The translations under genes and the position numbers were made by a program. From contig NZ_JACESB010000001.1 in assembly GCF_013912005.1 (NCBI RefSeq), positions 62,001-126,000 of the forward strand: DNA of 64,000 bases. The letters run 5' to 3'. The number at the start of each line of letters is the position of its first letter. Position 1 is the first letter of the stretch. This DNA comes from Brevundimonas sp. GTDB taxonomy: Bacteria; Pseudomonadota; Alphaproteobacteria; Caulobacterales; Caulobacteraceae. Positions 1 to 64,000 of the stretch are shown here, one piece after another. The notes beneath the pieces are model-generated. The model was not told the origin of the DNA. It did not search any database and worked only from the letters and a program-made list of their open reading frames with translations.

Positions 1-29
1 CTGAGGCCGGACGGGACAGGGGGAACGTC

Positions 30-590
30 ATGACCCAGCCTCTGGTCGACCGGCACGACGTCGAGCTCGCCGCCCTCGCGGCGGCGGGCGGGCGGCGGGA
101 GTTCGGCGAACTGGTCCGCCGCCATGGCTCGGCGGTGCGGGGCCTGCTGCGCCGGATGGGCGCCCAGCCCGCGCTCGCCGACGACATCGCCCAGGACGCC
201 TTCATCCAGGCGTTCGAGCGGTGCGGCGAGTTCCGCGGCGAGGGCACCTTCGCCGCCTGGGTGAAGCGCATCGCGGCCCGGCTCTACATCAAGCGGGTGG
301 CGAAGGAGGCGCGCTATGTGGCGGAGGTGGACAGCGAGGAGATCGCGCCCGTCCCCGACCCCGGCGGGCGCGTCGATCTCGACGAGGCGCTGAAAAGCCT
401 CAGCGAGGCGGAACGGCTGTGCGTTTCCCTGTGCCACGGCGCCGGCATGGCCCATCCGGAGATCGCCACGGCCCTCAATTTGCCACTCGGCACGGTGAAA
501 TCTCATGTCAAACGTGGTCTGGATAAACTCCGCGCGCGGCTCCAGCCGGAGCCGGCCCGGCCCCTGGGGAGGACGCAGCATGTCGGCTGA
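30..590 (+). CDS. ECF-type RNA polymerase sigma factor
   Basis: Sigma-70 family factor of 186 residues, the usual ECF size. Region 2 lies around residues 25-95, with the acidic DDIAQDAFIQAF stretch typical of sigma2. Region 4 lies around 120-172 and ends in a helix-turn-helix containing LGTVKSHVKRGLDKLR. It should direct RNA polymerase to a small set of promoters. The stop overlaps the start of the next gene by 11 bases, so the two are probably co-translated; that gene encodes a two-pass membrane protein that could act as its anti-sigma. The start ATG follows a GGGGAA-type ribosome site. The regulon cannot be told from the window. The family is secure; the specific group is not. Confidence 0.93.
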   Translation: MTQPLVDRHDVELAALAAAGGRREFGELVRRHGSAVRGLLRRMGAQPALADDIAQDAFIQAFERCGEFRGEGTFAAWVKRIAARLYIKRVAKEARYVAEVDSEEIAPVPDPGGRVDLDEALKSLSEAERLCVSLCHGAGMAHPEIATALNLPLGTVKSHVKRGLDKLRARLQPEPARPLGRTQHVG

Positions 591-993
591 CGACTTCGAC
601 CCCGAGATCGAACGCCTGTTCGGCCGGGCCCCCGTCCTGCCCGACGCCGCCCTGTTCACCGCCCAGGTGGAGCGGCGGCTGCAGAAGGGATCGGCCGTGC
701 GCGGCCTCGCCCTCACGGCGGCCGGGGTCATCGGCGGCGTGGTGGCGGTGCGCGAGACCCTGACGGTCAACCTCCGGTCCAATGACGGGGTGGTGGCCGG
801 CGAAGCGCTGGGGCGGGGGGTCCGCTCCGTGTCCTTCACCGCCCAGGACGCGATCCAGTCCGGCCTCGACCAGTTCGGCCTCGGCGGTCTGGAGCTGGGC
901 TCCATGAACGGCATGCAGCTGTTCTGGATCGTTGCGGGCGCGCTGATCGCCGTGGCGGCCGCCGGCGTGGTGCGGCTGTCCCAGGAGGTCTGA
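580..993 (+). CDS. Small membrane protein coupled to the ECF sigma gene, possible anti-sigma
   Basis: A 137-residue protein not recognised from sequence. The first 45 residues are hydrophilic and acidic, followed by a hydrophobic segment (about residues 47-62), a 40-residue loop, and a second hydrophobic segment near the C terminus (about 113-132). The start at 580 is chosen because it overlaps the sigma stop by 11 bases and lies close behind a GGGGAGGA ribosome site. Translational coupling to an ECF sigma gene and a membrane topology with a soluble N terminus fit an anti-sigma role, but no zinc-binding HxxxCxxC motif is present. The role is inferred from context only. Confidence 0.75.
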   Translation: MSADDFDPEIERLFGRAPVLPDAALFTAQVERRLQKGSAVRGLALTAAGVIGGVVAVRETLTVNLRSNDGVVAGEALGRGVRSVSFTAQDAIQSGLDQFGLGGLELGSMNGMQLFWIVAGALIAVAAAGVVRLSQEV

Positions 994-1049
994 GGTGACG
1001 GCCGCCGGCCGACGACCTATCTAGGGAGTTCCGCAGAAGGAGCTCCGGG

Positions 1050-1886
1050 ATGTCCAGCCAGAAGCAGGAGACGGTGCGCCGTCTCGCCGCGCCCGATATC
1101 CGGGCCCGCAAGGGCGGCCAGCCGCTGGTCTGCCTCACGGCCTATGACGCGCCGACGGCGGAGATCCTCGACCCGCATTGCGACGTGCTGCTGGTCGGCG
1201 ACAGCGTCGGCATGGTGGTGCATGGCCTGCCCAACACCGTGGGGGTCACCCTGGAGATGATGATTCTCCACGGCCAGGCGGTGATGCGCGGCTCCCGCCG
1301 CGCGATGGTCGTCATCGACATGCCGTTCGGCTCCTACGAGGGCGGCAAGGAGCAGGCCTACGAGAACTGCGCCCGGGTGATGAAGGAGACGGGGGCGCAG
1401 GGGGTGAAGCTGGAGAGCGGGCCCACTGTGGCCGAGACCATCGCCTACCTGGTCCAGCGGGGCATTCCGGTCATGGGGCACGTGGGCCTGCGGCCGCAGG
1501 CCGTGCTGACCGACGGCGCCTTCAAGGCCAAGGGGCGGACCGAGGACGAGCGGCTGCGGGTCATGGCCGAGGCCGAGGCGACCGCCGACGCCGGGGCCTT
1601 CGCGGTGGTCATCGAGGGCGTCGCCGAATCGCTCGCCGCCGAGATCACAGCCGCGATCGACAAGCCGACCATCGGCATCGGGGCCTCGGCCGCCTGCGAC
1701 GGCCAGATCCTGGTCGTTTCCGACATGCTTGGCCTGTTCGACTGGACCCCGAAGTTCGTCCGCCGCTACGCCGACCTGAGGACGGAGATCGACCGCGCCG
1801 TCGCCGCCTATGCGACGGACGTCCGCGAGCGCCGTTTTCCTGCCGAAGTCGAGACCTACTTCTCGAAAAAGCCGGCCACGCCCTAA
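1050..1886 (+). CDS. panB: 3-methyl-2-oxobutanoate hydroxymethyltransferase
   Basis: Transfers a hydroxymethyl group from 5,10-methylene-tetrahydrofolate to 2-oxoisovalerate, giving ketopantoate, the first committed step of pantothenate and CoA synthesis in the cytoplasm. At 278 residues it is full length. Family signatures are the LTAYDAPTA stretch near residue 29, [12 protein letters not shown] near 50 and MPFGSYEGG near 92, which together form the Mg and substrate site. A strong AGAAGGAG ribosome site precedes the ATG. The partner panC is also in this window, at 29103-29966 on the other strand, so the pathway genes are not in one operon. Confidence 0.97.
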
Positions 1887-1978
1887 GCGGCGCGTTGCGG
1901 CGCGCAAGCCGACCCTCTAGGGTCCGGCCCGATTGAATTTCAGCGGGCTGAGGTCCGTTTTCCGGGGGTGACCTTTCC

Positions 1979-2752
1979 GTGGTTGATGTCTTCGAGCAGG
2001 TCGAGGAGGAGCTCCGCTCCGACCGCTACAAGCGGCTGGCCCGCACCTGGCTGCCGGTCGTCGGCGGCGTGCTTCTGGTCGCCCTCGTCGCCGCCCTCGC
2101 CTGGTGGGGCTGGCAGAGCTGGCAGACCTCGAAGGCCGACAAGGCGTCGATCGCCTATGAGCGCGGGCTCGAGTCGCTGGAGGCGAACAACCCGACCGGG
2201 GCCGACGCCGCGTTCCGGCAGGCGGCCGACGAGGGCAACGGCGCCTACCAGGCCATGGCCCTGATGCAGCGGGCCGGAATTGCGCTGGACGCCAACCGGA
2301 CCGACGACGCCATCGCCCACCTCGACGCCGCCGCCAAGGCCGTCCGCGATCCGCTGATCGCCGATGCGGCCGCCCTGAAGGCCGCCTGGATCGCGATGGA
2401 TACGGCCCCGCTCCCGGACATCGAGGCCCGCCTCGCCCCGCTGACCGACAGCGATCGCCCCTACAGCGCCTTCGCCGCCGAGGCGCTGGCCATGGCCCGG
2501 CTGCAGCACGGGCAGACGGCCCAGGCGCGCGAGGCCCTGGTGGTCCTGAAGAACGGCCTGGACACGCCCCAGGTGGTCAGCCAGCGCGCCGACCTCGCCA
2601 TCTCGGCCATCGACGCCGGCGGGGCGGCCAATCTCGCCGCCATCGTCCGCGCCCAGGCCGCCGCGCCGGCGGCCCCGTCTCCGGCGGCCTCGACCCCGCC
2701 CGGCGCGGCCCCGCAGGCGGCGACGCCTTCGCCCGCTCCGGCCCGCCCGTGA
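1979..2752 (+). CDS. TPR-containing inner-membrane protein, YfgM-like
   Basis: A 257-residue protein starting at GTG 1979, with GGGGGTGA just upstream. The first 23 residues are charged, one transmembrane helix follows (about 24-46, ending in AWWGWQSW), and the rest is periplasmic with degenerate tetratricopeptide helices and an Ala/Pro-rich tail (about 220-257). Topology and position before bamB and der match YfgM, the periplasmic chaperone linked to the SecYEG translocon; the order yfgM-bamB-der is common in proteobacteria. Its stop overlaps a GTG in the bamB leader, but the bamB start is better placed 24 bases downstream. Confidence 0.85.
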   Translation: MVDVFEQVEEELRSDRYKRLARTWLPVVGGVLLVALVAALAWWGWQSWQTSKADKASIAYERGLESLEANNPTGADAAFRQAADEGNGAYQAMALMQRAGIALDANRTDDAIAHLDAAAKAVRDPLIADAAALKAAWIAMDTAPLPDIEARLAPLTDSDRPYSAFAAEALAMARLQHGQTAQAREALVVLKNGLDTPQVVSQRADLAISAIDAGGAANLAAIVRAQAAAPAAPSPAASTPPGAAPQAATPSPAPARP

Positions 2753-2775
2753 TCTCCTCCTCCAGGACGCCCGCC

Positions 2776-4191
2776 ATGAACCGTGTGCTCAAAGTCGCCC
2801 TGCTGTGCGGCCTCGCCGTCACCGTCGCCTCGTGCGGCACGGTGCGACGGGCCCTGCCGTTCGGCCTCGGCGGCGCGGACCAGCCGCAGGCCACCGCCAC
2901 CGAAGGGCAGCGCATCTCGGTGCTGGAATTCGAGCAGCAGCTGGCGCCCTCCGCGGCCCTGGCGGGGCGCGACTTCTTCCTGCCGGGACCGCAGGCCGCG
3001 ACGGCCTGGACCCAGCCTGGCGGGGCGGCGGACAACGCCGTGGAGCACGTGATCGCCGGCGGCGACCTCTCGGTCGCCTGGCGCAGGGACATCGGCAAGG
3101 GCTCGTCCCGGACCCAGCAGGTCATGGCGCCGATCGTCGCCGACAACGGCCGGGTCTTCGTGCTTGACGGGGAGTCGACCGTGTCGGCCGTCGACGCCGC
3201 CAGCGGCGCGGTGGCCTGGCGCACCGACATCAAGCCCGACGAGCCCGAGGCGCGCAGCGGCCTGTTCAGCTTCGGCGGCGGCTCCGGCGGGGGCGGCTTC
3301 GGCGGCGGCGTCGCCGTGGCCGGCGGCAAGGTCTTCGTGTCGTCGGGCTATCGCGTCGTGACCGCCCTGGACCAGGCCACCGGCGCGGTGCTCTGGACCA
3401 CCCCGGTCGACGTGCCGATCCATGGCGCCCCGACGGTGTCGGGATCGCGCGTCTTCGTGGTCGACGTCGAGAACCAGATCGTCGCCTTCGACGTGAACAC
3501 CGGTCAGCAGGACTGGTCGTACCGCGGCATTCCCGAGCCGGCCCGGATCATGCGGGCGTCGAGCCCGGCGGTGACCGGCGACACGGTGATCGCGCCCTTC
3601 TCCTCGGGCGAGCTGATCGCGCTGCGCGCCTCCACCGGCCAGTCGCTGTGGAACCAGGTGCTGTCACGCACCAGCCGGACCAGCGCCCTGTCCGAGATCC
3701 GCGACATCGCCGGCCGTCCGGTGGTCAGCCGCGGCGTCGTCTACGCCGTCAGCCACTCCGGCCAGATGGCGGCGATCGACGTGCGGACCGGCCAGCCGAA
3801 GTGGCAGCTTCCCGTCGCCGGCGTCAACGCGCCGCTGCCGGTCGGGGATGTGGTCTACGTCGTCTCCAAGAGCGGCGAGCTGACCGTGGTCAACCGCGAG
3901 ACCGGCCAGGTCTACTGGACCCGCGACCTCAACGAGGGCCGCGTCCGGCAGGAGGGCGGCTTCCTCGGCTTCTTCGACCGCACCGTGCGGCCGGAATGGT
4001 CGGGTCCGCTGCTCGCGTCCAACCGCCTGCTGCTGGTCAACTCGGAAGGCGAGCTGGTCGCCTTCGATCCGAAGACCGGCGCCCAGACCGCCTCGGTGTC
4101 TCTGGGCGGCCCCGCCTTCATCGCCCCGGCCGCCTACAATGGTGCGCTGTACGTGCTCACCGATCGCGGGACCCTGGTCAGCATTCGCTGA
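2776..4191 (+). CDS. bamB: Outer membrane protein assembly factor BamB
   Basis: A lipoprotein of the BAM complex that helps insert beta-barrel proteins into the outer membrane. The start at ATG 2776 is preferred over the in-frame GTG at 2749 because it puts a proper lipoprotein signal at the N terminus: MNRVLKVALLCG, then the VASC lipobox with the acylated Cys at residue 20. The body is a PQQ-like eight-bladed beta-propeller, visible as recurring blades of the type ALDQATGAVLWT and FDVNTGQQDW. A glycine-rich insertion (GGGSGGGGFGGG, about residues 168-180) is unusual for the family. It forms an operon with the TPR protein upstream and der downstream. Confidence 0.93.
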   Translation: MNRVLKVALLCGLAVTVASCGTVRRALPFGLGGADQPQATATEGQRISVLEFEQQLAPSAALAGRDFFLPGPQAATAWTQPGGAADNAVEHVIAGGDLSVAWRRDIGKGSSRTQQVMAPIVADNGRVFVLDGESTVSAVDAASGAVAWRTDIKPDEPEARSGLFSFGGGSGGGGFGGGVAVAGGKVFVSSGYRVVTALDQATGAVLWTTPVDVPIHGAPTVSGSRVFVVDVENQIVAFDVNTGQQDWSYRGIPEPARIMRASSPAVTGDTVIAPFSSGELIALRASTGQSLWNQVLSRTSRTSALSEIRDIAGRPVVSRGVVYAVSHSGQMAAIDVRTGQPKWQLPVAGVNAPLPVGDVVYVVSKSGELTVVNRETGQVYWTRDLNEGRVRQEGGFLGFFDRTVRPEWSGPLLASNRLLLVNSEGELVAFDPKTGAQTASVSLGGPAFIAPAAYNGALYVLTDRGTLVSIR

Positions 4192-4223
4192 CGGAATCCC
4201 GCCAAACGCGTTAGAAGGCCGAC

Positions 4224-5855
4224 ATGGCTCTGAAGGTCGCCATCGTCGGCCGCCCCAATGTGGGCAAGTCGACCCTGTTCAACCGCCTCGTCGGCAAGCG
4301 CCTGGCGCTCGTCGACGATCGCCCGGGCGTGACCCGCGACCGTCGCTATGCCGACGGCAATATCGGCGACATGGACCTGACGCTGATCGACACGGCCGGC
4401 TACGAGGACGTCACCGACGAGAGCCTCGAGGCCCGGATGCGCGAGCAGACCGAGGCGGCCATCGACGACGCGGAGCTGATCCTGTTCATGATGGACGCCC
4501 GTGAGGGCGTCACCTCGCTGGACCGCATCTTCGCCGACCGCCTGCGCAAGGTCGACAAGCCGGTCATCCTGCTGGCCAACAAGTCCGAGAGCCGCGAGAG
4601 CGGCGGCGGCGTGGGCGAGGCGCACGGCCTCGGCTTCGGCGAGCCGGTCGCCCTGTCCGCCGAGCACGGCGAGGGCATGGCCGACCTGTACGCGGCCATC
4701 GTGCAGGCCAGCGCCGACATCGAGCTGGCGGAGAGCGACGAGGAAGAGGCCGACAAGCCGATCCGCATCGCCGTCATCGGCCGCCCCAACGCCGGCAAGT
4801 CCACCCTGATCAACCGGCTGCTGGGCGAGGACCGCCTGCTGACCGGGCCCGAGGCGGGCATCACGCGCGACTCCATCTCGGTCGACTGGGCGTACGAGGG
4901 CCGCGCCGTGCGCTTCGTCGACACCGCCGGCATGCGCCGCAAGGCGCGGGTGCAGGAGAAGCTGGAGAAGCTGTCGGTCGCCGACACCATCCGCGCCATC
5001 ACCTTCGCCGAGGTGGTGGTGCTGGTCATGGACAAGGACAACGCCTTCGACATCCAGGACCTGCAGCTCGCCGACCTGGTCGAGCGCGAGGGCCGGGCGC
5101 TGGTCTATGTCGCCTCCAAGTGGGACCTCGAGGAGGAGCCGCAGGCCCGCCTGGCCGAGCTCAAGCGCCTCGCCGACGACAAGCTGCCCCAGCTGAAGGG
5201 CTCGCCCTTCGTGGCCCTGTCGGCCCATTCCGGCCGCGGCGTCGAGCGGCTGATGCCGGCCGTGCTGCAGGCGTACGACACCTGGTCGGTGAAGGTGAAG
5301 ACGCGCGACCTCAACGACTGGCTGGCCCTGGCGACCCAGCGACACCCGCCGCCCGCCGTCGACGGCAAGCGCATCAAGCCGAAGTACATCGCCCAGACCA
5401 AGGCCCGGCCGCCGACGTTCGTGCTGTTCTCCAGCCGCGCCTCGGCCATGCCCGACCACTACAAGCGCTACCTGGTCAACTCGATCCGCGAGAGCTTCGA
5501 CCTGCCGGGCACGCCGATCCGCCTGACGGTCAAGTCCGGCTCGGCCAATCCCTACGCAGAGGGCGGCGCCAAGTCGGGCCCGGAGCGCTTCAAGGGGGCG
5601 GCGAAGACGGCGCCGAGGCGGGTGCAGAAGGCCGAGAAGGCCGAGGCGGTCTCAAAGCTGCCGGGCAAGGCGCTGGAGCAGAAGACCCGCGCCGGCTTCA
5701 AGCCCAAGGTGAAGCCGCTCGGCGGCCTCAAGGCCTCGGCCTCGAAAAAGGCCGGCAGCAGCGTCGCGGTCCAGAAGGGCGCCCGCGGCGGGGCCCGTCA
5801 GGTGTCGCGGTCGGGCCGCGTCCGGACGGGGCAGAAGGGCGGCTCGCGGCGATAG
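4224..5855 (+). CDS. der: Ribosome biogenesis GTPase Der (EngA)
   Basis: An essential GTPase with two tandem G domains, needed for 50S subunit maturation. Both P-loops are clear: [14 protein letters not shown] near residue 9 and [14 protein letters not shown] near 186, each followed by a DTAG motif. A KH-like domain follows (about 365-450). The C terminus carries an extra lysine- and arginine-rich tail of roughly 90 residues (about 455-543), longer than in most bacterial Der proteins of 440-490 residues. AGAAGG precedes the ATG. It is the last gene of the TPR-bamB-der group. Confidence 0.97.
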
Positions 5856-5908
5856 TCTATGGACGGGGCCGTAGGGCAGCGTAGGCTCCTCGCGTTCGGA
5901 GTCTCGCC

Positions 5909-6478
5909 ATGATCCTTCACCTTCTACTCGCCGCCCTGATGCAGGAGGGACCGTCCGACCCCGCGGCGGAGGCGGCCCGCCGGGCCGCGGAAGATGCCGC
6001 CCGCGCCGCCGCGACTACGCCCGCTGCAGATCGCGAGCCCGCCTGTCGCCGGGACGGGAACACGCCTGAGATCAACGCCTGCTTCGCTGAGGACCTCCGC
6101 CGCGAGGAGGCGCGCATGGAAATCTACCTTCGGCGGGCCGAGGAGCGGGCGCGGGAGGCGGACGAGCTTACCCGCGCCTACGGCGGACCCAGCGCCCAAA
6201 GGGGATACCTCGCCTCATCCCAGGCGGTGTGGCGGGCCTATGCCGAAATCGTCTGCGATGGCGTCCACGATGCGTGGAAGGACGGCACGATACGGACGGT
6301 CATGCATCTGGACTGCATGACCGAAATGACCCGGGAACGCACCCACGTCATCTGGCGCCATCACCTGACCCATGCCGACGGCTCGCTGCCGGTCCTGCCC
6401 GAGCCGGTCGAGACCGTGGCGGACGAACTCAGACGAGAGCCGCCGCCCCCGGCCCGTCCTTCCACTCGCGGAAGCTGA
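5909..6478 (+). CDS. LprI/DUF1311-family secreted protein
   Basis: A 189-residue protein with a weak N-terminal signal (MILHLLLAALMQ) and the pattern of the lysozyme-inhibitor LprI family (DUF1311). It has conserved cysteines in ACRRDGNTPEINACF (about residues 45-60), an amphipathic middle helix, SSQAVWRAYAEIVCD (about 103-118) and LDCMTEMTRERT (about 133-145). Four cysteines are spaced to make two disulfides. Likely periplasmic; whether it inhibits lysozyme is not shown. The last 50 bases overlap the 3' end of the convergent SDR gene. Confidence 0.8.
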   Translation: MILHLLLAALMQEGPSDPAAEAARRAAEDAARAAATTPAADREPACRRDGNTPEINACFAEDLRREEARMEIYLRRAEERAREADELTRAYGGPSAQRGYLASSQAVWRAYAEIVCDGVHDAWKDGTIRTVMHLDCMTEMTRERTHVIWRHHLTHADGSLPVLPEPVETVADELRREPPPPARPSTRGS

Positions 6479-7181
6479 CCTTCAGCGGCGGCTCGCGGTC
6501 CGGCCGGGCCAGGTCGACGATCAGCGGACCGATCTCCGACGGATGCGGGTTCTGCTCCGGGTCTTCGCCCGGGAAGGCCTGGGCGCGCATCTGGGTGCGC
6601 ATCCGGCCGGGATCCAGCACGGCGACGCGGATCTTCAGGCTCTCCAGCTCGTCGGCCCAGCAGCGCATCAGGGTCTCGGCCCCGGCCTTGGTGGCGGCGT
6701 AGGCGCCCCAGAAGGCCCGCGGCGTCGTCGCCACGCTGGTGGTCAGGTGGATCACCCGACCGGCGTCCGAGGCGCGCAGCAGCGGCTCCAGCGAGCGGAT
6801 CAGGCGGTAGACGGCGGTGAAGTTGGTGCGCTCGACCTTGGCGAACTGGCGCGGGTCGGCGTGGGCGACGGGCGACAGGCCCTCGGCGCCCAGCGTCGCC
6901 GCCGCCTGGACCCAGATGTCGAGGCGGCCGAAGCGCTCGTAGATGGCGCCGCCCAGCCGGTCTATGGCCCCGCCGTCCACCAGGTCGAAGGGGATGAGGG
7001 TGGCGTGCTTGCCGGTGGCCGCGAAGACGGCGTCGTCGAGCTCCTCCAGGGCCCCCTCGGTGCGGCCGGTGGCGATCACGTGCGCGCCGGCCTTCGCCAG
7101 CGCCAGCGCGCTTTCGTAGCCGATGCCGCGGGTGGCCCCGACGACGAGGGCGATGCGGTCCTTGAGGGGGAGGTCGGTCAT
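6429..7181 (-). CDS. SDR-family NAD(P)-dependent oxidoreductase
   Basis: A classical short-chain dehydrogenase/reductase of 250 residues. The nucleotide-binding TRGIGYESALAL glycine motif is near residue 18. The catalytic set is present: Ser in HLTTSVA and the YAATK motif (Tyr and Lys) about 12 residues later. The substrate is unknown. An Arg in the first strand-turn (ATGRTEG) suggests NADP(H). It overlaps the convergent DUF1311 gene by 50 bases and sits 46 bases after the VOC gene on the same strand. Confidence 0.92.
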   Translation of the reverse strand: MTDLPLKDRIALVVGATRGIGYESALALAKAGAHVIATGRTEGALEELDDAVFAATGKHATLIPFDLVDGGAIDRLGGAIYERFGRLDIWVQAAATLGAEGLSPVAHADPRQFAKVERTNFTAVYRLIRSLEPLLRASDAGRVIHLTTSVATTPRAFWGAYAATKAGAETLMRCWADELESLKIRVAVLDPGRMRTQMRAQAFPGEDPEQNPHPSEIGPLIVDLARPDREPPLKVSFREWKDGPGAAALV

Positions 7182-7227
7182 GGCGCGCTGATAGCGCGAC
7201 CCGGGACGGGCCGGAAGGCGAGGCGGC

Positions 7228-7572
7228 TCAGAATCCCGCGGCGGGCTGCCACAGGCTGAAGCTGACGCCCTGGTCGTCGGAGACGACGGCGGTCAGGCCC
7301 GACTGGCTCTCCGAGGGGACCGCGGCCTTGCCCCCCAGCTCCTTGACCCGCTCGCACAGGGCCTCGACGTCGTCGACGCGGAAGTACAGGTGCCGGAACT
7401 CGCGGGCGCGCTCGACCTTGGTGAAGCCGAACGGCGGCTGGCTGTCCGCCACGTGCAGGTAGGCGGGACCCGACTGGGCCTCGTCGAAGCGCCATCCGAA
7501 CAGGCCGCCGTAGAAGGCGCGCGCCTTGTCGATGTCAGGGGTGTCGATGGTGAAGTAGCCGAGCTGGACCAT
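7228..7572 (-). CDS. VOC-family (glyoxalase/bleomycin-resistance fold) protein
   Basis: A 114-residue single vicinal-oxygen-chelate domain: a beta-alpha-beta-beta-beta unit beginning LGYFTIDTPDIDKARAFYGGLFGW, then a second one with LYFRVDDVEALCERVKELGG. Such proteins bind a metal and act as lyases, dioxygenases or drug-binding proteins. The substrate cannot be assigned. Its ATG lies 6 bases beyond the purF stop on the same strand, so it is probably co-transcribed with purF. Confidence 0.88.
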   Translation of the reverse strand: MVQLGYFTIDTPDIDKARAFYGGLFGWRFDEAQSGPAYLHVADSQPPFGFTKVERAREFRHLYFRVDDVEALCERVKELGGKAAVPSESQSGLTAVVSDDQGVSFSLWQPAAGF

Positions 7573-7578
7573 GAGCGC

Positions 7579-9093
7579 TTAAGCGCTCACCAGCAGCGAA
7601 AGTTGCCGGTTCGCCTCCTGCCGCCCGCCTTCCTCGATCTCCCGGTCCAGCAGACGGGTCGGGTATTCGCCGGTGAAGTAGTGGTCGGTGAACTGCGGGT
7701 TCACCGGATCGCGGGGGCCGGCCTCCAGCGCCTGGTACAGGCCGTCGACCGACAGGAAGCCGAGCGAATCGACCTCGAGGTATTCGCGCATCTCCTCCAG
7801 AGACTTGTTGGCGGCGATCAGCTGGTCCCGCTCCGGCATGTCGATGCCGTAGAAGTCGGGCCACAGGATCGGCGGCGATGCCGAGCGCAGATGCACCTCG
7901 GCCGCGCCCGCCGCGCGCACCGCCCGCACCAGCTTCACCGAGGTGGTGCCGCGCACGATCGAGTCGTCGATCAGCACCACCCGCTTGCCGGCGAGCACCG
8001 CCCGGTTGGGGCTGTGCTTCATGCGCACGCCCTTCTGACGCGCGCCCTGGCTGGGCTGGATGAAGGTGCGGCCCAGATAGTGACTGCGGATGATGCCCAT
8101 CTCGTAGGGAATGCCGCTCTCGTGGGCGTAGCCGAGCGCCGCCGGCACGCCGGAGTCGGGCACCGGCACCACCACATCGGCCTCGACGGCGTGTTCGCGC
8201 GCCAGCGCCCGGCCCATCCGCTTGCGGACCTCATAGACCGAGCGGCCGTCGAGGATGCTGTCGGGGCGGGAGAAGTAGACGTACTCGAACAGGCAGGGTC
8301 GGGCGGCCTTCTGCGGAAAGGGCTTCTCCGAGCGCAGGCCTTCGTGGTCGATGACGATGACCTCGCCGTTCTCCACGTCGCGCACGAACTCCGCGCCGAT
8401 GGTGTCCAGCGCGCAGGTCTCCGAGGCCAGCACCCAGGCGTCGCCCAGCCGGCCCAGCACGAGGGGGCGGATGCCGAGGGGATCGCGGGCCCCGATCATC
8501 TTGGAGCGGGTCTGGCAGACCAGGGCGTAGCCGCCCTCGATGCGGCCGATGGCGTCGATGAAGCGGTCGACGATCTTCGCCTTCCGGCTGCGGGCGATCA
8601 GGTGGAGGATGACCTCCGAGTCAGACGTCGACTGGAAGATCGCCCCTTCCGAGACCAGCTGGCTGTGCAGGTACTTGAAGTTCGTCAGGTTGCCGTTGTG
8701 GGCGATGGCGATGCCGCCCTGGTCGAGGTCGGCGAACATCGGCTGGATGTTGCGCAGGAAGCTGCCGCCGGCGGTGGAGTAGCGGGTGTGGCCGACGGCG
8801 GCCGATCCGGGCATCCGGGCCGGCAGGTCGGCGCCGCCGAAGGCCTCGCCGACCAGGCCCATGTGCCGCTCGGTGTAGAAGCGCGCCTCGTGCACGCTGG
8901 CGATGCCGCACGCCTCCTGGCCGCGGTGCTGCAGGGCGTGCAGGCCGAGGGCCACGATGGCGGAGCCGGCGTCGGGCTCGGCGCCCCAGACGCCGCAGAC
9001 GCCGCACTCAAGGCGTGGACGATCGTCGTCGACGTCCCGGAAATGCTCCCGGTGGACGACCGGTTCGGCGATGTGGTGCTCGGGGCGGCTCAT
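7579..9093 (-). CDS. purF: Amidophosphoribosyltransferase
   Basis: First committed step of purine synthesis: PRPP plus glutamine gives phosphoribosylamine. The protein has 504 residues when started at ATG 9093; the frame stays open far upstream but nothing recognisable precedes this Met. It is a class II amidotransferase with a propeptide of about 29 residues removed to expose Cys30 (LECGVCGVWG). Further signatures are HALQHRGQEACG, HNGNLTN, and the PRPP loop VVLIDDSIVRGTTS near residue 375. It is followed by the VOC gene and preceded by cvpA, the frequent cvpA-purF pairing. Confidence 0.97.
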   Translation of the reverse strand: MSRPEHHIAEPVVHREHFRDVDDDRPRLECGVCGVWGAEPDAGSAIVALGLHALQHRGQEACGIASVHEARFYTERHMGLVGEAFGGADLPARMPGSAAVGHTRYSTAGGSFLRNIQPMFADLDQGGIAIAHNGNLTNFKYLHSQLVSEGAIFQSTSDSEVILHLIARSRKAKIVDRFIDAIGRIEGGYALVCQTRSKMIGARDPLGIRPLVLGRLGDAWVLASETCALDTIGAEFVRDVENGEVIVIDHEGLRSEKPFPQKAARPCLFEYVYFSRPDSILDGRSVYEVRKRMGRALAREHAVEADVVVPVPDSGVPAALGYAHESGIPYEMGIIRSHYLGRTFIQPSQGARQKGVRMKHSPNRAVLAGKRVVLIDDSIVRGTTSVKLVRAVRAAGAAEVHLRSASPPILWPDFYGIDMPERDQLIAANKSLEEMREYLEVDSLGFLSVDGLYQALEAGPRDPVNPQFTDHYFTGEYPTRLLDREIEEGGRQEANRQLSLLVSA

Positions 9094-9119
9094 CGAAGAC
9101 TCCGATGACGCAGGGAAAA

Positions 9120-9716
9120 TCAGCGGGCGGCGGGCGCCCGCGAAGTATTGCCAGTTTGCGGCGGGGGCAAGGCTTCGTCGCCCGAAAACCCTTCGCTCAC
9201 GGATGAAGCGACCAGCGGGGTCAGGGCGTCGGCCCCGCGGCCGATGCCCGGCAGCACGATCTGGATCAGTCGCGCCGCCCCCGCGCTCAGCGGCCGCACG
9301 GCCGCCTCGGTGAGCCAGCGCGGGGTCCGCTCGCCGGGCATGGCCGCCACCACCACCAGGTGAATCGCCCCGAGCAGCACCAGCGCCCGGGCGGCGCCCA
9401 CGAAGAGGCCGAAGAAGCGGTCCACGCCGCCGAGCTGCGGGTGCGCCTGCGCCCGCTTCGACAGCGTCGACCCCAGGATGCGGATGCCGAAGTAGATCAG
9501 CAGGAAGGAGACGACCGCCGCGAGGATGGTCCCGCCCCAGTCCGGATCGACCAGGCCGCGGCCGATCGGCGCCGTCGCCGGCAGGGCGACGAGGGCCACG
9601 AAGGCCGCCAGCACGAAGCTGAGCAGGGTGATGACCTCGCGCGTGGCGCCGCGCACCCAGCCGGCGCCGGCCGAGGCGAGGATGACCAGGATGGCGATGA
9701 CGTCGAAACCGGTCAT
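9120..9716 (-). CDS. cvpA: CvpA-family inner-membrane protein
   Basis: A 198-residue membrane protein with about four transmembrane helices in the first 130 residues (starting MTGFDVIAILVILASAGAG), then a soluble, Ala/Pro-rich C terminus. The GXXRGATREVITL stretch after helix 1 is typical of CvpA, known from colicin V production and linked to envelope homeostasis. It lies directly upstream of purF, the classic neighbour, and 27 bases after radA. Confidence 0.9.
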   Translation of the reverse strand: MTGFDVIAILVILASAGAGWVRGATREVITLLSFVLAAFVALVALPATAPIGRGLVDPDWGGTILAAVVSFLLIYFGIRILGSTLSKRAQAHPQLGGVDRFFGLFVGAARALVLLGAIHLVVVAAMPGERTPRWLTEAAVRPLSAGAARLIQIVLPGIGRGADALTPLVASSVSEGFSGDEALPPPQTGNTSRAPAAR

Positions 9717-9743
9717 GCGGGCTCGGCTGCGGTTGCGGCCTTC

Positions 9744-11108
9744 CTAGTAGCGGCTTTGCGAGATTCGTTCGACCGCCTCGCCGAGGCGCGAGACGCCGGT
9801 GTGGCGCACGCCCTTGTCCTTGACCGTCAGCGGCGGCGACAGGGCTTGGTCGAAGCCCAGCTTGGCCGCCTCGCGCAGCCGGGCCTCGGCCCGGCCCACG
9901 GCGCGCACCTCGCCCGACAGGCTGATCTCGCCGAACACCACGCAGCCCTGCGGCAGCGGCATGTCGGTGGCCGAGCTGACCAGGGCCGCCGCCGCCGCCA
10001 GGTCGGCCGCGGGCTCGTTGATGCGCAGGCCGCCGGCCACGTTCAGATAGACGTCCTGGTCCCCGAAGCCGAAGCCGCAGCGCGCCTCCAGCACGGCCAG
10101 GACCATAGCCAGCCGGCCCGTGTCCCAACCGACGACCGCCCGGCGCGGCGTGCCATAGGCCGATTTCGACACCAGCGCCTGCACCTCGACCAGCACCGGC
10201 CGCGACCCCTCGATGCCGGCGAACACGGCGGAGCCCGGCGCCCGCTCCTTGCTGTCGCCGAGGAACAGGGCGGACGGGTTGGCCACCTCGCGCAGGCCGG
10301 CGTCGCCCATCTCGAATACGCCGATCTCGTCGGTCGCCCCGAAGCGGTTCTTGCCGGCGCGCAGGATGCGGAACGGATAGCCGCGCTCGCCCTCGAAGCT
10401 CAGCACCGCGTCGACCATGTGCTCGACCACGCGCGGGCCGGCGATCTGGCCGTCCTTGGTCACGTGTCCGACCAGCACCACGGCGACGCCCTGGGCCTTG
10501 GCCAGCCGCACCAGCTCGCCGGCGCAGGCCCGCACCTGGGTGACCGAGCCCGGCCCCGCCTCGTGGGCGTCGCTCCACAGGGTCTGGATCGAGTCGATGA
10601 TGACGATGTCGAACTTCTCGCGCTTCAGCGTGCCGACGATGTCACGCAGGGCCGTGGCCGACGCCAGGCTGACGGGCGCCGACGCCAGACCCATGCGCTT
10701 CGCCCGCGCGCGGATCTGCTCGACCGCCTCCTCCCCGGAGATGTAGGCCACGGAGGCGCCCCGCATCGCCGCCTTCGCCGTCACCTCCAGCAGGAGGGTG
10801 GACTTGCCGACGCCGGGGTCGCCGCCCAGCAGGATCGCCGAGCCGGGCACCACCCCGCCGCCGCACACGCGGTCGAACTCCCCGACGCCGGTGATGATCC
10901 GCGGCGGCTCCGGCGTGTCCGACTGCAGGGTCTCGAACTGCACGCCGCGCGCGCGGCTGGTCGCCGCCGGCTTCAGCGCCCCCGGCGGGGCCGAGCGGCT
11001 TTCCTCGACGATGCAGTTCCACTGCCCGCAGGCGCCGCACTGGCCGGACCACTTGCCGTGGACCGCGCCGCAAGACTGACAGACATAGATCGCGCCATCC
11101 CGAGCCAT
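9744..11108 (-). CDS. radA: DNA repair protein RadA (Sms)
   Basis: A hexameric branch-migration helicase that works with RecA in recombination repair; 454 residues. An N-terminal C4 zinc finger (CQSC near residue 10 and CGAC near 25) is followed by a RecA-like ATPase with Walker A GGDPGVGKSTLL near 94, the RadA-specific KNRFG motif (GKNRFGATDE) near 254, and a C-terminal Lon-protease-like domain. It starts the radA-cvpA-purF set on the minus strand. Confidence 0.97.
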   Translation of the reverse strand: MARDGAIYVCQSCGAVHGKWSGQCGACGQWNCIVEESRSAPPGALKPAATSRARGVQFETLQSDTPEPPRIITGVGEFDRVCGGGVVPGSAILLGGDPGVGKSTLLLEVTAKAAMRGASVAYISGEEAVEQIRARAKRMGLASAPVSLASATALRDIVGTLKREKFDIVIIDSIQTLWSDAHEAGPGSVTQVRACAGELVRLAKAQGVAVVLVGHVTKDGQIAGPRVVEHMVDAVLSFEGERGYPFRILRAGKNRFGATDEIGVFEMGDAGLREVANPSALFLGDSKERAPGSAVFAGIEGSRPVLVEVQALVSKSAYGTPRRAVVGWDTGRLAMVLAVLEARCGFGFGDQDVYLNVAGGLRINEPAADLAAAAALVSSATDMPLPQGCVVFGEISLSGEVRAVGRAEARLREAAKLGFDQALSPPLTVKDKGVRHTGVSRLGEAVERISQSRY

Positions 11109-11190
11109 GGCGACGGCTTACAGCAGTTGGCGGGGCCGGGGCAGGGGGGCAGGCGGGGCGTACGACCGGAACTGACGTAGCCCGTGACCG

Positions 11191-12228
11191 TCAGTCCTGG
11201 TAGCGCCGCGGAACCCGGGCGCCGACGGCGGTCAGCAGTTCGTAGGCGATGGTCCCCGCCGCCGCCGCGGCGTCGTCGATCAGCCGCCGGGGGCCGAACA
11301 GCTCGACCCGGTCGCCGACGGCGACCTCCAGCCCGCTGACGTCGACCGCACAGACGTCCATCGAGACCCGCCCGACGATCGGCCGCAGTTCGCCGGCCAC
11401 GGCGACCCGCCCGTCCGGACTGGAGCTGCGCAGCACCCCGTCCGCGTAGCCGGCGGCGCAGGTGGCGATCCGGGTCGGCCCTGCGGCGGTGAACTTGCGG
11501 GAATAGCCGACGGTCTCTCCCGCCGGCACGTCGCTGACCTGCAGCACCTCGGCGGCGAACGTCGCCACCGCCCGGATGCGCGGGTCCGGCCGTCCTTCCG
11601 GGCCGCCGCCGTAGAGGCAGATCCCGGGGCGCAGGGCGTCGAAGGCGTAATCCGGCCCGAGGAAGACGCCGCCGGAGTTGGCGAAGGAGCGGGTCGCCCC
11701 GGGGTAACGGGCCGCGGCCGCGGCGAAGGCGTCCCTCTGGCGACGGTTCATCGGTTCGGCCGGGTCGTCGGCGCAGGCGAGGTGGCTGAGCACCAGCTCC
11801 AGCCCGTCGAAGGGCTCGGGCGCCGCCTCCGGACGGAAGCCCAGCCGGTTCATGCCGGTGTCGATCTGCAGACCGCAGGGGCCGCCCCCCGCCGCCCGCC
11901 ACTCGGCCAGCTGGGCCGGGGTATTGAGCACGGGGCGGAGCGCGGCGGCCCGCAGCCGGCCGGCGCGTCCGGCGACGCATCCGTCGAGGACATGGATGAC
12001 CGGCTCCGGCCCGAGCGCCGCGCGCAGGGCCTCGCCTTCGCGCGTGCGGGCGACGAAGAAGGCGCGGGCCCCCTCCGCCAGCAGCCGGCGGGCGCAGGCC
12101 ACGGCGCCGAGGCCGTAGCTGTCGGCCTTGACCACCGGATGGACCGGCGCGCCGCCGATCCGCCCGAGCGTGCGGAAGTTCGCCGCGAGGGCGGAGAGGT
12201 CGACGATCAGTTCGGCCGGGGAGGGCAT
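11191..12228 (-). CDS. alr: Alanine racemase
   Basis: A PLP enzyme interconverting L- and D-alanine for peptidoglycan. It has 345 residues, slightly shorter than the usual 360-380. The PLP-binding lysine is in VVKADSYGLGA (Lys29), where most family members have KADAYGHG. The second catalytic base, Tyr, is in GETVGYSRKF, and the C-terminal domain has the MDVCAVD motif. The gene is separated from radA by 82 bases with no clear terminator. Whether it is the biosynthetic or a second alanine racemase cannot be told here. Confidence 0.93.
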   Translation of the reverse strand: MPSPAELIVDLSALAANFRTLGRIGGAPVHPVVKADSYGLGAVACARRLLAEGARAFFVARTREGEALRAALGPEPVIHVLDGCVAGRAGRLRAAALRPVLNTPAQLAEWRAAGGGPCGLQIDTGMNRLGFRPEAAPEPFDGLELVLSHLACADDPAEPMNRRQRDAFAAAAARYPGATRSFANSGGVFLGPDYAFDALRPGICLYGGGPEGRPDPRIRAVATFAAEVLQVSDVPAGETVGYSRKFTAAGPTRIATCAAGYADGVLRSSSPDGRVAVAGELRPIVGRVSMDVCAVDVSGLEVAVGDRVELFGPRRLIDDAAAAAGTIAYELLTAVGARVPRRYQD

Positions 12229-12272
12229 CCGGACATCTACGACCGCCGCCTTGTGCGATGCAACAACGCGGT

Positions 12273-13355
<1,083 letters not shown>

Positions 13356-13388
13356 GTTTCCTGCCCGTCGTTCTTCTGTTGCGGTCAG

Positions 13389-13402
13389 CGTAAACGGTTA
13401 CA
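13389..13402. promoter_or_regulatory. LacI-type operator upstream of ugpC
   Basis: CGTAAACGGTTACA, a near-perfect palindrome with a central CG, the form bound by LacI/GalR-family repressors. It lies 34 bases before the ugpC start and 62 before the divergent heme oxygenase start. Twelve of 14 positions match the palindrome at 59737-59750 upstream of the sulfatase when read on the opposite strand. Binding is inferred; no lacI-type regulator gene is in the window. Confidence 0.6.
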
Positions 13403-13464
13403 CCTGCAGATCAATGGGCCGCTCCGGAGGTGACATCGCCGACCCGGCTGCCTAGGTTCGGGCA

Positions 13465-14046
13465 GTGTCCTCGTCCCCCGTCCTCGAAGCCCTGCGGCAG
13501 TCCACCGCCGCCCGCCACCACCGGATCGAGGCCGCATCCCGTGTCGAGGAACGCCTTCGGGACCCGGCTGCGCGAGCGGCCGTGATGCGCCGCTTCCTCG
13601 ACCTTCACCGGAGCGCCGAGGCGCGGACCGCCCCGTGGGACGGCGCCCTGCGGACCCTCGGCTACCGCCCCGAACCGCGCTCGCCGCTCATCGTCGCCGG
13701 GCTGGCGGAACTCGACGAGACGGCGCGGCCCGAAGCGCCGGCCGTCAGGGGCGGCCCGTTCGGCGAGGCGATCGGCTGGGTCTATGTGACCGAGGGCTCG
13801 ATGCTCGGCGGCCGCATCATGCGGCGATCGATGATCGCGGACGGGATCGGGCTCCAGGGGCTCGGCTTCCTCGATCCCTGGGGCGATGCAACCGGAATAC
13901 GCTGGCGCGCGTTCCTGCGCGCAATGGAGGACGCCTGCGCTTCGGGGCAAGCAGCGCAGGATGACGTCCTCAAGGGCGGGTGCGACGCGTTCGATCTGGC
14001 CTGTGCGTTGCTGGTTCCCACCCGCCCGACCGAGTGCGTTGCATGA
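13465..14046 (+). CDS. bphO: Biliverdin-producing heme oxygenase
   Basis: A 193-residue protein of the bacterial heme oxygenase fold. It should cleave heme to biliverdin, the chromophore of the bacteriophytochrome encoded next. The heme-ligand histidine is in STAARHHRIEA (His18 or 19). The distal helix glycines are in YVTEGSMLGGR (about residues 112-122), a close match to the family's YV.EGS.LGG signature. The start is GTG 13465. The TGA overlaps the ATG of the phytochrome gene by 4 bases (ATGA), so the two are translationally coupled, which supports the chromophore-supply role. Confidence 0.93.
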   Translation: MSSSPVLEALRQSTAARHHRIEAASRVEERLRDPAARAAVMRRFLDLHRSAEARTAPWDGALRTLGYRPEPRSPLIVAGLAELDETARPEAPAVRGGPFGEAIGWVYVTEGSMLGGRIMRRSMIADGIGLQGLGFLDPWGDATGIRWRAFLRAMEDACASGQAAQDDVLKGGCDAFDLACALLVPTRPTECVA

Positions 14047-16184
14047 TTCCTTCCGTCGGCGCGGATCCGCGCCTCGATCTCAGCGACTGCGCGCGCGAGC
14101 CGATCCACATCCCTGAGGCCATCCAGCCGCACGGGCTGCTGCTGCTGATCGATCCGCGCGACCGGGTGATCGAGCGGCAGGCGGGCCGGTTCGGCGCCGT
14201 CACCGGCCGCGACAGCTGGCTCGGGCAGACGGCGGACGCCCTGCTCGGCGACCGTATCGGCGACCGCCTGACGGAGGTCGCGCAGCCGGGCGAGGAGGGC
14301 TTCGCCGGCCGCTGGCGCGGCGCCAACGGGCTGGACTACGACGTGGTGGTCCGGGTCGCGGATGCGGGGCTGATCGTCGAGATCGAGCAGAGCTCGCAGG
14401 CGGCGCAGCTGGGGGTCGAGCTGATCAGCCGCCTCGACGCGGCGAGCGCGGCGCTCGAGCGGGCGCCGACGCCGCGGGCGGTGCTGGAGCGCGCCGCGGA
14501 CGCCTTCCGCGAACTGACCGGCTTCGACCGGATCATGATCTACCGCTTCCTCGACGACGACGCGGGGCAGGTCGTGGCCGAGTCCCGCTCCTTCGAGGTG
14601 GAGTCCTTCCAGAACCACCACTTCCCCGCCTCGGACATCCCGCGCCAGGCGCGCGCCCTGTACCTGCGCAATCCGGTGCGGGTGATTCCCGACAGCCGCT
14701 ACGAGCCGCAGCCGCTGCGGCCGGCGGCGACGACCCCGCTCGACATGAGCGACTGCGCGCTGCGCAGCGTCTCTCCGGCCCACCTGCAGTACCTCCGCAA
14801 CATGGACGTGCGGGCCTCGGCGTCCGTCTCGATCATCGTCGACGACGAGCTCTGGGGCCTGGTCGCCTGTCACAGCCCCCGCCCGCAGCTCCTGCCGTTC
14901 GAGCTGCGGATGGCGGCCGTGAACCTCGCCCGGGTGCTGGCGCGGCAACTGAAGGCCAAGGGCGACGCCGAGCTCTATCGCGATCGCATCCGCCTTCGCC
15001 AGCTGGAGGACGAGCTGGTCGGCCGGCTGTCCGCGGACCGGCCGCTCAACGAGGCGCTGGCGGAGCGCAGCCGCGACCTGGTCGAGCTGGTCGACGCCGA
15101 CGGGCTGGCGATCGTCGGGCGGGAGGGGATGTACCGCTTCGGGGTGACGCCGCCGGAGGCGGGGGTTCGCCGGCTCGCGGAGTGGGTGGCGGGACAGCCG
15201 GGCCTCCGCCCGGTGGCGACGCACGCCCTCTCGGCGGCGGTCGCCGAAGCCGCAGCGTGGCGCACCGAGGCCAGCGGGCTGCTGGGCGTTCACCTGCAGG
15301 GCGAGCGCCCCCTCAGCCTCCTGTGGTTCCGGGCGGAAATCGTCGAGACCGTCCGCTGGGCCGGCAATCCCGCCACCGCGGTGAAGAGCGGCCCGTCCGG
15401 CCAGCTGACGCCGCGCGCCTCGTTCGAGGCCTGGTCGGAGACCGTCCGCGGGCGCTCCCGACGCTGGGCTCCGTCGCAGACCGAGTCGGCGGCCCGGCTG
15501 CGCGACGCCCTGATGGACTTCGTCGCCGTCAGCCAGCTGCGCGACCTGAACCGCTCGCTGCAGGCCTCCCTCAGCGAGCGCGACCTCAGGCTGGAGCAGC
15601 AGGAATTCCTGATCCGGGAGGTGAACCACCGGGTCCAGAACAGCCTGACGCTGGTGTCCTCCTTCCTCGGCCTCCAGGCGCGGCGGGCCGGGGCCGAGGC
15701 GCAGGCGCAGCTGCTCGAGGCCCGGCGCCGCGTGCGCGCGGTGTCGATGGTGCACAGCCGCCTGTACCGGGCGGAGAACGGGTCGTCGGTCGACCTGGCC
15801 CGCTATGCGGCCGAGCTGATCGCGGACCTCGGCTCTTCCATGGGGACCGACTGGAGCGCCGAGCTGGAGGCGGACCTGAGCCCGGTGTCAGTCGAGGCGG
15901 GGCGGGCCGTCACCATCGGGCTGGTGCTCACCGAACTGATCATCAACGCCCAGAAATACGCCTACGACGGCGCCCCGGGCCCGATCCGCGTCGGCCTGGC
16001 CGAGGACGGCGCCGGCTTCCGGTTGAGCGTCGAGGACGCCGGCAAGGGCGGCCACAAGGTCGGCGAGGGCTTCGGCTCGATGATGATCGGCAGCCTGGTC
16101 GGGCAGCTGGGCGGCAAGCTCGACTATCGCGACGCCCGGCCCGGGCTCCGGGCCGTGCTCAGGGCGCCGATCGCCGCCGCCTGA
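14043..16184 (+). CDS. bphP: Bacteriophytochrome sensor histidine kinase
   Basis: A red/far-red photoreceptor kinase of 713 residues. The start at ATG 14043 overlaps the heme oxygenase stop. The biliverdin-attaching Cys16 is in LSDCAREPIHIPEAIQPHG at the start of the PAS domain. GAF follows with the HFPASDIPRQAR chromophore-pocket motif, then PHY (about 310-500). The kinase is of the HisKA_2/HWE group: the phospho-acceptor His529 is in EVNHRVQNSL, and the ATPase domain has LTELIINAQKYAY. No response regulator gene adjoins it and there is no C-terminal receiver domain, so the output partner lies elsewhere. Confidence 0.95.
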   Translation: MIPSVGADPRLDLSDCAREPIHIPEAIQPHGLLLLIDPRDRVIERQAGRFGAVTGRDSWLGQTADALLGDRIGDRLTEVAQPGEEGFAGRWRGANGLDYDVVVRVADAGLIVEIEQSSQAAQLGVELISRLDAASAALERAPTPRAVLERAADAFRELTGFDRIMIYRFLDDDAGQVVAESRSFEVESFQNHHFPASDIPRQARALYLRNPVRVIPDSRYEPQPLRPAATTPLDMSDCALRSVSPAHLQYLRNMDVRASASVSIIVDDELWGLVACHSPRPQLLPFELRMAAVNLARVLARQLKAKGDAELYRDRIRLRQLEDELVGRLSADRPLNEALAERSRDLVELVDADGLAIVGREGMYRFGVTPPEAGVRRLAEWVAGQPGLRPVATHALSAAVAEAAAWRTEASGLLGVHLQGERPLSLLWFRAEIVETVRWAGNPATAVKSGPSGQLTPRASFEAWSETVRGRSRRWAPSQTESAARLRDALMDFVAVSQLRDLNRSLQASLSERDLRLEQQEFLIREVNHRVQNSLTLVSSFLGLQARRAGAEAQAQLLEARRRVRAVSMVHSRLYRAENGSSVDLARYAAELIADLGSSMGTDWSAELEADLSPVSVEAGRAVTIGLVLTELIINAQKYAYDGAPGPIRVGLAEDGAGFRLSVEDAGKGGHKVGEGFGSMMIGSLVGQLGGKLDYRDARPGLRAVLRAPIAAA

Positions 16185-18206
16185 TCAGCTGCGCGGGCCG
16201 CGGCCCTTCGGCGCCTTAGCGCCCGGCTTCGCCCGGGGCTTGCCCGCCCACGGCCGGTCGCCGGCCTCGGCGCCGCCGCCGGCGCGCGGCGCCCACGGCT
16301 TCCGCGGACCCTTGGGCTTTTCGACCCAGGGCTTCTTGCCGGGAGGGGTGGGGCCTTCCCGGGTGCGTTTGACCCATTTGCCGCCGTCGGGGGCCGCCCC
16401 CTCGCCGGCGCGTCCCGGGGCCGCCGGCGCGTCGGCTCGCGGCCCGGCGGCGCGGTGTTCCGGCGCCTTGCGCGGCCGGGCCGGGCTCTCGTCCGCGGGG
16501 CGCGATTTCCGGAACGGACGTTCGGGCCGCGCCTCGCCGTCCGCCGCGGGCTTGTCCCACTTGCGCAGGCTCCTCTCGCCGGGCGCGGGGGCGACGGCCT
16601 CCTGGATGGCGACGCCCTCGTCGTTCGCCTGGGCCATGGCGGCCCGGAAGCGGGGCTCCGCCTCGCGGGTGATCTCGAACTTGGTCTCGCGGTCGAAGAT
16701 CTTGATCGAGCCGACGTCGCGCTTGGTCACATTGCCGAGGCGGCAGATCAGCGGCAGAAGCCACTTCGGGTCGGCGTTCTTCTCGCGCCCGATGTTGACC
16801 CGGAACCAGCTCATCTCGCCGCCGCGCGCGAAGTCGGTCAGCGGGCCGTCCTTCTGCCCGCGCTCGTTCCGGCCGGTGGCCTGGGCGCGCGCCATGCGCT
16901 CGTCGTCGTAGACGTCCTCCGGCGGCGGCAGCTTCTCCCGGTACAGGCGGATCAGGGCGGCCGCCACGTGCTCGGGCGAGGTCCGCTCCAGCAGCTGGCG
17001 GCCGAGTTCGCGCGCCTCGTCGTCCGCCGGAGCCATCAGCACCGGGTCGGTGAGCATCCGCTCCTGGTCCTTCGCCCGAATCTCGTCCGCGCTGGGCGGG
17101 CCCGACCATTCCGCCTTGATCGAGGCGGACTGCAGCATCAGCTCCACCTTGCGGCGGCGGGTGTAGCTGACCATCAGGACGGAGACGCCCTTGCGGCCGG
17201 CGCGGCCGGTGCGGCCGGAGCGGTGCAGAAGGGTCGCCTTGTTGACCGGGATCTCGGCGTGAATGACCAGGCCGAGATCGGGCAGGTCGAGGCCGCGCGC
17301 CGCCACGTCGGTGGCCACGCAGACGCGCGCATGCCCGTCGCGCAGCGCCTGCAGGGCTTCGGACCGCAGCGACTGGGTCAGTTCGCCGGAAAGGCCCACC
17401 ACGGCGAAGCCGCGCTCGCGCAGGGAGGCGGTGAGGTGCTTCACCCGCTCGCGCGTGTTGGCGAACACCAGGGCGCCGGGGCTCTCGAAATAGCGCAGCA
17501 CGTTGACCACGCCGTGCTCGATCTCGTTCGGCGCGATGCGGATGGCGCGGTATTCGATGTCGCCGTGGGCGGCGTTCCGGTCGGTGGTGTCGATGCGCAG
17601 GGCGTCGCGCTGGTAGGTGCGGGCGAGCTGGGCGATCTCCCGCGCGATGGTGGCGGAGAACAGCAGGGTCCGCCGTTCGGCCGGCGCCTGGTCGAGAATG
17701 AAGGTCAGGTCTTCGGAGAAGCCCATGTCCAGCATCTCGTCGGCCTCATCGAGGACGACGGCCTTCAGTTGCGACAGGTCGAGACCCGAGCGCTCGAGAT
17801 GGTCGCGCAGACGGCCGGGGGTGCCGACCACGATGGCGGCCCCGCGCTCGAGGACGCGGCGTTCGGCTCGCGGGTCCATGCCGCCGACGCAGGTGGCGAT
17901 GCGGGCCCCGGTGCGGGCGTAGAGCCATTCCAGCTCCTTCGACACCTGCAGCGCCAGTTCGCGGGTCGGGGCGATCACCAGGGCCAGGGGGCTGGCGTTG
18001 TCCTCGAAGCGCTCGGCGTCGCCCAGCAGGGTCGGGGCCAGGGCCAGGCCGAAGGCGACGGTCTTGCCGGATCCGGTCTGGGCGCTGACCAGCAGGTCGC
18101 GGCCCGGCTCCGCCTCCAGAACCGCCGCCTGGACGGGGGTGGGCTCGGCGTAGCCGCGTTCGGAAAGGGCGCGCTCGAGCGCGGGATGGCTGGCGGGGAA
18201 GGGCAT
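16185..18206 (-). CDS. DEAD-box RNA helicase with DbpA-like RNA-binding domain
   Basis: A 673-residue ATP-dependent RNA helicase. The start is set at ATG 18206, where homology begins (MPFPASHPALERAL). The Q motif, Walker A (AQTGSGKT near residue 46), DEAD (VLDEADEMLD), SAT and the HRSGRTGRAGR motif VI are present. A DbpA-type RNA-binding domain (about 465-535) contains KRDVGSIKIFDRETKFEI, and the C terminus is a long disordered tail rich in Arg, Pro and Lys (about 550-673). It probably acts in ribosome assembly or RNA turnover. It abuts the convergent phytochrome gene, with adjacent stop codons. Confidence 0.93.
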   Translation of the reverse strand: MPFPASHPALERALSERGYAEPTPVQAAVLEAEPGRDLLVSAQTGSGKTVAFGLALAPTLLGDAERFEDNASPLALVIAPTRELALQVSKELEWLYARTGARIATCVGGMDPRAERRVLERGAAIVVGTPGRLRDHLERSGLDLSQLKAVVLDEADEMLDMGFSEDLTFILDQAPAERRTLLFSATIAREIAQLARTYQRDALRIDTTDRNAAHGDIEYRAIRIAPNEIEHGVVNVLRYFESPGALVFANTRERVKHLTASLRERGFAVVGLSGELTQSLRSEALQALRDGHARVCVATDVAARGLDLPDLGLVIHAEIPVNKATLLHRSGRTGRAGRKGVSVLMVSYTRRRKVELMLQSASIKAEWSGPPSADEIRAKDQERMLTDPVLMAPADDEARELGRQLLERTSPEHVAAALIRLYREKLPPPEDVYDDERMARAQATGRNERGQKDGPLTDFARGGEMSWFRVNIGREKNADPKWLLPLICRLGNVTKRDVGSIKIFDRETKFEITREAEPRFRAAMAQANDEGVAIQEAVAPAPGERSLRKWDKPAADGEARPERPFRKSRPADESPARPRKAPEHRAAGPRADAPAAPGRAGEGAAPDGGKWVKRTREGPTPPGKKPWVEKPKGPRKPWAPRAGGGAEAGDRPWAGKPRAKPGAKAPKGRGPRS

Positions 18207-18382
18207 GGAGAGGTCCGTAGGGCGCCAACGCGGCGCGCGCCAGCCGGTCGCGGCGGGCGAAGGGCGGGGCATGTGCGCCCGGAACAAGGCGGAAGCGCGG
18301 CCTTCCCGTTCCTGACGTGCGTCGCCGGGTCGGTGACAGGGGAGGGGACTCGGCTAAGCTGCGCCGCAAACACGGGGGTCGC

Positions 18383-20365
18383 ATGTCCAGATCGTTTCTC
18401 GTCGCCACCACAGCCCTGGGGCTGCTCGCCGGGCCGGCGTTCGGCCAGGCGGCGCGCACGGCGTCCGACACGCCGGTCGCCGGGAGTCGGGCCGCGCCGG
18501 CGGACGGCGCACGCCAGCTCCGGCCCGGCGTGACTGTCTCCGGCCAGCTGCGCCGCGGGGACGAGACGCTGAGCTCGGGCGAGTACAACGACCGCTGGAC
18601 CTTCCCGGTCCGCCGCGGCCAGACTTGGGAGGTGACGCTGGGCTCGTCGGATTTCGACGCCTATCTCCTCGTCCGCGGGCCTGGCGGCCTTGAGGAAGAC
18701 AACGACGACGACCCGGCGGCGCGGGGCTCGCGCGACAGCCGCATCCGCTTCACCGCGCCGGCGGACGGGGAGGTCGAGGTCGGGGCGACCAGCTACCAGC
18801 CCGGCGAGACGGGGTCGTACCGGCTCACCCTGGCGGCGGCCGGCGGCGCGACGCGGGCCCCGGAGCGCGCCTCGGGCGCCGTCTCCCCCGGCCAGACCCG
18901 CGCGGGCGAGCTGGCCGGCGGCGACGCGCAGCTGGACAGCGGCGAGTACGTCGACAGCTGGACGCTGGCGGGGCGGCGCGGCGACCAGCTCGACATCCGC
19001 CTGACCTCGACCGCCTTCGACCCCTATGTCGCCATCACCGGGCCGGACGGGTTTTCGGAATTCAACGACGACGACCCGGAGGCGGGCGGCTCGCGCGACA
19101 GCCGCCTGCGGGTGACCCTGCCCGCCGACGGGGACTACACCATCGCCGCCACCAGCTACGAGCCGGGCGAGAGCGGCGCCTACCGGCTGGCGGTCCTCGA
19201 GGACCGTCGCGGGTCGCAGCCCCTGCCCGGCCCGGCGGACGAGCGCTCCGGCGGGCGCCTGATGACGGTCGGGGAGCGGGTGGAGGGCGTGCTGGCGGCC
19301 GGCGACGAGACGCTGGACAGCGGCGAATATGTCGACACCTACCGTTTCGCCGGTCGGCGCGGCGAGCGGGTGGCGGTCGAACTGACCTCCTCGGCCTTCG
19401 ACGCCTATACGATCCTGCGCACGCCTTCCGGGGAGCAGTTCGACAACGACGACGGCGAGGACGGCACCGACAGCCGCCAGCAGATGGTGCTGCCGGAGGA
19501 CGGCGAATACGAGGTGCGGGTCACCTCCTTCCGGCCGGGCGAGACCGGCTCGTACCGCTTCAGCGTCGAGAGCGGGCGCGAGCCGCCGCGCCAGGCGGCG
19601 GTTCCCGGCGGGGCGCGGGTGTTCGCCGTCATGGTCGGCGTCTCCGACTATGAGGGCGAGGTCAACGACCTGCCGTTCACCGACGAGGACGCGCGCAAGC
19701 TGGCCGAAGACCTGCGGCGGGGCGGCGCGCTCAACGACGCCAGTCTGGTGTTGACCAACGCCGAGGCCACCGTGGCCGGGGTGCGCGCCGCGTTCCGGCG
19801 GGTGGCCGCCGAGGCCGGGCCGGACGACATGTTCCTGTTCTTCTTCTCGGGACACGGGGACCAGCAGCCGGCGGAGGTCAGCGGTCTCGAACCGGACGGC
19901 AAGAGCGAGACCCTGTCGCTGGTCGACGGCGAGCTGACCGACGTCGAGCTGGCGGAGCTGTTCGACGGGGTGGGGACGCGACTCAGCCTCCTCGTCGTCG
20001 ACGCCTGCTTCTCGGGCGGCTTCGCCCGCAATGTCGTGGACCGTCCCGGCGTGATGGGGGTGTTCAGCTCCGAGGAGGACCTGACCAGCGCTGTGGCCGA
20101 CAAGTTCCAGGCGGGCGGCTACCTCTCGCACTTCGTCCGCGCGGGGATGACGGGCGAGGCGGACGGCGACGGCGACCGGCTGGTCACGGCCGGCGAGCTC
20201 GCGACCTACCTGCGCCGGCAGTTCCGGGTGGAGGTGGAGGACGTCCAGGCCGAGACCGGCGACGGCCAGCGCAACTACCAGAACCTGGTGATCGATCGCG
20301 GCGGAGTGCAGGTGGACGACGTCATCGTGCGGCTGCCGGCGACCGGGTCGGCGGCGGGGCTGTGA
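18383..20365 (+). CDS. Secreted caspase-fold (C14) protein with three PPC-like repeats
   Basis: A 660-residue protein started at ATG 18383, giving a Sec signal peptide (MSRSFLVATTALGLLAGPAFG, cut near Ala22-Gln23). Three beta-sandwich repeats of the pre-peptidase C-terminal (PPC) type follow, at about residues 48-152, 168-272 and 293-396. Each carries SGEY near its start, an acidic DNDDD-like loop, and a TSYxPGExGxYR ending. A peptidase C14 domain (about 410-620) holds the catalytic dyad, His491 in FFFSGHGD and Cys542 in VVDACFSGGF. A 12-residue EF-hand-type loop, DGDGDRLVTAGE (594-605), lies near the end. Likely periplasmic or exported; the substrate is unknown. Confidence 0.88.
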   Translation: MSRSFLVATTALGLLAGPAFGQAARTASDTPVAGSRAAPADGARQLRPGVTVSGQLRRGDETLSSGEYNDRWTFPVRRGQTWEVTLGSSDFDAYLLVRGPGGLEEDNDDDPAARGSRDSRIRFTAPADGEVEVGATSYQPGETGSYRLTLAAAGGATRAPERASGAVSPGQTRAGELAGGDAQLDSGEYVDSWTLAGRRGDQLDIRLTSTAFDPYVAITGPDGFSEFNDDDPEAGGSRDSRLRVTLPADGDYTIAATSYEPGESGAYRLAVLEDRRGSQPLPGPADERSGGRLMTVGERVEGVLAAGDETLDSGEYVDTYRFAGRRGERVAVELTSSAFDAYTILRTPSGEQFDNDDGEDGTDSRQQMVLPEDGEYEVRVTSFRPGETGSYRFSVESGREPPRQAAVPGGARVFAVMVGVSDYEGEVNDLPFTDEDARKLAEDLRRGGALNDASLVLTNAEATVAGVRAAFRRVAAEAGPDDMFLFFFSGHGDQQPAEVSGLEPDGKSETLSLVDGELTDVELAELFDGVGTRLSLLVVDACFSGGFARNVVDRPGVMGVFSSEEDLTSAVADKFQAGGYLSHFVRAGMTGEADGDGDRLVTAGELATYLRRQFRVEVEDVQAETGDGQRNYQNLVIDRGGVQVDDVIVRLPATGSAAGL

Positions 20366-20384
20366 CGGCGGGAGGAAAGGCGAA

Positions 20385-20459
20385 TGGTGGATGCGACAGG
20401 GATTGAACCTGTGACCCCCTCGGTGTGAACGAGGTGCTCTCCCGCTGAGCTACGCATCC
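20385..20459 (-). tRNA. tRNA-Val (anticodon CAC)
   Basis: On the minus strand a complete cloverleaf of 75 bases including an encoded CCA. The acceptor is GGATGCG paired with CGCATCC, followed by discriminator A. The D arm contains TAGCTCAGCGGGAGAGC. The anticodon stem CCTCG/CGAGG encloses the loop TTCACAC, with anticodon CAC (plus-strand 20425-20427) reading the valine codon GUG. The T arm contains GGTTCAATCC. It is a single tRNA with no neighbouring RNA genes. Confidence 0.97.
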
Positions 20460-20523
20460 ATCCTGACGGGCCCCGCTGGCGGGGAGGCGCGGACATAGCC
20501 CGACCTCCGCGGGCGCGCAAGCC

Positions 20524-21813
20524 TCAGATGCCGGAGGCCCGCACGGCCTCGGGCGTCTCGACGTCGGGATCGCCGGGAAGCCAGGCGACGCGGCCGTCGT
20601 AGATATCCTCGTCCAGGATCCTCTCTTCCCGGGCGACGAGCACCGGGACGAGCATCTGCCCGGTGACGTTGGTCGCGGTTCGCATCATGTCGATGATCCG
20701 GTCGATGGCGATGATGTAGCCCACGCCCTCGAGCGGCAGCCCGGCCGTCGACAGCGTGAGCGTCAGCATGACGATCGACGTGCCGGGCACGCCGGCCGTG
20801 CCGAGCGAGCCCAGCACCGCCGTCAGGCCGATGAGCACATACTGGGTGAAGGTGAGGTCGATGCCGAAATACTGGGCGATGAAGATCGAGGCGATGGACG
20901 GGTAGATGGCCCCGCAGCCGTCCATCTTCACATTGGCGCCCAGCGGCACGGCGAAGGCGGCGTAGGCCTGGGGCACGCCCAGCCGCTCGACCGTCTGGCG
21001 CAGGGTGACGGGCAGGGTCCCCAAGGAGGACGAGGTGGCGAAGGCCGTCTGCTGGGCCGCGAAGGCCCCCCGGAAGAAGGACCGGACCTTCAGTCCGTGC
21101 AGCTTCAGCAGGCCCGAGTAGACCACGAGGATGTGGAACAGGCAGGCGGCGTAGATGGCGAGAATGAACTTGCCGAGCGGAAGCAGCGCCTCCCAGCCAT
21201 AGCCGCCGACCACCGAGCCGATCAGGCCGAAGACCCCGATCGGCGTCAGCTGGATCACCCACCGCGTGATCCGGAAGACGACGGACGCCCCCTCGTCGAC
21301 GAATCGCCGCGCCGTCTGGGCCCGGTCGCCGAGCGCCGCCAAGGCGGCGCCGACCAGGGCCGAGAAGAACAGGATCTGCAGCACCTTGCCCTCGGCCAGC
21401 GCCGCGAACGGGTTGGTCGGCACGATCCCGATGAGCACCTCGAGCGGCGTCGGAATCTCGCGCGCGCGGACCTCGCCGAGCGGCAGGTTCTGCAGTCCGG
21501 CTCCGGGGTCGATCAACTGGCCGAAGGCGAACCCGACCAGCACCGCCAGCAGCGAGGTGACGGCGAACCAGACCAGGGTGCGGACCCCCAGCCGGACCGC
21601 TCCGACGCCTTCGCCGAGGCGGGCGATCGAGCTGGCGATGGTGAACAGCACCAGCGGCGGCACCACCATGCGGATGAGGTTCAGATAGACGTCGCCGATC
21701 GGCTGGAGCCACACGGTCGCCTGCTCCCGCAGGATCAGTCCGGCGACGACGCCCAGCGCGAAGCCGGCGAAGGTGCGTTGCCACAGGGGCACGGCGAAGA
21801 AGCGGTGCAGCAT
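20524..21813 (-). CDS. Dicarboxylate/amino acid:cation symporter (DAACS family)
   Basis: A 429-residue secondary transporter of the GltP/DctA family, importing C4-dicarboxylates or acidic amino acids with Na+ or H+. Family features are about eight transmembrane helices, the first re-entrant loop with serine-rich SSSLGTLPVTL (about 255-265), GANVKMDGCGAIYP (about 285-300), and the AGVPGTSIVMLTL stretch (about 342-355). The substrate cannot be fixed. It follows gph on the same strand after 74 bases. Confidence 0.93.
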   Translation of the reverse strand: MLHRFFAVPLWQRTFAGFALGVVAGLILREQATVWLQPIGDVYLNLIRMVVPPLVLFTIASSIARLGEGVGAVRLGVRTLVWFAVTSLLAVLVGFAFGQLIDPGAGLQNLPLGEVRAREIPTPLEVLIGIVPTNPFAALAEGKVLQILFFSALVGAALAALGDRAQTARRFVDEGASVVFRITRWVIQLTPIGVFGLIGSVVGGYGWEALLPLGKFILAIYAACLFHILVVYSGLLKLHGLKVRSFFRGAFAAQQTAFATSSSLGTLPVTLRQTVERLGVPQAYAAFAVPLGANVKMDGCGAIYPSIASIFIAQYFGIDLTFTQYVLIGLTAVLGSLGTAGVPGTSIVMLTLTLSTAGLPLEGVGYIIAIDRIIDMMRTATNVTGQMLVPVLVAREERILDEDIYDGRVAWLPGDPDVETPEAVRASGI

Positions 21814-21887
21814 GCAGGGCGCCTTGCAGGAAGGGAGCGCGCCAGATGTGGTGCGGTCGCCGCATCCGCAACCGCGCCGGTGCTATT

Positions 21888-22577
21888 TTACCGGCAGAGC
21901 GCGGTCGACGCCGCCTCCAGCTCCGGGAAGCGCTCGATCCACACGTCGCCGCCCAGCCGCTCGCGCGGCAGATCGTTGTAGCCGAAGGCGCAGACCACGC
22001 ACGGCATGCCCGCGTCCCGGGCCGCGCCGGTGTCGGTGGACGCGTCGCCGACCATGATCGCGCGGCTGGGGTCGCCGCCCGCCATCGCCACCGCCTCGAT
22101 CAGATGCGCCGCGGCCGGCTTGCGCGCGGACACCCGGTCGGCGCCGACCACCGCCGCGAAGTGCCGGCCCAGGTCCAGGGCGTCGATCAGCGCCTCCGCC
22201 AGGTCGCTGCGTTTGTTGGTCGCCACGCACAGCACCGCGCCGCGCCCGGCCAGCGCTTCCAGCGTCTCCGCCACCCCTTCGAACGGGCGGCTGTCGTCGG
22301 CGATCCGGCCGAGATAGTGGGCGATGAAGCGCTCGAACAGGCCCGGGTCGGCCGCCTCGTCCCAGACCGCCCCCGCCTCGGCGAAGCCGTGGCGGAGCAG
22401 CGCCCGGGCGCCGTGCCCGACCAGATGCCGGGCGGAGGACAGCGGCACAGGCGGATGCCCTTGCTCGCCCAGTAGATGGTTCAGGGTCCCGATCAGGTCG
22501 GGCGCCGAATCGACCAGGGTGCCATCCAGATCGAAGGCGATCGTCCAGCCGTCGAGATCCCGCCCGTCCATCCGCAT
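21888..22577 (-). CDS. gph: HAD-family phosphoglycolate phosphatase
   Basis: A 229-residue haloacid-dehalogenase hydrolase. Motif I is FDLDGTLVDSAPD with the nucleophile Asp near residue 16. The cap domain follows (about 30-95), then motif II in ATNKRSD, a Lys in SARKPAA and motif IV MVGDASTDTGAA. This set is typical of Gph, which removes 2-phosphoglycolate. Other small phosphomonoesters are possible substrates. It is divergent from glmU across a 59-base gap. Confidence 0.87.
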   Translation of the reverse strand: MRMDGRDLDGWTIAFDLDGTLVDSAPDLIGTLNHLLGEQGHPPVPLSSARHLVGHGARALLRHGFAEAGAVWDEAADPGLFERFIAHYLGRIADDSRPFEGVAETLEALAGRGAVLCVATNKRSDLAEALIDALDLGRHFAAVVGADRVSARKPAAAHLIEAVAMAGGDPSRAIMVGDASTDTGAARDAGMPCVVCAFGYNDLPRERLGGDVWIERFPELEAASTALCR

Positions 22578-22636
22578 CTCCCGTCCGCCGCTTCGATGGG
22601 CTAGACCGCCGGGACGACTAGCCGCCGGACCGATTC

Positions 22637-24001
22637 ATGACCAGCACCGCCGGGCCCAGGGCCGCCATCATTCTCGCCGCCGGGCAGGGCACACGGATGA
22701 AGTCGTCCCTGCCCAAGGTGCTGCACCCGGTCGGGGGGCGGGCCATGCTGGACCACGCCATCGACGCCGCCGAGGCGCTGGGCTGCGAGCGCGTGGTGGT
22801 GGTGGTGGGCGCGCACTCGCCGGAAGTTCGCGCCCACGTCGCGAAGCGGCTGGGCGAGGACTGCATCGCCGTGCAGGACCCGCCGCTGGGCACCGGGCAC
22901 GCCGTGCGGGCCGCCGAGAGCGCCCTGGCCGATTTTCACGGGCAGGTGGTCATCACCTACGGCGACGTGCCGCTGCTCCGGGCCGCTGACATCGAACCGG
23001 TGTTCGGCGCCGGCGAGGGCGTGCGCGTGGTCGGCTTCGAGGCCCGCGACCCCGGCGCCTACGGCCGGCTGATCCTGAACGGCGACGCGCTCGAGGCGAT
23101 CACCGAGGCGAAGGAGGCGTCGCCGGAGGTGCTGGCGCTCACCGCCTGCAACTCCGGGGTCATGGCCGCGCCGGCCGGCCTGCTGTTCGAACTGCTGGCC
23201 GAGGTGCGCAACGACAACGCCAAGGGCGAGTACTACCTGACCGACGTGGTCGAGCTGGCGCGGCGGCGCGGCGAACCGACCCGGGCCGTCTTCGCGGGCG
23301 AGGATGCGGTGATGGGGGTCAACTCCCAGGCCGAACTGGCGCAGGCCGAGGCGCTGTTCCAGAAGGTGCGACGGGAAGACTTCCTCGCCGCGGGCGTGAC
23401 CATGCCGGCGCCGGAGACCGTGCACTTCGCGTGGGACACCGAGGTGGGGGCCGGGACGACGATCGAGCCCTATGTCGTGTTCGGGCCGGGCGCGCGGATC
23501 GCCCCGGGCGCCCGCATCCGCAGCTTCAGCCACATCGAGGGGGCCACGGTGGCGTCCGGCGCCGAGGTCGGGCCCTACGCCCGGCTGCGGCCCGGGGCCG
23601 ATCTGGGCGAAGGCGCCAAGGTGGGCAACTTCGTCGAGGTCAAGAACGTGGCCATGGGCAAGGGCGCCAAGGCCAACCACCTGGCCTACCTCGGCGACGG
23701 CGAGGTGGGCGCGAAGGCGAACATCGGCGCCGGGACGATCTTCTGCAATTACGACGGCTTCTTCAAACATCGTACGACGGTGGGCGAGGGGGCCTTCGTC
23801 GGCTCCAACAGCTCGCTGGTGGCGCCGGTGAGCATCGGCGCCGGGGCGATGGTGGGCTCGGGCTCGGTGATCACCCGCGACGTCGAGGCCGGAGACCTGG
23901 CGCTGGCGCGCGGTCAGCAGACCGCCAGGACCGGATGGGCGGCGCGATTCATGGAGACCATGCGGGCGAAGAAGGCCGCGCAGAAGGGGAAGGCCGGATG
24001 A
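22637..24001 (+). CDS. glmU: Bifunctional GlmU: N-acetylglucosamine-1-phosphate uridyltransferase / glucosamine-1-phosphate acetyltransferase
   Basis: Makes UDP-GlcNAc for peptidoglycan and LPS. It has 454 residues, full length. The N-terminal pyrophosphorylase domain carries [19 protein letters not shown] near residue 15. The C-terminal left-handed beta-helix (about 255-440) has repeated hexapeptides and the acetyltransferase stretch with [19 protein letters not shown]. The TGA overlaps the rpiA ATG by 4 bases. Confidence 0.97.
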
Positions 24002-24684
24002 GCGCCGACGAGCAGAAGCGCCGCGCCGGCGAGGCGGCGGCCGAACGGGTCGAGCCCGGCATGATCGTCGGTCTCGGCACCGGCTCCACCGCCGCCTGGT
24101 TCGTGAAGGCGCTTGCGGCCCGCAAGCTGGCGAACCTGAGATGCGTGCCGACGTCGGAGGCCACCGCCGAACTGGCCCGCGAGCTGGGACTGCCGCTGTC
24201 CACGCTGGAGGATACGCCGCGCATCGACCTGACCGTCGACGGCGCGGACGAGGTCGGGCCGGGGCTGGCGCTGATCAAGGGCGGCGGCGCGGCCCTGCTG
24301 CGCGAGAAGCTGGTCTGGGAGGCCTCGGCGCGTTGCATCGTCATCGCCGACGCCGCCAAGGTGGTGAAGACCCTCGGCCGCTTCGCCCTGCCGATCGAGG
24401 TGGTCGCCTTCGGCCACAAGACCACGGCCAACCGCATCGCCGACGTGCTGGCGGATCATGACATCGCCATGCCGGCCCGGGTGCGAACGGCGGAGCGCGG
24501 GCTGGTGCGCACCGACGGCGGCAACCTGATCTACGACGCGGCCTGCGGGGCCATCGCCGATCCGGCGCGGCTGGCCGATGACCTGAAGCTGATCACCGGC
24601 GTCGTCGAGCACGGCCTCTTCCTCGATCTCGCCGACGAGGCGATCATCGGTGGCGAGGCCGGCGTCGAGGTCATACATCCCTGA
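23998..24684 (+). CDS. rpiA: Ribose-5-phosphate isomerase A
   Basis: Interconverts ribose-5-phosphate and ribulose-5-phosphate in the pentose phosphate pathway; 228 residues. The start is ATG 23998, overlapping the glmU stop (ATGA). Signatures are [11 protein letters not shown] near residue 24, the [24 protein letters not shown] active-site region (its first half near 82, with the catalytic acid and Lys), and DGGNLIYD near 172. It is followed after 21 bases by gor, and a CGGAGG ribosome site serves that gene. Confidence 0.96.
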
Positions 24685-24705
24685 TCCCAGCGGATCGGAG
24701 GCCCC

Positions 24706-26091
24706 ATGGCTGACTACGACTACGACCTCTTCGTCATCGGCGCCGGCTCCGGCGGGGTGCGGGCCGCGCGCCTGACCGCCCTGGGCGGCAAGCGGGTGGC
24801 CATCGCGGAGGAGCACCGCGTCGGCGGCACCTGCGTGATCCGCGGCTGCGTGCCGAAGAAGTTCATGGTCATGGCCTCGGAGGTCAGCCATGCGCTGGAG
24901 ATCGCCGAGGGCTACGGCTGGTCGTTCGACAACGCCCGCTTCGACTGGCCGACCTTCCTGCAGGCCAAGGACGTCGAGATCGCGCGCCTGTCCGGCATCT
25001 ACGCCGCCAACCTCGGCAAGGCCGGGGTCGACCTGATCCACGGGCGGGCGGTGCTGAAGGACGCCCACACGGTCGAGATCGTCGGCAAGGACCAGACGGT
25101 CACCGCAGAGAAGATCCTCATCGCCACCGGCGGCCGGCCGTGGAAGCCGGAGGACCTGCCGGGCATCGAGCATGCGATCACTTCCGAGGAGGCGTTCCAC
25201 CTGCCGGAGCTGCCGAAGCGCATCCTGATCGCCGGCGGCGGCTACATCGCCGTCGAGTTCGCCGGCATCTTCGCCGGCCTCGGCGTCGACACCACGTTGA
25301 TCTACCGCGGCCCGAACATCCTGCGCGGTTTCGACGACGACGTCCGCGCCCACCTCGCCGGCGAGATCGAGAAGCGCGGCGTGAAGGTCATTCTCGGCTG
25401 CCAGCACACCTCGCTGGAGCGGACGGAGACCGGCATCGTCAACCACCTCGGCAACGGCATGGCGCTGGAGACCGACGTGGTGATGTTCGCCACCGGGCGC
25501 GTGCCCCACGTCAAGGGCCTCGGCCTCGAGGCCGCCGGGGTCGAGCTGAACGAGCAGGGCGCGATCCGGGTCGACCGCTGGTCGAAGACCACGGCGGACA
25601 ACATCTGGGCCATCGGCGACGTCACCGACCGGATGAACCTGACTCCCGTCGCCATCCGCGAGGCCGTGGCCTTCCACGAGACCGTGTACCGCAACAACCC
25701 GACGGCCTTCGACTACGAGGCCGTGGCCACCGGCGTGTTCAGCCAGCCGCCGGTCGGCGTCGTGGGCCTGACCGAGAGCGAGGCGCGGCACAGCTGCCCG
25801 GGCGAGGTCGACGTCTACCTGACCCGCTTCCGGCCGATGAAGTACGCCTTCACCGGCTCGGACGAGCGGGTGCTGATGAAGCTGGTCGTCGACGCCACCT
25901 CCCAGAAGGTGGTGGGCGTCCACCTCGTCGGGCCGGAGGCGCCGGAGATGATCCAGCTGGCGGCGATCGCGGTGAAGGCGGGGCTGACCAAGGCCCAGTG
26001 GGACGCCACCTGCGCGGTGCATCCGACCATGGCCGAGGAGCTGGTGACGCTGCGCGACAAGCAGCAGCCGTCGAGCATGTCCGCCGGCTGA
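24706..26091 (+). CDS. gor: Glutathione-disulfide reductase
   Basis: An FAD- and NADPH-dependent reductase of oxidised glutathione; 461 residues. The FAD GxGxxG ([12 protein letters not shown]) is near residue 11, the redox disulfide is [13 protein letters not shown] near 41-53, the NAD(P) motif is [13 protein letters not shown] near 175, and the C-terminal catalytic His-Glu pair is HPTMAEEL near 438. The IRGCVPKK form, with Ile-Arg in place of Val-Asn, is common in alphaproteobacterial Gor. It is linked with glmU-rpiA by close spacing. Confidence 0.95.
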
Positions 26092-26146
26092 CCGACGCGG
26101 CATCGCGTTCATTGTCGCGGAACGGCCGACCGCCTATCTTGCGGCG

Positions 26147-27520
26147 ATGAGTACGCGCTGGACCCCCGACAGCTGGAGATCGAAGCCCGTCGTGCAGATG
26201 CCGACGGACTATCCTGACGCGCAGGCGCTGGAGCGCGTCGAGGACGAGCTGCGCGCCATGCCGCCGCTGGTCTTCGCCGGCGAGGCGCGCCGCCTGACGG
26301 CCAAGCTCGCCCAGGTCGAGGCGGGCGAGGCCTTCCTGCTGCAGGGCGGCGACTGCGCCGAGAGCTTCAAGGAGTTCTCGACCGACAACATCCGCGACAC
26401 CTTCCGCCTGATCCTGCAGATGGCGGTGGTCCTGACCTTCGCCGGCCGCAAGCCGGTGGTGAAGGTGGGCCGCATCGCCGGCCAGTTCGCCAAGCCGCGG
26501 TCATCCTCGCTGGAGACGATCGGCGACGAGACCCTGCCCAGCTACCGCGGCGACATCATCAACGGCATGGGCTTCACCGCCGCCGAACGCGTGCCCGATC
26601 CGCAGCGCCTGCTGCGCGCCTATCACCAGTCGGCGGCGACGCTGAACCTGCTGCGCGCCTTCGCCGGCGGGGGTTACGCCGACCTGCACAACATCCACCG
26701 CTGGACGCTCGGCTTCGCGGCGGAGAACGCCTACGGATCGCGCTATCGCGAACTGGCCGACAAGATCGGCGAGGCGCTGGACTTCATGCAGGCGGTGGGG
26801 GTCACGCCGGAGACCCATCCCGACCTCAGCCGGGTCGAGGTGTTCACCAGCCACGAGGCGCTGCTGCTGAACCTGGAGAGCGCGCTGACGCGGCTGGACG
26901 GGGCGACCGGCGAGTGGTTCGACACCTCCGCCCACATGGTCTGGATCGGCGAGCGCACCCGTCAGCTGGACGGCGCCCACGTCGAGTTCGCCCGCGGCAT
27001 CCGCAATCCGGTCGGGCTCAAGTGCGGGCCGACCATGGAGCCCGAGGATCTTCTGCCGCTGATCGACGTGCTCAACCCGGACAACACGCCCGGGCGGCTG
27101 ACCCTGATCGGCCGCTTCGGGGCCGACAAGGTCGGCGACCGCCTGCCGCGCCTGATGCAGGCGGTGAAGGCGGCGGGCCGGCGCGTGGTGTGGTCGATCG
27201 ACCCGATGCACGGCAACACGCTGAAGGCCGGCAACGGCTACAAGACCCGGCCGTTCGAGCGGATCCTGACCGAGGTGCGGACCTTCATCGAGGTGGCCGA
27301 GGCCGAGGGCGTGCACCCCGGCGGCGTGCATCTGGAGATGACCGGCCAGAACGTCACCGAGTGCCTCGGCGGAGCGCAGATGCTGACCGAGGATGATCTG
27401 AGCAGCCGCTACCATACCCACTGCGATCCGCGCCTGAACGCCGACCAGGCGCTGGAGCTGGCCTTCCTCGTCGCCGAGCGCCTGAAGGCGGGGCGGGCGG
27501 CGCGGTCCGAGGCGGCCTGA
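26147..27520 (+). CDS. aroG: Class II 3-deoxy-7-phosphoheptulonate synthase (DAHP synthase)
   Basis: First enzyme of the shikimate pathway: condenses PEP and erythrose-4-phosphate. The 457 residues match the plant-like class II (AroA-II) family, with [11 protein letters not shown] at residues 65-74, [14 protein letters not shown] near 105, [16 protein letters not shown] near 288 and [19 protein letters not shown] near 350. It is the first gene of an aromatic cluster; the prephenate dehydratase gene starts 2 bases after its stop. Family certain; the symbol is the one commonly used. Confidence 0.95.
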
Positions 27521-27522
27521 GC

Positions 27523-28104
27523 GTGGAGGGGGTCGGCCGTCCGGACGACGACGCCCCCGCCGGCCGCTGCGCCTACCAGGGCGCGCCCGGCGCCTTCAGC
27601 CACGAAGCCTGCACGGATCTGCGGCCGTGGGACGAGGCGGTTCCCTACGAGACGTTCGAGGCGGCGCTGCAGGCCCTGCGGCGCGGCGACGTCGGCTGCG
27701 CCCTCATTCCGGTCGAGAACAGCACCATCGGGCGGGTGGAGCCGGCGGCGAGCCTTGTCGAAAGCTCCGGTCTGCGGGTGATCTCCGAGGTCTGGCGGCC
27801 GATCCGGCTGGCCCTGCTCGGAACCCCGGGGGCGCGTCCCGGCGATGTGCGCACGGCCGAAAGCCACCCCGCCGCCCTCGGCCAGTGCGCGGCGTCCCTT
27901 GCGGCCCTGGGCCTGCAGCCGGTGGAGGCGTTCGACACGGCGGGGGCGGCGCGCGCGGTGGCCGAGGCCGGCGATCCGTCGCGGGCGGCGGTCGCCCCGG
28001 CCCGCGCGGCCGAGGTCTACGACCTGTCGATCCTGCGCCACGATCTGCAGGATTCGTCGGACAACCGCACCCGGTTCGTACTTCTGGGCCGCGACGACGC
28101 TTGA
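27523..28104 (+). CDS. pheA: Prephenate dehydratase catalytic domain without ACT domain
   Basis: Converts prephenate to phenylpyruvate for phenylalanine synthesis. At 193 residues it contains only the catalytic domain: YQGAPGAFSHEA near residue 18, PVENSTIGRV near 63, ESHPAALGQC near 111 and the catalytic NRTRF (Thr) near 182. The C-terminal ACT domain that gives phenylalanine feedback inhibition in the usual protein of about 280 residues is absent, and the stop is clean. The GTG start lies 2 bases after the DAHP synthase stop, so the two are coupled. Confidence 0.9.
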   Translation: MEGVGRPDDDAPAGRCAYQGAPGAFSHEACTDLRPWDEAVPYETFEAALQALRRGDVGCALIPVENSTIGRVEPAASLVESSGLRVISEVWRPIRLALLGTPGARPGDVRTAESHPAALGQCAASLAALGLQPVEAFDTAGAARAVAEAGDPSRAAVAPARAAEVYDLSILRHDLQDSSDNRTRFVLLGRDDA

Positions 28105-28127
28105 CGTCAACCGCGGTCCGGGCCTCC

Positions 28128-28282
28128 ATGGCGGCCATGGTTCGCCCGCTCGCCCTCACCGCGACGACCGCCCGCCGCTTCGCCGCGGGCGCGAACCTGT
28201 ATTCCGGCTTTCGATACGCCGGCTGAGGCGTCGGGCAGCGCGGCCCGGCGGCCTCGCCGGCGACCGCTCCGCGACGGAGCGG
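28128..28282 (+). promoter_or_regulatory. Candidate aromatic leader ORF followed by two hairpins, upstream of chorismate mutase
   Basis: Between the dehydratase stop and the chorismate mutase start is a 32-codon ORF (28128-28226). Its second half ends NLYSGFRYAG, with one further Phe at codon 18; Tyr25 and Phe28 use TAT and TTT, which are rare in this G+C-rich DNA. Two hairpins follow directly: CCGGCG/CGCCGG with loop GCCT (28245-28260), and a perfect 8-pair CCGCTCCG/CGGAGCGG with loop CGA (28264-28282). This resembles an attenuator, but there is no U-run after the second hairpin and no strong ribosome site. Tentative. Confidence 0.3.
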
Positions 28283-28326
28283 CGGCTCGCAAACCCTCCG
28301 ACCGTATCGAACCGAAGGCTCCCCCC

Positions 28327-29106
28327 GTGTCCCACGCCCTCCATCCCGTTCTCCAGCCGATCTGGCCGCCGGCCGACCGCCGCCCCGAGGACATCAGCCC
28401 CGAACGCATGGCGCTGGCTGCGCTGCGTCACGAGATCGACCAGCTCGACGACGAGATCCTCGCCCTGTTCGAGCGGCGGCTGGCCATCGCCGCCCGCGTC
28501 GGCCGCGCCAAGGATGCGCCGGCGGGGCCGCACCTGAAGCTGCGCCCCGACCGCGAGCAGGCGGTGCTGGACCGCCTCTCCGCCCGCGCCCGCCCGGATA
28601 ACCGGGAGGCCGTACAGGCCCTGTGGCGCGAGATCGTCGGCCACGGCCTGGCCCGCCAGGGGCGGACGCAGGTCCAGGTCTGGGCTCCGGTGGAGCCGGT
28701 CCGCGCCTTCGACGCCGCCCGGCGCCGGTTCGGCGCGGGGGCCGGGATCCGTCTGGCCGAGGGCGCGGAGGCGGCGCTGAAGTGGGCCGCCGAGGGGCAG
28801 GGGGCCGCGGTGCTGGCCGTCAACGACGGCGATCCGTGGTGGATCAGCCTGCGCCGCCAGTGGACCTCGCTGAGCGTGTTCGAAGGTCTCGGCGGCGCCG
28901 TGCCGACGGCGCTGGCCGTCGGCCGGATCGATCCGGCCGCCCTGCCGTCGGGGCCGCGCGTGGTGATCGGCGCCGGCGGCGACGCCGGCGACGGCGACGG
29001 TCGCCGGGTCGGGCTCGCCACCCACCATGGCTGGACCCTGTCCCTGACCGACGCGCCGCTGGCGGTGGGCGGCCCCGAGGGCTGCGTCGGCGCGATCGGC
29101 GGCTAG
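28327..29106 (+). CDS. Chorismate mutase (AroQ type) with extra C-terminal domain
   Basis: Converts chorismate to prephenate. A GTG start gives 259 residues. The AroQ helical domain is at about residues 27-110 (ALRHEIDQLDDEILALFERR, then RVGRAKD with catalytic Arg and Lys). The remaining 145 residues form a separate alpha/beta region, with LKWAAEGQGAAVLAVNDGDPWW near 150-170, not matched to a domain I can name. Its ordering after DAHP synthase and dehydratase makes a Phe/Tyr cluster. Its TAG stop shares the CTAG tetranucleotide with the convergent panC stop. Confidence 0.87.
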   Translation: MSHALHPVLQPIWPPADRRPEDISPERMALAALRHEIDQLDDEILALFERRLAIAARVGRAKDAPAGPHLKLRPDREQAVLDRLSARARPDNREAVQALWREIVGHGLARQGRTQVQVWAPVEPVRAFDAARRRFGAGAGIRLAEGAEAALKWAAEGQGAAVLAVNDGDPWWISLRRQWTSLSVFEGLGGAVPTALAVGRIDPAALPSGPRVVIGAGGDAGDGDGRRVGLATHHGWTLSLTDAPLAVGGPEGCVGAIGG

Positions 29107-29966
29107 ACCGCCATGTTGTCGATCAGCCGCGTCCGCCCGATGCGGGCCGCGGCGAGGACGCGCGCGGGGGCGTCCACCGTGCGGGAGAAGGCGGAGAGAT
29201 CCTCCGCGCGGCGCACGGCGACATAGTCGACGCTGTCGAAGCCCGCCGCGAGCAGGGCGTCGACGGCGGCGGCCTCGATCGCCTCCACCGCCTCTCCGGC
29301 GGCGGCGCGGGCGCCCGCCTCGGCCAGCACCCCGTTCAGGCGGCGGGCCGTCTCCAGTTCCGCGGCCGACAGGTAGGCGTTGCGGCTGGACAGGGCGAGG
29401 CCGTGGCCGTCGCGGGCCGTCGGCAGGCCGACGATCTCGACCGGGATGTCCAGGTCGCGCACCAGCCGGCGCACCACCATCAGCTGCTGCCAGTCCTTCT
29501 CGCCGAACACGGCGACGTCGGGCTGCACCTGGTTGAACAGCTTGGCGACCACCAGGGCCACGCCGCCGAACATCTGCGGCCGGAAGGCGCCCTCCAGCCC
29601 TTCGGCCGGGCCGCCGACGTCGATGCGGGTCGTCGATCCGGCGGGATACATCTCCTCGACGCCGGGGGCGTACATCAGATGGCAGCCGGCGCCGGCGAGC
29701 AATTCCGTGTCACGCTCCTCCTGCCGCGGATAGGCGCCGAGGTCCTCGTGGGCGGCGAACTGGGCGGGATTGACGAAGACGCTGGCCACCACCCGGTCGG
29801 TCCGCTCGACCGCCGCCCGGACCAGCGACAGGTGGCCTTCGTGCAAGGCGCCCATGGTCGGGACGAAGCCGACGGTGAACCCCTGCCGTCGCCAGCCGGT
29901 TACCGTCTCGCGCAGGTCGGCGATGGTGCGGGCGACGGGCAGGGCGGAGGCGGGGCGGTCAGCCAT
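29103..29966 (-). CDS. panC: Pantothenate synthetase
   Basis: Joins pantoate and beta-alanine using ATP to give pantothenate. Started at ATG 29966 it has 287 residues, the family norm; the frame is open further upstream without homology. Signatures: FVPTMGALHEGHLSLV near residue 33 (the HxGH nucleotidyl-transfer motif), SVFVNPAQF, VFGEKDWQQL and the KMSKS-like LALSSRNAYLS near 188. It ends within the shared CTAG with chorismate mutase. panB lies 28 kb away. Confidence 0.97.
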   Translation of the reverse strand: MADRPASALPVARTIADLRETVTGWRRQGFTVGFVPTMGALHEGHLSLVRAAVERTDRVVASVFVNPAQFAAHEDLGAYPRQEERDTELLAGAGCHLMYAPGVEEMYPAGSTTRIDVGGPAEGLEGAFRPQMFGGVALVVAKLFNQVQPDVAVFGEKDWQQLMVVRRLVRDLDIPVEIVGLPTARDGHGLALSSRNAYLSAAELETARRLNGVLAEAGARAAAGEAVEAIEAAAVDALLAAGFDSVDYVAVRRAEDLSAFSRTVDAPARVLAAARIGRTRLIDNMAV

Positions 29967-30042
29967 GGTGAACGGATTAACCCTTCGCGTTAGGCGTGCT
30001 TGTGAACCGCGTTGCAAAGCCCCGCGTGCCAGGGTCCGGCTT

Positions 30043-30684
30043 ATGACGCCGCGGCCGCCCTTCCGTCCAGTGCTCGCCCTGCTCCTCGCGACGGGGCTGA
30101 CCGGCTGCGGCATGGTCGAAGGCGACGCGGACCGGTTCGAGACCCTGGCGGAGAAGGTCGCGGCGATCCCGCTGGACGAGCCGGCCGGAGCGAAGCGCGC
30201 GGCCCCGGCGTCCGCCGCCGATCGCGGCCTGCGTCCGGCGCTGCGCGTCGAGGTCATGGATCCTCACGCCCTCTGGGACGCCCGCGACGGCGGTCTGGGC
30301 GGCGTCGTCCAGGCGGCCACGACCCGGGCCGCGGCCGCCGCGGCGCCGGCCGTGGTGGACGGGGTGGCGTCCGAGCTGCGGCAACGGGTGGAGGGCGTCG
30401 CCGGGCGGGCACCGTTGCGTCCCGCGCTTCGGGTCGTCGAGACCGGTCGCCCGCTGGTCCAGCTCGGCGCCTATTCCAGCGAGGCCGCCGCCCGCGCCGC
30501 CTGGAGCCGCCTTCAGGCCGGGCCTGCGGCCTCTGCGCTGCGGGGGCTTTCGCCGGTGCTGGAGCCGGTGGAGGTCGACGGCCGGACGCTGGTCCGTCTG
30601 AAGACCTCGGCGCCCGCCGCCGGCGCGGCGGACCTCTGCGCCGCCGCCGGCGTCGACGACCCGTGGTGCCGCCGCGCCGTCTGA
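30043..30684 (+). CDS. SPOR-domain lipoprotein
   Basis: A 213-residue protein started at ATG 30043. A lipoprotein signal ends in LTGC (Cys22), and the C-terminal part (about 135-200) has a SPOR pattern, PLVQLGAYSSEAAARAAWSRLQ. SPOR domains bind denuded septal glycan, so a role at the division site or in the envelope is likely. The last residues contain two Cys (DLCAAAGVDDPWC). It precedes mipZ, the division-site regulator, by 113 bases. No closer assignment can be made. Confidence 0.8.
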   Translation: MTPRPPFRPVLALLLATGLTGCGMVEGDADRFETLAEKVAAIPLDEPAGAKRAAPASAADRGLRPALRVEVMDPHALWDARDGGLGGVVQAATTRAAAAAAPAVVDGVASELRQRVEGVAGRAPLRPALRVVETGRPLVQLGAYSSEAAARAAWSRLQAGPAASALRGLSPVLEPVEVDGRTLVRLKTSAPAAGAADLCAAAGVDDPWCRRAV

Positions 30685-30797
30685 GGCAATTCACAGCTTC
30701 GCCCGGGTCCGCGCGTTGACGTCGCCCGCCCCGGCGGCGACCCTGTCGTCCCATGACCGCGGGTTCGAGTCGGCGGTCGCTTCAGGATTCCAATCCC

Positions 30798-31637
30798 ATG
30801 GCTGACCCTGTGGTCATCGTCGTCGGCAACGAGAAGGGCGGGGCGGGCAAGTCGACCCTCGCCATCCACATCGTCGCCGGCCTGCTGCACGCGGGCAAGC
30901 GCGTGGCGATCATCGATCTGGATCTTCGCCAGCGCTCGATGGCGCGCTTCTTCGCCAATCGCGCGGCCTGGACGGCCGGAAACGGGCAGAGCCTGCCCAT
31001 GCCGATCGAGCCGGACCTCGGCGACGGCAAGGTCCTCGCGCGGGCCGACGAGGCCGAACAGCTGGCCCGCTTCGAGGCGGCCTTCACCGAGGCGCGGGCG
31101 CAGGCGGACTACATCCTGATCGACACCCCCGGCGGGGACACCGTCCTGTCGCGGGCGGCGCACGGCCTGGCCGACCAGATCGTCACCCCGATGAACGACA
31201 GCTTCGTCGACTTCGACCTGCTGGGGCAGGTCGATCCCGTGACGCTCGAACTGCAGAAGCCGTCGATCTACTCCGAGAGCGTCTGGGAGGCGCGCAAGCA
31301 CCGCGCCATCACCCAGGGCCGCAATGCGACGATCGACTGGATCGTGGTGACCAACCGCCTCGCCGTCGCCGCCGCGCGCAACCGGCAGCGGCTCGAGGAG
31401 CGGATGCAGAAGCTGGCCCGCCGGGTCGGCTTCCGCATGGGGCCGGGCCTGCGCGACCGGGTGATCTATCGCGAGCTGTTCCCGTTCGGCCTGACGGTCG
31501 CCGACCTGTCGAACGAGGTGAGGCCGGTGGCCGTGTCGCTGGCCCATGTCGCGGCCCGGCAGGAGCTGCGCAGCCTGATGCTGGCCCTCGGGCTGGACGG
31601 CGACCGGCTCGACTCGCCGCTCGACGCGGCGGCCTGA
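30798..31637 (+). CDS. mipZ: Cell-division site regulator MipZ (ParA-family ATPase)
   Basis: MipZ forms a bipolar gradient with ParB and keeps FtsZ from assembling near the poles in Caulobacterales. Started at ATG 30798 it has 279 residues. The deviant Walker A is VVGNEKGGAGKST (Lys13 and Lys18). The LDLRQRSMARFF, LIDTPGGD, MNDSFVDFDLLGQVDPVTLE and GPGLRDRVIYRELFPFGLT segments follow the Caulobacter crescentus protein closely, as I recall it. It is not paired with parB here, as is normal for mipZ. A membrane J-protein gene follows 4 bases after its stop. Confidence 0.96.
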   Translation: MADPVVIVVGNEKGGAGKSTLAIHIVAGLLHAGKRVAIIDLDLRQRSMARFFANRAAWTAGNGQSLPMPIEPDLGDGKVLARADEAEQLARFEAAFTEARAQADYILIDTPGGDTVLSRAAHGLADQIVTPMNDSFVDFDLLGQVDPVTLELQKPSIYSESVWEARKHRAITQGRNATIDWIVVTNRLAVAAARNRQRLEERMQKLARRVGFRMGPGLRDRVIYRELFPFGLTVADLSNEVRPVAVSLAHVAARQELRSLMLALGLDGDRLDSPLDAAA

Positions 31638-31641
31638 TCGC

Positions 31642-32067
31642 GTGGGACTGGTCTGGCTGGCGCTGGCGGCCATCGCCGTCTGGGCGCTGGTGCGGCTGGG
31701 GCGGCAGACGGAGAAGCCGGGGCGGGGGCAGTGGCGCATCGCGGCCACCGTGCTCGGCGCGGTGCTGCTGGCCGGGGCGGTGCTGGCCGGCGCCCGGGGC
31801 GCCTGGCTTGCGGCCGCGGGTCTGGCCGGGGCCGGGGCGTGGTTCCTGGTCGCCTCGCGGCAGCGGCCGCCGGCCCCGCGCGTCGAGGCCATGACGGACG
31901 CCGAGGCGCGGTCCCTGCTGGGGGTCGCCCCCGGCGCCTCCCGCGCGGAGATCAACGCCGCCTGGAAGCGCCTGATGGGCCGGGCCCACCCGGACCAGGG
32001 CGGCACGGAAGGGCTGGCCGCGCGCCTGAACGCGGCGCGCGACCACCTTCTGAAGCGCCGGGTCTAG
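31642..32067 (+). CDS. Membrane-anchored J-domain protein
   Basis: A 141-residue protein from GTG 31642. Two hydrophobic segments (about residues 2-18 and 36-70) precede a short C-terminal J domain (about 80-141), with AEINAAWKRLMGRAHPDQGG carrying the HPD tripeptide that stimulates DnaK ATPase. Layout and size recall the TIM14/PAM18-like J proteins common in alphaproteobacteria. It is 4 bases after mipZ, so probably in the same transcript. Its stop shares CTAG with the convergent topA stop. Confidence 0.88.
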   Translation: MGLVWLALAAIAVWALVRLGRQTEKPGRGQWRIAATVLGAVLLAGAVLAGARGAWLAAAGLAGAGAWFLVASRQRPPAPRVEAMTDAEARSLLGVAPGASRAEINAAWKRLMGRAHPDQGGTEGLAARLNAARDHLLKRRV

Positions 32068-34643
32068 GCTTTCGCCGCCTTCTTCGCCGCCGGCTTCTTC
32101 GCCGCCGCCTTGGGCGCGGCCTTCTTCGCGGGGGCCTTCTTGCCCTTGGCCGGCGCCCCCGCCTTGGCGGCCAGCAGCGGCAGGGCGGCCTCCAGCGTCA
32201 TGTCCTCGGGCGCCGTCCCCTTCGGCAGGGTGGCGTTGACCTTGCCGGACTTCACATAGGGGCCGAAGCGGCCCGCCATGACCTGGACGGGATCGCCGGT
32301 CTCCGGGTGCGCCCCCAGCTCCTTCAGCGGCGCGACCGCCGAGCCGCGGCCGGCGCGCCCGGCGCGCTTTTCCGCCAGCAGGGCCACCGCCCGGTTCAGG
32401 CCGATGTCGAAAACCTCATCGATGTCAGAGACATTGGCGTAGGTTCCTGCGTGCTGCACGAAGGGGCCATAGCGGCCGAGACCGGCCGTGATCGGCTTGC
32501 CGTCCTCCGGGTGCGGCCCGACCTCGCGCGGCAGGCTGAGCAGGCGCAGGGCCTGTTCCAGCTCCAGCGTCGCCGCCGACCAGCCCTTGGGCAGGGACGA
32601 CCGTTTCGGCTTGTCGCCCTCGCCGGCGGTTTCGACATAGGGCCCGAAACGGCCGATCTTGAGCAGCACCGGCTGGCCGGTGGCCGGGTCGACGCCGAGC
32701 TCGCGGTCGCTGGCCGCCTCCTCGCCGCCGGCGCCGGCGCCGAAGCCGCGGGTGTATTTGCAGTCCGGATAGTTGGAGCAGCCGATGAAGGTCGACTTCA
32801 TCTTGAAGCTGGCCTTCAGGTGCAGCCGGCCCGTGCCGCACACCGGGCAGAGCCGGGGATCCGAACCGTCCGCCTTCGGCGGGAACAGGAACGGCCCGAT
32901 GGCTTCGTCCAGCTTGTCGATGACGCCCTGCAGGGCCGTGACCTCGTCCGTCGCCGGCTTCAGCTGGCCCCAGAAGTCGCGCAGCAGAACCTTCCAGTCG
33001 AGGTCGCCGGCCGAGACCTCGTCCAGCCGCGTCTCGAGGTCGGCGGTGAAGTCGTACTCCACCCACTTGCCGAAGAACTGCTCGAGGAAGGCCGTCACCA
33101 GCCGCCCGGTGTCCTCGGGGATGAAGCGGTTCTTGTCCATGCGGACGTAGCCGCGGTCGCGCAGGGTGGTCAGGATCGAGGCGTAGGTCGAGGGCCGGCC
33201 GATGCCGAGCTCCTCCAGCTTCTTGACCAGGGTGGCTTCCGAGAAGCGCGGCGGCGGCTCGGTGAAGTGCTGCTCGGTGCGGATCGCCTCGACCTTCGCC
33301 GTCGCGCCTTCCTTCAGCGCCGGCAGGCGGGTGGCGTCGTCCTCGTCGTCGTCCGACTTCGGCCGGTCGTCGCGGCCCTCCTCATAGGCGGCGATGAAGC
33401 CGTCGAAGGCGACGACCTGGCCGGTGGCGCGCAGGCCGGTCTGGCCGTCGGCGCTGTCGATCTCGACCGTGGTGCGGTCCAGCCGCGCGCTCTCCATCTG
33501 GCTGGCGACCATGCGCTTCCAGATCAGCTCGTAGAGCCGCTGCAGGTCCGGCTCCAGCCGCAGCGAATCCGGCGTGCGGGCGATGTTCGTCGGCCGGATC
33601 GCCTCGTGCGCCTCCTGGGCGTTCTTGGCCTTGGTCTTGTAGTAGCGGGGCTCGGACGGAAGATAGGCGGGGCCGAAGCGGTCGCCGATCACCTCCCGCG
33701 CCTGGGCGATGCCCTCGGGGCTCACCGAGACGCCGTCGGTCCGCATGTAGGTGATCAGGCCGCCGGTCTCGTCGACGCCCTCGTACAGCTTCTGCGCCGC
33801 CTGCATGGTGCGCTGGGCGGTGAAGCCCAGCTTGCGCGCCGCCTCCTGCTGCAGGGTGGAGGTGGTGAAGGGCGGGGCCGGCGAGCGCTTGACCGGCTTC
33901 TTCTCGATCGAGCGGATGGTGAAGGCGCCGCCGTTGATCGCGGCGCGGGCGGCGCTGGCCATCTCCTCGGAGACGACGTCCAGCCGCTGCACCCGCTTGC
34001 CGGCGTGCCGGACCAGCCGGGCGGTGAAAGGCGGGCTGTCGGCCACCAGATCGGCCTCGACCGACCAGTATTCCTGCGGCCGGAAGCGCTCGATCTCCAG
34101 CTCGCGGTCGACGACGATGCGCAGGGCGACCGACTGCACCCGGCCGGCCGAGCGGGCGCCGGGCAGCTTGCGCCACAGCACCGGCGACAGGGTGAAGCCG
34201 ACCAGATAGTCGAGCGCGCGGCGGGCCAGGTAGGCCTCGACCAGCTCCATGTCGAGTTCGCGCGGCGCCGCCATGGCCTCCAGCACGGCGCCCTTGGTGA
34301 TGGCGTTGAAGGTGACCCGCTGGACCTGCTTGTCCTTCAGCGCCTTCTTCTTCTGCAGCACCTCCAGCACGTGCCAGCTGATCGCCTCGCCCTCGCGGTC
34401 GGGGTCGGTGGCGAGGATGACGCGGTCGGACCTCTTCGCCGCCTCGGCGATCTCGGACAGGCGCTTGGAGGCCTTGGCGTCGACCTCCCAGCTCATGGCG
34501 AAATCGTCGTCGGGCGCGACCGATCCGTCCTTCGACGGCAGGTCGCGGACGTGGCCGTAGGACGCCAGGACGGTGTAGTCCGGGCCCAGGTATTTGTTGA
34601 TGGTCTTGGCCTTTGCGGGGCTCTCGACGACGACGAGGTTCAT
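32064..34643 (-). CDS. topA: DNA topoisomerase I
   Basis: A type IA topoisomerase relaxing negative supercoils; 859 residues. The TOPRIM domain is N-terminal (VVESPAKAKTINKYLG and DPDREGEAISWH). The active-site Tyr is in LITYMRTDGV near residue 300. A zinc-finger module follows (CPVCGTGRL...CSNYPDC, about 590-620), then repeated C-terminal GRFGPYV modules and a 40-residue Lys/Ala/Pro tail. It is the last gene of the minus-strand ruvX-to-topA series, 79 bases after dprA. Confidence 0.97.
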   Translation of the reverse strand: MNLVVVESPAKAKTINKYLGPDYTVLASYGHVRDLPSKDGSVAPDDDFAMSWEVDAKASKRLSEIAEAAKRSDRVILATDPDREGEAISWHVLEVLQKKKALKDKQVQRVTFNAITKGAVLEAMAAPRELDMELVEAYLARRALDYLVGFTLSPVLWRKLPGARSAGRVQSVALRIVVDRELEIERFRPQEYWSVEADLVADSPPFTARLVRHAGKRVQRLDVVSEEMASAARAAINGGAFTIRSIEKKPVKRSPAPPFTTSTLQQEAARKLGFTAQRTMQAAQKLYEGVDETGGLITYMRTDGVSVSPEGIAQAREVIGDRFGPAYLPSEPRYYKTKAKNAQEAHEAIRPTNIARTPDSLRLEPDLQRLYELIWKRMVASQMESARLDRTTVEIDSADGQTGLRATGQVVAFDGFIAAYEEGRDDRPKSDDDEDDATRLPALKEGATAKVEAIRTEQHFTEPPPRFSEATLVKKLEELGIGRPSTYASILTTLRDRGYVRMDKNRFIPEDTGRLVTAFLEQFFGKWVEYDFTADLETRLDEVSAGDLDWKVLLRDFWGQLKPATDEVTALQGVIDKLDEAIGPFLFPPKADGSDPRLCPVCGTGRLHLKASFKMKSTFIGCSNYPDCKYTRGFGAGAGGEEAASDRELGVDPATGQPVLLKIGRFGPYVETAGEGDKPKRSSLPKGWSAATLELEQALRLLSLPREVGPHPEDGKPITAGLGRYGPFVQHAGTYANVSDIDEVFDIGLNRAVALLAEKRAGRAGRGSAVAPLKELGAHPETGDPVQVMAGRFGPYVKSGKVNATLPKGTAPEDMTLEAALPLLAAKAGAPAKGKKAPAKKAAPKAAAKKPAAKKAAKA

Positions 34644-34722
34644 GCGGGGAGGGGCCTTTCAGAGGCGCGGGAACGTGGTTGGCTGGAGCCGCCCTGTCAA
34701 TCGGCCGTCGTCCGGACCGGTG

Positions 34723-35805
34723 TCAGAGCGAGACCAGACCGCCCGGCAGCAGGGTCGCCCGGCCGGCCAGACTGAGCTCCAGCAGGGCCGCGGCCACGGC
34801 CCCGACGGGGGCGCCGGCGGCGCGCGCCAGTTCGTCGCGCGGCGTCGGCGTGGGGGAGAGTAGGGCGGCCACCCGCTCGACCAGCTCCGCCCCGGTCTCG
34901 TCCGGCGCGCCGGCGAACGGCGCGTCCGCGGCCGGCTCGCGCACGGCCCGGGGACGCTCGAACTCCCGCTCGATGTCCGCCAGCCCCTCGCACAGGACCG
35001 CGCCCTGGCGCAGCAGCTCGTTCGGCCCCTTCGAGCGCGGGTCCAGCGGCGAGCCGGGGACGGCGAACACCTCGCGGCCCTGTTCGGCGGCGAGCCGGGC
35101 GGTGATCAGGGAGCCGGACCTCAGCTCCGCCTCGACCACCACCACGCCGCGGGACAGGCCGGAGATGATGCGGTTGCGGCGCGGGAAGTCTTTGGCCTGC
35201 GCCCGCGCCCCCACCGGACTCTCGGAGACGACGCAGCCCCGTTCGACGATCTGGCGGTACAGGTCGGCGTTGTCGGGCGGGTAGACGTCGTCGACCCCGC
35301 CGCCCAGCACCGCCACCGTGCCGGTCGGCAGCGCCCCGGCATGGGCGGCGCCGTCGATGCCCCGCGCCATGCCGGACACCACCACGTGGCCGGCCTCGCC
35401 GAGCTGCTGGGCCAGGCCGCGGGCGATGCGCTGGCCGCCGGCGGAGGCGATGCGGGCGCCGACCACGGCGAGGCAGGGCCGGGCCAGCAGTCCGGCCTCG
35501 CCGAGAGTCCACAGCAGCGGCGGCGGCGGGTCGATGGCCGCCAGCAGGGCGGGATAGTCGGCTTCGCCGAAGACGATCAGCCGCGCCCCCAGCCGTTCGC
35601 CCGCGGCGAGCTCGGCGTCGATCTCTCCGGCAGACGGCAGGGCGAGGCCATGGCCGCCGCCGCGGCGGACCAGGTCCGGCAAGGCCTCGAGCGCCGTAAC
35701 GGCGTCGCCGAAGCGCTGGAGAAGCTGGCGGAAGGTGACGGGGCCGACGCGGTCTGTGCGGGCCAGCCGCAGCCGGGCGAACCGCTCGGCCGCGTCGAGG
35801 GTCAC
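34723..35805 (-). CDS. dprA: DNA-processing protein DprA
   Basis: Loads RecA on incoming single-stranded DNA during transformation; 360 residues. An N-terminal SAM-like helical part ([18 protein letters not shown]) precedes the Rossmann-like core with [51 protein letters not shown] and [12 protein letters not shown]-terminal winged-helix (about 300-360) matches the DML1-like domain. It overlaps plsY by 4 bases. In Caulobacterales this gene sits with topA regardless of known competence. Confidence 0.95.
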
Positions 35806-36452
35806 GTCTTCCTGGCTCCGATGCGCGGCTCCGCCCCCTTCAGCAGGCGGGCGATGTTGGCGCTGTGGCGGATCCAGATCAGCACGGCGGTGAAGGCGGC
35901 CAAGGCGAGAATGGGGGCGGGGGCGGGCAGGCCGAGGGCGGCGAGCGGCAGCAGGGCGTAGACGGGCGCCGCCGCCGAGGCGACCAGGGCCGACAGGGAG
36001 GAGATGCGGAACAGCGCCGCCATCAGAATCCAGGTGGCGCCGGCCAGCAGGCCCAGCGGCCAGGCGGCGGCGATCAGCAGGCCGAAGAAGGTCGCCACCC
36101 CCTTACCGCCCCTGAAGCCGAGCCAGACCGGGAACAGGTGGCCGAGGAAGGCCGCGCCGCCGGCGATCGCGCCGGCGACCTCGCTGTCGAACAGCTGGCG
36201 GGCGATGAGCAGGGCCGCCGCGCCCTTGCCGGCGTCGAGCAGCAGGGTGGCCAGGGCGAGGTCCTTGCGGCCGGTGCGCAGCACATTGGTCGCGCCGATG
36301 TTGCCCGAGCCGATCCCGCGCACGTCCTGGCCGGTCGCCGCGCGGGTGAGGATCACGCCGAAGGGAATGGACCCCAGCAGGTAACCGCCGGCCGCCACCA
36401 GCGCCAGCGTTCCCAGAGCGGGCCCGACCAGATCCTGCACCTCAACCCCCAT
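35802..36452 (-). CDS. plsY: Glycerol-3-phosphate acyltransferase PlsY
   Basis: An integral membrane enzyme transferring acyl groups from acyl-phosphate to glycerol-3-phosphate, starting phospholipid synthesis. It has 216 residues with about five to six helices. The conserved loops are [12 protein letters not shown] near residue 27, [16 protein letters not shown] near 48 and [12 protein letters not shown] near 113. It is coupled to dprA by a 4-base overlap and lies 87 bases after the dihydroorotase-like gene. Confidence 0.95.
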
Positions 36453-36539
36453 ACAGCCGCCGCGTGTATATCACGCCGCCGGCGCCGCTCGCCAGCGGCG
36501 GCCAGCATCTATCGATTCGGCGGGCGTCGTTTCCGGGGC

Positions 36540-37841
36540 TCAGCGCCCGTCGTGCACGACCCGCCCGCCGACCACCGTCAGCCGGACCCTGCCCTGCAGC
36601 CGTCGCCCGTCGAACGGCGAGTTCTTCGACTTGGAGCGGAGGGCGTCGGCCTCGATGACGACCGGGGCGCCGACGTCGAACAGCACCAGGTCGGCGGGGG
36701 CGCCGGCGGCCAGACGCCCGGCCTCCAGCCCCAGCAGGCTCGCCGGCCCCTCGGTCAGCGGCCGCAGCACGTCCAGCAGATCCAGGCCTTCCGCGTGATG
36801 CAGCGTCAGCGCCGCTGGCAGCAGGGTCTCCAGCCCGACCGCCCCGGGCGCCGCCTCGGCGAACGGCCGCCGCTTGTCCTCGGCCGGGGCCGGGGCGTGG
36901 GCCGAGGTGATGACGTCGATCAGGCCGTCGCGCACCGCCTCGACCAGCGCCCGCCGGTCGCTCTCGACCCGCAGCGGCGGGTCCAGCCGGTAGAAGGTCC
37001 GGTAGTCGCCGATGTCGACCTCGTTGAAGCACAGGTGGTTCACCGAGACGGAGGCGGCGACCTCGAGGCCGCGCGCGCGGGCCCGCGCCAGCGTCTCCAG
37101 CGCGTCTTCAGTGGAGATCTGGTCGACGAGGAAGCGGGCGCCGGTCTGCTCGACCAGCGCCAGGTCCCGCTCCAGCTGGATGCGTTCGGCGATGGCCGGG
37201 GCCGAGGCCAGTCCCAGCCGCGTGGCCAGTTCGCCGGAGGTGGCCACCGCCCCCTCGCTCAGCCACGGATCCGCCGGCCGGCAGGCGATCAGGGCGTTGA
37301 AGGCGGCGGCGTAGCTCATCACCCGCTGCAGGGTGCGGCTGTTGGCGATCACCCGGTCGCCGTCGGTGAAGTAGAGCGCCCCGGCCTCGTCCATCAGGCC
37401 GATCTCGGCCATGCGCTGGCCGTCCAGCGCCCGTGTCGCCGCCCCGGCCACCCGCACATGGACGAGGCCGAGCGCGGCCCCGCGCCGCTGGATGAAATCG
37501 ACCATGGCCGGATCGTCGATCGCGGGGTCCGTGTCGGGCTGGATAACCATGGTGGTGACCCCGCCCGCCGCCGCCGACAGGGCGGCTGACTTCAGCGTCT
37601 CCTTCGGCTCGGCCCCCGGCTCGCCGGTCTTGACCCGGATGTCGATCAGGCCGGGCGATAGGCACAGGCCGCCGGCGTCGACCACCTCGACCCCGTCCGG
37701 CGCCGCGGCGCCCGCCCCATGCACCACCTCGAGGATGCGGCCGTCCTCGACCAGCACCGCCCCCGGGCCGTCGTAGTCCGTCGATGGGTCGAGCAGACGC
37801 GCGTTCAGGATCGCCAGAGCCTTGGTGTCGGGCGCGCTCAT
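36540..37841 (-). CDS. pyrX: Dihydroorotase-like protein lacking metal ligands (PyrX / PyrC' type)
   Basis: The 433 residues have the class I dihydroorotase layout, but the metal site is gone. The HxH of PGLxDxHxH is replaced by IRVK (Arg69, Lys71). The HIST position reads VDQIST (Gln241 for His). The TDHAP position reads TSAHAP (Ala314 for Asp). The H-A-E-D position reads ACRPAD. Catalysis is therefore unlikely. In Pseudomonas an inactive homologue next to pyrB is required to assemble active aspartate transcarbamoylase. Here too it overlaps the pyrB stop by 4 bases, which fits that structural role. A working pyrC should be elsewhere. Confidence 0.88.
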
Positions 37842-38818
37842 GCCGCGACTCCCTCGCGTCGTGTCGACAGGGCCGCCAGCACCGCCATGCGCGCCGCCAC
37901 GCCCATCTCCACCTGGTCCTGGATCAGCGACACCGACAGGTCGTCGGCCACGTCCGAATCGATCTCCACGCCGCGGTTCATCGGCCCCGGATGCATCACC
38001 TTCGCGCCCGGCTTCGCCCAGGACAGCTTCTCGCGGTCGAGGCCCCAGAAGCGGAAGAACTCGCGGGTCGAGGGCACCAGCGCGCCCTCCATCCGCTCCA
38101 GCTGCAGGCGCAGCATCATCACCACCTCGACGCCCTGCAGGCCCTCGCGCATGTCGTGGAACACCTCGCAGCCCCAGCGGTCGGCGTCGCCGGGAACCAG
38201 CGTCGGCGGCCCGATCAGCCGCACGCGGGCGCCCATCATCGACAGCAGGGCGACGTTGGAGCGCGCCACCCGGCTGTGGGCGATGTCGCCGCAGATGGCC
38301 ACCGTCAGCCCGCCCACGTCGCCGAAGGCGCGGCGCAGGCTGAGCAGGTCCAGCAGGGCCTGGGTCGGATGCTCGTGCCGGCCGTCGCCGGCGTTGACCA
38401 CCGCGCAGCCGACCTTCTGCGACAGCAGGGCCGCCGCGCCCGAGGCGCCGTGGCGCACCACCAGCACGTCCGGCTTCATGGCGTTGAGGGTCGCCGCCGT
38501 GTCGATCAGGGTCTCGCCCTTGGCCACCGAGGAGGTGCGCGGCGACAGCGCCGTCACATCGGCGCCCAGCCGGCGGGCCGCGATCTCGAACGAGGCCGAG
38601 GTGCGGGTCGAGTTCTCGAAGAACAGGTTCACCACCGTCCGCCCGCGCATCAGGTCCAGCGCCTTGGCCCCCTGCCGGTTGAAGTCGACGAAGGCGTCGG
38701 CGAGGTCCAGCAGCGGCGGGACGGTGGCGGCGTTCAGGTCGCCGGCGGAGAGGAAATGATCGCGCGGGAACGGCGCCAGCCGCTCGCGGATGATCTCGGT
38801 GAGGTCGGGCTGGCTCAT
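37838..38818 (-). CDS. pyrB: Aspartate carbamoyltransferase catalytic subunit
   Basis: Condenses carbamoyl phosphate and aspartate in pyrimidine synthesis; 326 residues. The carbamoyl-phosphate loop is [13 protein letters not shown] near residue 67, followed by [12 protein letters not shown] near 146 and the aspartate-site [11 protein letters not shown] near 277. No pyrI regulatory subunit is present. Coupling to the inactive dihydroorotase homologue suggests the class A-like dodecameric ATCase. Confidence 0.96.
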
Positions 38819-38866
38819 CGAAGCCCGGCTATAGGGCGAGCCGCGGCGGAACGGAAGCCGCCGTCC

Positions 38867-39787
38867 TCAGATGTAGCCGAACAGGCCCAGGAGCAGCGGT
38901 ATGGTCGCGGCGCTGGCGGCCGTGGTGAAGGCCACCACCCCGGCGACCAGCGGCGCGTCGCCGCCCATCTGGCGGGCCAGCACATAGCTGGCGGCCGCTC
39001 CGGGGGCCGCACCGGCCAGCAGGGCCACGCCCTGGGCCGTGCGGTCGCCGCCCAGCCAGCCGCACAGCCAGAACATCGCCACCGGCACGACCAGCAGCTT
39101 GATCGTGGCCACCGCGCCGATGACGACCGGCCGCGAGGCCGCATAGCGGAAGCTCAGGCCCGCGCCCGCGGTCATCAGTCCGAGCGCGATCGCGCCGGGT
39201 CCCATCAGCTCGAACACGCCTTGCAGCAGGGGAGGGGCCGGCGCGCCGGCCATGTTCAGCGCCGCGCCGAGGCCGCAGGCCCAGATGATCGGGTTGCGCC
39301 CCAGCGAGCGCAGGGCCAGGCGCCAGCCGCCGCCCTGCCCGGCGCCCCAGCGCGCCAGCGCCAGGACGCAGACTACGTTCAACGCCGGGGCCAGCACCCC
39401 GAAGGCGACCGCCGCGGTCCCCAGCCCGGGCGGCCCGAACACCGCCGTGGCCACCGGCAGGAAGACGAAGCCGTTCCACCGCACCACGCCCTGCAGCACG
39501 CTGGTGAAGGACGGATCGGGCAGGCGCAGGGCGGGCTTCGCGGCCACGGTCAGCGCCACCACCAGAACGGACACGCCGATCGTGCTCAGCGCCACCGGCC
39601 CGGCCGTGCCGGCGCTGAAGTCCGCGCCCCAGACCGCCGGCACGAGGAAGGCGGGGTAGAAGACGAAATAGGTCAGCCGCTCCACCGCCCGCCAGCCGTC
39701 GTCGGCCAGGAAGCGCGCCTGCCGCAGGCCCCAGCCCAGCGCGATCATGGCGAACACCGGCACGATGCCGGTCAGCAGGCCGCTCAC
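38867..39787 (-). CDS. AEC-family transporter
   Basis: A 306-residue membrane protein of the auxin efflux carrier family, about ten transmembrane helices in two inverted halves (starting SGLLTGIVPVFAMIALGWGLRQ). The start is GTG 39787, whose GTGA overlaps the ruvX stop by 4 bases; the open frame upstream runs antisense to nothing recognisable. Bacterial members move malate, malonate or other carboxylates. The substrate here is unknown. Confidence 0.85.
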   Translation of the reverse strand: MSGLLTGIVPVFAMIALGWGLRQARFLADDGWRAVERLTYFVFYPAFLVPAVWGADFSAGTAGPVALSTIGVSVLVVALTVAAKPALRLPDPSFTSVLQGVVRWNGFVFLPVATAVFGPPGLGTAAVAFGVLAPALNVVCVLALARWGAGQGGGWRLALRSLGRNPIIWACGLGAALNMAGAPAPPLLQGVFELMGPGAIALGLMTAGAGLSFRYAASRPVVIGAVATIKLLVVPVAMFWLCGWLGGDRTAQGVALLAGAAPGAAASYVLARQMGGDAPLVAGVVAFTTAASAATIPLLLGLFGYI

Positions 39788-40260
39788 CGGAGGCCGGCGT
39801 CGCGGAGGCGGTCCAGCGCGCCCTGCAGGATCCAGGCGGCGGCGGTCCGGTCGACGACGCCGGCGCGTCGCTTGCGGGTCAGGTCCAGCTCCTCGATCAG
39901 GAAGCGCTCCACCGCCGTGGTCGACAGCCGCTCGTCCTGGAAGGCGACCGGAACCTCGCGCAACCGCTGCAGGTTGCGGGCGAAGGCCCGGCACGACTGG
40001 GCGCGCGGCCCCTCCGACCCGTCCATGTTCAGCGGCAGGCCGATGACCAGCGCGCTGGCGCCCCGTCCGTCCATCAGCTTCAGCACCCGCTCCGCGTCCT
40101 GGGTGAATTTCGTCTTGCGGATCAGCTCCAGCGGGCTGGCGATCATGCGGGTGGCGTCCGAGGCGGCGACCCCGATGGTCTTCTCCCCCAGATCCAGCCC
40201 CAGCCACGGCGTCCCGGGCGGGGTCGAGGCGGCGAGCTCTTCGAGGGTCAGGACGGTCAT
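39784..40260 (-). CDS. ruvX: Holliday junction resolvase RuvX (YqgF)
   Basis: A 158-residue RNase H-fold nuclease of the YqgF family, implicated in 16S rRNA 5' processing and junction resolution. Key features: GLDLGEKTIGVAASD near residue 22 with the first catalytic Asp, VIGLPLNMDGSEG near 72 and the YqgF DERLST motif near 109. First gene of the minus-strand run to topA, divergent from the lipoprotein at 40338. Confidence 0.94.
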   Translation of the reverse strand: MTVLTLEELAASTPPGTPWLGLDLGEKTIGVAASDATRMIASPLELIRKTKFTQDAERVLKLMDGRGASALVIGLPLNMDGSEGPRAQSCRAFARNLQRLREVPVAFQDERLSTTAVERFLIEELDLTRKRRAGVVDRTAAAWILQGALDRLRDAGLR

Positions 40261-40337
40261 CGCCGCGGCCTAGGACTGGCGAACCGCGCTGGCAAGGTGC
40301 AAGCTGCGCCGGTCCATCGACGATAGGGGAACGTCCG

Positions 40338-40865
40338 ATGAAGCATCCGCTCCTGTTCCTTGTGGCGTTGATTGCTGTGACCGCCTGCGACAGCGGCGTC
40401 GAAACCCGCAAGGCGGCCCTCCCGGAGGCCGCCGGGAACGCGCCGGCGACGGCGCCGCCGCCGCTGGCGCCCGCCGGCCCGGCGGGGCGGATCGCGCCGG
40501 ACGCCACGCCGGACCTCCAGTGGGCCGCGGCCGTGGTCGAGCTCGATCCGCTGACCCGCCAGGGCGACGCCGCCGTGAAGCTGTTCGGAACCGCCGGCGG
40601 CGATCCGGCCATGAACGGCCTCTACACCCACATCGCCTTCTTCGTGTCGCCGGCCGAGGGCTGGCGGGTGTTCCGCATCGGCGACTTCCTCGACTACCGC
40701 GTTCTGGCCGAGGCGCCGGGGCGGGTCGACCTGGAGGTGGAGGAGAGCGTGATGGACCCCGGCGACGGCGCGATCGGACAGCGGTCGCGCCGGCTGATCG
40801 TCGGCTGGAGCCCGGGCGCCAACGGCGCGCCGCCGGCGGCGGTGACCGTCACCCCCGCGCGCTGA
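40338..40865 (+). CDS. Hypothetical lipoprotein
   Basis: A 175-residue protein with a lipoprotein signal (MKHPLLFLVALIAVTAC, Cys17). A Pro/Ala linker follows (about 30-55), then a globular part of about 115 residues with the segments AAAVVELDPLTRQGDAAVKLFG, MNGLYTHIAFFVSP and GWRVFRIGDFLDYRV. I do not recognise the family. It stands alone between divergent ruvX and gatC. Confidence 0.75.
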   Translation: MKHPLLFLVALIAVTACDSGVETRKAALPEAAGNAPATAPPPLAPAGPAGRIAPDATPDLQWAAAVVELDPLTRQGDAAVKLFGTAGGDPAMNGLYTHIAFFVSPAEGWRVFRIGDFLDYRVLAEAPGRVDLEVEESVMDPGDGAIGQRSRRLIVGWSPGANGAPPAAVTVTPAR

Positions 40866-40946
40866 CGTCGCGCGGCGTCTGAATCCTTGTGAATCCGGGG
40901 CCGGACGGCTAATCCCGCCGGCTCAGGTTTCGCATTGGAGGGCCGC

Positions 40947-41234
40947 ATGGCCGTCGACGTCGCGACCGTGCGCCGGGTGGCGCACCTCGCCCGCATCAAG
41001 ACCCCCGAGGAGCGGCTGGAGCCGCTGGCCCAGGAGCTGAACGGCATCCTGGCCTGGATCGAGCAGCTGAACGAGGTCGACGTCGAGGGCGTCGAGCCGA
41101 TGACCTCGAACGTCCACCAGCCGCTGCGCCTGCGCGACGACGTGGTCACCGACGGGAACAAGGTCGCCGACGTGCTGTCCAACGCCCCGAAGTCGGCCGA
41201 CGGCTTCTTCGTGGTCCCGAAGGTGGTCGAATAA
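40947..41234 (+). CDS. gatC: Asp-tRNA(Asn)/Glu-tRNA(Gln) amidotransferase subunit C
   Basis: A 95-residue subunit that wraps GatA and GatB. The ATG at 40947 is preferred to the upstream TTG because GGAGG sits 6 bases before it. Typical GatC features are TVRRVAHLARIK near residue 6, ILAWIEQLNEVDVEGVEPM, and a C-terminal FFVVPKVVE. It is 3 bases from gatA. Confidence 0.96.
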   Translation: MAVDVATVRRVAHLARIKTPEERLEPLAQELNGILAWIEQLNEVDVEGVEPMTSNVHQPLRLRDDVVTDGNKVADVLSNAPKSADGFFVVPKVVE

Positions 41235-41237
41235 GCC

Positions 41238-42716
41238 ATGACCGACCTGACGAAACTGACGCTCAAGGCCGCCGTCGACGGTCTCAAGGCCCGCGACTTC
41301 TCCTCGGAGGAGATCACCCGCGCCTTCCTCGCCAACATCGAGGCCGCCAACCCGCGGCTGAACGCCTACGTCGTCCAGACCTCCGACAAGGCGCTGGACA
41401 TGGCCCGCGCCGCCGACGCCCGGCTGGCGAAGGGGGAGGGCGGTCCGCTCGAGGGCGCGCCGCTGGGGATCAAGGACCTGTTCTGCACCGACGGCGTCCA
41501 GACCACGGCCGGCTCCAACATGCTGCGCGGCTTCGTCCCGCCCTATGAGTCCACCGTCACCGCCAACCTGTGGCGCGACGGCGCGGTCATGCTGGGCAAG
41601 CTGAACATGGACGAGTTCGCCATGGGCTCGTCCAACGAGACCTCGGCCTTCGGACCCGTGGTCAATCCGTGGAAGTCCGGCGCCTCCAACGCCGACCTGA
41701 CCCCGGGCGGCAGCTCCGGCGGCTCGGCGGCGGCCGTGGCCGGCGATCTCTGCCTCGCCGCTACCGCCTCGGACACCGGCGGCTCGATCCGCCAGCCGGC
41801 CGCCTTCACCGGCACGGTCGGCGTGAAGCCGACCTACGGCCGGGCCAGCCGATTCGGCATGGTCGCCTTCGCCAGCTCGCTCGACCAGGCGGGGCCGATC
41901 ACGAAGACCGTCGAGGACGCCGCCCTGATGCTGCGCTCGATGTGCTCCTTCGACCCGAAGGACTCCACCAGCCTCGACGTCGAGACCCCGGACTGGACCC
42001 AGTCGCTCGGCAAGTCCGTGAAGGGCCTGCGCATCGGCATTCCGAAGGAATACGTCGTCGACGGCATGCCCGCCGAGCAGATGGAGCTGTGGGAGAAGGG
42101 GCAGGCCTGGCTGCGCGAGGCCGGCGCCGAGATCGTCGAGATCAGCCTGCCGCACACGAAGTACGCCCTGCCGGCCTACTACATCATCGCCCCGGCCGAG
42201 GCCTCGTCCAACCTGGCCCGCTACGACGGCATGCGCTTCGGCCACCGGGCGGCCGATGCGAAGTCGCTCACCGACCTCTACGAGACCACCCGCGCCGAAG
42301 GCTTCGGCAAGGAGGTCCAGCGGCGCCTGACCATCGGCGCCTACGTCCTCTCGGCCGGCTTCTACGACGCCTATTATGTCCGGGCCCTGAAGGTCCGCCG
42401 GCGCATCGCCGAGGACTTCGACAACGTCTGGGGCAAGGTCGACGCCATCCTGACCCCGTCGACGCCGTCGGCCGCCTTCGCCATCGGCGACCGGCAGATC
42501 GACCCGGTGACCATGTACCTGAACGACGTCTTCACGGTCACGGCGAACCTCGCCGGCCTGCCGGGCGTCTCCGTCCCCGCCGGCCTCGACAAGGGCGGCC
42601 TGCCGCTCGGCCTGCAGGTCATCGGCAAGGCGCTGGACGAGGCGACGGTGTTCCAGGTGGCCAGCGCCCTCGAGGACGCAGCCGGGTTCGTCGCGAAGCC
42701 GGAGAAGTGGTGGTAG
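41238..42716 (+). CDS. gatA: Asp-tRNA(Asn)/Glu-tRNA(Gln) amidotransferase subunit A
   Basis: The amidase subunit that supplies ammonia from glutamine to convert mischarged Glu-tRNA(Gln) or Asp-tRNA(Asn). It has 492 residues and the amidase Ser-cisSer-Lys triad: Lys in [10 protein letters not shown] near residue 77, and serines in [14 protein letters not shown] and [10 protein letters not shown] (about 150-180). The operon is interrupted after this gene by a repeat-flanked DUF559 gene before gatB. Confidence 0.97.
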
Positions 42717-42721
42717 CCTGA

Positions 42722-42780
42722 CCCCTCTCCCATCGGGAGAGGGAGGGGCCCGCGCGCGCAGCGCGTGGGAGGGAGTGGGG
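42722..42780 (+). repeat. Double-hairpin repeat, copy 1
   Basis: Two adjacent hairpins. The first is CCCTCTCCC/GGGAGAGGG with loop ATC (42723-42743), a perfect 9-pair stem. The second is CCCGCGCGC/GCGCGTGGG with loop GCA (42749-42769), with one wobble pair, followed by GAGGGAGTGGGG. It starts six bases after the gatA stop. An inverted counterpart is at 43521-43580. A decayed fragment with CCCTCTCCCC lies at 42886-42904, just before the DUF559 gene. Confidence 0.85.
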
Positions 42781-42950
42781 TGAGCCGGTGGCGGTGACCA
42801 GCCGCCAACCCGGATCTGGACCTTCAGCCCCGACCGCCCGCACGTCGGCGTCCCGCTTCCTGCCGTCGGCTGCGCCGCTGCCCCATCCCTCTCCCCATAA
42901 GGGAACGGCCGTGCTATCATGAGTTGTTCGATGGCCGGAGGTTGCGCCTC

Positions 42951-43379
42951 ATGACGCCGGGAGCGCGAACCGCACGGGCCCGCGACCTCCGCAGGCGTCA
43001 GACTCACGCTGAAGCGCTGCTTTGGCAATACCTTCGCGCCGGCCGGCTCGCCGGTTTCCGCTTCCGCCGCCAGCACCCCATCGGCCGCTACTTCGCCGAC
43101 TTCGCCTGCCTGTCGCTCAGGCTCGTCATTGAACTCGACGGCAGAATCCATGATGGGGACCCCCGCCAGTTGGCTGACCATCAGCGCCAACAGGAGATCG
43201 AATCCTTCGGCTGGTGCGTGCTTCGCTTCACCAACGAGCAGGTGACCCGCTCCCTGCCCGCTGTCCTCGCCGCCATTCGCGAGCAGGCCCGACTGGCCGG
43301 CGCGCTCCTCCCTGCCGAAGAAGCACCTCTCCAGAGGCGTTTCATCCCCCGGGCCCGCCCGCCGAAGTTCAAGCCGTGA
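42951..43379 (+). CDS. DUF559 endonuclease-like protein
   Basis: A 142-residue member of DUF559, related to very-short-patch-repair and PD-(D/E)XK nucleases. The conserved core is ALLWQYLRAGRLAGFRFRRQHPIGRYFADFACL (spanning about residues 22-54), then VIELDGRIHD and FGWCVLRFTNEQV. Acidic and basic residues of the nuclease fold (Asp in YFADF, Glu and Asp in IELDG) are kept. ATG 42951 follows GGAGG. The ORF runs a further 40 residues than the core, to RPPKFKP. It sits between gatA and gatB and between inverted hairpin repeats, which looks like an insertion. Confidence 0.88.
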   Translation: MTPGARTARARDLRRRQTHAEALLWQYLRAGRLAGFRFRRQHPIGRYFADFACLSLRLVIELDGRIHDGDPRQLADHQRQQEIESFGWCVLRFTNEQVTRSLPAVLAAIREQARLAGALLPAEEAPLQRRFIPRARPPKFKP

Positions 43380-43520
43380 GGGCCCTTCTTCCCACGAGAG
43401 GGGGATTTCAATCCGTGGAGCGGCTTACGCACATGAAACCCGGAAGCCGAAGGACACAGTTGTCCCCCCGCTCCCGAAAATGCAAAAGCGGGCGACGCCG
43501 CTCCCGCGGCCGAAACCCGG

Positions 43521-43580
43521 CCCACACCCTCCCGCTCAACTCCGTTGAGCGGGCCCCTCCCTCTCCCGCCGGGAGAGGGA
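43521..43580 (-). repeat. Double-hairpin repeat, copy 2 (inverted)
   Basis: The inverted partner of the repeat at 42722-42780. It has a perfect 9-pair CCCTCTCCC/GGGAGAGGG stem with loop GCC (43559-43579) and a perfect 10-pair CCCGCTCAAC/GTTGAGCGGG stem with loop TCC (43531-43553). The second stem differs in sequence from copy 1 yet pairs fully. It ends 13 bases before gatB. A further fragment with CCCACGAGAGGGGG lies at 43389-43402, just behind the DUF559 stop. Confidence 0.85.
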
Positions 43581-43593
43581 TAAAGAAGACCGC

Positions 43594-45066
43594 ATGACCG
43601 ACACCACGACCGCCGACACCAAACTCATCCAGGGCCGCACCGGCCCGTGGGAAATCGTCATGGGGCTGGAGATCCACGCCCAGGTGGCGTCGAAGGCCAA
43701 GCTGTTCTCCGGCGCGGCGGTCGGCTTCGGGGCGGGGCCGAACGAGCAGGTGTCGCTGGTCGACGCCGGCTTCCCCGGCATGCTGCCGACGCTGAACCGC
43801 TTCTGCGTCGAGCAGGCGGTGCGCTCGGGCCTCGGCCTGCGGGCGAAGATCAACCTGAAGAGCCAGTTCGACCGGAAGAACTACTTCTATCCGGACCTGC
43901 CGACCGGCTATCAGATCAGTCAGCTGTACCACCCGATCGTCGGCGAGGGCGTGGTCGAGGTGGAGCGCGAGGACGGGACCTTCTTCGAGGTCGGCATCGA
44001 GCGCCTGCACCTGGAGCAGGACGCCGGCAAGCTGATCCACGACCTGTCGCCGACCGAGAGCTACGTCGACCTCAACCGGGCCGGCACGGCGCTGATGGAG
44101 ATCGTCTCCAAGCCCGACCTGCGCACGCCTGAGGAGGCGGTCGCCTACGTCAAGAAGATCCGCACCATCCTGATCTATCTCGGCACCTGCGACGGCGACA
44201 TGGAGAAGGGCAACCTGCGCGCCGACGTCAACGTCTCGGTGCGCCGCCCCGGCGAGCCGTTCGGCACGCGCTGCGAGATCAAGAACGTCAACTCGTTCCG
44301 CTTCATCGCCCAGGCCATCAACTACGAGGCCCGGCGCCAGATCGAGATCCTCGAGGACGGCGGCTCCATCGTCCAGGAGACGCGGCTGTTCGACCCGGGC
44401 AAGGGCGAGACCCGCTCGATGCGCTCGAAGGAAGAGGCGCACGATTACAGGTACTTCCCTGATCCCGATCTCCTGCCGCTTGAGCTGGAGCAGGCCTGGA
44501 TCGACGAGATCAAGGCCTCGCTGCCGGAGCTGCCCGACGAGAAGCGCCGTCGGTTCATGAGCCAGTACGGCCTGTCGCAGTACGACGCGGGCGTTCTGAT
44601 CTCCGAACAGGCCAAGGCCGACTATTTCGAGGAAGCCGCCAGGGGCCGTGACGCCAAGCTGGTCGCCAACTGGGTGACCAACGAGGTCTCCGCCCGACTC
44701 GCCGCCGCCGGCAAGGACTTCGCCGAAAACCCGCTGCCGGCCGCCCACGTCGCCCAGCTGGTCGAGCTGATCGAGAACGGGACCATCTCGTCGAAGATCG
44801 CCAAGGAGGTGTTCGACCACGTCTGGAACGGCGAGGGCTCGCCGGCCGAGGTGGTCGAGACGCACGGCCTGAAGCAGGTCACCGACACCGGGGCGATCGA
44901 GAGGGCGGTGGACGAGATCATCGCCGCCAACCCGGACAAGGCCGCCGCCGTCGCCGAGAAGCCCCAGGCCATCGGCTGGTTCGTCGGACAGGTGATGAAG
45001 GCGACCGGGGGCAAGGCCAACCCGGCGGCGGTCAACGACATCCTGAAGGCGAAGCTGGGTCTCTAG
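43594..45066 (+). CDS. gatB: Asp-tRNA(Asn)/Glu-tRNA(Gln) amidotransferase subunit B
   Basis: Kinase and tRNA-binding subunit of GatCAB; 490 residues. Signatures: [18 protein letters not shown] near residue 25, [22 protein letters not shown] near 90, EDAGKLIHD-like [10 protein letters not shown] near 142, [14 protein letters not shown] and the C-terminal YqeY-like domain. The usual operon position behind gatA is kept but with 877 intervening bases holding the DUF559 gene and its repeats, so it may need its own promoter or read-through. Confidence 0.97.
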
Positions 45067-45140
45067 GCGTCCGGCCGCCGGCCGGGCGGAACCATCCCGG
45101 GCAGGCCCGGTTGCACTTCCTCGGACGCAGGGAGCGCAAC

Positions 45141-46286
45141 ATGCTGGCGATGGACTACCGGGGACCGCGCAGGGTCCGCATCGAAGAGAAGCCGATGCCG
45201 AGGATCCAGCATCCCCGGGACGCCATCGTCCGGGTGACCCGGTCGTGCATCTGCGGCTCGGACCTGCACCTCTACCACGGCATGGTCCCCGACACCCGGG
45301 TGGGGATGACCTTCGGCCACGAGTTCTGCGGGGTGGTCGAGGAGGTCGGCCCGGCGGTGGAGAACCTGAAGAAGGGCGACCATGTGCTGGTCCCCTTCAA
45401 CATCGCCTGCGGCCAGTGCCACTTCTGCAAGCAGGGCCTGTTCGGCAACTGCCACGAGTCCAACCCCGAGGCCACCGCGGTGGGCGGCATCTTCGGCTAC
45501 TCCCACACCGCCGGCGGCTACGACGGCGGCCAGGCGGAGTATGCGCGCGTGCCCTATGCGGACTTCGGGCCGATGGTCATTCCCGACTGGATGGACCCGG
45601 ACGACGCGGTGCTGCTCACCGACGTGGTCCCCACCGGCTACCAGGCGGCCGAGATGGGCGGCATCCAGACAGGCGACACCGTGGTGGTCTTCGGGGCGGG
45701 TCCGGTGGGCCTGCTGGCGGCGCGCTGCGCCTGGCTGTTCGGGGCCGGCCGGGTGATCGTCATCGACCACCACGAGTACCGGCTGGACTTCGCCCGGGAC
45801 TACTGCCCGGCCGAGGTCTACGATTTCCGGGAGATCGGCGACCCCGTAGTCTTCCTCAAGAAGATCACCGACATCGGCGCCGACGTGTGCATCGACGCCG
45901 TAGGGGCGGACGCCTCGGGCAACGCCTGGCACACCCTGTTCGGCAAGAAGCTGAAGCTCGAGGCCGGCAGCGCCGTGCCGCTGCACTGGGCCATCAACTC
46001 GGTGAAGAAGGGCGGGGTGGTGTCGATCGTCGGCGTCTACGGTCCGACCGGCAACATGGTCCCCATGGGCAATGTCGTGAACAAGGGCATCACCATCCGC
46101 GCCAACCAGGCCGCGGTGAAGCGCCTGCTGCCGCGCCTGGTCGAGCATGTGAGGGAAGGCCGCATCGACCCCAAGCGGATCATCACCCATCGCCTGCCGC
46201 TGGAGGAGGTGGCCGAGGGCTATCACCTGTTCTCGTCCAAGCTCGACGGCTGCATCAAGCCGGTCCTGATCCCCAACGCGGCCTGA
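45141..46286 (+). CDS. Zinc-dependent alcohol dehydrogenase family protein
   Basis: A medium-chain dehydrogenase of 381 residues from ATG 45141, which follows a GGGAG ribosome site; an in-frame TTG lies 30 bases upstream. The catalytic zinc Cys is in CICGSDLH near residue 36, with TFGHEFCG near 58. The structural zinc site is CGQCHFCKQGLFGNC near 90-104. The nucleotide motif is VVFGAGPVGLLAA near 183. The layout resembles the glutathione-independent formaldehyde dehydrogenase branch, but the substrate is not settled. The next gene follows after 10 bases. Confidence 0.92.
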   Translation: MLAMDYRGPRRVRIEEKPMPRIQHPRDAIVRVTRSCICGSDLHLYHGMVPDTRVGMTFGHEFCGVVEEVGPAVENLKKGDHVLVPFNIACGQCHFCKQGLFGNCHESNPEATAVGGIFGYSHTAGGYDGGQAEYARVPYADFGPMVIPDWMDPDDAVLLTDVVPTGYQAAEMGGIQTGDTVVVFGAGPVGLLAARCAWLFGAGRVIVIDHHEYRLDFARDYCPAEVYDFREIGDPVVFLKKITDIGADVCIDAVGADASGNAWHTLFGKKLKLEAGSAVPLHWAINSVKKGGVVSIVGVYGPTGNMVPMGNVVNKGITIRANQAAVKRLLPRLVEHVREGRIDPKRIITHRLPLEEVAEGYHLFSSKLDGCIKPVLIPNAA

Positions 46287-46296
46287 GGAGGACGTC

Positions 46297-46827
46297 ATGC
46301 AGACCCAGAGCGACCGCGCCGAAGCCGCCGCCCGCAAGGCCCCGCCCGCCGCCGCGCCCCGGATCGACCCGACCACCGTGGTGGGCTGGGGCGTCGACGC
46401 CGATCCGGAAAACGACCCCACCTGGCCGATGCGCGACCGGGCCGGCGACGACGGTCCCGGCATGAACTGGAGCCGCCCGGCCCTGCAGACCGCGGAGGTG
46501 GAGATCCTCGCCTCGGTGGAGCACAAGGCCCGCCCGGCGACGATGGGGACCTCTGTCCCGCCCCGCGGTCTGAGCGGCGTGCTGCGGCGGCAGGCGTTCC
46601 GCCTGAGCGAGAGTCAGTGGGGGCACTGGCTGCTGCTCATCCTCGCCGACCGGGTCAATACGGTCGAGGGCCTGCTGGACGACCTCGGGCGGGGGCGTCT
46701 GCCGAATCCGCTGGTCGAGACCGGGGTGGTTCCGCATGCGCGCTCGCGGGAGGCCGCGGCGGCGACCGTGATCGCGGCCGGGGTGGTGCTGACGGCGGCC
46801 GTGCTGCTGATGCGCCGGCGGCGCTGA
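46297..46827 (+). CDS. Hypothetical tail-anchored membrane protein
   Basis: A 176-residue protein not recognised from sequence. The N-terminal 60 residues are Ala/Pro- and Asp-rich with VVGWGVDADPENDPTWPMRDR. The middle (about 66-130) includes a helical segment SESQWGHWLLLILADRVNTVEGLLDDL. The C terminus is one hydrophobic helix (about 152-171) ending in MRRRR, typical of a tail anchor. It lies 10 bases behind the alcohol dehydrogenase gene, so it is probably in the same transcript and may relate to it. Confidence 0.75.
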   Translation: MQTQSDRAEAAARKAPPAAAPRIDPTTVVGWGVDADPENDPTWPMRDRAGDDGPGMNWSRPALQTAEVEILASVEHKARPATMGTSVPPRGLSGVLRRQAFRLSESQWGHWLLLILADRVNTVEGLLDDLGRGRLPNPLVETGVVPHARSREAAAATVIAAGVVLTAAVLLMRRRR

Positions 46828-46838
46828 GCCGGGCCGGC

Positions 46839-47528
46839 TCAGGCCTCGCCGAACAGCTCTCCGGTCGGGTCGCCCCCCTCGACGACCTCCCGCGCCAGCG
46901 CCCGGGTCACCGGCCGGTGCAGGGCGTCCAGCCGCTCCACCACCGCCGCGGCAGCGGCCGCGGAGCGGTCGATCCGGCGCAGCAGGTAGGGGATGACGTC
47001 CTTCGCCGGGCGGATGCCGCGCTCCGCGAAGCGGGCCTCCAGCATGGCGGCCAGCACGGCGTCGTCGGGGGCCTCGACGGGCACGCTGATCACCGCATCC
47101 AGACGCGAGCGCAGGTCGGGCAGGCGCACCTCCCAGGCCGACGGCGCCGGCCGGTCGACCAGCAGCAGGGCGCCGCCGGGGGCCTGCGCGAGGTTGATCA
47201 GGTGGAACAGGGTCTCGTCGTCCGCCTGCATGGCGTCGTCGAGCAGCACGGGCCGCCCCTCGATCTCGAGCGGGTCGACCAGGGCCGCCTCGGCGCCGTG
47301 CACCGCGGTCGCGCCGACCCGCTCGGCCCAGAGCTGGCCCAGCCGGCTCTTGCCCGATCCCCCGGGACCGCAGATCGCCATCACCCCGCCGATCAGGTTC
47401 GGCCAGTCCCGCACGGCCTCCCAGGCGGCGCGGTTGCTGTCCGAAACCACGAAGCCGGCGACGCCGTCGGGCAGGTCGCTCTGCAACGGCAGACGCATCT
47501 GGTCAGGCGGGGCGGGGCGCGCGATCAT
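46839..47528 (-). CDS. hdaA: DnaA-homologous regulator HdaA
   Basis: A 229-residue AAA protein that, with the beta clamp, triggers DnaA-ATP hydrolysis (RIDA) to prevent re-initiation in Caulobacter. The N-terminal clamp-binding motif is QMRLPL near residue 10. Walker A is CGPGGSGKSRLGQLW near 53, and an abbreviated AAA domain follows with LLDDAMQ, but there is no C-terminal DNA-binding domain of DnaA. It is divergent from aspS over 244 bases. Confidence 0.93.
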   Translation of the reverse strand: MIARPAPPDQMRLPLQSDLPDGVAGFVVSDSNRAAWEAVRDWPNLIGGVMAICGPGGSGKSRLGQLWAERVGATAVHGAEAALVDPLEIEGRPVLLDDAMQADDETLFHLINLAQAPGGALLLVDRPAPSAWEVRLPDLRSRLDAVISVPVEAPDDAVLAAMLEARFAERGIRPAKDVIPYLLRRIDRSAAAAAAVVERLDALHRPVTRALAREVVEGGDPTGELFGEA

Positions 47529-47772
47529 TCCCGTTCACCATAGCAGACGGCGGCGCGGAGGAAGATCCGGTTCCCGGCCGGTCGTGGACAAGATCACATG
47601 GCTGTGGATGTGCTGTGAACACCCGGCGGACGGGACAGGGACGCCCGAGGGGGCGGGCGCGCCGCCGAAGCCCCTGGCGGCCCCCCAGCCTTGACTTTCC
47701 GGGGCGATGATGCGCCCTTCCGCGCTCCCGAATTGCGCCCTGCCGGGCGCCCGAATCCAAGACGAAGACGCC

Positions 47773-49554
47773 ATGCACGCCTACCGCTCCCACACCTGCG
47801 GCGCCCTGCGCGCGAGCGACGCCGGTTCGGCCGTCCGCCTGTCCGGCTGGGTGCACCGGAAGCGGGATCACGGCGGTCTGCTGTTCATCGACCTGCGCGA
47901 CCACTACGGCCTGACCCAGCTGGTGCTGCACCCGGAAACCCCGGGCTTCGAGGTCGTCGAGCGCCTGCGCGCCGAGAGCGTGATCCGGGTCGACGGCGAG
48001 GTGGTGCTGCGCGAGGCCGGCACGGTGAACCCCAACCTGCCCACCGGCGAGATCGAGGTGCGGGTGAAGGCGGTCGAGGTCCTTTCGGAGGCCGCCGAGC
48101 TGCCGCTGCCGGTGTTCGGGGAGCCGGAGTATCCTGAGGAGATCCGGCTGCGGCACCGCTATCTCGACCTGCGCCGCGAGACCCTCCACCGCAACATCGT
48201 GCTGCGGTCGAAGGTGATCTCCTCGATCCGCCGGCGCATGGTCGACCAGGGCTTCCTCGAGTACCAGACGCCGATCCTGACCGCCTCGTCGCCGGAGGGC
48301 GCGCGCGACTTCCTCGTGCCCTCGCGGCTGCACCCCGGCCAGTTCTACGCCCTCCCGCAGGCGCCGCAGCAGTTCAAGCAACTGCTCATGGTCTCGGGCT
48401 TCGACCGCTATTTCCAGATCGCCCCGTGCTTCCGCGACGAGGACCTGCGCGCCGACCGCTCGCTCGAATTCTACCAGCTCGACGTCGAGATGAGCTTCGT
48501 CACCCAGGAGGACGTGTTCGCCGCCATCGAGCCGGTGATGCACGGGGTGTTCGAGGAGTTCGCCGACGGCAAGAAGGTCGACCCCTATCCCTTCGTGCGC
48601 ATCCCCTACCGGGAGAGCATCGCGAAGTACGGCACCGACAAGCCGGACCTGCGCAATCCGATCGAGATGCAGGACGTGTCGGACCACTTCCGCGACGGCG
48701 GTTTTGGCCTGTTCGCGAAAATCCTCGGCGCGGATGCGAAGAACGCCGTCTGGGGCATTCCGGCGCCGAAGGGCGGCTCGCGCGCCTTCTGCGACCGGAT
48801 GAACAGCTGGGCCCAGGGCGAGGGTCAGCCGGGCCTCGGCTACATCTTCTGGTCCGAGGACCAGGGCGCCTGGGGCGGGCCGATCGCCAAGAACCTCGGC
48901 GCCGAGGCGACGGACGCCCTGATGAAGGCGCTGGGCATGGGGCAGGGCGACGCCGCCTTCTTCGCCGCCGGCGATCCGGCCGTGTTCCACAAGTTCGCCG
49001 CCAACGCGCGAATCAAGCTCGGCCAGGACCTGGGCCTCATCGCCGACGACGAGTTCCGCTTCTGCTGGATCGTCGACTTCCCGATGTTCGAGTGGTCGGA
49101 GGAGGAGAAGCGGGTCGACTTCTCGCACAACCCCTTCTCCATGCCGCAGGGCGAGCTCGAGGCGCTGGAGACCAAGGATCCGCTGGATATCCTCGCCTAT
49201 CAGTACGACATCGTCTGCAACGGCTACGAGCTGTGCTCGGGCGCGATCCGGAACCACAAGGCCGAGATCATGCTGAAGGCCTTCGAGATCGCCGGCTACG
49301 ACGCCTCGGTGGTCGAGGAGCAGTTCGGCGGCATGCTGAACGCCTTCCGCTTCGGCGCCCCGCCGCACGGCGGCCTGGCGCCGGGCATTGACCGCATCGT
49401 CATGCTGCTGGCCGGCGAGACGGCCATCCGCGAGGTCATCGCCTTCCCGCTCAACCAGCAGGGCGAGGATCTGCTGATGGGCGCGCCGGCCGGGGTGACC
49501 GAGAAGCAGCTCAAGGAGCTGCACATCCGCACGGCCCTGCCGCTCAAGGGCTGA
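47773..49554 (+). CDS. aspS: Aspartyl-tRNA synthetase, probably non-discriminating
   Basis: Class IIb synthetase of 593 residues from ATG 47773, where the OB-fold begins ([13 protein letters not shown]). Motif 2 is [13 protein letters not shown]-like ([18 protein letters not shown] near residue 221), the bacterial GAD insertion domain is present (about 290-420), and motif 3 is [13 protein letters not shown] near 535. With GatCAB in the same window, the enzyme likely charges both tRNA-Asp and tRNA-Asn, but whether an asnS exists elsewhere is unknown. A strong terminator follows. Confidence 0.96.
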
Positions 49555-49581
49555 GATCGCAATCCGCGCCGGACCGCAAAG

Positions 49582-49608
49582 AAGGCCCCGGTCGTCGACC
49601 GGGGCCTT
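49582..49608. terminator. Bidirectional intrinsic terminator between aspS and the pentapeptide gene
   Basis: AAGGCCCCGGT pairs with ACCGGGGCCTT around a five-base loop, 11 perfect pairs. It is followed by TTCCTGTT on the plus strand and, read the other way, by CTTTGC. It lies 27 bases after the aspS stop and 6 bases from the stop of the convergent gene, so it can serve both. Confidence 0.88.
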
Positions 49609-49614
49609 TCCTGT

Positions 49615-50508
49615 TCAGTTGCCGCTGGCCATGACCAGGTTGCGCACCCGCGGCGGCGTTGGCGGCGCGGGCGGGGCCGGGGGCGCGATGCGCACGCCGC
49701 GGCAGGCGCGCGCGGTCAGGCCGCCCGGCAGGCGCGTCCCGGCGTCGCCGCAGGCGCGGCCCACCTGTTCCTGCGTCAGGCCGCGGGCGCCCGACAGGTC
49801 GGCGCCGCGCAGGTCAGCGCGGTTCAGCTCCGCCTCACGGAAGTCGGCTCCTGAAAACCGGCCGCCAGTCAGCCGCGCGCCGTTCAGCTCGGCGCCGCGG
49901 AACGAGGCGTTGCGGAAGTCGCCGTTCGACAGGTTCGACATGCTGATTTCGGCCGCAGAGAAGTCGGCGCCCCGGGCGTCGGCATTGGCCAGGGTGGTCG
50001 CATTCATCTCGGCGCCGGAGAGCCGCGCGTCCGCGAGCACCGCGCCGTTCAGGTTGGCGCCGTTCAGCTCGGCGCCGGTCAGGTTGGCCCGTTCGAAGCG
50101 GACGCGGACCAGGGTGGCGCCCGTGGCCATCACCCCGCTGAGATCGGCGCGGGCGAAGGTGGCCCCGGTGAAGTTGGCGCCCATCATGTCGGCGCCGATC
50201 AGCTCCGCCCGGGTGAAGTCGCTGCCGGAGAAGTTCGAGCCGATCATCTCCGCGCCGCGCAGGTTGGCGCCGACCAGGGTCGCATTGGTGAACATGGCGC
50301 CGGTGAAGGCGGCCCCGGAGAGATCGCGGCCCGACAGCTCGCAGCGGTTGCAGGAGCCGCCCAGCGAGACCATGCGCGCCACGTCCCGGTCCTGGAACGA
50401 GTACTGCAGCTGGATCTCGGCCGTCGCCGGCGCGGCCGCCGCAAGGGCGCCGAGGGCGGCCCCGGCGGCGAGGAGGCGGCGGACAGGGAGTTGGGCGAAC
50501 TGGGTCAC
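49615..50508 (-). CDS. Secreted pentapeptide-repeat protein 1
   Basis: A 297-residue protein with a Sec signal peptide (LLAAGAALGALAAAAPATA, cut near residue 30). About 38 pentapeptide repeats of A(D/N)L/F type follow (residues 57-248), preceded by GGSCNRCELSGRDLSG. After the repeats comes RGLTQEQVGRACGDAGTRLPGGL and a final Cys, then a Pro-rich end. The repeats should form a right-handed quadrilateral beta-helix in the periplasm or outside. The function is unknown. The C-terminal module is shared with the next gene. Confidence 0.87.
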   Translation of the reverse strand: MTQFAQLPVRRLLAAGAALGALAAAAPATAEIQLQYSFQDRDVARMVSLGGSCNRCELSGRDLSGAAFTGAMFTNATLVGANLRGAEMIGSNFSGSDFTRAELIGADMMGANFTGATFARADLSGVMATGATLVRVRFERANLTGAELNGANLNGAVLADARLSGAEMNATTLANADARGADFSAAEISMSNLSNGDFRNASFRGAELNGARLTGGRFSGADFREAELNRADLRGADLSGARGLTQEQVGRACGDAGTRLPGGLTARACRGVRIAPPAPPAPPTPPRVRNLVMASGN

Positions 50509-50571
50509 GCCTTCTTCATGCCGCCAACGCCCGAAAGTCCCTACTTAATTCGTGGTAAGGTCGGTGGCGGT

Positions 50572-51057
50572 TCAGCAGCGCGGAATCGACAGGCCGGGCG
50601 GCAGGCGGGTGGCCTCGTCGCCGCAGGCCTGGTTGAGCCGCGCCTGCGTCAGCCCGGTCGTGCGCTCCAGCGAGGCGCCGGCGAAATTCGTCCCCGAGAG
50701 GTTCGCGCCGCGGAAGTTCGATCCGTCGAGATAGGCGCCGACGAAGCTGGCGTTTGTCAGGTCGGCCCCGGCGAAGCTGGAGCCGGAGAAGACGCCGCCG
50801 TAGGCTTCCACGTCCCGCAGGTCGGCGCCGTCGAAGCGGGTGCGGTTCATCACGACCAGGCTGAGGTCGGCCTGCCGCAGGCGCGACCGCGACAGGTTGA
50901 GACCGCGCGCCTGCAGCCCGGACAGCTCCGCCTGGAACAGGTTGCAGCCGCTGCAGCTGGCGCCGCCCCGCACCCGCGCGATCTGGCCGGCGTTCTGGGC
51001 GTAGGCGGGGGGCGCGGCCGCGAGAAGGACGGCGGCGAGGACGATCGGCAGGCGCAT
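50572..51057 (-). CDS. Secreted pentapeptide-repeat protein 2
   Basis: A 161-residue shorter paralogue of the neighbouring protein. The start at ATG 51057 gives a clean signal peptide (MRLPIVLAAVLLAAAPPAYA). The N-terminal cap GGASCSGCNLFQAELSG matches the other protein's GGSCNRCELSGRDLSG. The repeat region has about 17 pentapeptides (residues 38-125), and the end TGLTQARLNQACGDEATRLPPGL plus terminal Cys again matches. Two conserved Cys pairs suggest disulfide caps at both ends. Function unknown. Confidence 0.85.
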   Translation of the reverse strand: MRLPIVLAAVLLAAAPPAYAQNAGQIARVRGGASCSGCNLFQAELSGLQARGLNLSRSRLRQADLSLVVMNRTRFDGADLRDVEAYGGVFSGSSFAGADLTNASFVGAYLDGSNFRGANLSGTNFAGASLERTTGLTQARLNQACGDEATRLPPGLSIPRC

Positions 51058-51113
51058 GGCGGGCTCCGGGTCTGAAGGACCAGTCGCGGGCAGGGTGGCG
51101 CCGATTCGTTGAC

Positions 51114-53537
51114 TTAACCCTGCATCGAAGGCGCCGCGCCGCAGGTCTCGCAGATCCAGCCGCCGCCCTGGGGCTTCAGGGCCATGTCGCCGCACTCCGG
51201 ACAGGCGTGGGCGATGGGCGGGGCGGCCGCGTTCGCCGACGCGTCGCGCCTGCGCCCGAACGGCACGACGACGAGGTTGTCGGGCGTCGCGCCGCGGGCG
51301 AACCCGCGGGAGATCAGCCGCGCGGCGGGGACGGTCGTCGCTTCGTCCTCGCCGCCGCCGCCTCCGCCGCCCAGACCGTCGCCCGCTCCCGGGTCGGCGT
51401 TGGCGAGCTCCTGCCGACCGAGATAGGACACCCCCAGTTCGCGGAAGATGTAGTCGAGGATCGAGGTCGCCGACTTGATCGAGTCGTTGCCCGTGACCTT
51501 TCCGGCGGGCTCGAAGCGCGTGAACACGAAGGCGTCGACGAATTCCTCGAGCGGCACGCCGTACTGCAGCCCGATCGAGATCGAGATGGCGAAGTTGTTC
51601 ATCAGCGAGCGGAAGGCCGCGCCTTCCTTGTGCATGTCGATGAAGATCTCGCCGAGCTCGCCGTCCTCGTACTCGCCGGTGTGGATGTAGACCTTGTGGC
51701 CGCCCACGGCCGCCTTCTGGATGTAGCCCTTGCGGCGGTCCGGCAGCTTGCGGCGGGTGCGGTCGCGCTCCACGACCTTCTCGACCACGCGCTCTACCGT
51801 CCGCGCTTCCGGCTCCCGCGCCCGCTCGGGCGCCGACGGAGGGGCGTCGGGCAGGTCGAACAGGGGCCCCGGCGGCGGCGCGGCGCGGGCGAGGCGCACC
51901 GCCCGGGCGCCCTCGCGGGCCGCGTCGGCCAGCGCCCTGACCCCCGAGGCCTCGCCGGCGTCCCACGGCAGGGGCCGCGCCAGAATGTCGGGCGCCGCGC
52001 TGAACGGCTCGCAGGCGCGGCGGACGCCCGCCTCGAAGGCCGCCGGATCGGCGAGCGCCGGCGCGAGCGCGGGCGGCGCGTCCGGCCAGTCCGCGAGGTC
52101 GGCGCGACCGAGGGCCCAGGCCGCGGCGGCGGCCGTCTCCGCCGGGTCGAAGCCGAGATGGGCCAGCGCCGGCTCCCCGGCGGGCAGCTCGAGGCCGAGC
52201 ACGTCGCGGACGAAGCCCTCGTCGAGAACCGCCGGATGAAAGGCGTCCTCGAGCCGTTCGACGACGGCCAGCGCCCGCTCGACCGCCTCCAGCTCGACGT
52301 CGGTGAAGCCGCGCGCCCGCAGCCGGGCGTGATCGAGACCCGGCGCTCCCGCAAGGGTGCGGCGGCCGAACAAGCGGCGCTCGGCGGACTCCACGTCTCC
52401 GCCGCAGGCGGTCAGGGCCGCGGCGATCGAGGGCCGGAGCCGGCGGGCGATCTCGCCGTCGCCGGTCTGGAACGCCTCGACCGCGGCGAGCGGACCGAGG
52501 GCGAGGCGGAGGGCGGCCTCCGGGTCGTCGACGAACAGGCTCAGTCGCGCCCCGGCCGCCCCGGCCGCCTGCCGGACCTGGCCGGCCAGCGTCCGGGCGT
52601 CCGCCTCCACGTCCGTCGGCGCGGCCGCGAGCAGGTGGTCGGCCAGCCCGCCCAAACCCAGCGACCATGCCGCGCCGTCCCGGCCGAGGACCCGCGCCCA
52701 GAGCGAGACCTGGCTGGCGAGCGCCGCGTCGAATCCGGGGTCGGCGAGGTCGCGCAGGCGCGGCAGCGAAAGCAGCATGGCCTCGCCGGCGCTGCGGTCG
52801 GCCAGCGCCTCCGCCGTCTCCGGCTCGAAGACCACGACCACGTCCCCGTCGAGGCCGGCGCGCGCGGCCAGGCCGGCCTCCGGCGCGCCGGAGGCGACGA
52901 GCTCCCGGTCGGCGACGATGACCAGCGGCGGCAGGGGCGCAGGCTCGGGGAGGTCGACGGCGGTCTCGCCGCCGCGGGCGGCGCGGAGGATGTCCGCATC
53001 CGGCGCCCCGGCGGCCCGGGCGGCCCGCGCGGCGCGGGCGAGGGCGGGGTTCCGGGCCGGGTCGGCGCAGTCTGCCGCGGGGCCCTCGCACCGGCGCACC
53101 GCCTCGGCCACGTCGGCGAGCGCCGCGGCCGCGGCCCCGGTCGCGGGCCCCGCCAGCCGGCGGGCCCGGCGCCGGGCGACCTCCTGGGCCAGCCAGCGAG
53201 GGGCCGCGGGGTCATCCAGCGGCGGCGCCTCGGCCCCGGCGGTCTGCGGCGGCCGGGCCGGGCTGGCGACGCCGAGCAGCAGCGCGGCCGTCGCCTCGGC
53301 GGCGTCGACGCCGGTCAGGCCCCGGCGCCGGCTCCAGGCGGCGCAGGCGGCCGCCAGCGGATCGGGCCCGGCGACGCCGAGGCCCTCGTCCGCGGCCCAG
53401 TCGAGCCAGGCGTCGATCTGGGCGTCGGTCCAGTGCGCGGGCGCCGCGACCTCGATCAGCGCCGGACCGCGCTCGACCGTGCGCGGCGGGCGGGGGGTGC
53501 GGTCGAGCAGGGGAGCGAGGCGGAAGGTCGGGCGCAT
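51114..53537 (-). CDS. Class II ribonucleotide reductase (NrdJ)-like protein, apparently catalytically decayed
   Basis: An 807-residue protein. Residues about 595-712 ([58 protein letters not shown]) match the C-terminal TSCPD-type domain of alphaproteobacterial NrdJ almost unchanged. A zinc ribbon follows (Cys779, 782, 796, 799). Residues 390-570 ([43 protein letters not shown]) look like the distal NrdJ barrel region with the key segments eroded. The redox tail TSGCS is missing and residues 1-390 are very Ala-rich with no recognisable active-site loops. No reductase activity is expected. Confidence 0.75.
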
Positions 53538-53743
53538 GACGCGGTCTCGATGCGGCGGCTGACGCAGGCTAGCGCGCGCCGCGCGGCCGGGGCAATAAAT
53601 CTGGGCCGCCGGAAGCGTCTTACCCCCAAGATGTTGAGGGCGCGGCGGCCGGAGCGCCGCTGGACGCGGACGCCGCAGGTTTCTATGATCGTCGCCCTGT
53701 CGCCGGGGTGTCCGGCCGACCCGAATCGAGTGGATTTCCCGAC

Positions 53744-54136
53744 GTGCTAGGCAAGATCTTCGGCTGGTGGGACGGCGCGACCATCGGCACCCTGTTCACC
53801 ATCGCCAAGCGCGGCCAGCTGGTCGGGACCGACGACTTCGGCAACCGCTATTACCTGTCCCGCGACAACACCAGCTACGACGGCCGCCGCCGGCGCTGGG
53901 TGGTCTACAACGGCTACGCCGACGGCTCGAAGGTGCCGCCGGAGTGGCACGGCTGGCTGCACTACACGATCGACGAGCCGCCGACGGAGCAGCCGCTGCC
54001 GCGCAAGGCGTGGGAGACGGACTACCTGCCGAACCTGACCGGCACCCCGATGGCCTGGCGGCCCAAGGGCTCGCTGGCGGCCGAGGGCGTGCGCCCCGCC
54101 GCGACCGGCGACTACGAGGCCTGGAAGCCCGAATGA
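53744..54136 (+). CDS. NADH:ubiquinone oxidoreductase accessory subunit NDUFA12
   Basis: A homologue of the mitochondrial complex I subunit NDUFA12 (B17.2), found in alphaproteobacteria. From GTG 53744 it has 130 residues starting [17 protein letters not shown]; a further GTG at 53708 would add 12 residues. Family motifs are [32 protein letters not shown] and [20 protein letters not shown]. Its stop overlaps the DUF2155 start by 4 bases. The exact start is not settled because neither site has a good ribosome site. Confidence 0.93.
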
Positions 54137-54813
54137 GCCGCCGCCGGGGCCTGCTGGCGGGGCTGGCGGCGGCGGCGGCGCTCGCCGCCGGCGGCGTCGT
54201 CGCGGCCGCGCTCGAGGACCTGCCGCAGGATGCGCAGCCGGTGCAGGACCCGACGGCCGAGCTGAACCGGCAGCCGGCCCGCCCGGCGTCGCCCGCCGTC
54301 GTCGTGCCGCCGCTGGAGCCGGCGCCCGAGGCGGCCCCCGCCCCGGTGGCCCCGGTCGCGATAACGCCGGCTGCGCCGCCCGAGGCCACGGTCCCCGAGC
54401 CCGAAGCCGGGGCGGAGGACGAGGAAACGGCGGCGGACGAACCGACGCCCGCCGCCGCCGAGGTCGCCGAGACCGCCGATCCCGCGCGCCGCCAGCGCCG
54501 CCGGGTGGCCATCGTCGAGGCGGTCGACAAGATCACCGCCGAGACCATGCGCTTCGCGGTCGAGGTGGGCGGCCGGCCGGTCCGCTTCGCCGATTCGCTG
54601 ATCGTCAGCGCACGCGCCTGCGAGGTCTCGGCCGCCGACGAACTGGTGCCGGACGCGATCGCCTATCTGGAGTTCCGCATCCAGCCGCGCGGCCTGCTGC
54701 AGGGCGGCGAGCCGCGGGAGGTCTTCCGCGGCTGGATGTTCGCCTCCTCGCCCGGCGTGAACGGGCTGCAGCACCCGATCTACGACGCCTGGGTGGTGGG
54801 CTGCAGGGCGTAG
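54133..54813 (+). CDS. DUF2155 periplasmic protein
   Basis: A 226-residue protein. An N-terminal signal or anchor ([15 protein letters not shown]) is followed by a Pro/Ala/Glu-rich disordered part (about 35-120) and a C-terminal DUF2155 domain (about 125-226), with [25 protein letters not shown] and [28 protein letters not shown]. The family has unknown function and often lies beside NDUFA12 in alphaproteobacteria. It overlaps the NDUFA12 stop (ATGA), and its end overlaps convergent aat by 34 bases. Confidence 0.9.
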
Positions 54814-55475
54814 GCGACGGCCTCGGCCCCGCTCATCGGCGCGAACAGGGCGGCGGCGTCCGGCCGGACCGCCCGGGCCGCCCGCAGCCGCCGGAGGTAG
54901 ACGGGCTGGGCGATCTCGACGGCGCCGAAGCGGCCCAGGTGTTCGGTCATGAACTGGGCGTCCAGCAGGCGCCAGCCGCCGCGCCGGAGGCGGGCGACCA
55001 GGTGGACGAGGGCGACCTTGGACGCGTCGGGCGTGCGGCTGAACATGCTCTCGCCGAAGAAGGCGCCCCCGAGGCTGACGCCGTAGAGCCCGCCGACCAG
55101 GCGCTCGTCCCGCCAGCACTCGATCGAGTGAGCGTGGCCGCGGGCGTTCAGCTCGCCATACAGCCGGCGGATGGGATCGTTGATCCAGGTCTCCTCCCGC
55201 CCCGGGGCCGCCGCGGCGCAGGCGTCGACGACGGCGTCGAAGGCGGTGTCGACGCGGATCTCGAAGGGGTCGCCGCGGACCGTGCGGCGGAGACGGGCGG
55301 GAATGTGGAAGCCGTCCAGCGGGATGACGCCCCGCTGGTCCGGCTCGACGAGGAAGATCCGCGGGTCTTCGCGGCCCTCGGCCATGGGAAAGACCCCGGC
55401 GGCGTAGCAGCGGAGCAGTTCGTCCGGCCCGAAGCGGCCGAAGGGCGGGCTGGCGCTGAAGCCGGGTTCGTCCAC
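54780..55475 (-). CDS. aat: Leucyl/phenylalanyl-tRNA-protein transferase
   Basis: Adds Leu or Phe from aminoacyl-tRNA to N-terminal Arg or Lys of proteins, marking them for ClpS/ClpAP. From GTG 55475 it has 231 residues. Motifs: [41 protein letters not shown] (partly quoted over two halves), [21 protein letters not shown] and [18 protein letters not shown]. It starts 5 bases after accC ends, so it belongs to the aroQ-accB-accC transcript. Confidence 0.94.
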
Positions 55476-55480
55476 CGCCG

Positions 55481-56833
55481 TCAGGCTTCGCCCTTCTGGC
55501 GCTTCGCCCAGTTCTCCAGCCAGTGGATGTCGTAGTCGCCGGACAGGATGTCGGGCTCCTGCAGCAGCTTCTGGAACAGCGGGATGGTGGTGTCGACGCC
55601 GCCGACGACCATCTCGTTGAGGCTGCGCTTCAGGCGGGCGACGCACTCCTCGCGGTCGCGGCCGTGCACGATCAGCTTGCCGATCAGGCTGTCGTAGTAG
55701 GGCGGGATCGTATAGCCGGCGTAGATGGCGCTATCCAGCCGCACGCCCAGCCCCCCGGGGGCGTGGAAGTCGTTCACCGTGCCCGGCGAGGGGGTGAAGG
55801 TTTCCGGGTTCTCGGCGTTGATGCGGCACTCGATCGAGTGGCCGGTGAATTTGACGTCGGCCTGGGTGAAGGACAGCGGCAGACCGGCGGCGATGCGGAT
55901 CTGCTCGCGCACCAGATCGACGCCGGTGATCATTTCCGTCACCGGATGCTCGACCTGCAGGCGAGTGTTCATCTCGATGAAGAAGAACTCGCCGTCCTCC
56001 CAGAGGAATTCGATGGTGCCCACGCCGAGGTAGCCGATGGCGGCGATGGCCTTGTTGACGGTCTCGCCGATGGCGGCGCGCTCCTTCGCCGACAGGGCGG
56101 GCGAGGGGGCCTCTTCCAGCACCTTCTGGTGGCGGCGCTGCAGCGAACAGTCGCGTTCGCCGAGGTGGACGACGTTGCCGTGGCTGTCGGCGATCACCTG
56201 CAGCTCGATGTGGCGCGGCTTCTGGAGGTAGCGCTCCATGTAGACGGCGCCGTTGCCGAAGGCGGCGAGGGCTTCGGACTGGGCGGTCTGGACGGCCTCG
56301 ACCAGGTCGTCGGCGGTCAGGGCCACCTTCATGCCGCGCCCGCCGCCGCCGGCGGCGGCCTTGACGATCAGGGGGAAGCCGATCGACTTCGAGGCCTCGA
56401 TGGCCGCCTCGACGGTCTCCACCTCGCCGTCGGAGCCCGGCACCACGGGGATGCCGGCGTCCTTGACCGTCTGCTTGGCGGTGATCTTGTCGCCCATCAC
56501 CCGGATGTGCTCCGGGCGGGGGCCGATGAAGGTCATGCCGTGGGCCTCGACGATCTCGGCGAAGCGGGCGTTCTCGGACAGGAAGCCGTAGCCCGGGTGG
56601 ATGGCCTGGGCGCCGGTGATCTCGGCGGCGGCGATGATCGAGGGGATGTTCAGATAGGACTTCGCCGCCGGGGCCGGCCCGATGCAGACGCTCTCGTCGG
56701 CCAGCCGCACCCACATGGCGCCGCGGTCGGCCTCGGAGTGCACGGCGACGGTGGAGATGCCCATCTCCTTGCAGGCGCGGTGGATCCGCAGGGCGATCTC
56801 GCCGCGGTTGGCGATGAGGACCTTGGTGAACAT
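55481..56833 (-). CDS. accC: Acetyl-CoA carboxylase biotin carboxylase subunit
   Basis: ATP-grasp enzyme that carboxylates the biotin on AccB, first half of malonyl-CoA formation; 450 residues. Signatures: [20 protein letters not shown] at the N terminus, [14 protein letters not shown] near residue 159, [20 protein letters not shown] near 275 (in two parts) and [14 protein letters not shown]. accB lies 4 bases upstream. Confidence 0.97.
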
Positions 56834-56837
56834 CGGC

Positions 56838-57344
56838 TCAGGCCTCGAGCAGGACGAGCGGCTCGCCGAACTCGACCGGCTGGGCGTCGCCGACCAGCAC
56901 CTCGGCCACCACGCCGTCGCGCGGCGCCTGGATCGGGTTCATGGTCTTCATGGCCTCGACGATGAGCAGGGTCTGGCCCTTCTTGACCTTGTCGCCCGGC
57001 TGGACGAACGGCGGGGCCTCGGGCGAGGGCTGCAGGTAGGCGGTGCCGACCATCGGCGACTTCACCTCCTCGCCGGCGCGGGCGACGATGGTCGCCGGAT
57101 CCGAAGGCATGGCCGGGGCCGAGGGGGCCGGCGGCGCCGCGGGCGCGGCGGCCTGGGGCGCGGGCGCGTAGTGGACCGGCGCGGCCGAGACCGTCACCTC
57201 GCGCTTCACCTTGATCTTCAGATCGTCCTTCTCGACCTCGATCTCGGTCAGATCGGTGTCGTTGAGGATGTCGGCGAGCTGGCGCACGAGGGCGGCGTCG
57301 ATGCCGCTGTCGTCGGTCTTCTGCCGGGGGGTCTTGTCGGACAT
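56838..57344 (-). CDS. accB: Acetyl-CoA carboxylase biotin carboxyl carrier protein
   Basis: 168 residues from ATG 57344, which follows an AGAGG ribosome site. The N-terminal helical part is followed by a Pro/Ala linker (about 75-100) and the C-terminal biotinyl domain (about 110-168), with the biotinylated Lys in VEAMKTMN. Directly followed by accC. The frame is open further upstream over the aroQ gene but has no homology there. Confidence 0.97.
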
Positions 57345-57363
57345 CGGAGCCTCTTGTCCCTGT

Positions 57364-57831
57364 CTAGAGCGAACGATCCGCGGACCGGCTGCGTTCCTGC
57401 ACCAGGCCGAGGGCGGCCTGGACCGCCAGTTCGTAACCGAACGGGCCGAAGCCCGAAACCACGCCGGCGGCGACCGCCGACACATAGGAGCGATGCCGGA
57501 AGCGCTCGCGCGCCGCCGGGTTGGAAAGGTGGCACTCGACGATCGGGATCGTCAGCGTCTTCAGCGCGTCGAGCAGGGCCACGGAGGTGTGGCCGTAGCC
57601 GGCGGGGTTGATGACCAGGGCGTCGGCCTTCGTACGCGCCTCCTGGACATGGTCGATCAGCTCGCCCTCGTGGTTGGTCTGGCGGAACACCACGGTCGCG
57701 GCGCCGGCCGCGCGTTCGCAGCGCGCCTGCACGTCGGCGAGGGTCTCGCGGCCGTACACCTCGGGCTCGCGCACCCCAAGCAGGTTGAGGTTCGGGCCGT
57801 TGAGGACGTAGAGGACAGGGCTGTCGGGCAT
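57364..57831 (-). CDS. aroQ: 3-dehydroquinate dehydratase, type II
   Basis: Third step of the shikimate pathway; a dodecameric type II enzyme. 155 residues. [21 protein letters not shown] near residue 8 holds the catalytic Arg and Tyr, [14 protein letters not shown] near 80, and [20 protein letters not shown] near 101 holds the catalytic His. First gene of the aroQ-accB-accC-aat transcript, divergent from thiS. Confidence 0.97.
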
Positions 57832-57928
57832 TCGCTCGCGGAAGTGGCGTCCGACCGGAATCGGACCGGCCTTTTAGCTGAGGCGTCGCGGCAAGCAAGC
57901 CGGACGCAGAGGAGACTGACGTAGCGTC

Positions 57929-58126
57929 ATGCGCATCCAGGTCAACGGCGAACCTCTGGAAACCTCCGCGACCACGGTGCTGGCGCTGGTCGAGCAGCTG
58001 GGGCTCGACGTGCGCAAGGTGGCGGTCGAACGCAATCTGGAGATCGTGCCGAAGTCGCTGCACGGGGCCACGCCGGTCGCCGAAGGCGACCGGATCGAGG
58101 TGGTGCAGTTCGTCGGCGGCGGCTGA
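57929..58126 (+). CDS. thiS: Sulfur carrier protein ThiS
   Basis: A 65-residue ubiquitin-like protein whose C-terminal Gly-Gly is thiocarboxylated and delivers sulfur for the thiazole of thiamine. [14 protein letters not shown] at the start and VVQFVGGG at the end match the family. The partner thiG is 1.7 kb downstream on the same strand, separated by an opposite-strand sulfatase gene. No THI-box riboswitch was seen upstream. Confidence 0.94.
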
Positions 58127-58130
58127 ACCG

Positions 58131-59684
58131 TCAGGCCGGCGGCAGGGGCCGGCACGTGGGGGCTTCCTCGTTGGGGAGGCCGTAGCCGCCGAAGCGCATG
58201 TCGTCCGGATCGGCCGGGGCGTAGCCGGGCAGGTCGCCGTCGCCGACCTCCTGACGCAGCTTCGCCAGCCGCTCCTTCAGCCGGGCCTCCTCGGCGGCGT
58301 ATCCGGGGCGGCCGGCGAGGTTGGTCTGCTCGTTCGGATCGGACTGCAGGTCGTAGAACTCCCACTCGTCCGCCAGTTCCCAGTGGATCAGCTTCCAGCG
58401 GCGGTCGCGCACGCCGCGGTGGGGGCGGACGCAGTGGGCCGCCGGAAATTCGAAGTACTGGTACAGGAAGTCATGGCGCCAGTCGGCCGGGGGACGGCCG
58501 GCGGCCACGCCCTTCCAGCTGCGGCCATGCATGTGGGGGTCGCGCTCCAGTCCGGCGTAGTCGAGGAAGCTCGGGGCCACGTCGACGTTGAGCACCATCT
58601 GGTCCCGGTTGACCTGGCCGGGCGCGATCGAGGCCGGATGGCGGACGAGGAACGGCACCTTGATCGACTGTTCGTACATCAGTCGCTTGTCGAACATGCC
58701 GTGGTCGCCCAGGAACATGCCGTTGTCCGTGGTGTAGACCACCACGGTGTTCTCGCTGAGCCCTTCGGCGTCGAGCAGGTCGAGCATGCGGCCGACGTTC
58801 TCGTCGACGCCCAGCAGCACCCGGTAGTAGTCCTTGATGAAGTGCTGGTAGTTGAGCCGGGCCCGCTCCTCGACCGGCATGTCGGCGCGGACGCCCCGGT
58901 TCCGGTAGTCGGGCATGTCGGCGATCAGCAGGTCGGCGGCGCGGATGGCGCGGGGCCGGTCGGCGATGTCCTCCATGAAGGTCGGAGGCGGCGGGATGTC
59001 GACGTCGGCGAAGGCGTTCCTGAAGCGCTCGGCCGGCTCCCAGCCGCGGTGCGGAGCCTTGAACTGGAACAGCAGGGCGAAGGGCCGGTCGCGGGGGCGA
59101 TCGCGGATGAACGACATGGCGGTCTGGCCGATGACGTCGTCGGTGTGGCCGCGGCCGCGGGTGCGGACGCCGTTCACGTCCATCGGGGGATCGAAATACT
59201 GACCTTGGCCCGGAAGAACGGCCGAATAGTCATAGCCCTGCGGCGGGGTGTTGACGTGCCACTTGCCGACGACGCCGGTGTGGTAGCCGGCCTTGCGCAA
59301 CATCACCGGCCAGGTGGCGTCGTGGTTGAGCAGCGGCTCGTTGTGGAAGTTGGACTCGGCCCCGTTGGTGACCATGCCGTGGGCGTGGGAGTAGAGGCCG
59401 GTCAGGTAGGTGGCGCGGCTGGGCAGGCACAGGGAGTTGGTGACGAAGGCGTTCTCGAAGCGCACGCCGCCGGCGCCCAGCCGGTCGAGGTTCGGCGTCT
59501 GCAGGATGCGGTTGCCGTAGGCGGACATGGCCGACTGGGCGTGATCGTCGGTCATGATGAAGATGATGTTCGGCCGGTCGCGGCCGGAGCCGCGGAGTGC
59601 GGGGGCCGTGGCGCAGCCGGCGGCGGCGAGGGCGGCCATGCCGGTCATGCCCTGGAGCAGGTGGCGGCGGTGGGGCGTGGTCAT
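58131..59684 (-). CDS. Sulfatase, formylglycine type, exported lipoprotein
   Basis: A 517-residue type I sulfatase from ATG 59684 with GGGAGGAA upstream. The signal has HRRHLLQG and an AAGC lipobox (Cys24), so Tat or Sec export with lipid anchoring is likely. The formylglycine Cys is in LCLPSRATYLTG near residue 86 (CxPSR). Metal ligands are in MTDDHAQSAMSAYGN and TTDNGMFLGDHG; GKWH is present. The C-terminal part (WKLIHWELADEWEFYDL) is typical of polysaccharide sulfatases. The substrate is unknown. A LacI-type operator lies 52 bases upstream. Confidence 0.93.
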   Translation of the reverse strand: MTTPHRRHLLQGMTGMAALAAAGCATAPALRGSGRDRPNIIFIMTDDHAQSAMSAYGNRILQTPNLDRLGAGGVRFENAFVTNSLCLPSRATYLTGLYSHAHGMVTNGAESNFHNEPLLNHDATWPVMLRKAGYHTGVVGKWHVNTPPQGYDYSAVLPGQGQYFDPPMDVNGVRTRGRGHTDDVIGQTAMSFIRDRPRDRPFALLFQFKAPHRGWEPAERFRNAFADVDIPPPPTFMEDIADRPRAIRAADLLIADMPDYRNRGVRADMPVEERARLNYQHFIKDYYRVLLGVDENVGRMLDLLDAEGLSENTVVVYTTDNGMFLGDHGMFDKRLMYEQSIKVPFLVRHPASIAPGQVNRDQMVLNVDVAPSFLDYAGLERDPHMHGRSWKGVAAGRPPADWRHDFLYQYFEFPAAHCVRPHRGVRDRRWKLIHWELADEWEFYDLQSDPNEQTNLAGRPGYAAEEARLKERLAKLRQEVGDGDLPGYAPADPDDMRFGGYGLPNEEAPTCRPLPPA

Positions 59685-59736
59685 GGACGTTCCTCCCGGC
59701 GGCCGACGCCGCTCTCTCCGCCCAGCATGCAGGCCC

Positions 59737-59750
59737 TGTAACCGCTTACA
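59737..59750. promoter_or_regulatory. LacI-type operator upstream of the sulfatase
   Basis: TGTAACCGCTTACA, an almost perfect palindrome with central CG, 52 bases before the sulfatase start and 75 before the divergent thiG. It matches the site upstream of ugpC at 12 of 14 positions. It fits control of a sulfated-sugar regulon by a LacI-family repressor; the regulator is not in the window. Confidence 0.6.
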
Positions 59751-59825
59751 AGCTCCGTAACGAAATGTTGGCCGCGGCCATCTCGCCCTTTCGCCGGGCC
59801 CCGGCGCGGGTCTAGAAGCCGGTCC

Positions 59826-60617
59826 ATGAGCACCCGGACCGACACCGCCTCCGACACCTGGACCGTCGCAGGACGGACCTTCTCCAGCCGGCTGATCGTC
59901 GGCACCGGCAAGTACGCCGACTACGCCCAGAACGCCGCGGCCGCCGAGGCGGCGGGGGCGGAGATCGTCACCGTGGCCCTGCGGCGGGTGAACCTGTCCG
60001 ATCCGTCGCAGCCGATGCTGGTGGATTACGTGAAGCCGGACCGCTTCACCTTCCTGCCCAACACCGCCGGCTGCTTCACCGGCGAGGACGCCGTGCGGAC
60101 CCTGCGGCTGGCGCGCGAGGCGGGCGGCTGGGACCTGGTCAAGCTCGAGGTGCTGTCGGACACGCCGCACCTGTACCCCGACATGGTCGAGACGCTGCGG
60201 GCGCTGGACCTGCTGGTGAAGGACGGCTTCGACGTCATGGTCTACTGCACCGACGATGTGGTGATGGCGAAGCGGCTGGAGGAGGCCGGGGCGGCGGCGA
60301 TCATGCCGGCGGCGGCGCCGATCGGGTCGGGCCTGGGCGTCCAGAACCGGGTCAACATCCGCCTGATCGTCGAGCAGGCGAAGGTGCCGGTGCTGGTCGA
60401 CGCCGGCGTGGGCACGCCGTCGGACGCCACCCTGGCGATGGAGCTGGGCTGCGATGCGGTGCTGATGAACACGGCCATCGCCGGGGCGAAAGACCCGATC
60501 CGCATGGCCCGGGCGATGAAGCACGCGGTGATCGCCGGGCGCGAGGGCTACCTCGCCGGACGCATGCCGAAGCGGATGTACGCCAGCCCCAGCTCGCCGA
60601 TGGCGGGGCTGATCTGA
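59826..60617 (+). CDS. thiG: Thiazole synthase
   Basis: Forms the thiazole phosphate of thiamine from deoxyxylulose phosphate, dehydroglycine and ThiS-thiocarboxylate. 263 residues, a TIM barrel. Signatures: [12 protein letters not shown] near residue 19, [15 protein letters not shown] near 76, the Schiff-base Lys in LVKLEVL near 106, and [18 protein letters not shown] near 198. Split from thiS by the sulfatase. Confidence 0.97.
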
Positions 60618-60680
60618 AGCCGGCCGGGGCCGAGCTCCGGGAAAGATCAAGCGCGCGTCGCCGGCGCTGACAGACCGGCG

Positions 60681-60703
60681 CGGCGCCCCGGGGCGGGGCG
60701 CCG
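60681..60703 (+). terminator. Strong G+C hairpin after thiG, possible terminator
   Basis: CGGCGCCCCG and CGGGGCGCCG pair over 10 bases around a GGG loop, 63 bases after the thiG stop. There is no U-run behind it (GCAGGAATGC), so termination is uncertain; it may instead stabilise the 3' end. Confidence 0.4.
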
Positions 60704-60777
60704 GCAGGAATGCGCCCAGGCGCGTCAGAAGCGGGCGCGTGAGGCGTCGGGGGGCAAGCAAGGCCCGCTTCGCAATG

Positions 60778-60835
60778 CGGTATTTTAATACCGGCTGCAA
60801 AAATACAAGCAGTATCAATAATATAACCGGCTGCA
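60778..60835. other. A+T-rich patch with hairpin and direct repeat in the thiG-rplM gap
   Basis: The 326-base gap between thiG and rplM holds a sharply A+T-rich stretch in otherwise G+C-rich DNA. It begins with CGGTATT-TT-AATACCG (60778-60793). ACCGGCTGCA occurs twice in direct orientation, 36 bases apart (60790-60799 and 60826-60835), with AAAATACAAGCAGTATCAAT between. It lies just upstream of the candidate rplM promoter and may be a protein-binding or promoter-enhancing region. Inference only. Confidence 0.4.
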
Positions 60836-60851
60836 GCGCCATGCTGGGCCA

Positions 60852-60880
60852 TTGACCGGCGCTCGTCCATCCTCTATCAG
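60852..60880 (+). promoter_or_regulatory. Candidate rplM-rpsI promoter
   Basis: TTGACC (60852-60857) and TATCAG (60875-60880) are separated by exactly 17 bases, a good -35 and a weaker -10. Transcription from here would give a leader of roughly 55 bases ending before the rplM start, which has GAGGAA upstream. Confidence 0.45.
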
Positions 60881-60943
60881 CGCGCCTTCCGCTCATCCCG
60901 GCTTCGGGAGGGCAGTCCGTTTCGTCCCCGAGGAACCCTCGCA

Positions 60944-61420
60944 ATGCTGAAGAGCACCACGGCTTCGCTGAAGCCGGCCGAGGTCGAGAAGAAGTGGATC
61001 CACATCGACGCCGAAGGCGTCGTGGTGGGCCGTCTCGCGACCTTCATCGCCAACCGTCTGCGCGGCAAGCACCGCCCGGACTACACCCCGCACGTCGACT
61101 GCGGCGACTACGTCGTCGTCACCAACGTGGACAAGGTGGTGTTCACCGGCGCCAAGAACACCGACAAGGTCTACTACCGCCACACCGGCCACCCGGGCGG
61201 CGTCAAGTCGACCACCCCGGAGAAGGTGCTGAACGGCCGCTTCCCCGAGCGCGTGCTCGAGAAGGCCGTCGAGCGCATGCTGCCGAAGGAAAGCCCGCTG
61301 GCCCGCAAGCAGATGACGCATCTGCGCCTGTTCGCCGGCGCCACGCACACCCACGAAGCCCAGTCGCCCGAGACGATCGACTTCAAGTCGGCCTCGCCCA
61401 AGAACACCCGGAGCGTCTGA
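60944..61420 (+). CDS. rplM: 50S ribosomal protein L13
   Basis: 158 residues. Early 50S assembly protein. Family motifs: [20 protein letters not shown] near residue 22, [15 protein letters not shown] near 46, [10 protein letters not shown] near 77 and [16 protein letters not shown]. It lies 2 bases from rpsI, the conserved rplM-rpsI pair. Confidence 0.98.
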
Positions 61421-61422
61421 GC

Positions 61423-61914
61423 ATGACCGACGTCGCCAACACCGAAACCGCCACCGGCTTCGACGCCCTGAAGGGCCTCGGGACCGTCGCCGAGGACGCC
61501 CCCGTCCACGTCCAGAAGCTGGACGCCCAGGGCCGCGCCTATTCGACCGGCAAGCGCAAGAACGCCATCGCCCGCGTCTGGGTGAAGCCGGGCACCGGCA
61601 AGTTCACCATCAACGGCAAGGACCAGGAGCAGTACTTCGCCCGTCCCGTGCTGCGCATGATGATCGCCCAGCCGCTGGTCGTCACCGGCCGCGAGACCCA
61701 GTTCGACGTGGTCTGCACGGTCGAGGGCTCGGGCCTGTCGGGCCAGGCCGGCGCCATCCGCCACGGCCTGTCGCACGCCCTGACCCACTACGAGCCGGAG
61801 CTGCGCAAGGTCCTGAAGCCGCACGGCTTCCTGACCCGCGACTCCCGCGTCGTCGAGCGCAAGAAGTACGGCCGCGCCAAGGCCCGCCGTTCGTTCCAGT
61901 TCTCGAAGCGCTAA
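61423..61914 (+). CDS. rpsI: 30S ribosomal protein S9
   Basis: 163 residues. The N terminus is extended by about 35 residues compared with the E. coli protein, as in other alphaproteobacteria. Core motifs: [20 protein letters not shown] near residue 41, and the C-terminal [27 protein letters not shown] (quoted in part) ending in the conserved SKR that reaches the P-site tRNA. It is followed by a clear terminator. Confidence 0.98.
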
Positions 61915-61941
61915 GGCGTATCGCGAAAGCGGTTATGGAGG

Positions 61942-61972
61942 GGGCGCTTCGGGAGACCGGAGCGCCCTTTTT
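61942..61972 (+). terminator. Intrinsic terminator after rpsI
   Basis: GGGCGCTTCGG pairs with CCGGAGCGCCC (11 pairs including one U-G wobble) around a GAGA loop, then TTTTT. It is 27 bases after the rpsI stop and ends the rplM-rpsI transcript. Confidence 0.92.
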
Positions 61973-61993
61973 CTTGGGGCGGAGCTTTCCGTA

Positions 61994-62242
61994 ATGATCG
62001 AACGTCTGCTGGTGGGAGGCTTGGGTCTCGCCGCGATGGGCTTCGCGATCTGGTACGTTTGGGCCGCGCTGCGTACGGGCGTCGCGGGATCGGAGCTCGG
62101 AGGGCGGATTTACCGCACCTACCGTCGGAGCCAACCGGTTGGTTTCTTCACCAGCGTCGCCCTGATGGGCTTCTGTGGCCTGGCCCTGGGAGGCTTCCTG
62201 GGATTGATCGCTCTGGGCCGGCTCGACCTCTTTTTTGGATAG
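61994..62242 (+). CDS. Small two-helix membrane protein
   Basis: An 82-residue protein of unknown family. Two hydrophobic helices (about residues 4-28 and 50-76) are joined by a basic, polar loop GGRIYRTYRRSQP. It starts at ATG 61994, just after the rpsI terminator, and ends 6 bases before argC, so it is probably co-transcribed with argC. Coding status rests on position and a membrane-like composition. Confidence 0.65.
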   Translation: MIERLLVGGLGLAAMGFAIWYVWAALRTGVAGSELGGRIYRTYRRSQPVGFFTSVALMGFCGLALGGFLGLIALGRLDLFFG

Positions 62243-62248
62243 CTCACA

Positions 62249-63184
62249 ATGGCCCACACCATCTTCATCGACGGCGAAGCCGGGACCACCGGGCTGGAGA
62301 TCCGCGAGCGGCTGGAGGCGCGCCCGGATCTCGAACTGCTGCTGCTCGGCGACCGGCGCCGGGATGTCGACGCCCGGCGCGAGGCGCTGAACGCGGCGGA
62401 CGCGGTGATCCTGTGCCTGCCGGACGACGCGGCGCGCGAGGCGGTGGCGATGATCGAGAACCCGGCGGTGCGGGTGATCGACGCCTCGACGGCGTTCCGG
62501 GTCGATCCGGCCTGGACCTACGGCTTTCCGGAGATGGCGCCGGGGCAGCGGGCGAGGATCGCGGCGGCGACGCGGGTGTCGAACCCGGGCTGCTATCCGA
62601 CCGGCTTCATCGGCCTGGTGCGGCCGCTGGTCAGCGCGGGGATCATCCCCGCCGGCTGGCCGACGACGGTCAATGCGGTGTCGGGCTATTCGGGCGGCGG
62701 CAAGCAGATGATCGCCGAGTTCGAGGCGGGGGAGGGCGCGCCGCCGTATCGCGCCTACGGCCTGTCGCTGAAGCACAAGCATGTGCCGGAGATGACGCGG
62801 CACGCCGGGCTGGAGCGGCCGGTGCTGTTCGCGCCGGCGGTGGGGGCGTACCGGCAGGGCATGCTGGTCGAGGTTCCGCTGCACCTGGCCGCCCTGCCGG
62901 GCTCGCCTTCGGTCGAGGTGGTGCACGGGGCGCTGGTCGAGGCCTATGCGGACGCGCGCTTCGTCGAGGCAGCCGCGCTGGAGGAGACCGAGGCGATGAC
63001 CGGCCTGTCGCCGGAGGGGCTGAACGGAACCAACCGCATGCGGCTGCACGTGTTCGGCGACCGCGGCGGGGAGCAGGCGCGGCTGGTGGCCCTGCTGGAC
63101 AATCTCGGCAAGGGCGCCTCGGGCGCGGCGGTGCAGAACCTCAACCTGATGCTGGGGCTGGACGAGGGGACGGGGCTGGTCTGA
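62249..63184 (+). CDS. argC: N-acetyl-gamma-glutamyl-phosphate reductase
   Basis: Third step of arginine synthesis, NADPH-dependent. 311 residues, the shorter type 2 form. Signatures: FIDGEAGTTGLEIRERL at the start (dinucleotide fold), DASTAFRVDPAW, the catalytic Cys in SNPGCYPTG near residue 115, SGYSGGGKQM near 148 and KHKHVPEM near 176. Confidence 0.96.
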   Translation: MAHTIFIDGEAGTTGLEIRERLEARPDLELLLLGDRRRDVDARREALNAADAVILCLPDDAAREAVAMIENPAVRVIDASTAFRVDPAWTYGFPEMAPGQRARIAAATRVSNPGCYPTGFIGLVRPLVSAGIIPAGWPTTVNAVSGYSGGGKQMIAEFEAGEGAPPYRAYGLSLKHKHVPEMTRHAGLERPVLFAPAVGAYRQGMLVEVPLHLAALPGSPSVEVVHGALVEAYADARFVEAAALEETEAMTGLSPEGLNGTNRMRLHVFGDRGGEQARLVALLDNLGKGASGAAVQNLNLMLGLDEGTGLV

Positions 63185-63234
63185 GCCGCGGCGCCGCTTG
63201 CCATCCGGCGGGGGCGTTCCGACGTATCCGCATC

Positions 63235-63729
63235 ATGACCCTCGATCGCCGTTCGCTGCTGCTCACCGCCGGCGCCGCCGCCCTGGCGGGATGCGCGCCG
63301 GAGACCGCCGACGCCCAGGCGGCGCGGTACGCCGACTCGCCGTTCCGGCGGCTGACCGACGCGCAGTGGCGGGCGCGCCTGCCCGAGCTCAGCTGGCGCG
63401 TGCTGCGCCACGAGGCCACCGAGCGGCCGGGGAGCAGTCCGCTGGACCGGGAACGCCGGCGCGGGACCTTCGTCTGCCGCGGCTGCGACTTGCCGCTGTT
63501 CCGGTCGGAGTGGAAGTACGATTCCGGCACCGGCTGGCCCAGCTTCTACCGGGTGATGGACGCCAACGTCGGGACGAAGACCGACTTCGCCATCGGCTTT
63601 CCGCGTACGGAGTATCACTGCGCCCGCTGTCTCGGGCACCAGGGGCATGTGTTCGACGACGGGCCGCGCCCGACCGGGAAGCGCTACTGCAACAACGGCG
63701 CGGCCCTGGCCTTCAGGCCGGCGGCCTGA
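63235..63729 (+). CDS. msrB: Peptide-methionine (R)-S-oxide reductase, exported
   Basis: 164 residues from ATG 63235. The N terminus is a twin-arginine lipoprotein signal (DRRSLLLTAG, then LAGC with Cys20), so the enzyme is exported and lipid-anchored rather than cytoplasmic. Zinc ligands are CRGC near residue 80 and CARC near 127. The catalytic Cys is in RYCNNGAAL near 152, where most MsrB have RYCINS. It repairs oxidised methionine in envelope proteins. It overlaps the convergent gene at the window end by 17 bases. Confidence 0.93.
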   Translation: MTLDRRSLLLTAGAAALAGCAPETADAQAARYADSPFRRLTDAQWRARLPELSWRVLRHEATERPGSSPLDRERRRGTFVCRGCDLPLFRSEWKYDSGTGWPSFYRVMDANVGTKTDFAIGFPRTEYHCARCLGHQGHVFDDGPRPTGKRYCNNGAALAFRPAA

Positions 63730-64000
63730 GGGCGGCGCGGGCCGACTGCAGGGTCAGGCCGGTCCAGATGCCGGCCATGATCAGCATCAGGCCGTAGTCG
63801 CCGCCCGGCGCGATCAGGGGCAGGACGGCCGACAGGATGATGGCCAGGGGGAAGACCATGGCCATGATCACGGTGGCGGGCGCGTTGCGGTCGATCAGCG
63901 GCTTCGGCTTGCGCTTGCGGCTGTTCATCCACAGGCCGTTGAGGAGCATGAAGCCGAGGGCGCTGAGCAGGGCGGCGCCGAAGTAGATGGGCCGCTGCTC
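63713..64000 (-). CDS. Small membrane protein, 5' end beyond the window
   Basis: The open frame runs through the window edge, so only the C-terminal 95 residues are seen. It contains hydrophobic segments IYFGAALLSALGFMLLNGLW, VIMAMVFPLAIILSAVLPLI and YGLMLIMAGIWTGLTL, with a basic loop SRKRKPKPLIDR between the first two. An internal ATG at 63949 is in frame, but the coding character continues upstream. Family not recognised. Confidence 0.65.
   Translation of the reverse strand, partial: EQRPIYFGAALLSALGFMLLNGLWMNSRKRKPKPLIDRNAPATVIMAMVFPLAIILSAVLPLIAPGGDYGLMLIMAGIWTGLTLQSARAALRPPA

Follow-up and report, generated by a model that had tools for sequence, protein, structure and literature searches.

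The window, meaning the whole 64-kb stretch of Brevundimonas DNA analysed here, carries on its minus strand a gene that begins with ATG at 53537 and runs for 807 codons down to 51114 without internal stops. The intact 807-residue frame of the original prediction (51114-53537) is thus confirmed, on the minus strand. The plus strand of this stretch also reads open, and so do further overlapping frames, the DNA being G+C-rich. Because many overlapping frames are open in DNA of this kind, an open frame alone is no proof of a gene; its orthologues are, and matches to the window protein were found in 139 of the 149 genomes searched in its family (its own included). The gene, its parts and its neighbours are listed below.

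51114..53537, minus strand: NrdJ orthologue of 807 residues, almost certainly dead catalytically (open reading frame, profiles, alignment)
51879..53231, minus strand: degenerate remnant of the NrdJ catalytic region, residues 103-553 (profile match, alignment)
51402..51749, minus strand: TSCPD domain, residues 597-712, nearly unchanged (Pfam match, alignment)
51138..51203, minus strand: four-cysteine ribbon, residues 779-800, proposed zinc ligands, with the two redox cysteines of NrdJ absent (alignment; cysteine roles from the accessible part of PMC5704485)
53592..53639, minus strand: pair of NrdR-like boxes before the start codon, spaced 32 bp (consensus scan, shuffles)
53708..54136, plus strand: NDUFA12 gene, divergent, found at both truncated and full-length nrdJ loci
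50572..51075, minus strand: pentapeptide-repeat gene directly downstream, start codon approximate (locus comparison)
49615..50508, minus strand: second pentapeptide-repeat gene (locus comparison)

The NCBIfam model NF005736, which describes the alphaproteobacterial B12-dependent ribonucleotide reductase (RNR) NrdJ, matches the window protein in three stretches with 316 bits, against a cut-off of 1737 bits. In a comparison of a profile of residues 1-592 (18 Caulobacteraceae rows) with 42 full-length NrdJ sequences, residues 103-553 proved colinear with NrdJ 320-956 (Prob 99.95, E 1e-38). The scattered NrdJ-like anchors noticed in the original prediction are therefore real homology, and residues 103-553 are homologous to the catalytic region, the relation of residues 1-590 to the barrel being judged from profiles only. 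A profile of 30 truncated forms compared with solved structures matched NrdJ 7b9p over profile positions 105-590 (6.8e-68), and the Maricaulis form aligns with nearly the entire NrdJ in profile comparison. The Pfam barrel model still recognises the remnant above its cut-off in 14 of 30 family genomes, the matches falling within model positions 230-460 and not in the first part.

The locus points the same way. Upstream in the window stands a divergent NDUFA12 gene, and one is found in this orientation, though not at a fixed distance, upstream of 25 of 29 truncated forms and 21 of 47 full-length nrdJ genes. Profile homology together with this synteny argues that the window gene is nrdJ itself, changed in place, and on this evidence it is an in-place orthologue of the alphaproteobacterial class II reductase NrdJ. 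Colinear homology, shared locus and tree (see below) agree on descent from NrdJ. With the NF005736 proteins it shares the locus near NDUFA12, the colinear homology, the TSCPD domain and four zinc cysteines, but it lacks the finger loop and the redox cysteines, and some stretches of its catalytic region are missing or unrecognisable. A paralogue of nrdJ was considered and rejected, as the gene holds the ancestral nrdJ place.

Among 80 named loci, 47 encode an NPCSE finger loop, 29 are truncated and without it (the 5′ end being incomplete in L043, L050 and L092 and the 3′ end in L054) and four (L069, L087, L102 and L111) are partial, with a full-length-type tail and a cut or broken frame that places them in neither class. 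Genes of full-length type in broken frames occur at L150 (two frames) and L069, from G206 and a Robiginitomaculum MAG, and represent either assembly error or fresh loss.

We aligned 72 rows: 25 full-length NrdJ and 47 truncated forms, of which two (L051 and L147) are identical and six (L130, L133, L136, L149, L152 and L153) have an incomplete 5′ end. The finger-loop motif NxCxE and both active-site cysteines are present in 25 of 25 full-length proteins. NxCxE is found in none of the 47 truncated rows; the column of the first active-site redox cysteine is unfilled and the second position is never cysteine, so that each of the five aligned positions (both cysteines and the finger N, C and E) scores 0/47. 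Phosphate-loop threonines survive in one and four of the 47. Nucleotide sensing, a job suggested in the original prediction, would have to do without the finger loop and, in nearly all rows, without these threonines. In the row of the window protein the finger loop is missing, and NrdJ 201-300 (the site of the first redox cysteine) and 651-700 are unfilled. Two cysteines of the window protein, C150 and C157, which may bind metal, are invariant in 22 Caulobacteraceae rows and match a cysteine-rich stretch of full-length NrdJ (P0002 residues 150-160).

The C-terminal part is preserved selectively. The TSCPD model PF12637 matches residues 610-701 (E 4.8e-10, 40.1 bits versus a gathering cut-off of 22.8), bearing out the nearly unchanged NrdJ TSCPD-type domain that had been predicted. 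All six ribbon cysteines are present in the 25 full-length proteins; the truncated forms keep C1, C2, C4 and C5, the proposed zinc ligands, in 47 of 47 rows and the redox cysteines C3 and C6 in none. In the window protein the retained four are C779, C782, C796 and C799, and a search for the TTGCS tail found none, consistent with the predicted four-cysteine ribbon at 779-799 and missing redox tail. For Stackebrandtia NrdJ, the accessible part of PMC5704485 proposes that the homologous C933 and C945 form the redox pair and that C920, C923, C936 and C939 bind zinc; measured zinc content backs three of the four zinc positions. The exact loss of the redox cysteines with exact retention of the zinc ligands supports the roles proposed there. 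With NxCxE, the active-site cysteine pair and the C-terminal cysteine pair all lacking, the window protein is, to judge from its residues, almost certainly dead as an RNR.

The two parts of the protein are under different constraint. Mean pairwise identity before the TSCPD domain is 61% among the 12 full-length rows of the order versus 26% among the 47 truncated rows, and within TSCPD it is 76% versus 77%. NrdJ 201-300 is 68-79% identical among full-length proteins of the order and is filled in just 3-10% of truncated rows; NrdJ 1051-1100, within TSCPD, reaches 90% in truncated versus 91% in full-length proteins. By these identities constraint is turned over: the catalytic part has drifted, and TSCPD is under as much constraint as in the working reductase. 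The dN/dS ratios of the three closest Caulobacteraceae pairs are 0.105-0.203 before TSCPD and 0.005-0.051 within it; only these pairs were used, since ratios of distant rows (up to about 1 before TSCPD) are not dependable, the simple dS estimate reaching a plateau in these G+C-rich genes. As dN/dS is low before TSCPD too, the dead part is not free of selection either. Loss of catalytic residues, mostly intact orthologues and low dN/dS in both parts of the closest pairs together bear out the predicted pseudo-enzyme derived from a class II RNR and kept by selection, and the TSCPD identities fit the suggestion that the C-terminal part was kept for another job. A fresh pseudogene was rejected: the frame is unbroken and the gene is no recent disrupted copy, having orthologues across several families. 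One in-frame stop each occurs in the truncated copies G222:C1:31218-32714 (order) and G133:C133:6453-7907 (family), possibly marking beginning loss or a sequencing error.

Across 120 genomes of the order, classed by best match (full-length at least 1622 bits, truncated 190-410, neither below 130), 83 have the truncated form only, 28 full-length NrdJ only and nine neither; among the matches listed, none has both. Five full-length NrdJ of the order also fall under the NF005736 cut-off. A profile search found no full-length NrdJ in the window's own genome, which encodes NrdA and NrdB on contig C9 and NrdR on C1. The suggestion that the protein binds true NrdJ accordingly fails here, as it does in the 83 truncated-form genomes by the listed matches. 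A class I NrdB match is present in 119 of the 120 genomes and strong in all 83 with the truncated form; G243, which has none, and G156, which has only a weak one, both encode full-length NrdJ. In these genomes, then, the truncated form never occurs where it would be needed as a reductase. Six of the nine genomes with neither form belong to one genus of family f4 (G163, G167, G171, G226, G234 and G242), the others being G002, G049 and G066; these genomes would be useful for co-loss analysis of a TSCPD partner. An additional reductase of about 570-850 residues, apparently accessory, occurs in some relatives (G024, G037, G083, G002 and others; L201-L206) and was not seen in the window genome.

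In a tree on residues 386-756, from which L150 was left out, the 47 truncated rows form one clade (100/100) beside Parvularculaceae NrdJ, with one change; a tree on the TSCPD domain, which is too short, does not recover the Caulobacterales truncated forms as one clade. In the rpoB tree, which bears on whether Maricaulis-type and Robiginitomaculum-type genomes (family f4) are sisters, the deep forks are weak. The gene tree suggests one origin in Caulobacterales, and two losses are possible.

The same decay recurs elsewhere in the class. TSCPD was matched in 152 of 240 genomes of the class and such a match was lacking in 88; the matches listed are mostly frames of about 1200-1300 residues. Other class-level matches lie in short frames, apparently at contig edges (G341, G415, G441, G461, G468 and a second G459 copy), or are weak and unlisted (G268, G269, G306 and G342); the exceptions read in detail are the five described next. 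Outside Caulobacterales, four more families have a dead or absent barrel with TSCPD kept, and in two of them it is a free protein of about 275 residues. The G251 protein (278 residues) consists of TSCPD and a four-cysteine ribbon; those of G448 and G340 (274 and 272 residues) have TSCPD without a ribbon; that of G459 (912 residues) is dead, without a finger loop and with a four-cysteine ribbon; and in G400 an ORF of 565 residues carries a diverged TSCPD but lacks the ribbon. NDUFA12 is a neighbour in G251, G448, G340 and G400; none was found in the G459 stretch. NrdA and NrdB are present in G251, G448, G340 and G459.

In the TSCPD tree, which does not contain G400, G448 and G340 group with Pelagibacteraceae (99/87) and G459 with Thalassospira (95/82); G251 sits on a long branch among Rhodospirillales, a placement with weak support. 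These four rows need three label changes on well-supported branches; full-length versus dead requires five changes in all, three of them on well-supported branches. The tree thus points to at least three losses of the reductase, and probably five.

Upstream of the gene, the box core CAACATCTTGGGG (53624-53636) is the sole match of its pattern in the 64-kb window. It recurs upstream of 10 of 25 truncated loci versus 0.07 expected, for a pattern chosen after seeing these stretches, and the strict core is absent upstream of all eight Maricaulis/Hyphomonas-type loci. Scans used what we take to be the NrdR box consensus. Upstream of nrdA in the family, NrdR-like tandem boxes stand 31 bp apart, with no more than 1 in 100 shuffles as good in 14 of 21 loci (of which L212 and L214 look alike); upstream of the nrdA of the window's own genome, 0 of 200 shuffles were as good. 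At a spacing of 32, a box pair was found in 14 of 17 Caulobacteraceae truncated loci with at most 2 in 100 shuffles as good (window, 2 in 100), where 32 is the best of 24 spacings tried on these same, related loci and shuffles keep single-base content only. The other three loci (L046, L047 and L054) have a pair at spacing 31 (at most 3 of 200), a spacing at which the window shows no pair (120 of 200 shuffles as good). In a single-box scan at p ≤0.05, 3 of 26 truncated loci scored versus 20 of 43 full-length nrdJ loci. Co-regulation with RNR genes in Caulobacteraceae is likely on this evidence.

Our preferred reading, which we regard as reasonably probable, is that of a dead RNR retained because its TSCPD domain has a function that needs no catalysis; that TSCPD functions independently of class II catalysis is itself very probable. 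DNA precursors could be supplied by class I NrdAB, which the genome encodes. TSCPD would be an autonomous binding or oligomerisation module acting on a partner found in cells with or without NrdJ, and the independence of that partner from NrdJ would explain why the domain was kept when the enzyme was lost. The NrdJ barrel cannot be this partner, as it is gone in G448, G340 and G251. The dead catalytic part would serve as a scaffold at most and the zinc ribbon as a structural accessory, and the ribbon would not be required, since the G448 and G340 proteins lack it. Because the NrdR-like tandem boxes resemble those on nrdA, and because of the gene's descent, our best guess is a job in supplying dNTPs or in DNA replication, the protein most likely partnering or regulating the machinery involved. 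A tie to dNTP supply is tentative, at slightly under an even chance, and was rated lower still before the box test at spacing 32. Counting against the preferred reading is the dispensability of TSCPD, no such match having turned up in 9 of 120 genomes of the order and 88 of 240 of the class.

Known systems offer partial parallels. An IscU-like domain is predicted between the barrel and the zinc finger of class II RNRs, with no role reported for it in the accessible part of PMC9669993, where most such domains have no cysteines at the ligand positions. From its position between barrel and zinc finger, TSCPD is probably this domain; the difference is that in the window form it survives without a working barrel. 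TSCPD contains no cysteine in 71 of 72 rows, which makes an IscU-type Fe-S scaffold with cysteine ligands unlikely. A search of solved structures with TSCPD returned just 1whz, at the domain start (residues 601-620) and at chance level (E 0.41).

The alternative that survives best, although unlikely, is a binding module outside dNTP metabolism, acting on nucleic acid or the ribosome, or in envelope or zinc stress through its pentapeptide-repeat neighbour. The window protein contains a basic, nearly invariant stretch in the alignment, which would suit such a role, and by a regular-expression count at loci with enough downstream DNA, a pentapeptide-like gene follows 26 of 28 truncated loci. In C. 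crescentus, moreover, YjbI/PerA is CCNA_01968 (accessible part of PMC12864828), two locus numbers from the annotated NrdJ, CCNA_01966. However, the pentapeptide link also holds at four full-length Caulobacterales nrdJ loci (of the remaining 37 full-length loci, just 2 showed it), the NrdR-like boxes speak for a role in dNTP supply, and the 1whz match offers no more than chance similarity.

A slowly decaying, functionless relic whose C-terminal part merely lags behind is highly improbable. Its appeal lies in the part before TSCPD, which varies strongly in length and sequence among truncated forms, and in the nine order genomes with neither form. Yet identity within TSCPD is on a par with that in full-length NrdJ, the closest pairs have low dN/dS on either side of the domain boundary, just one of the listed family matches (G133) has an in-frame stop, and the gene is kept across several families of the order and further families outside it.

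We consider equally improbable an accessory subunit of the NrdJb kind that would hand electrons to a second reductase in the cell, for instance class I NrdA. In the split Pseudomonas enzyme, NrdJb performs thiol-disulfide exchange for NrdJa, according to the accessible part of PMC4520616. By contrast, the window form has neither redox cysteines nor an NrdJ partner in its own genome, and both absences speak against an NrdJb-type reductant subunit. Loss of the redox pair, with both C-terminal cysteines missing in 47 of 47 truncated rows, makes electron transfer unlikely in general, and the G448 and G340 proteins have no ribbon at all.

Almost no credence can be given to an active reductase of unusual type whose catalytic residues have moved elsewhere. 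In its favour are an intact frame and clear homology to the catalytic region; against it, NxCxE is found in 0 of 47 truncated rows (six with an incomplete 5′ end), the five aligned active-site positions are lost throughout the 47, and the cells have NrdB and, where looked for, NrdA.

What goes beyond the original prediction is the loss of only the redox cysteines from the ribbon, the ancestral nrdJ place, the recurrent decay and the NrdR-like boxes. A broader view, on which we are evenly divided, is that TSCPD is in effect an independent protein carried by class II RNR, the reductase having been discarded or inactivated at least three and probably five times in Alphaproteobacteria, with a conserved function in DNA-precursor or replication biology. 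We found no description of a dead nrdJ with a kept TSCPD in open PubMed Central papers.

The C. crescentus gene CCNA_01966 is most likely an orthologue of the window gene. Its distance of two locus numbers from CCNA_01968 fits the window order of dead nrdJ followed by pentapeptide genes, and a C. vibrioides control genome has TSCPD and no NF005736 match over the cut-off, a result that is support and not proof because the five full-length NrdJ of the order noted above are also under that cut-off. In the accessible text of PMC5869019, CCNA_01966 is named a B12-dependent reductase; that of PMC6538847 lists it as NrdJ under nucleotide reduction and counts dNTP production among the uses of B12 in C. 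crescentus. Any use of CCNA_01966 as evidence for B12-dependent dNTP synthesis in Caulobacter, as in PMC6538847, would need correction. B12 surveys that count annotated NrdJ may be affected as well; the accessible part of PMC10378866 reports annotated NrdJ copies in 10 isolates out of a set of 12 that includes one Brevundimonas. The truncated forms provide natural separation-of-function cases, in genera with good genetics, for an RNR domain to which the accessible part of PMC9669993 assigns no role.
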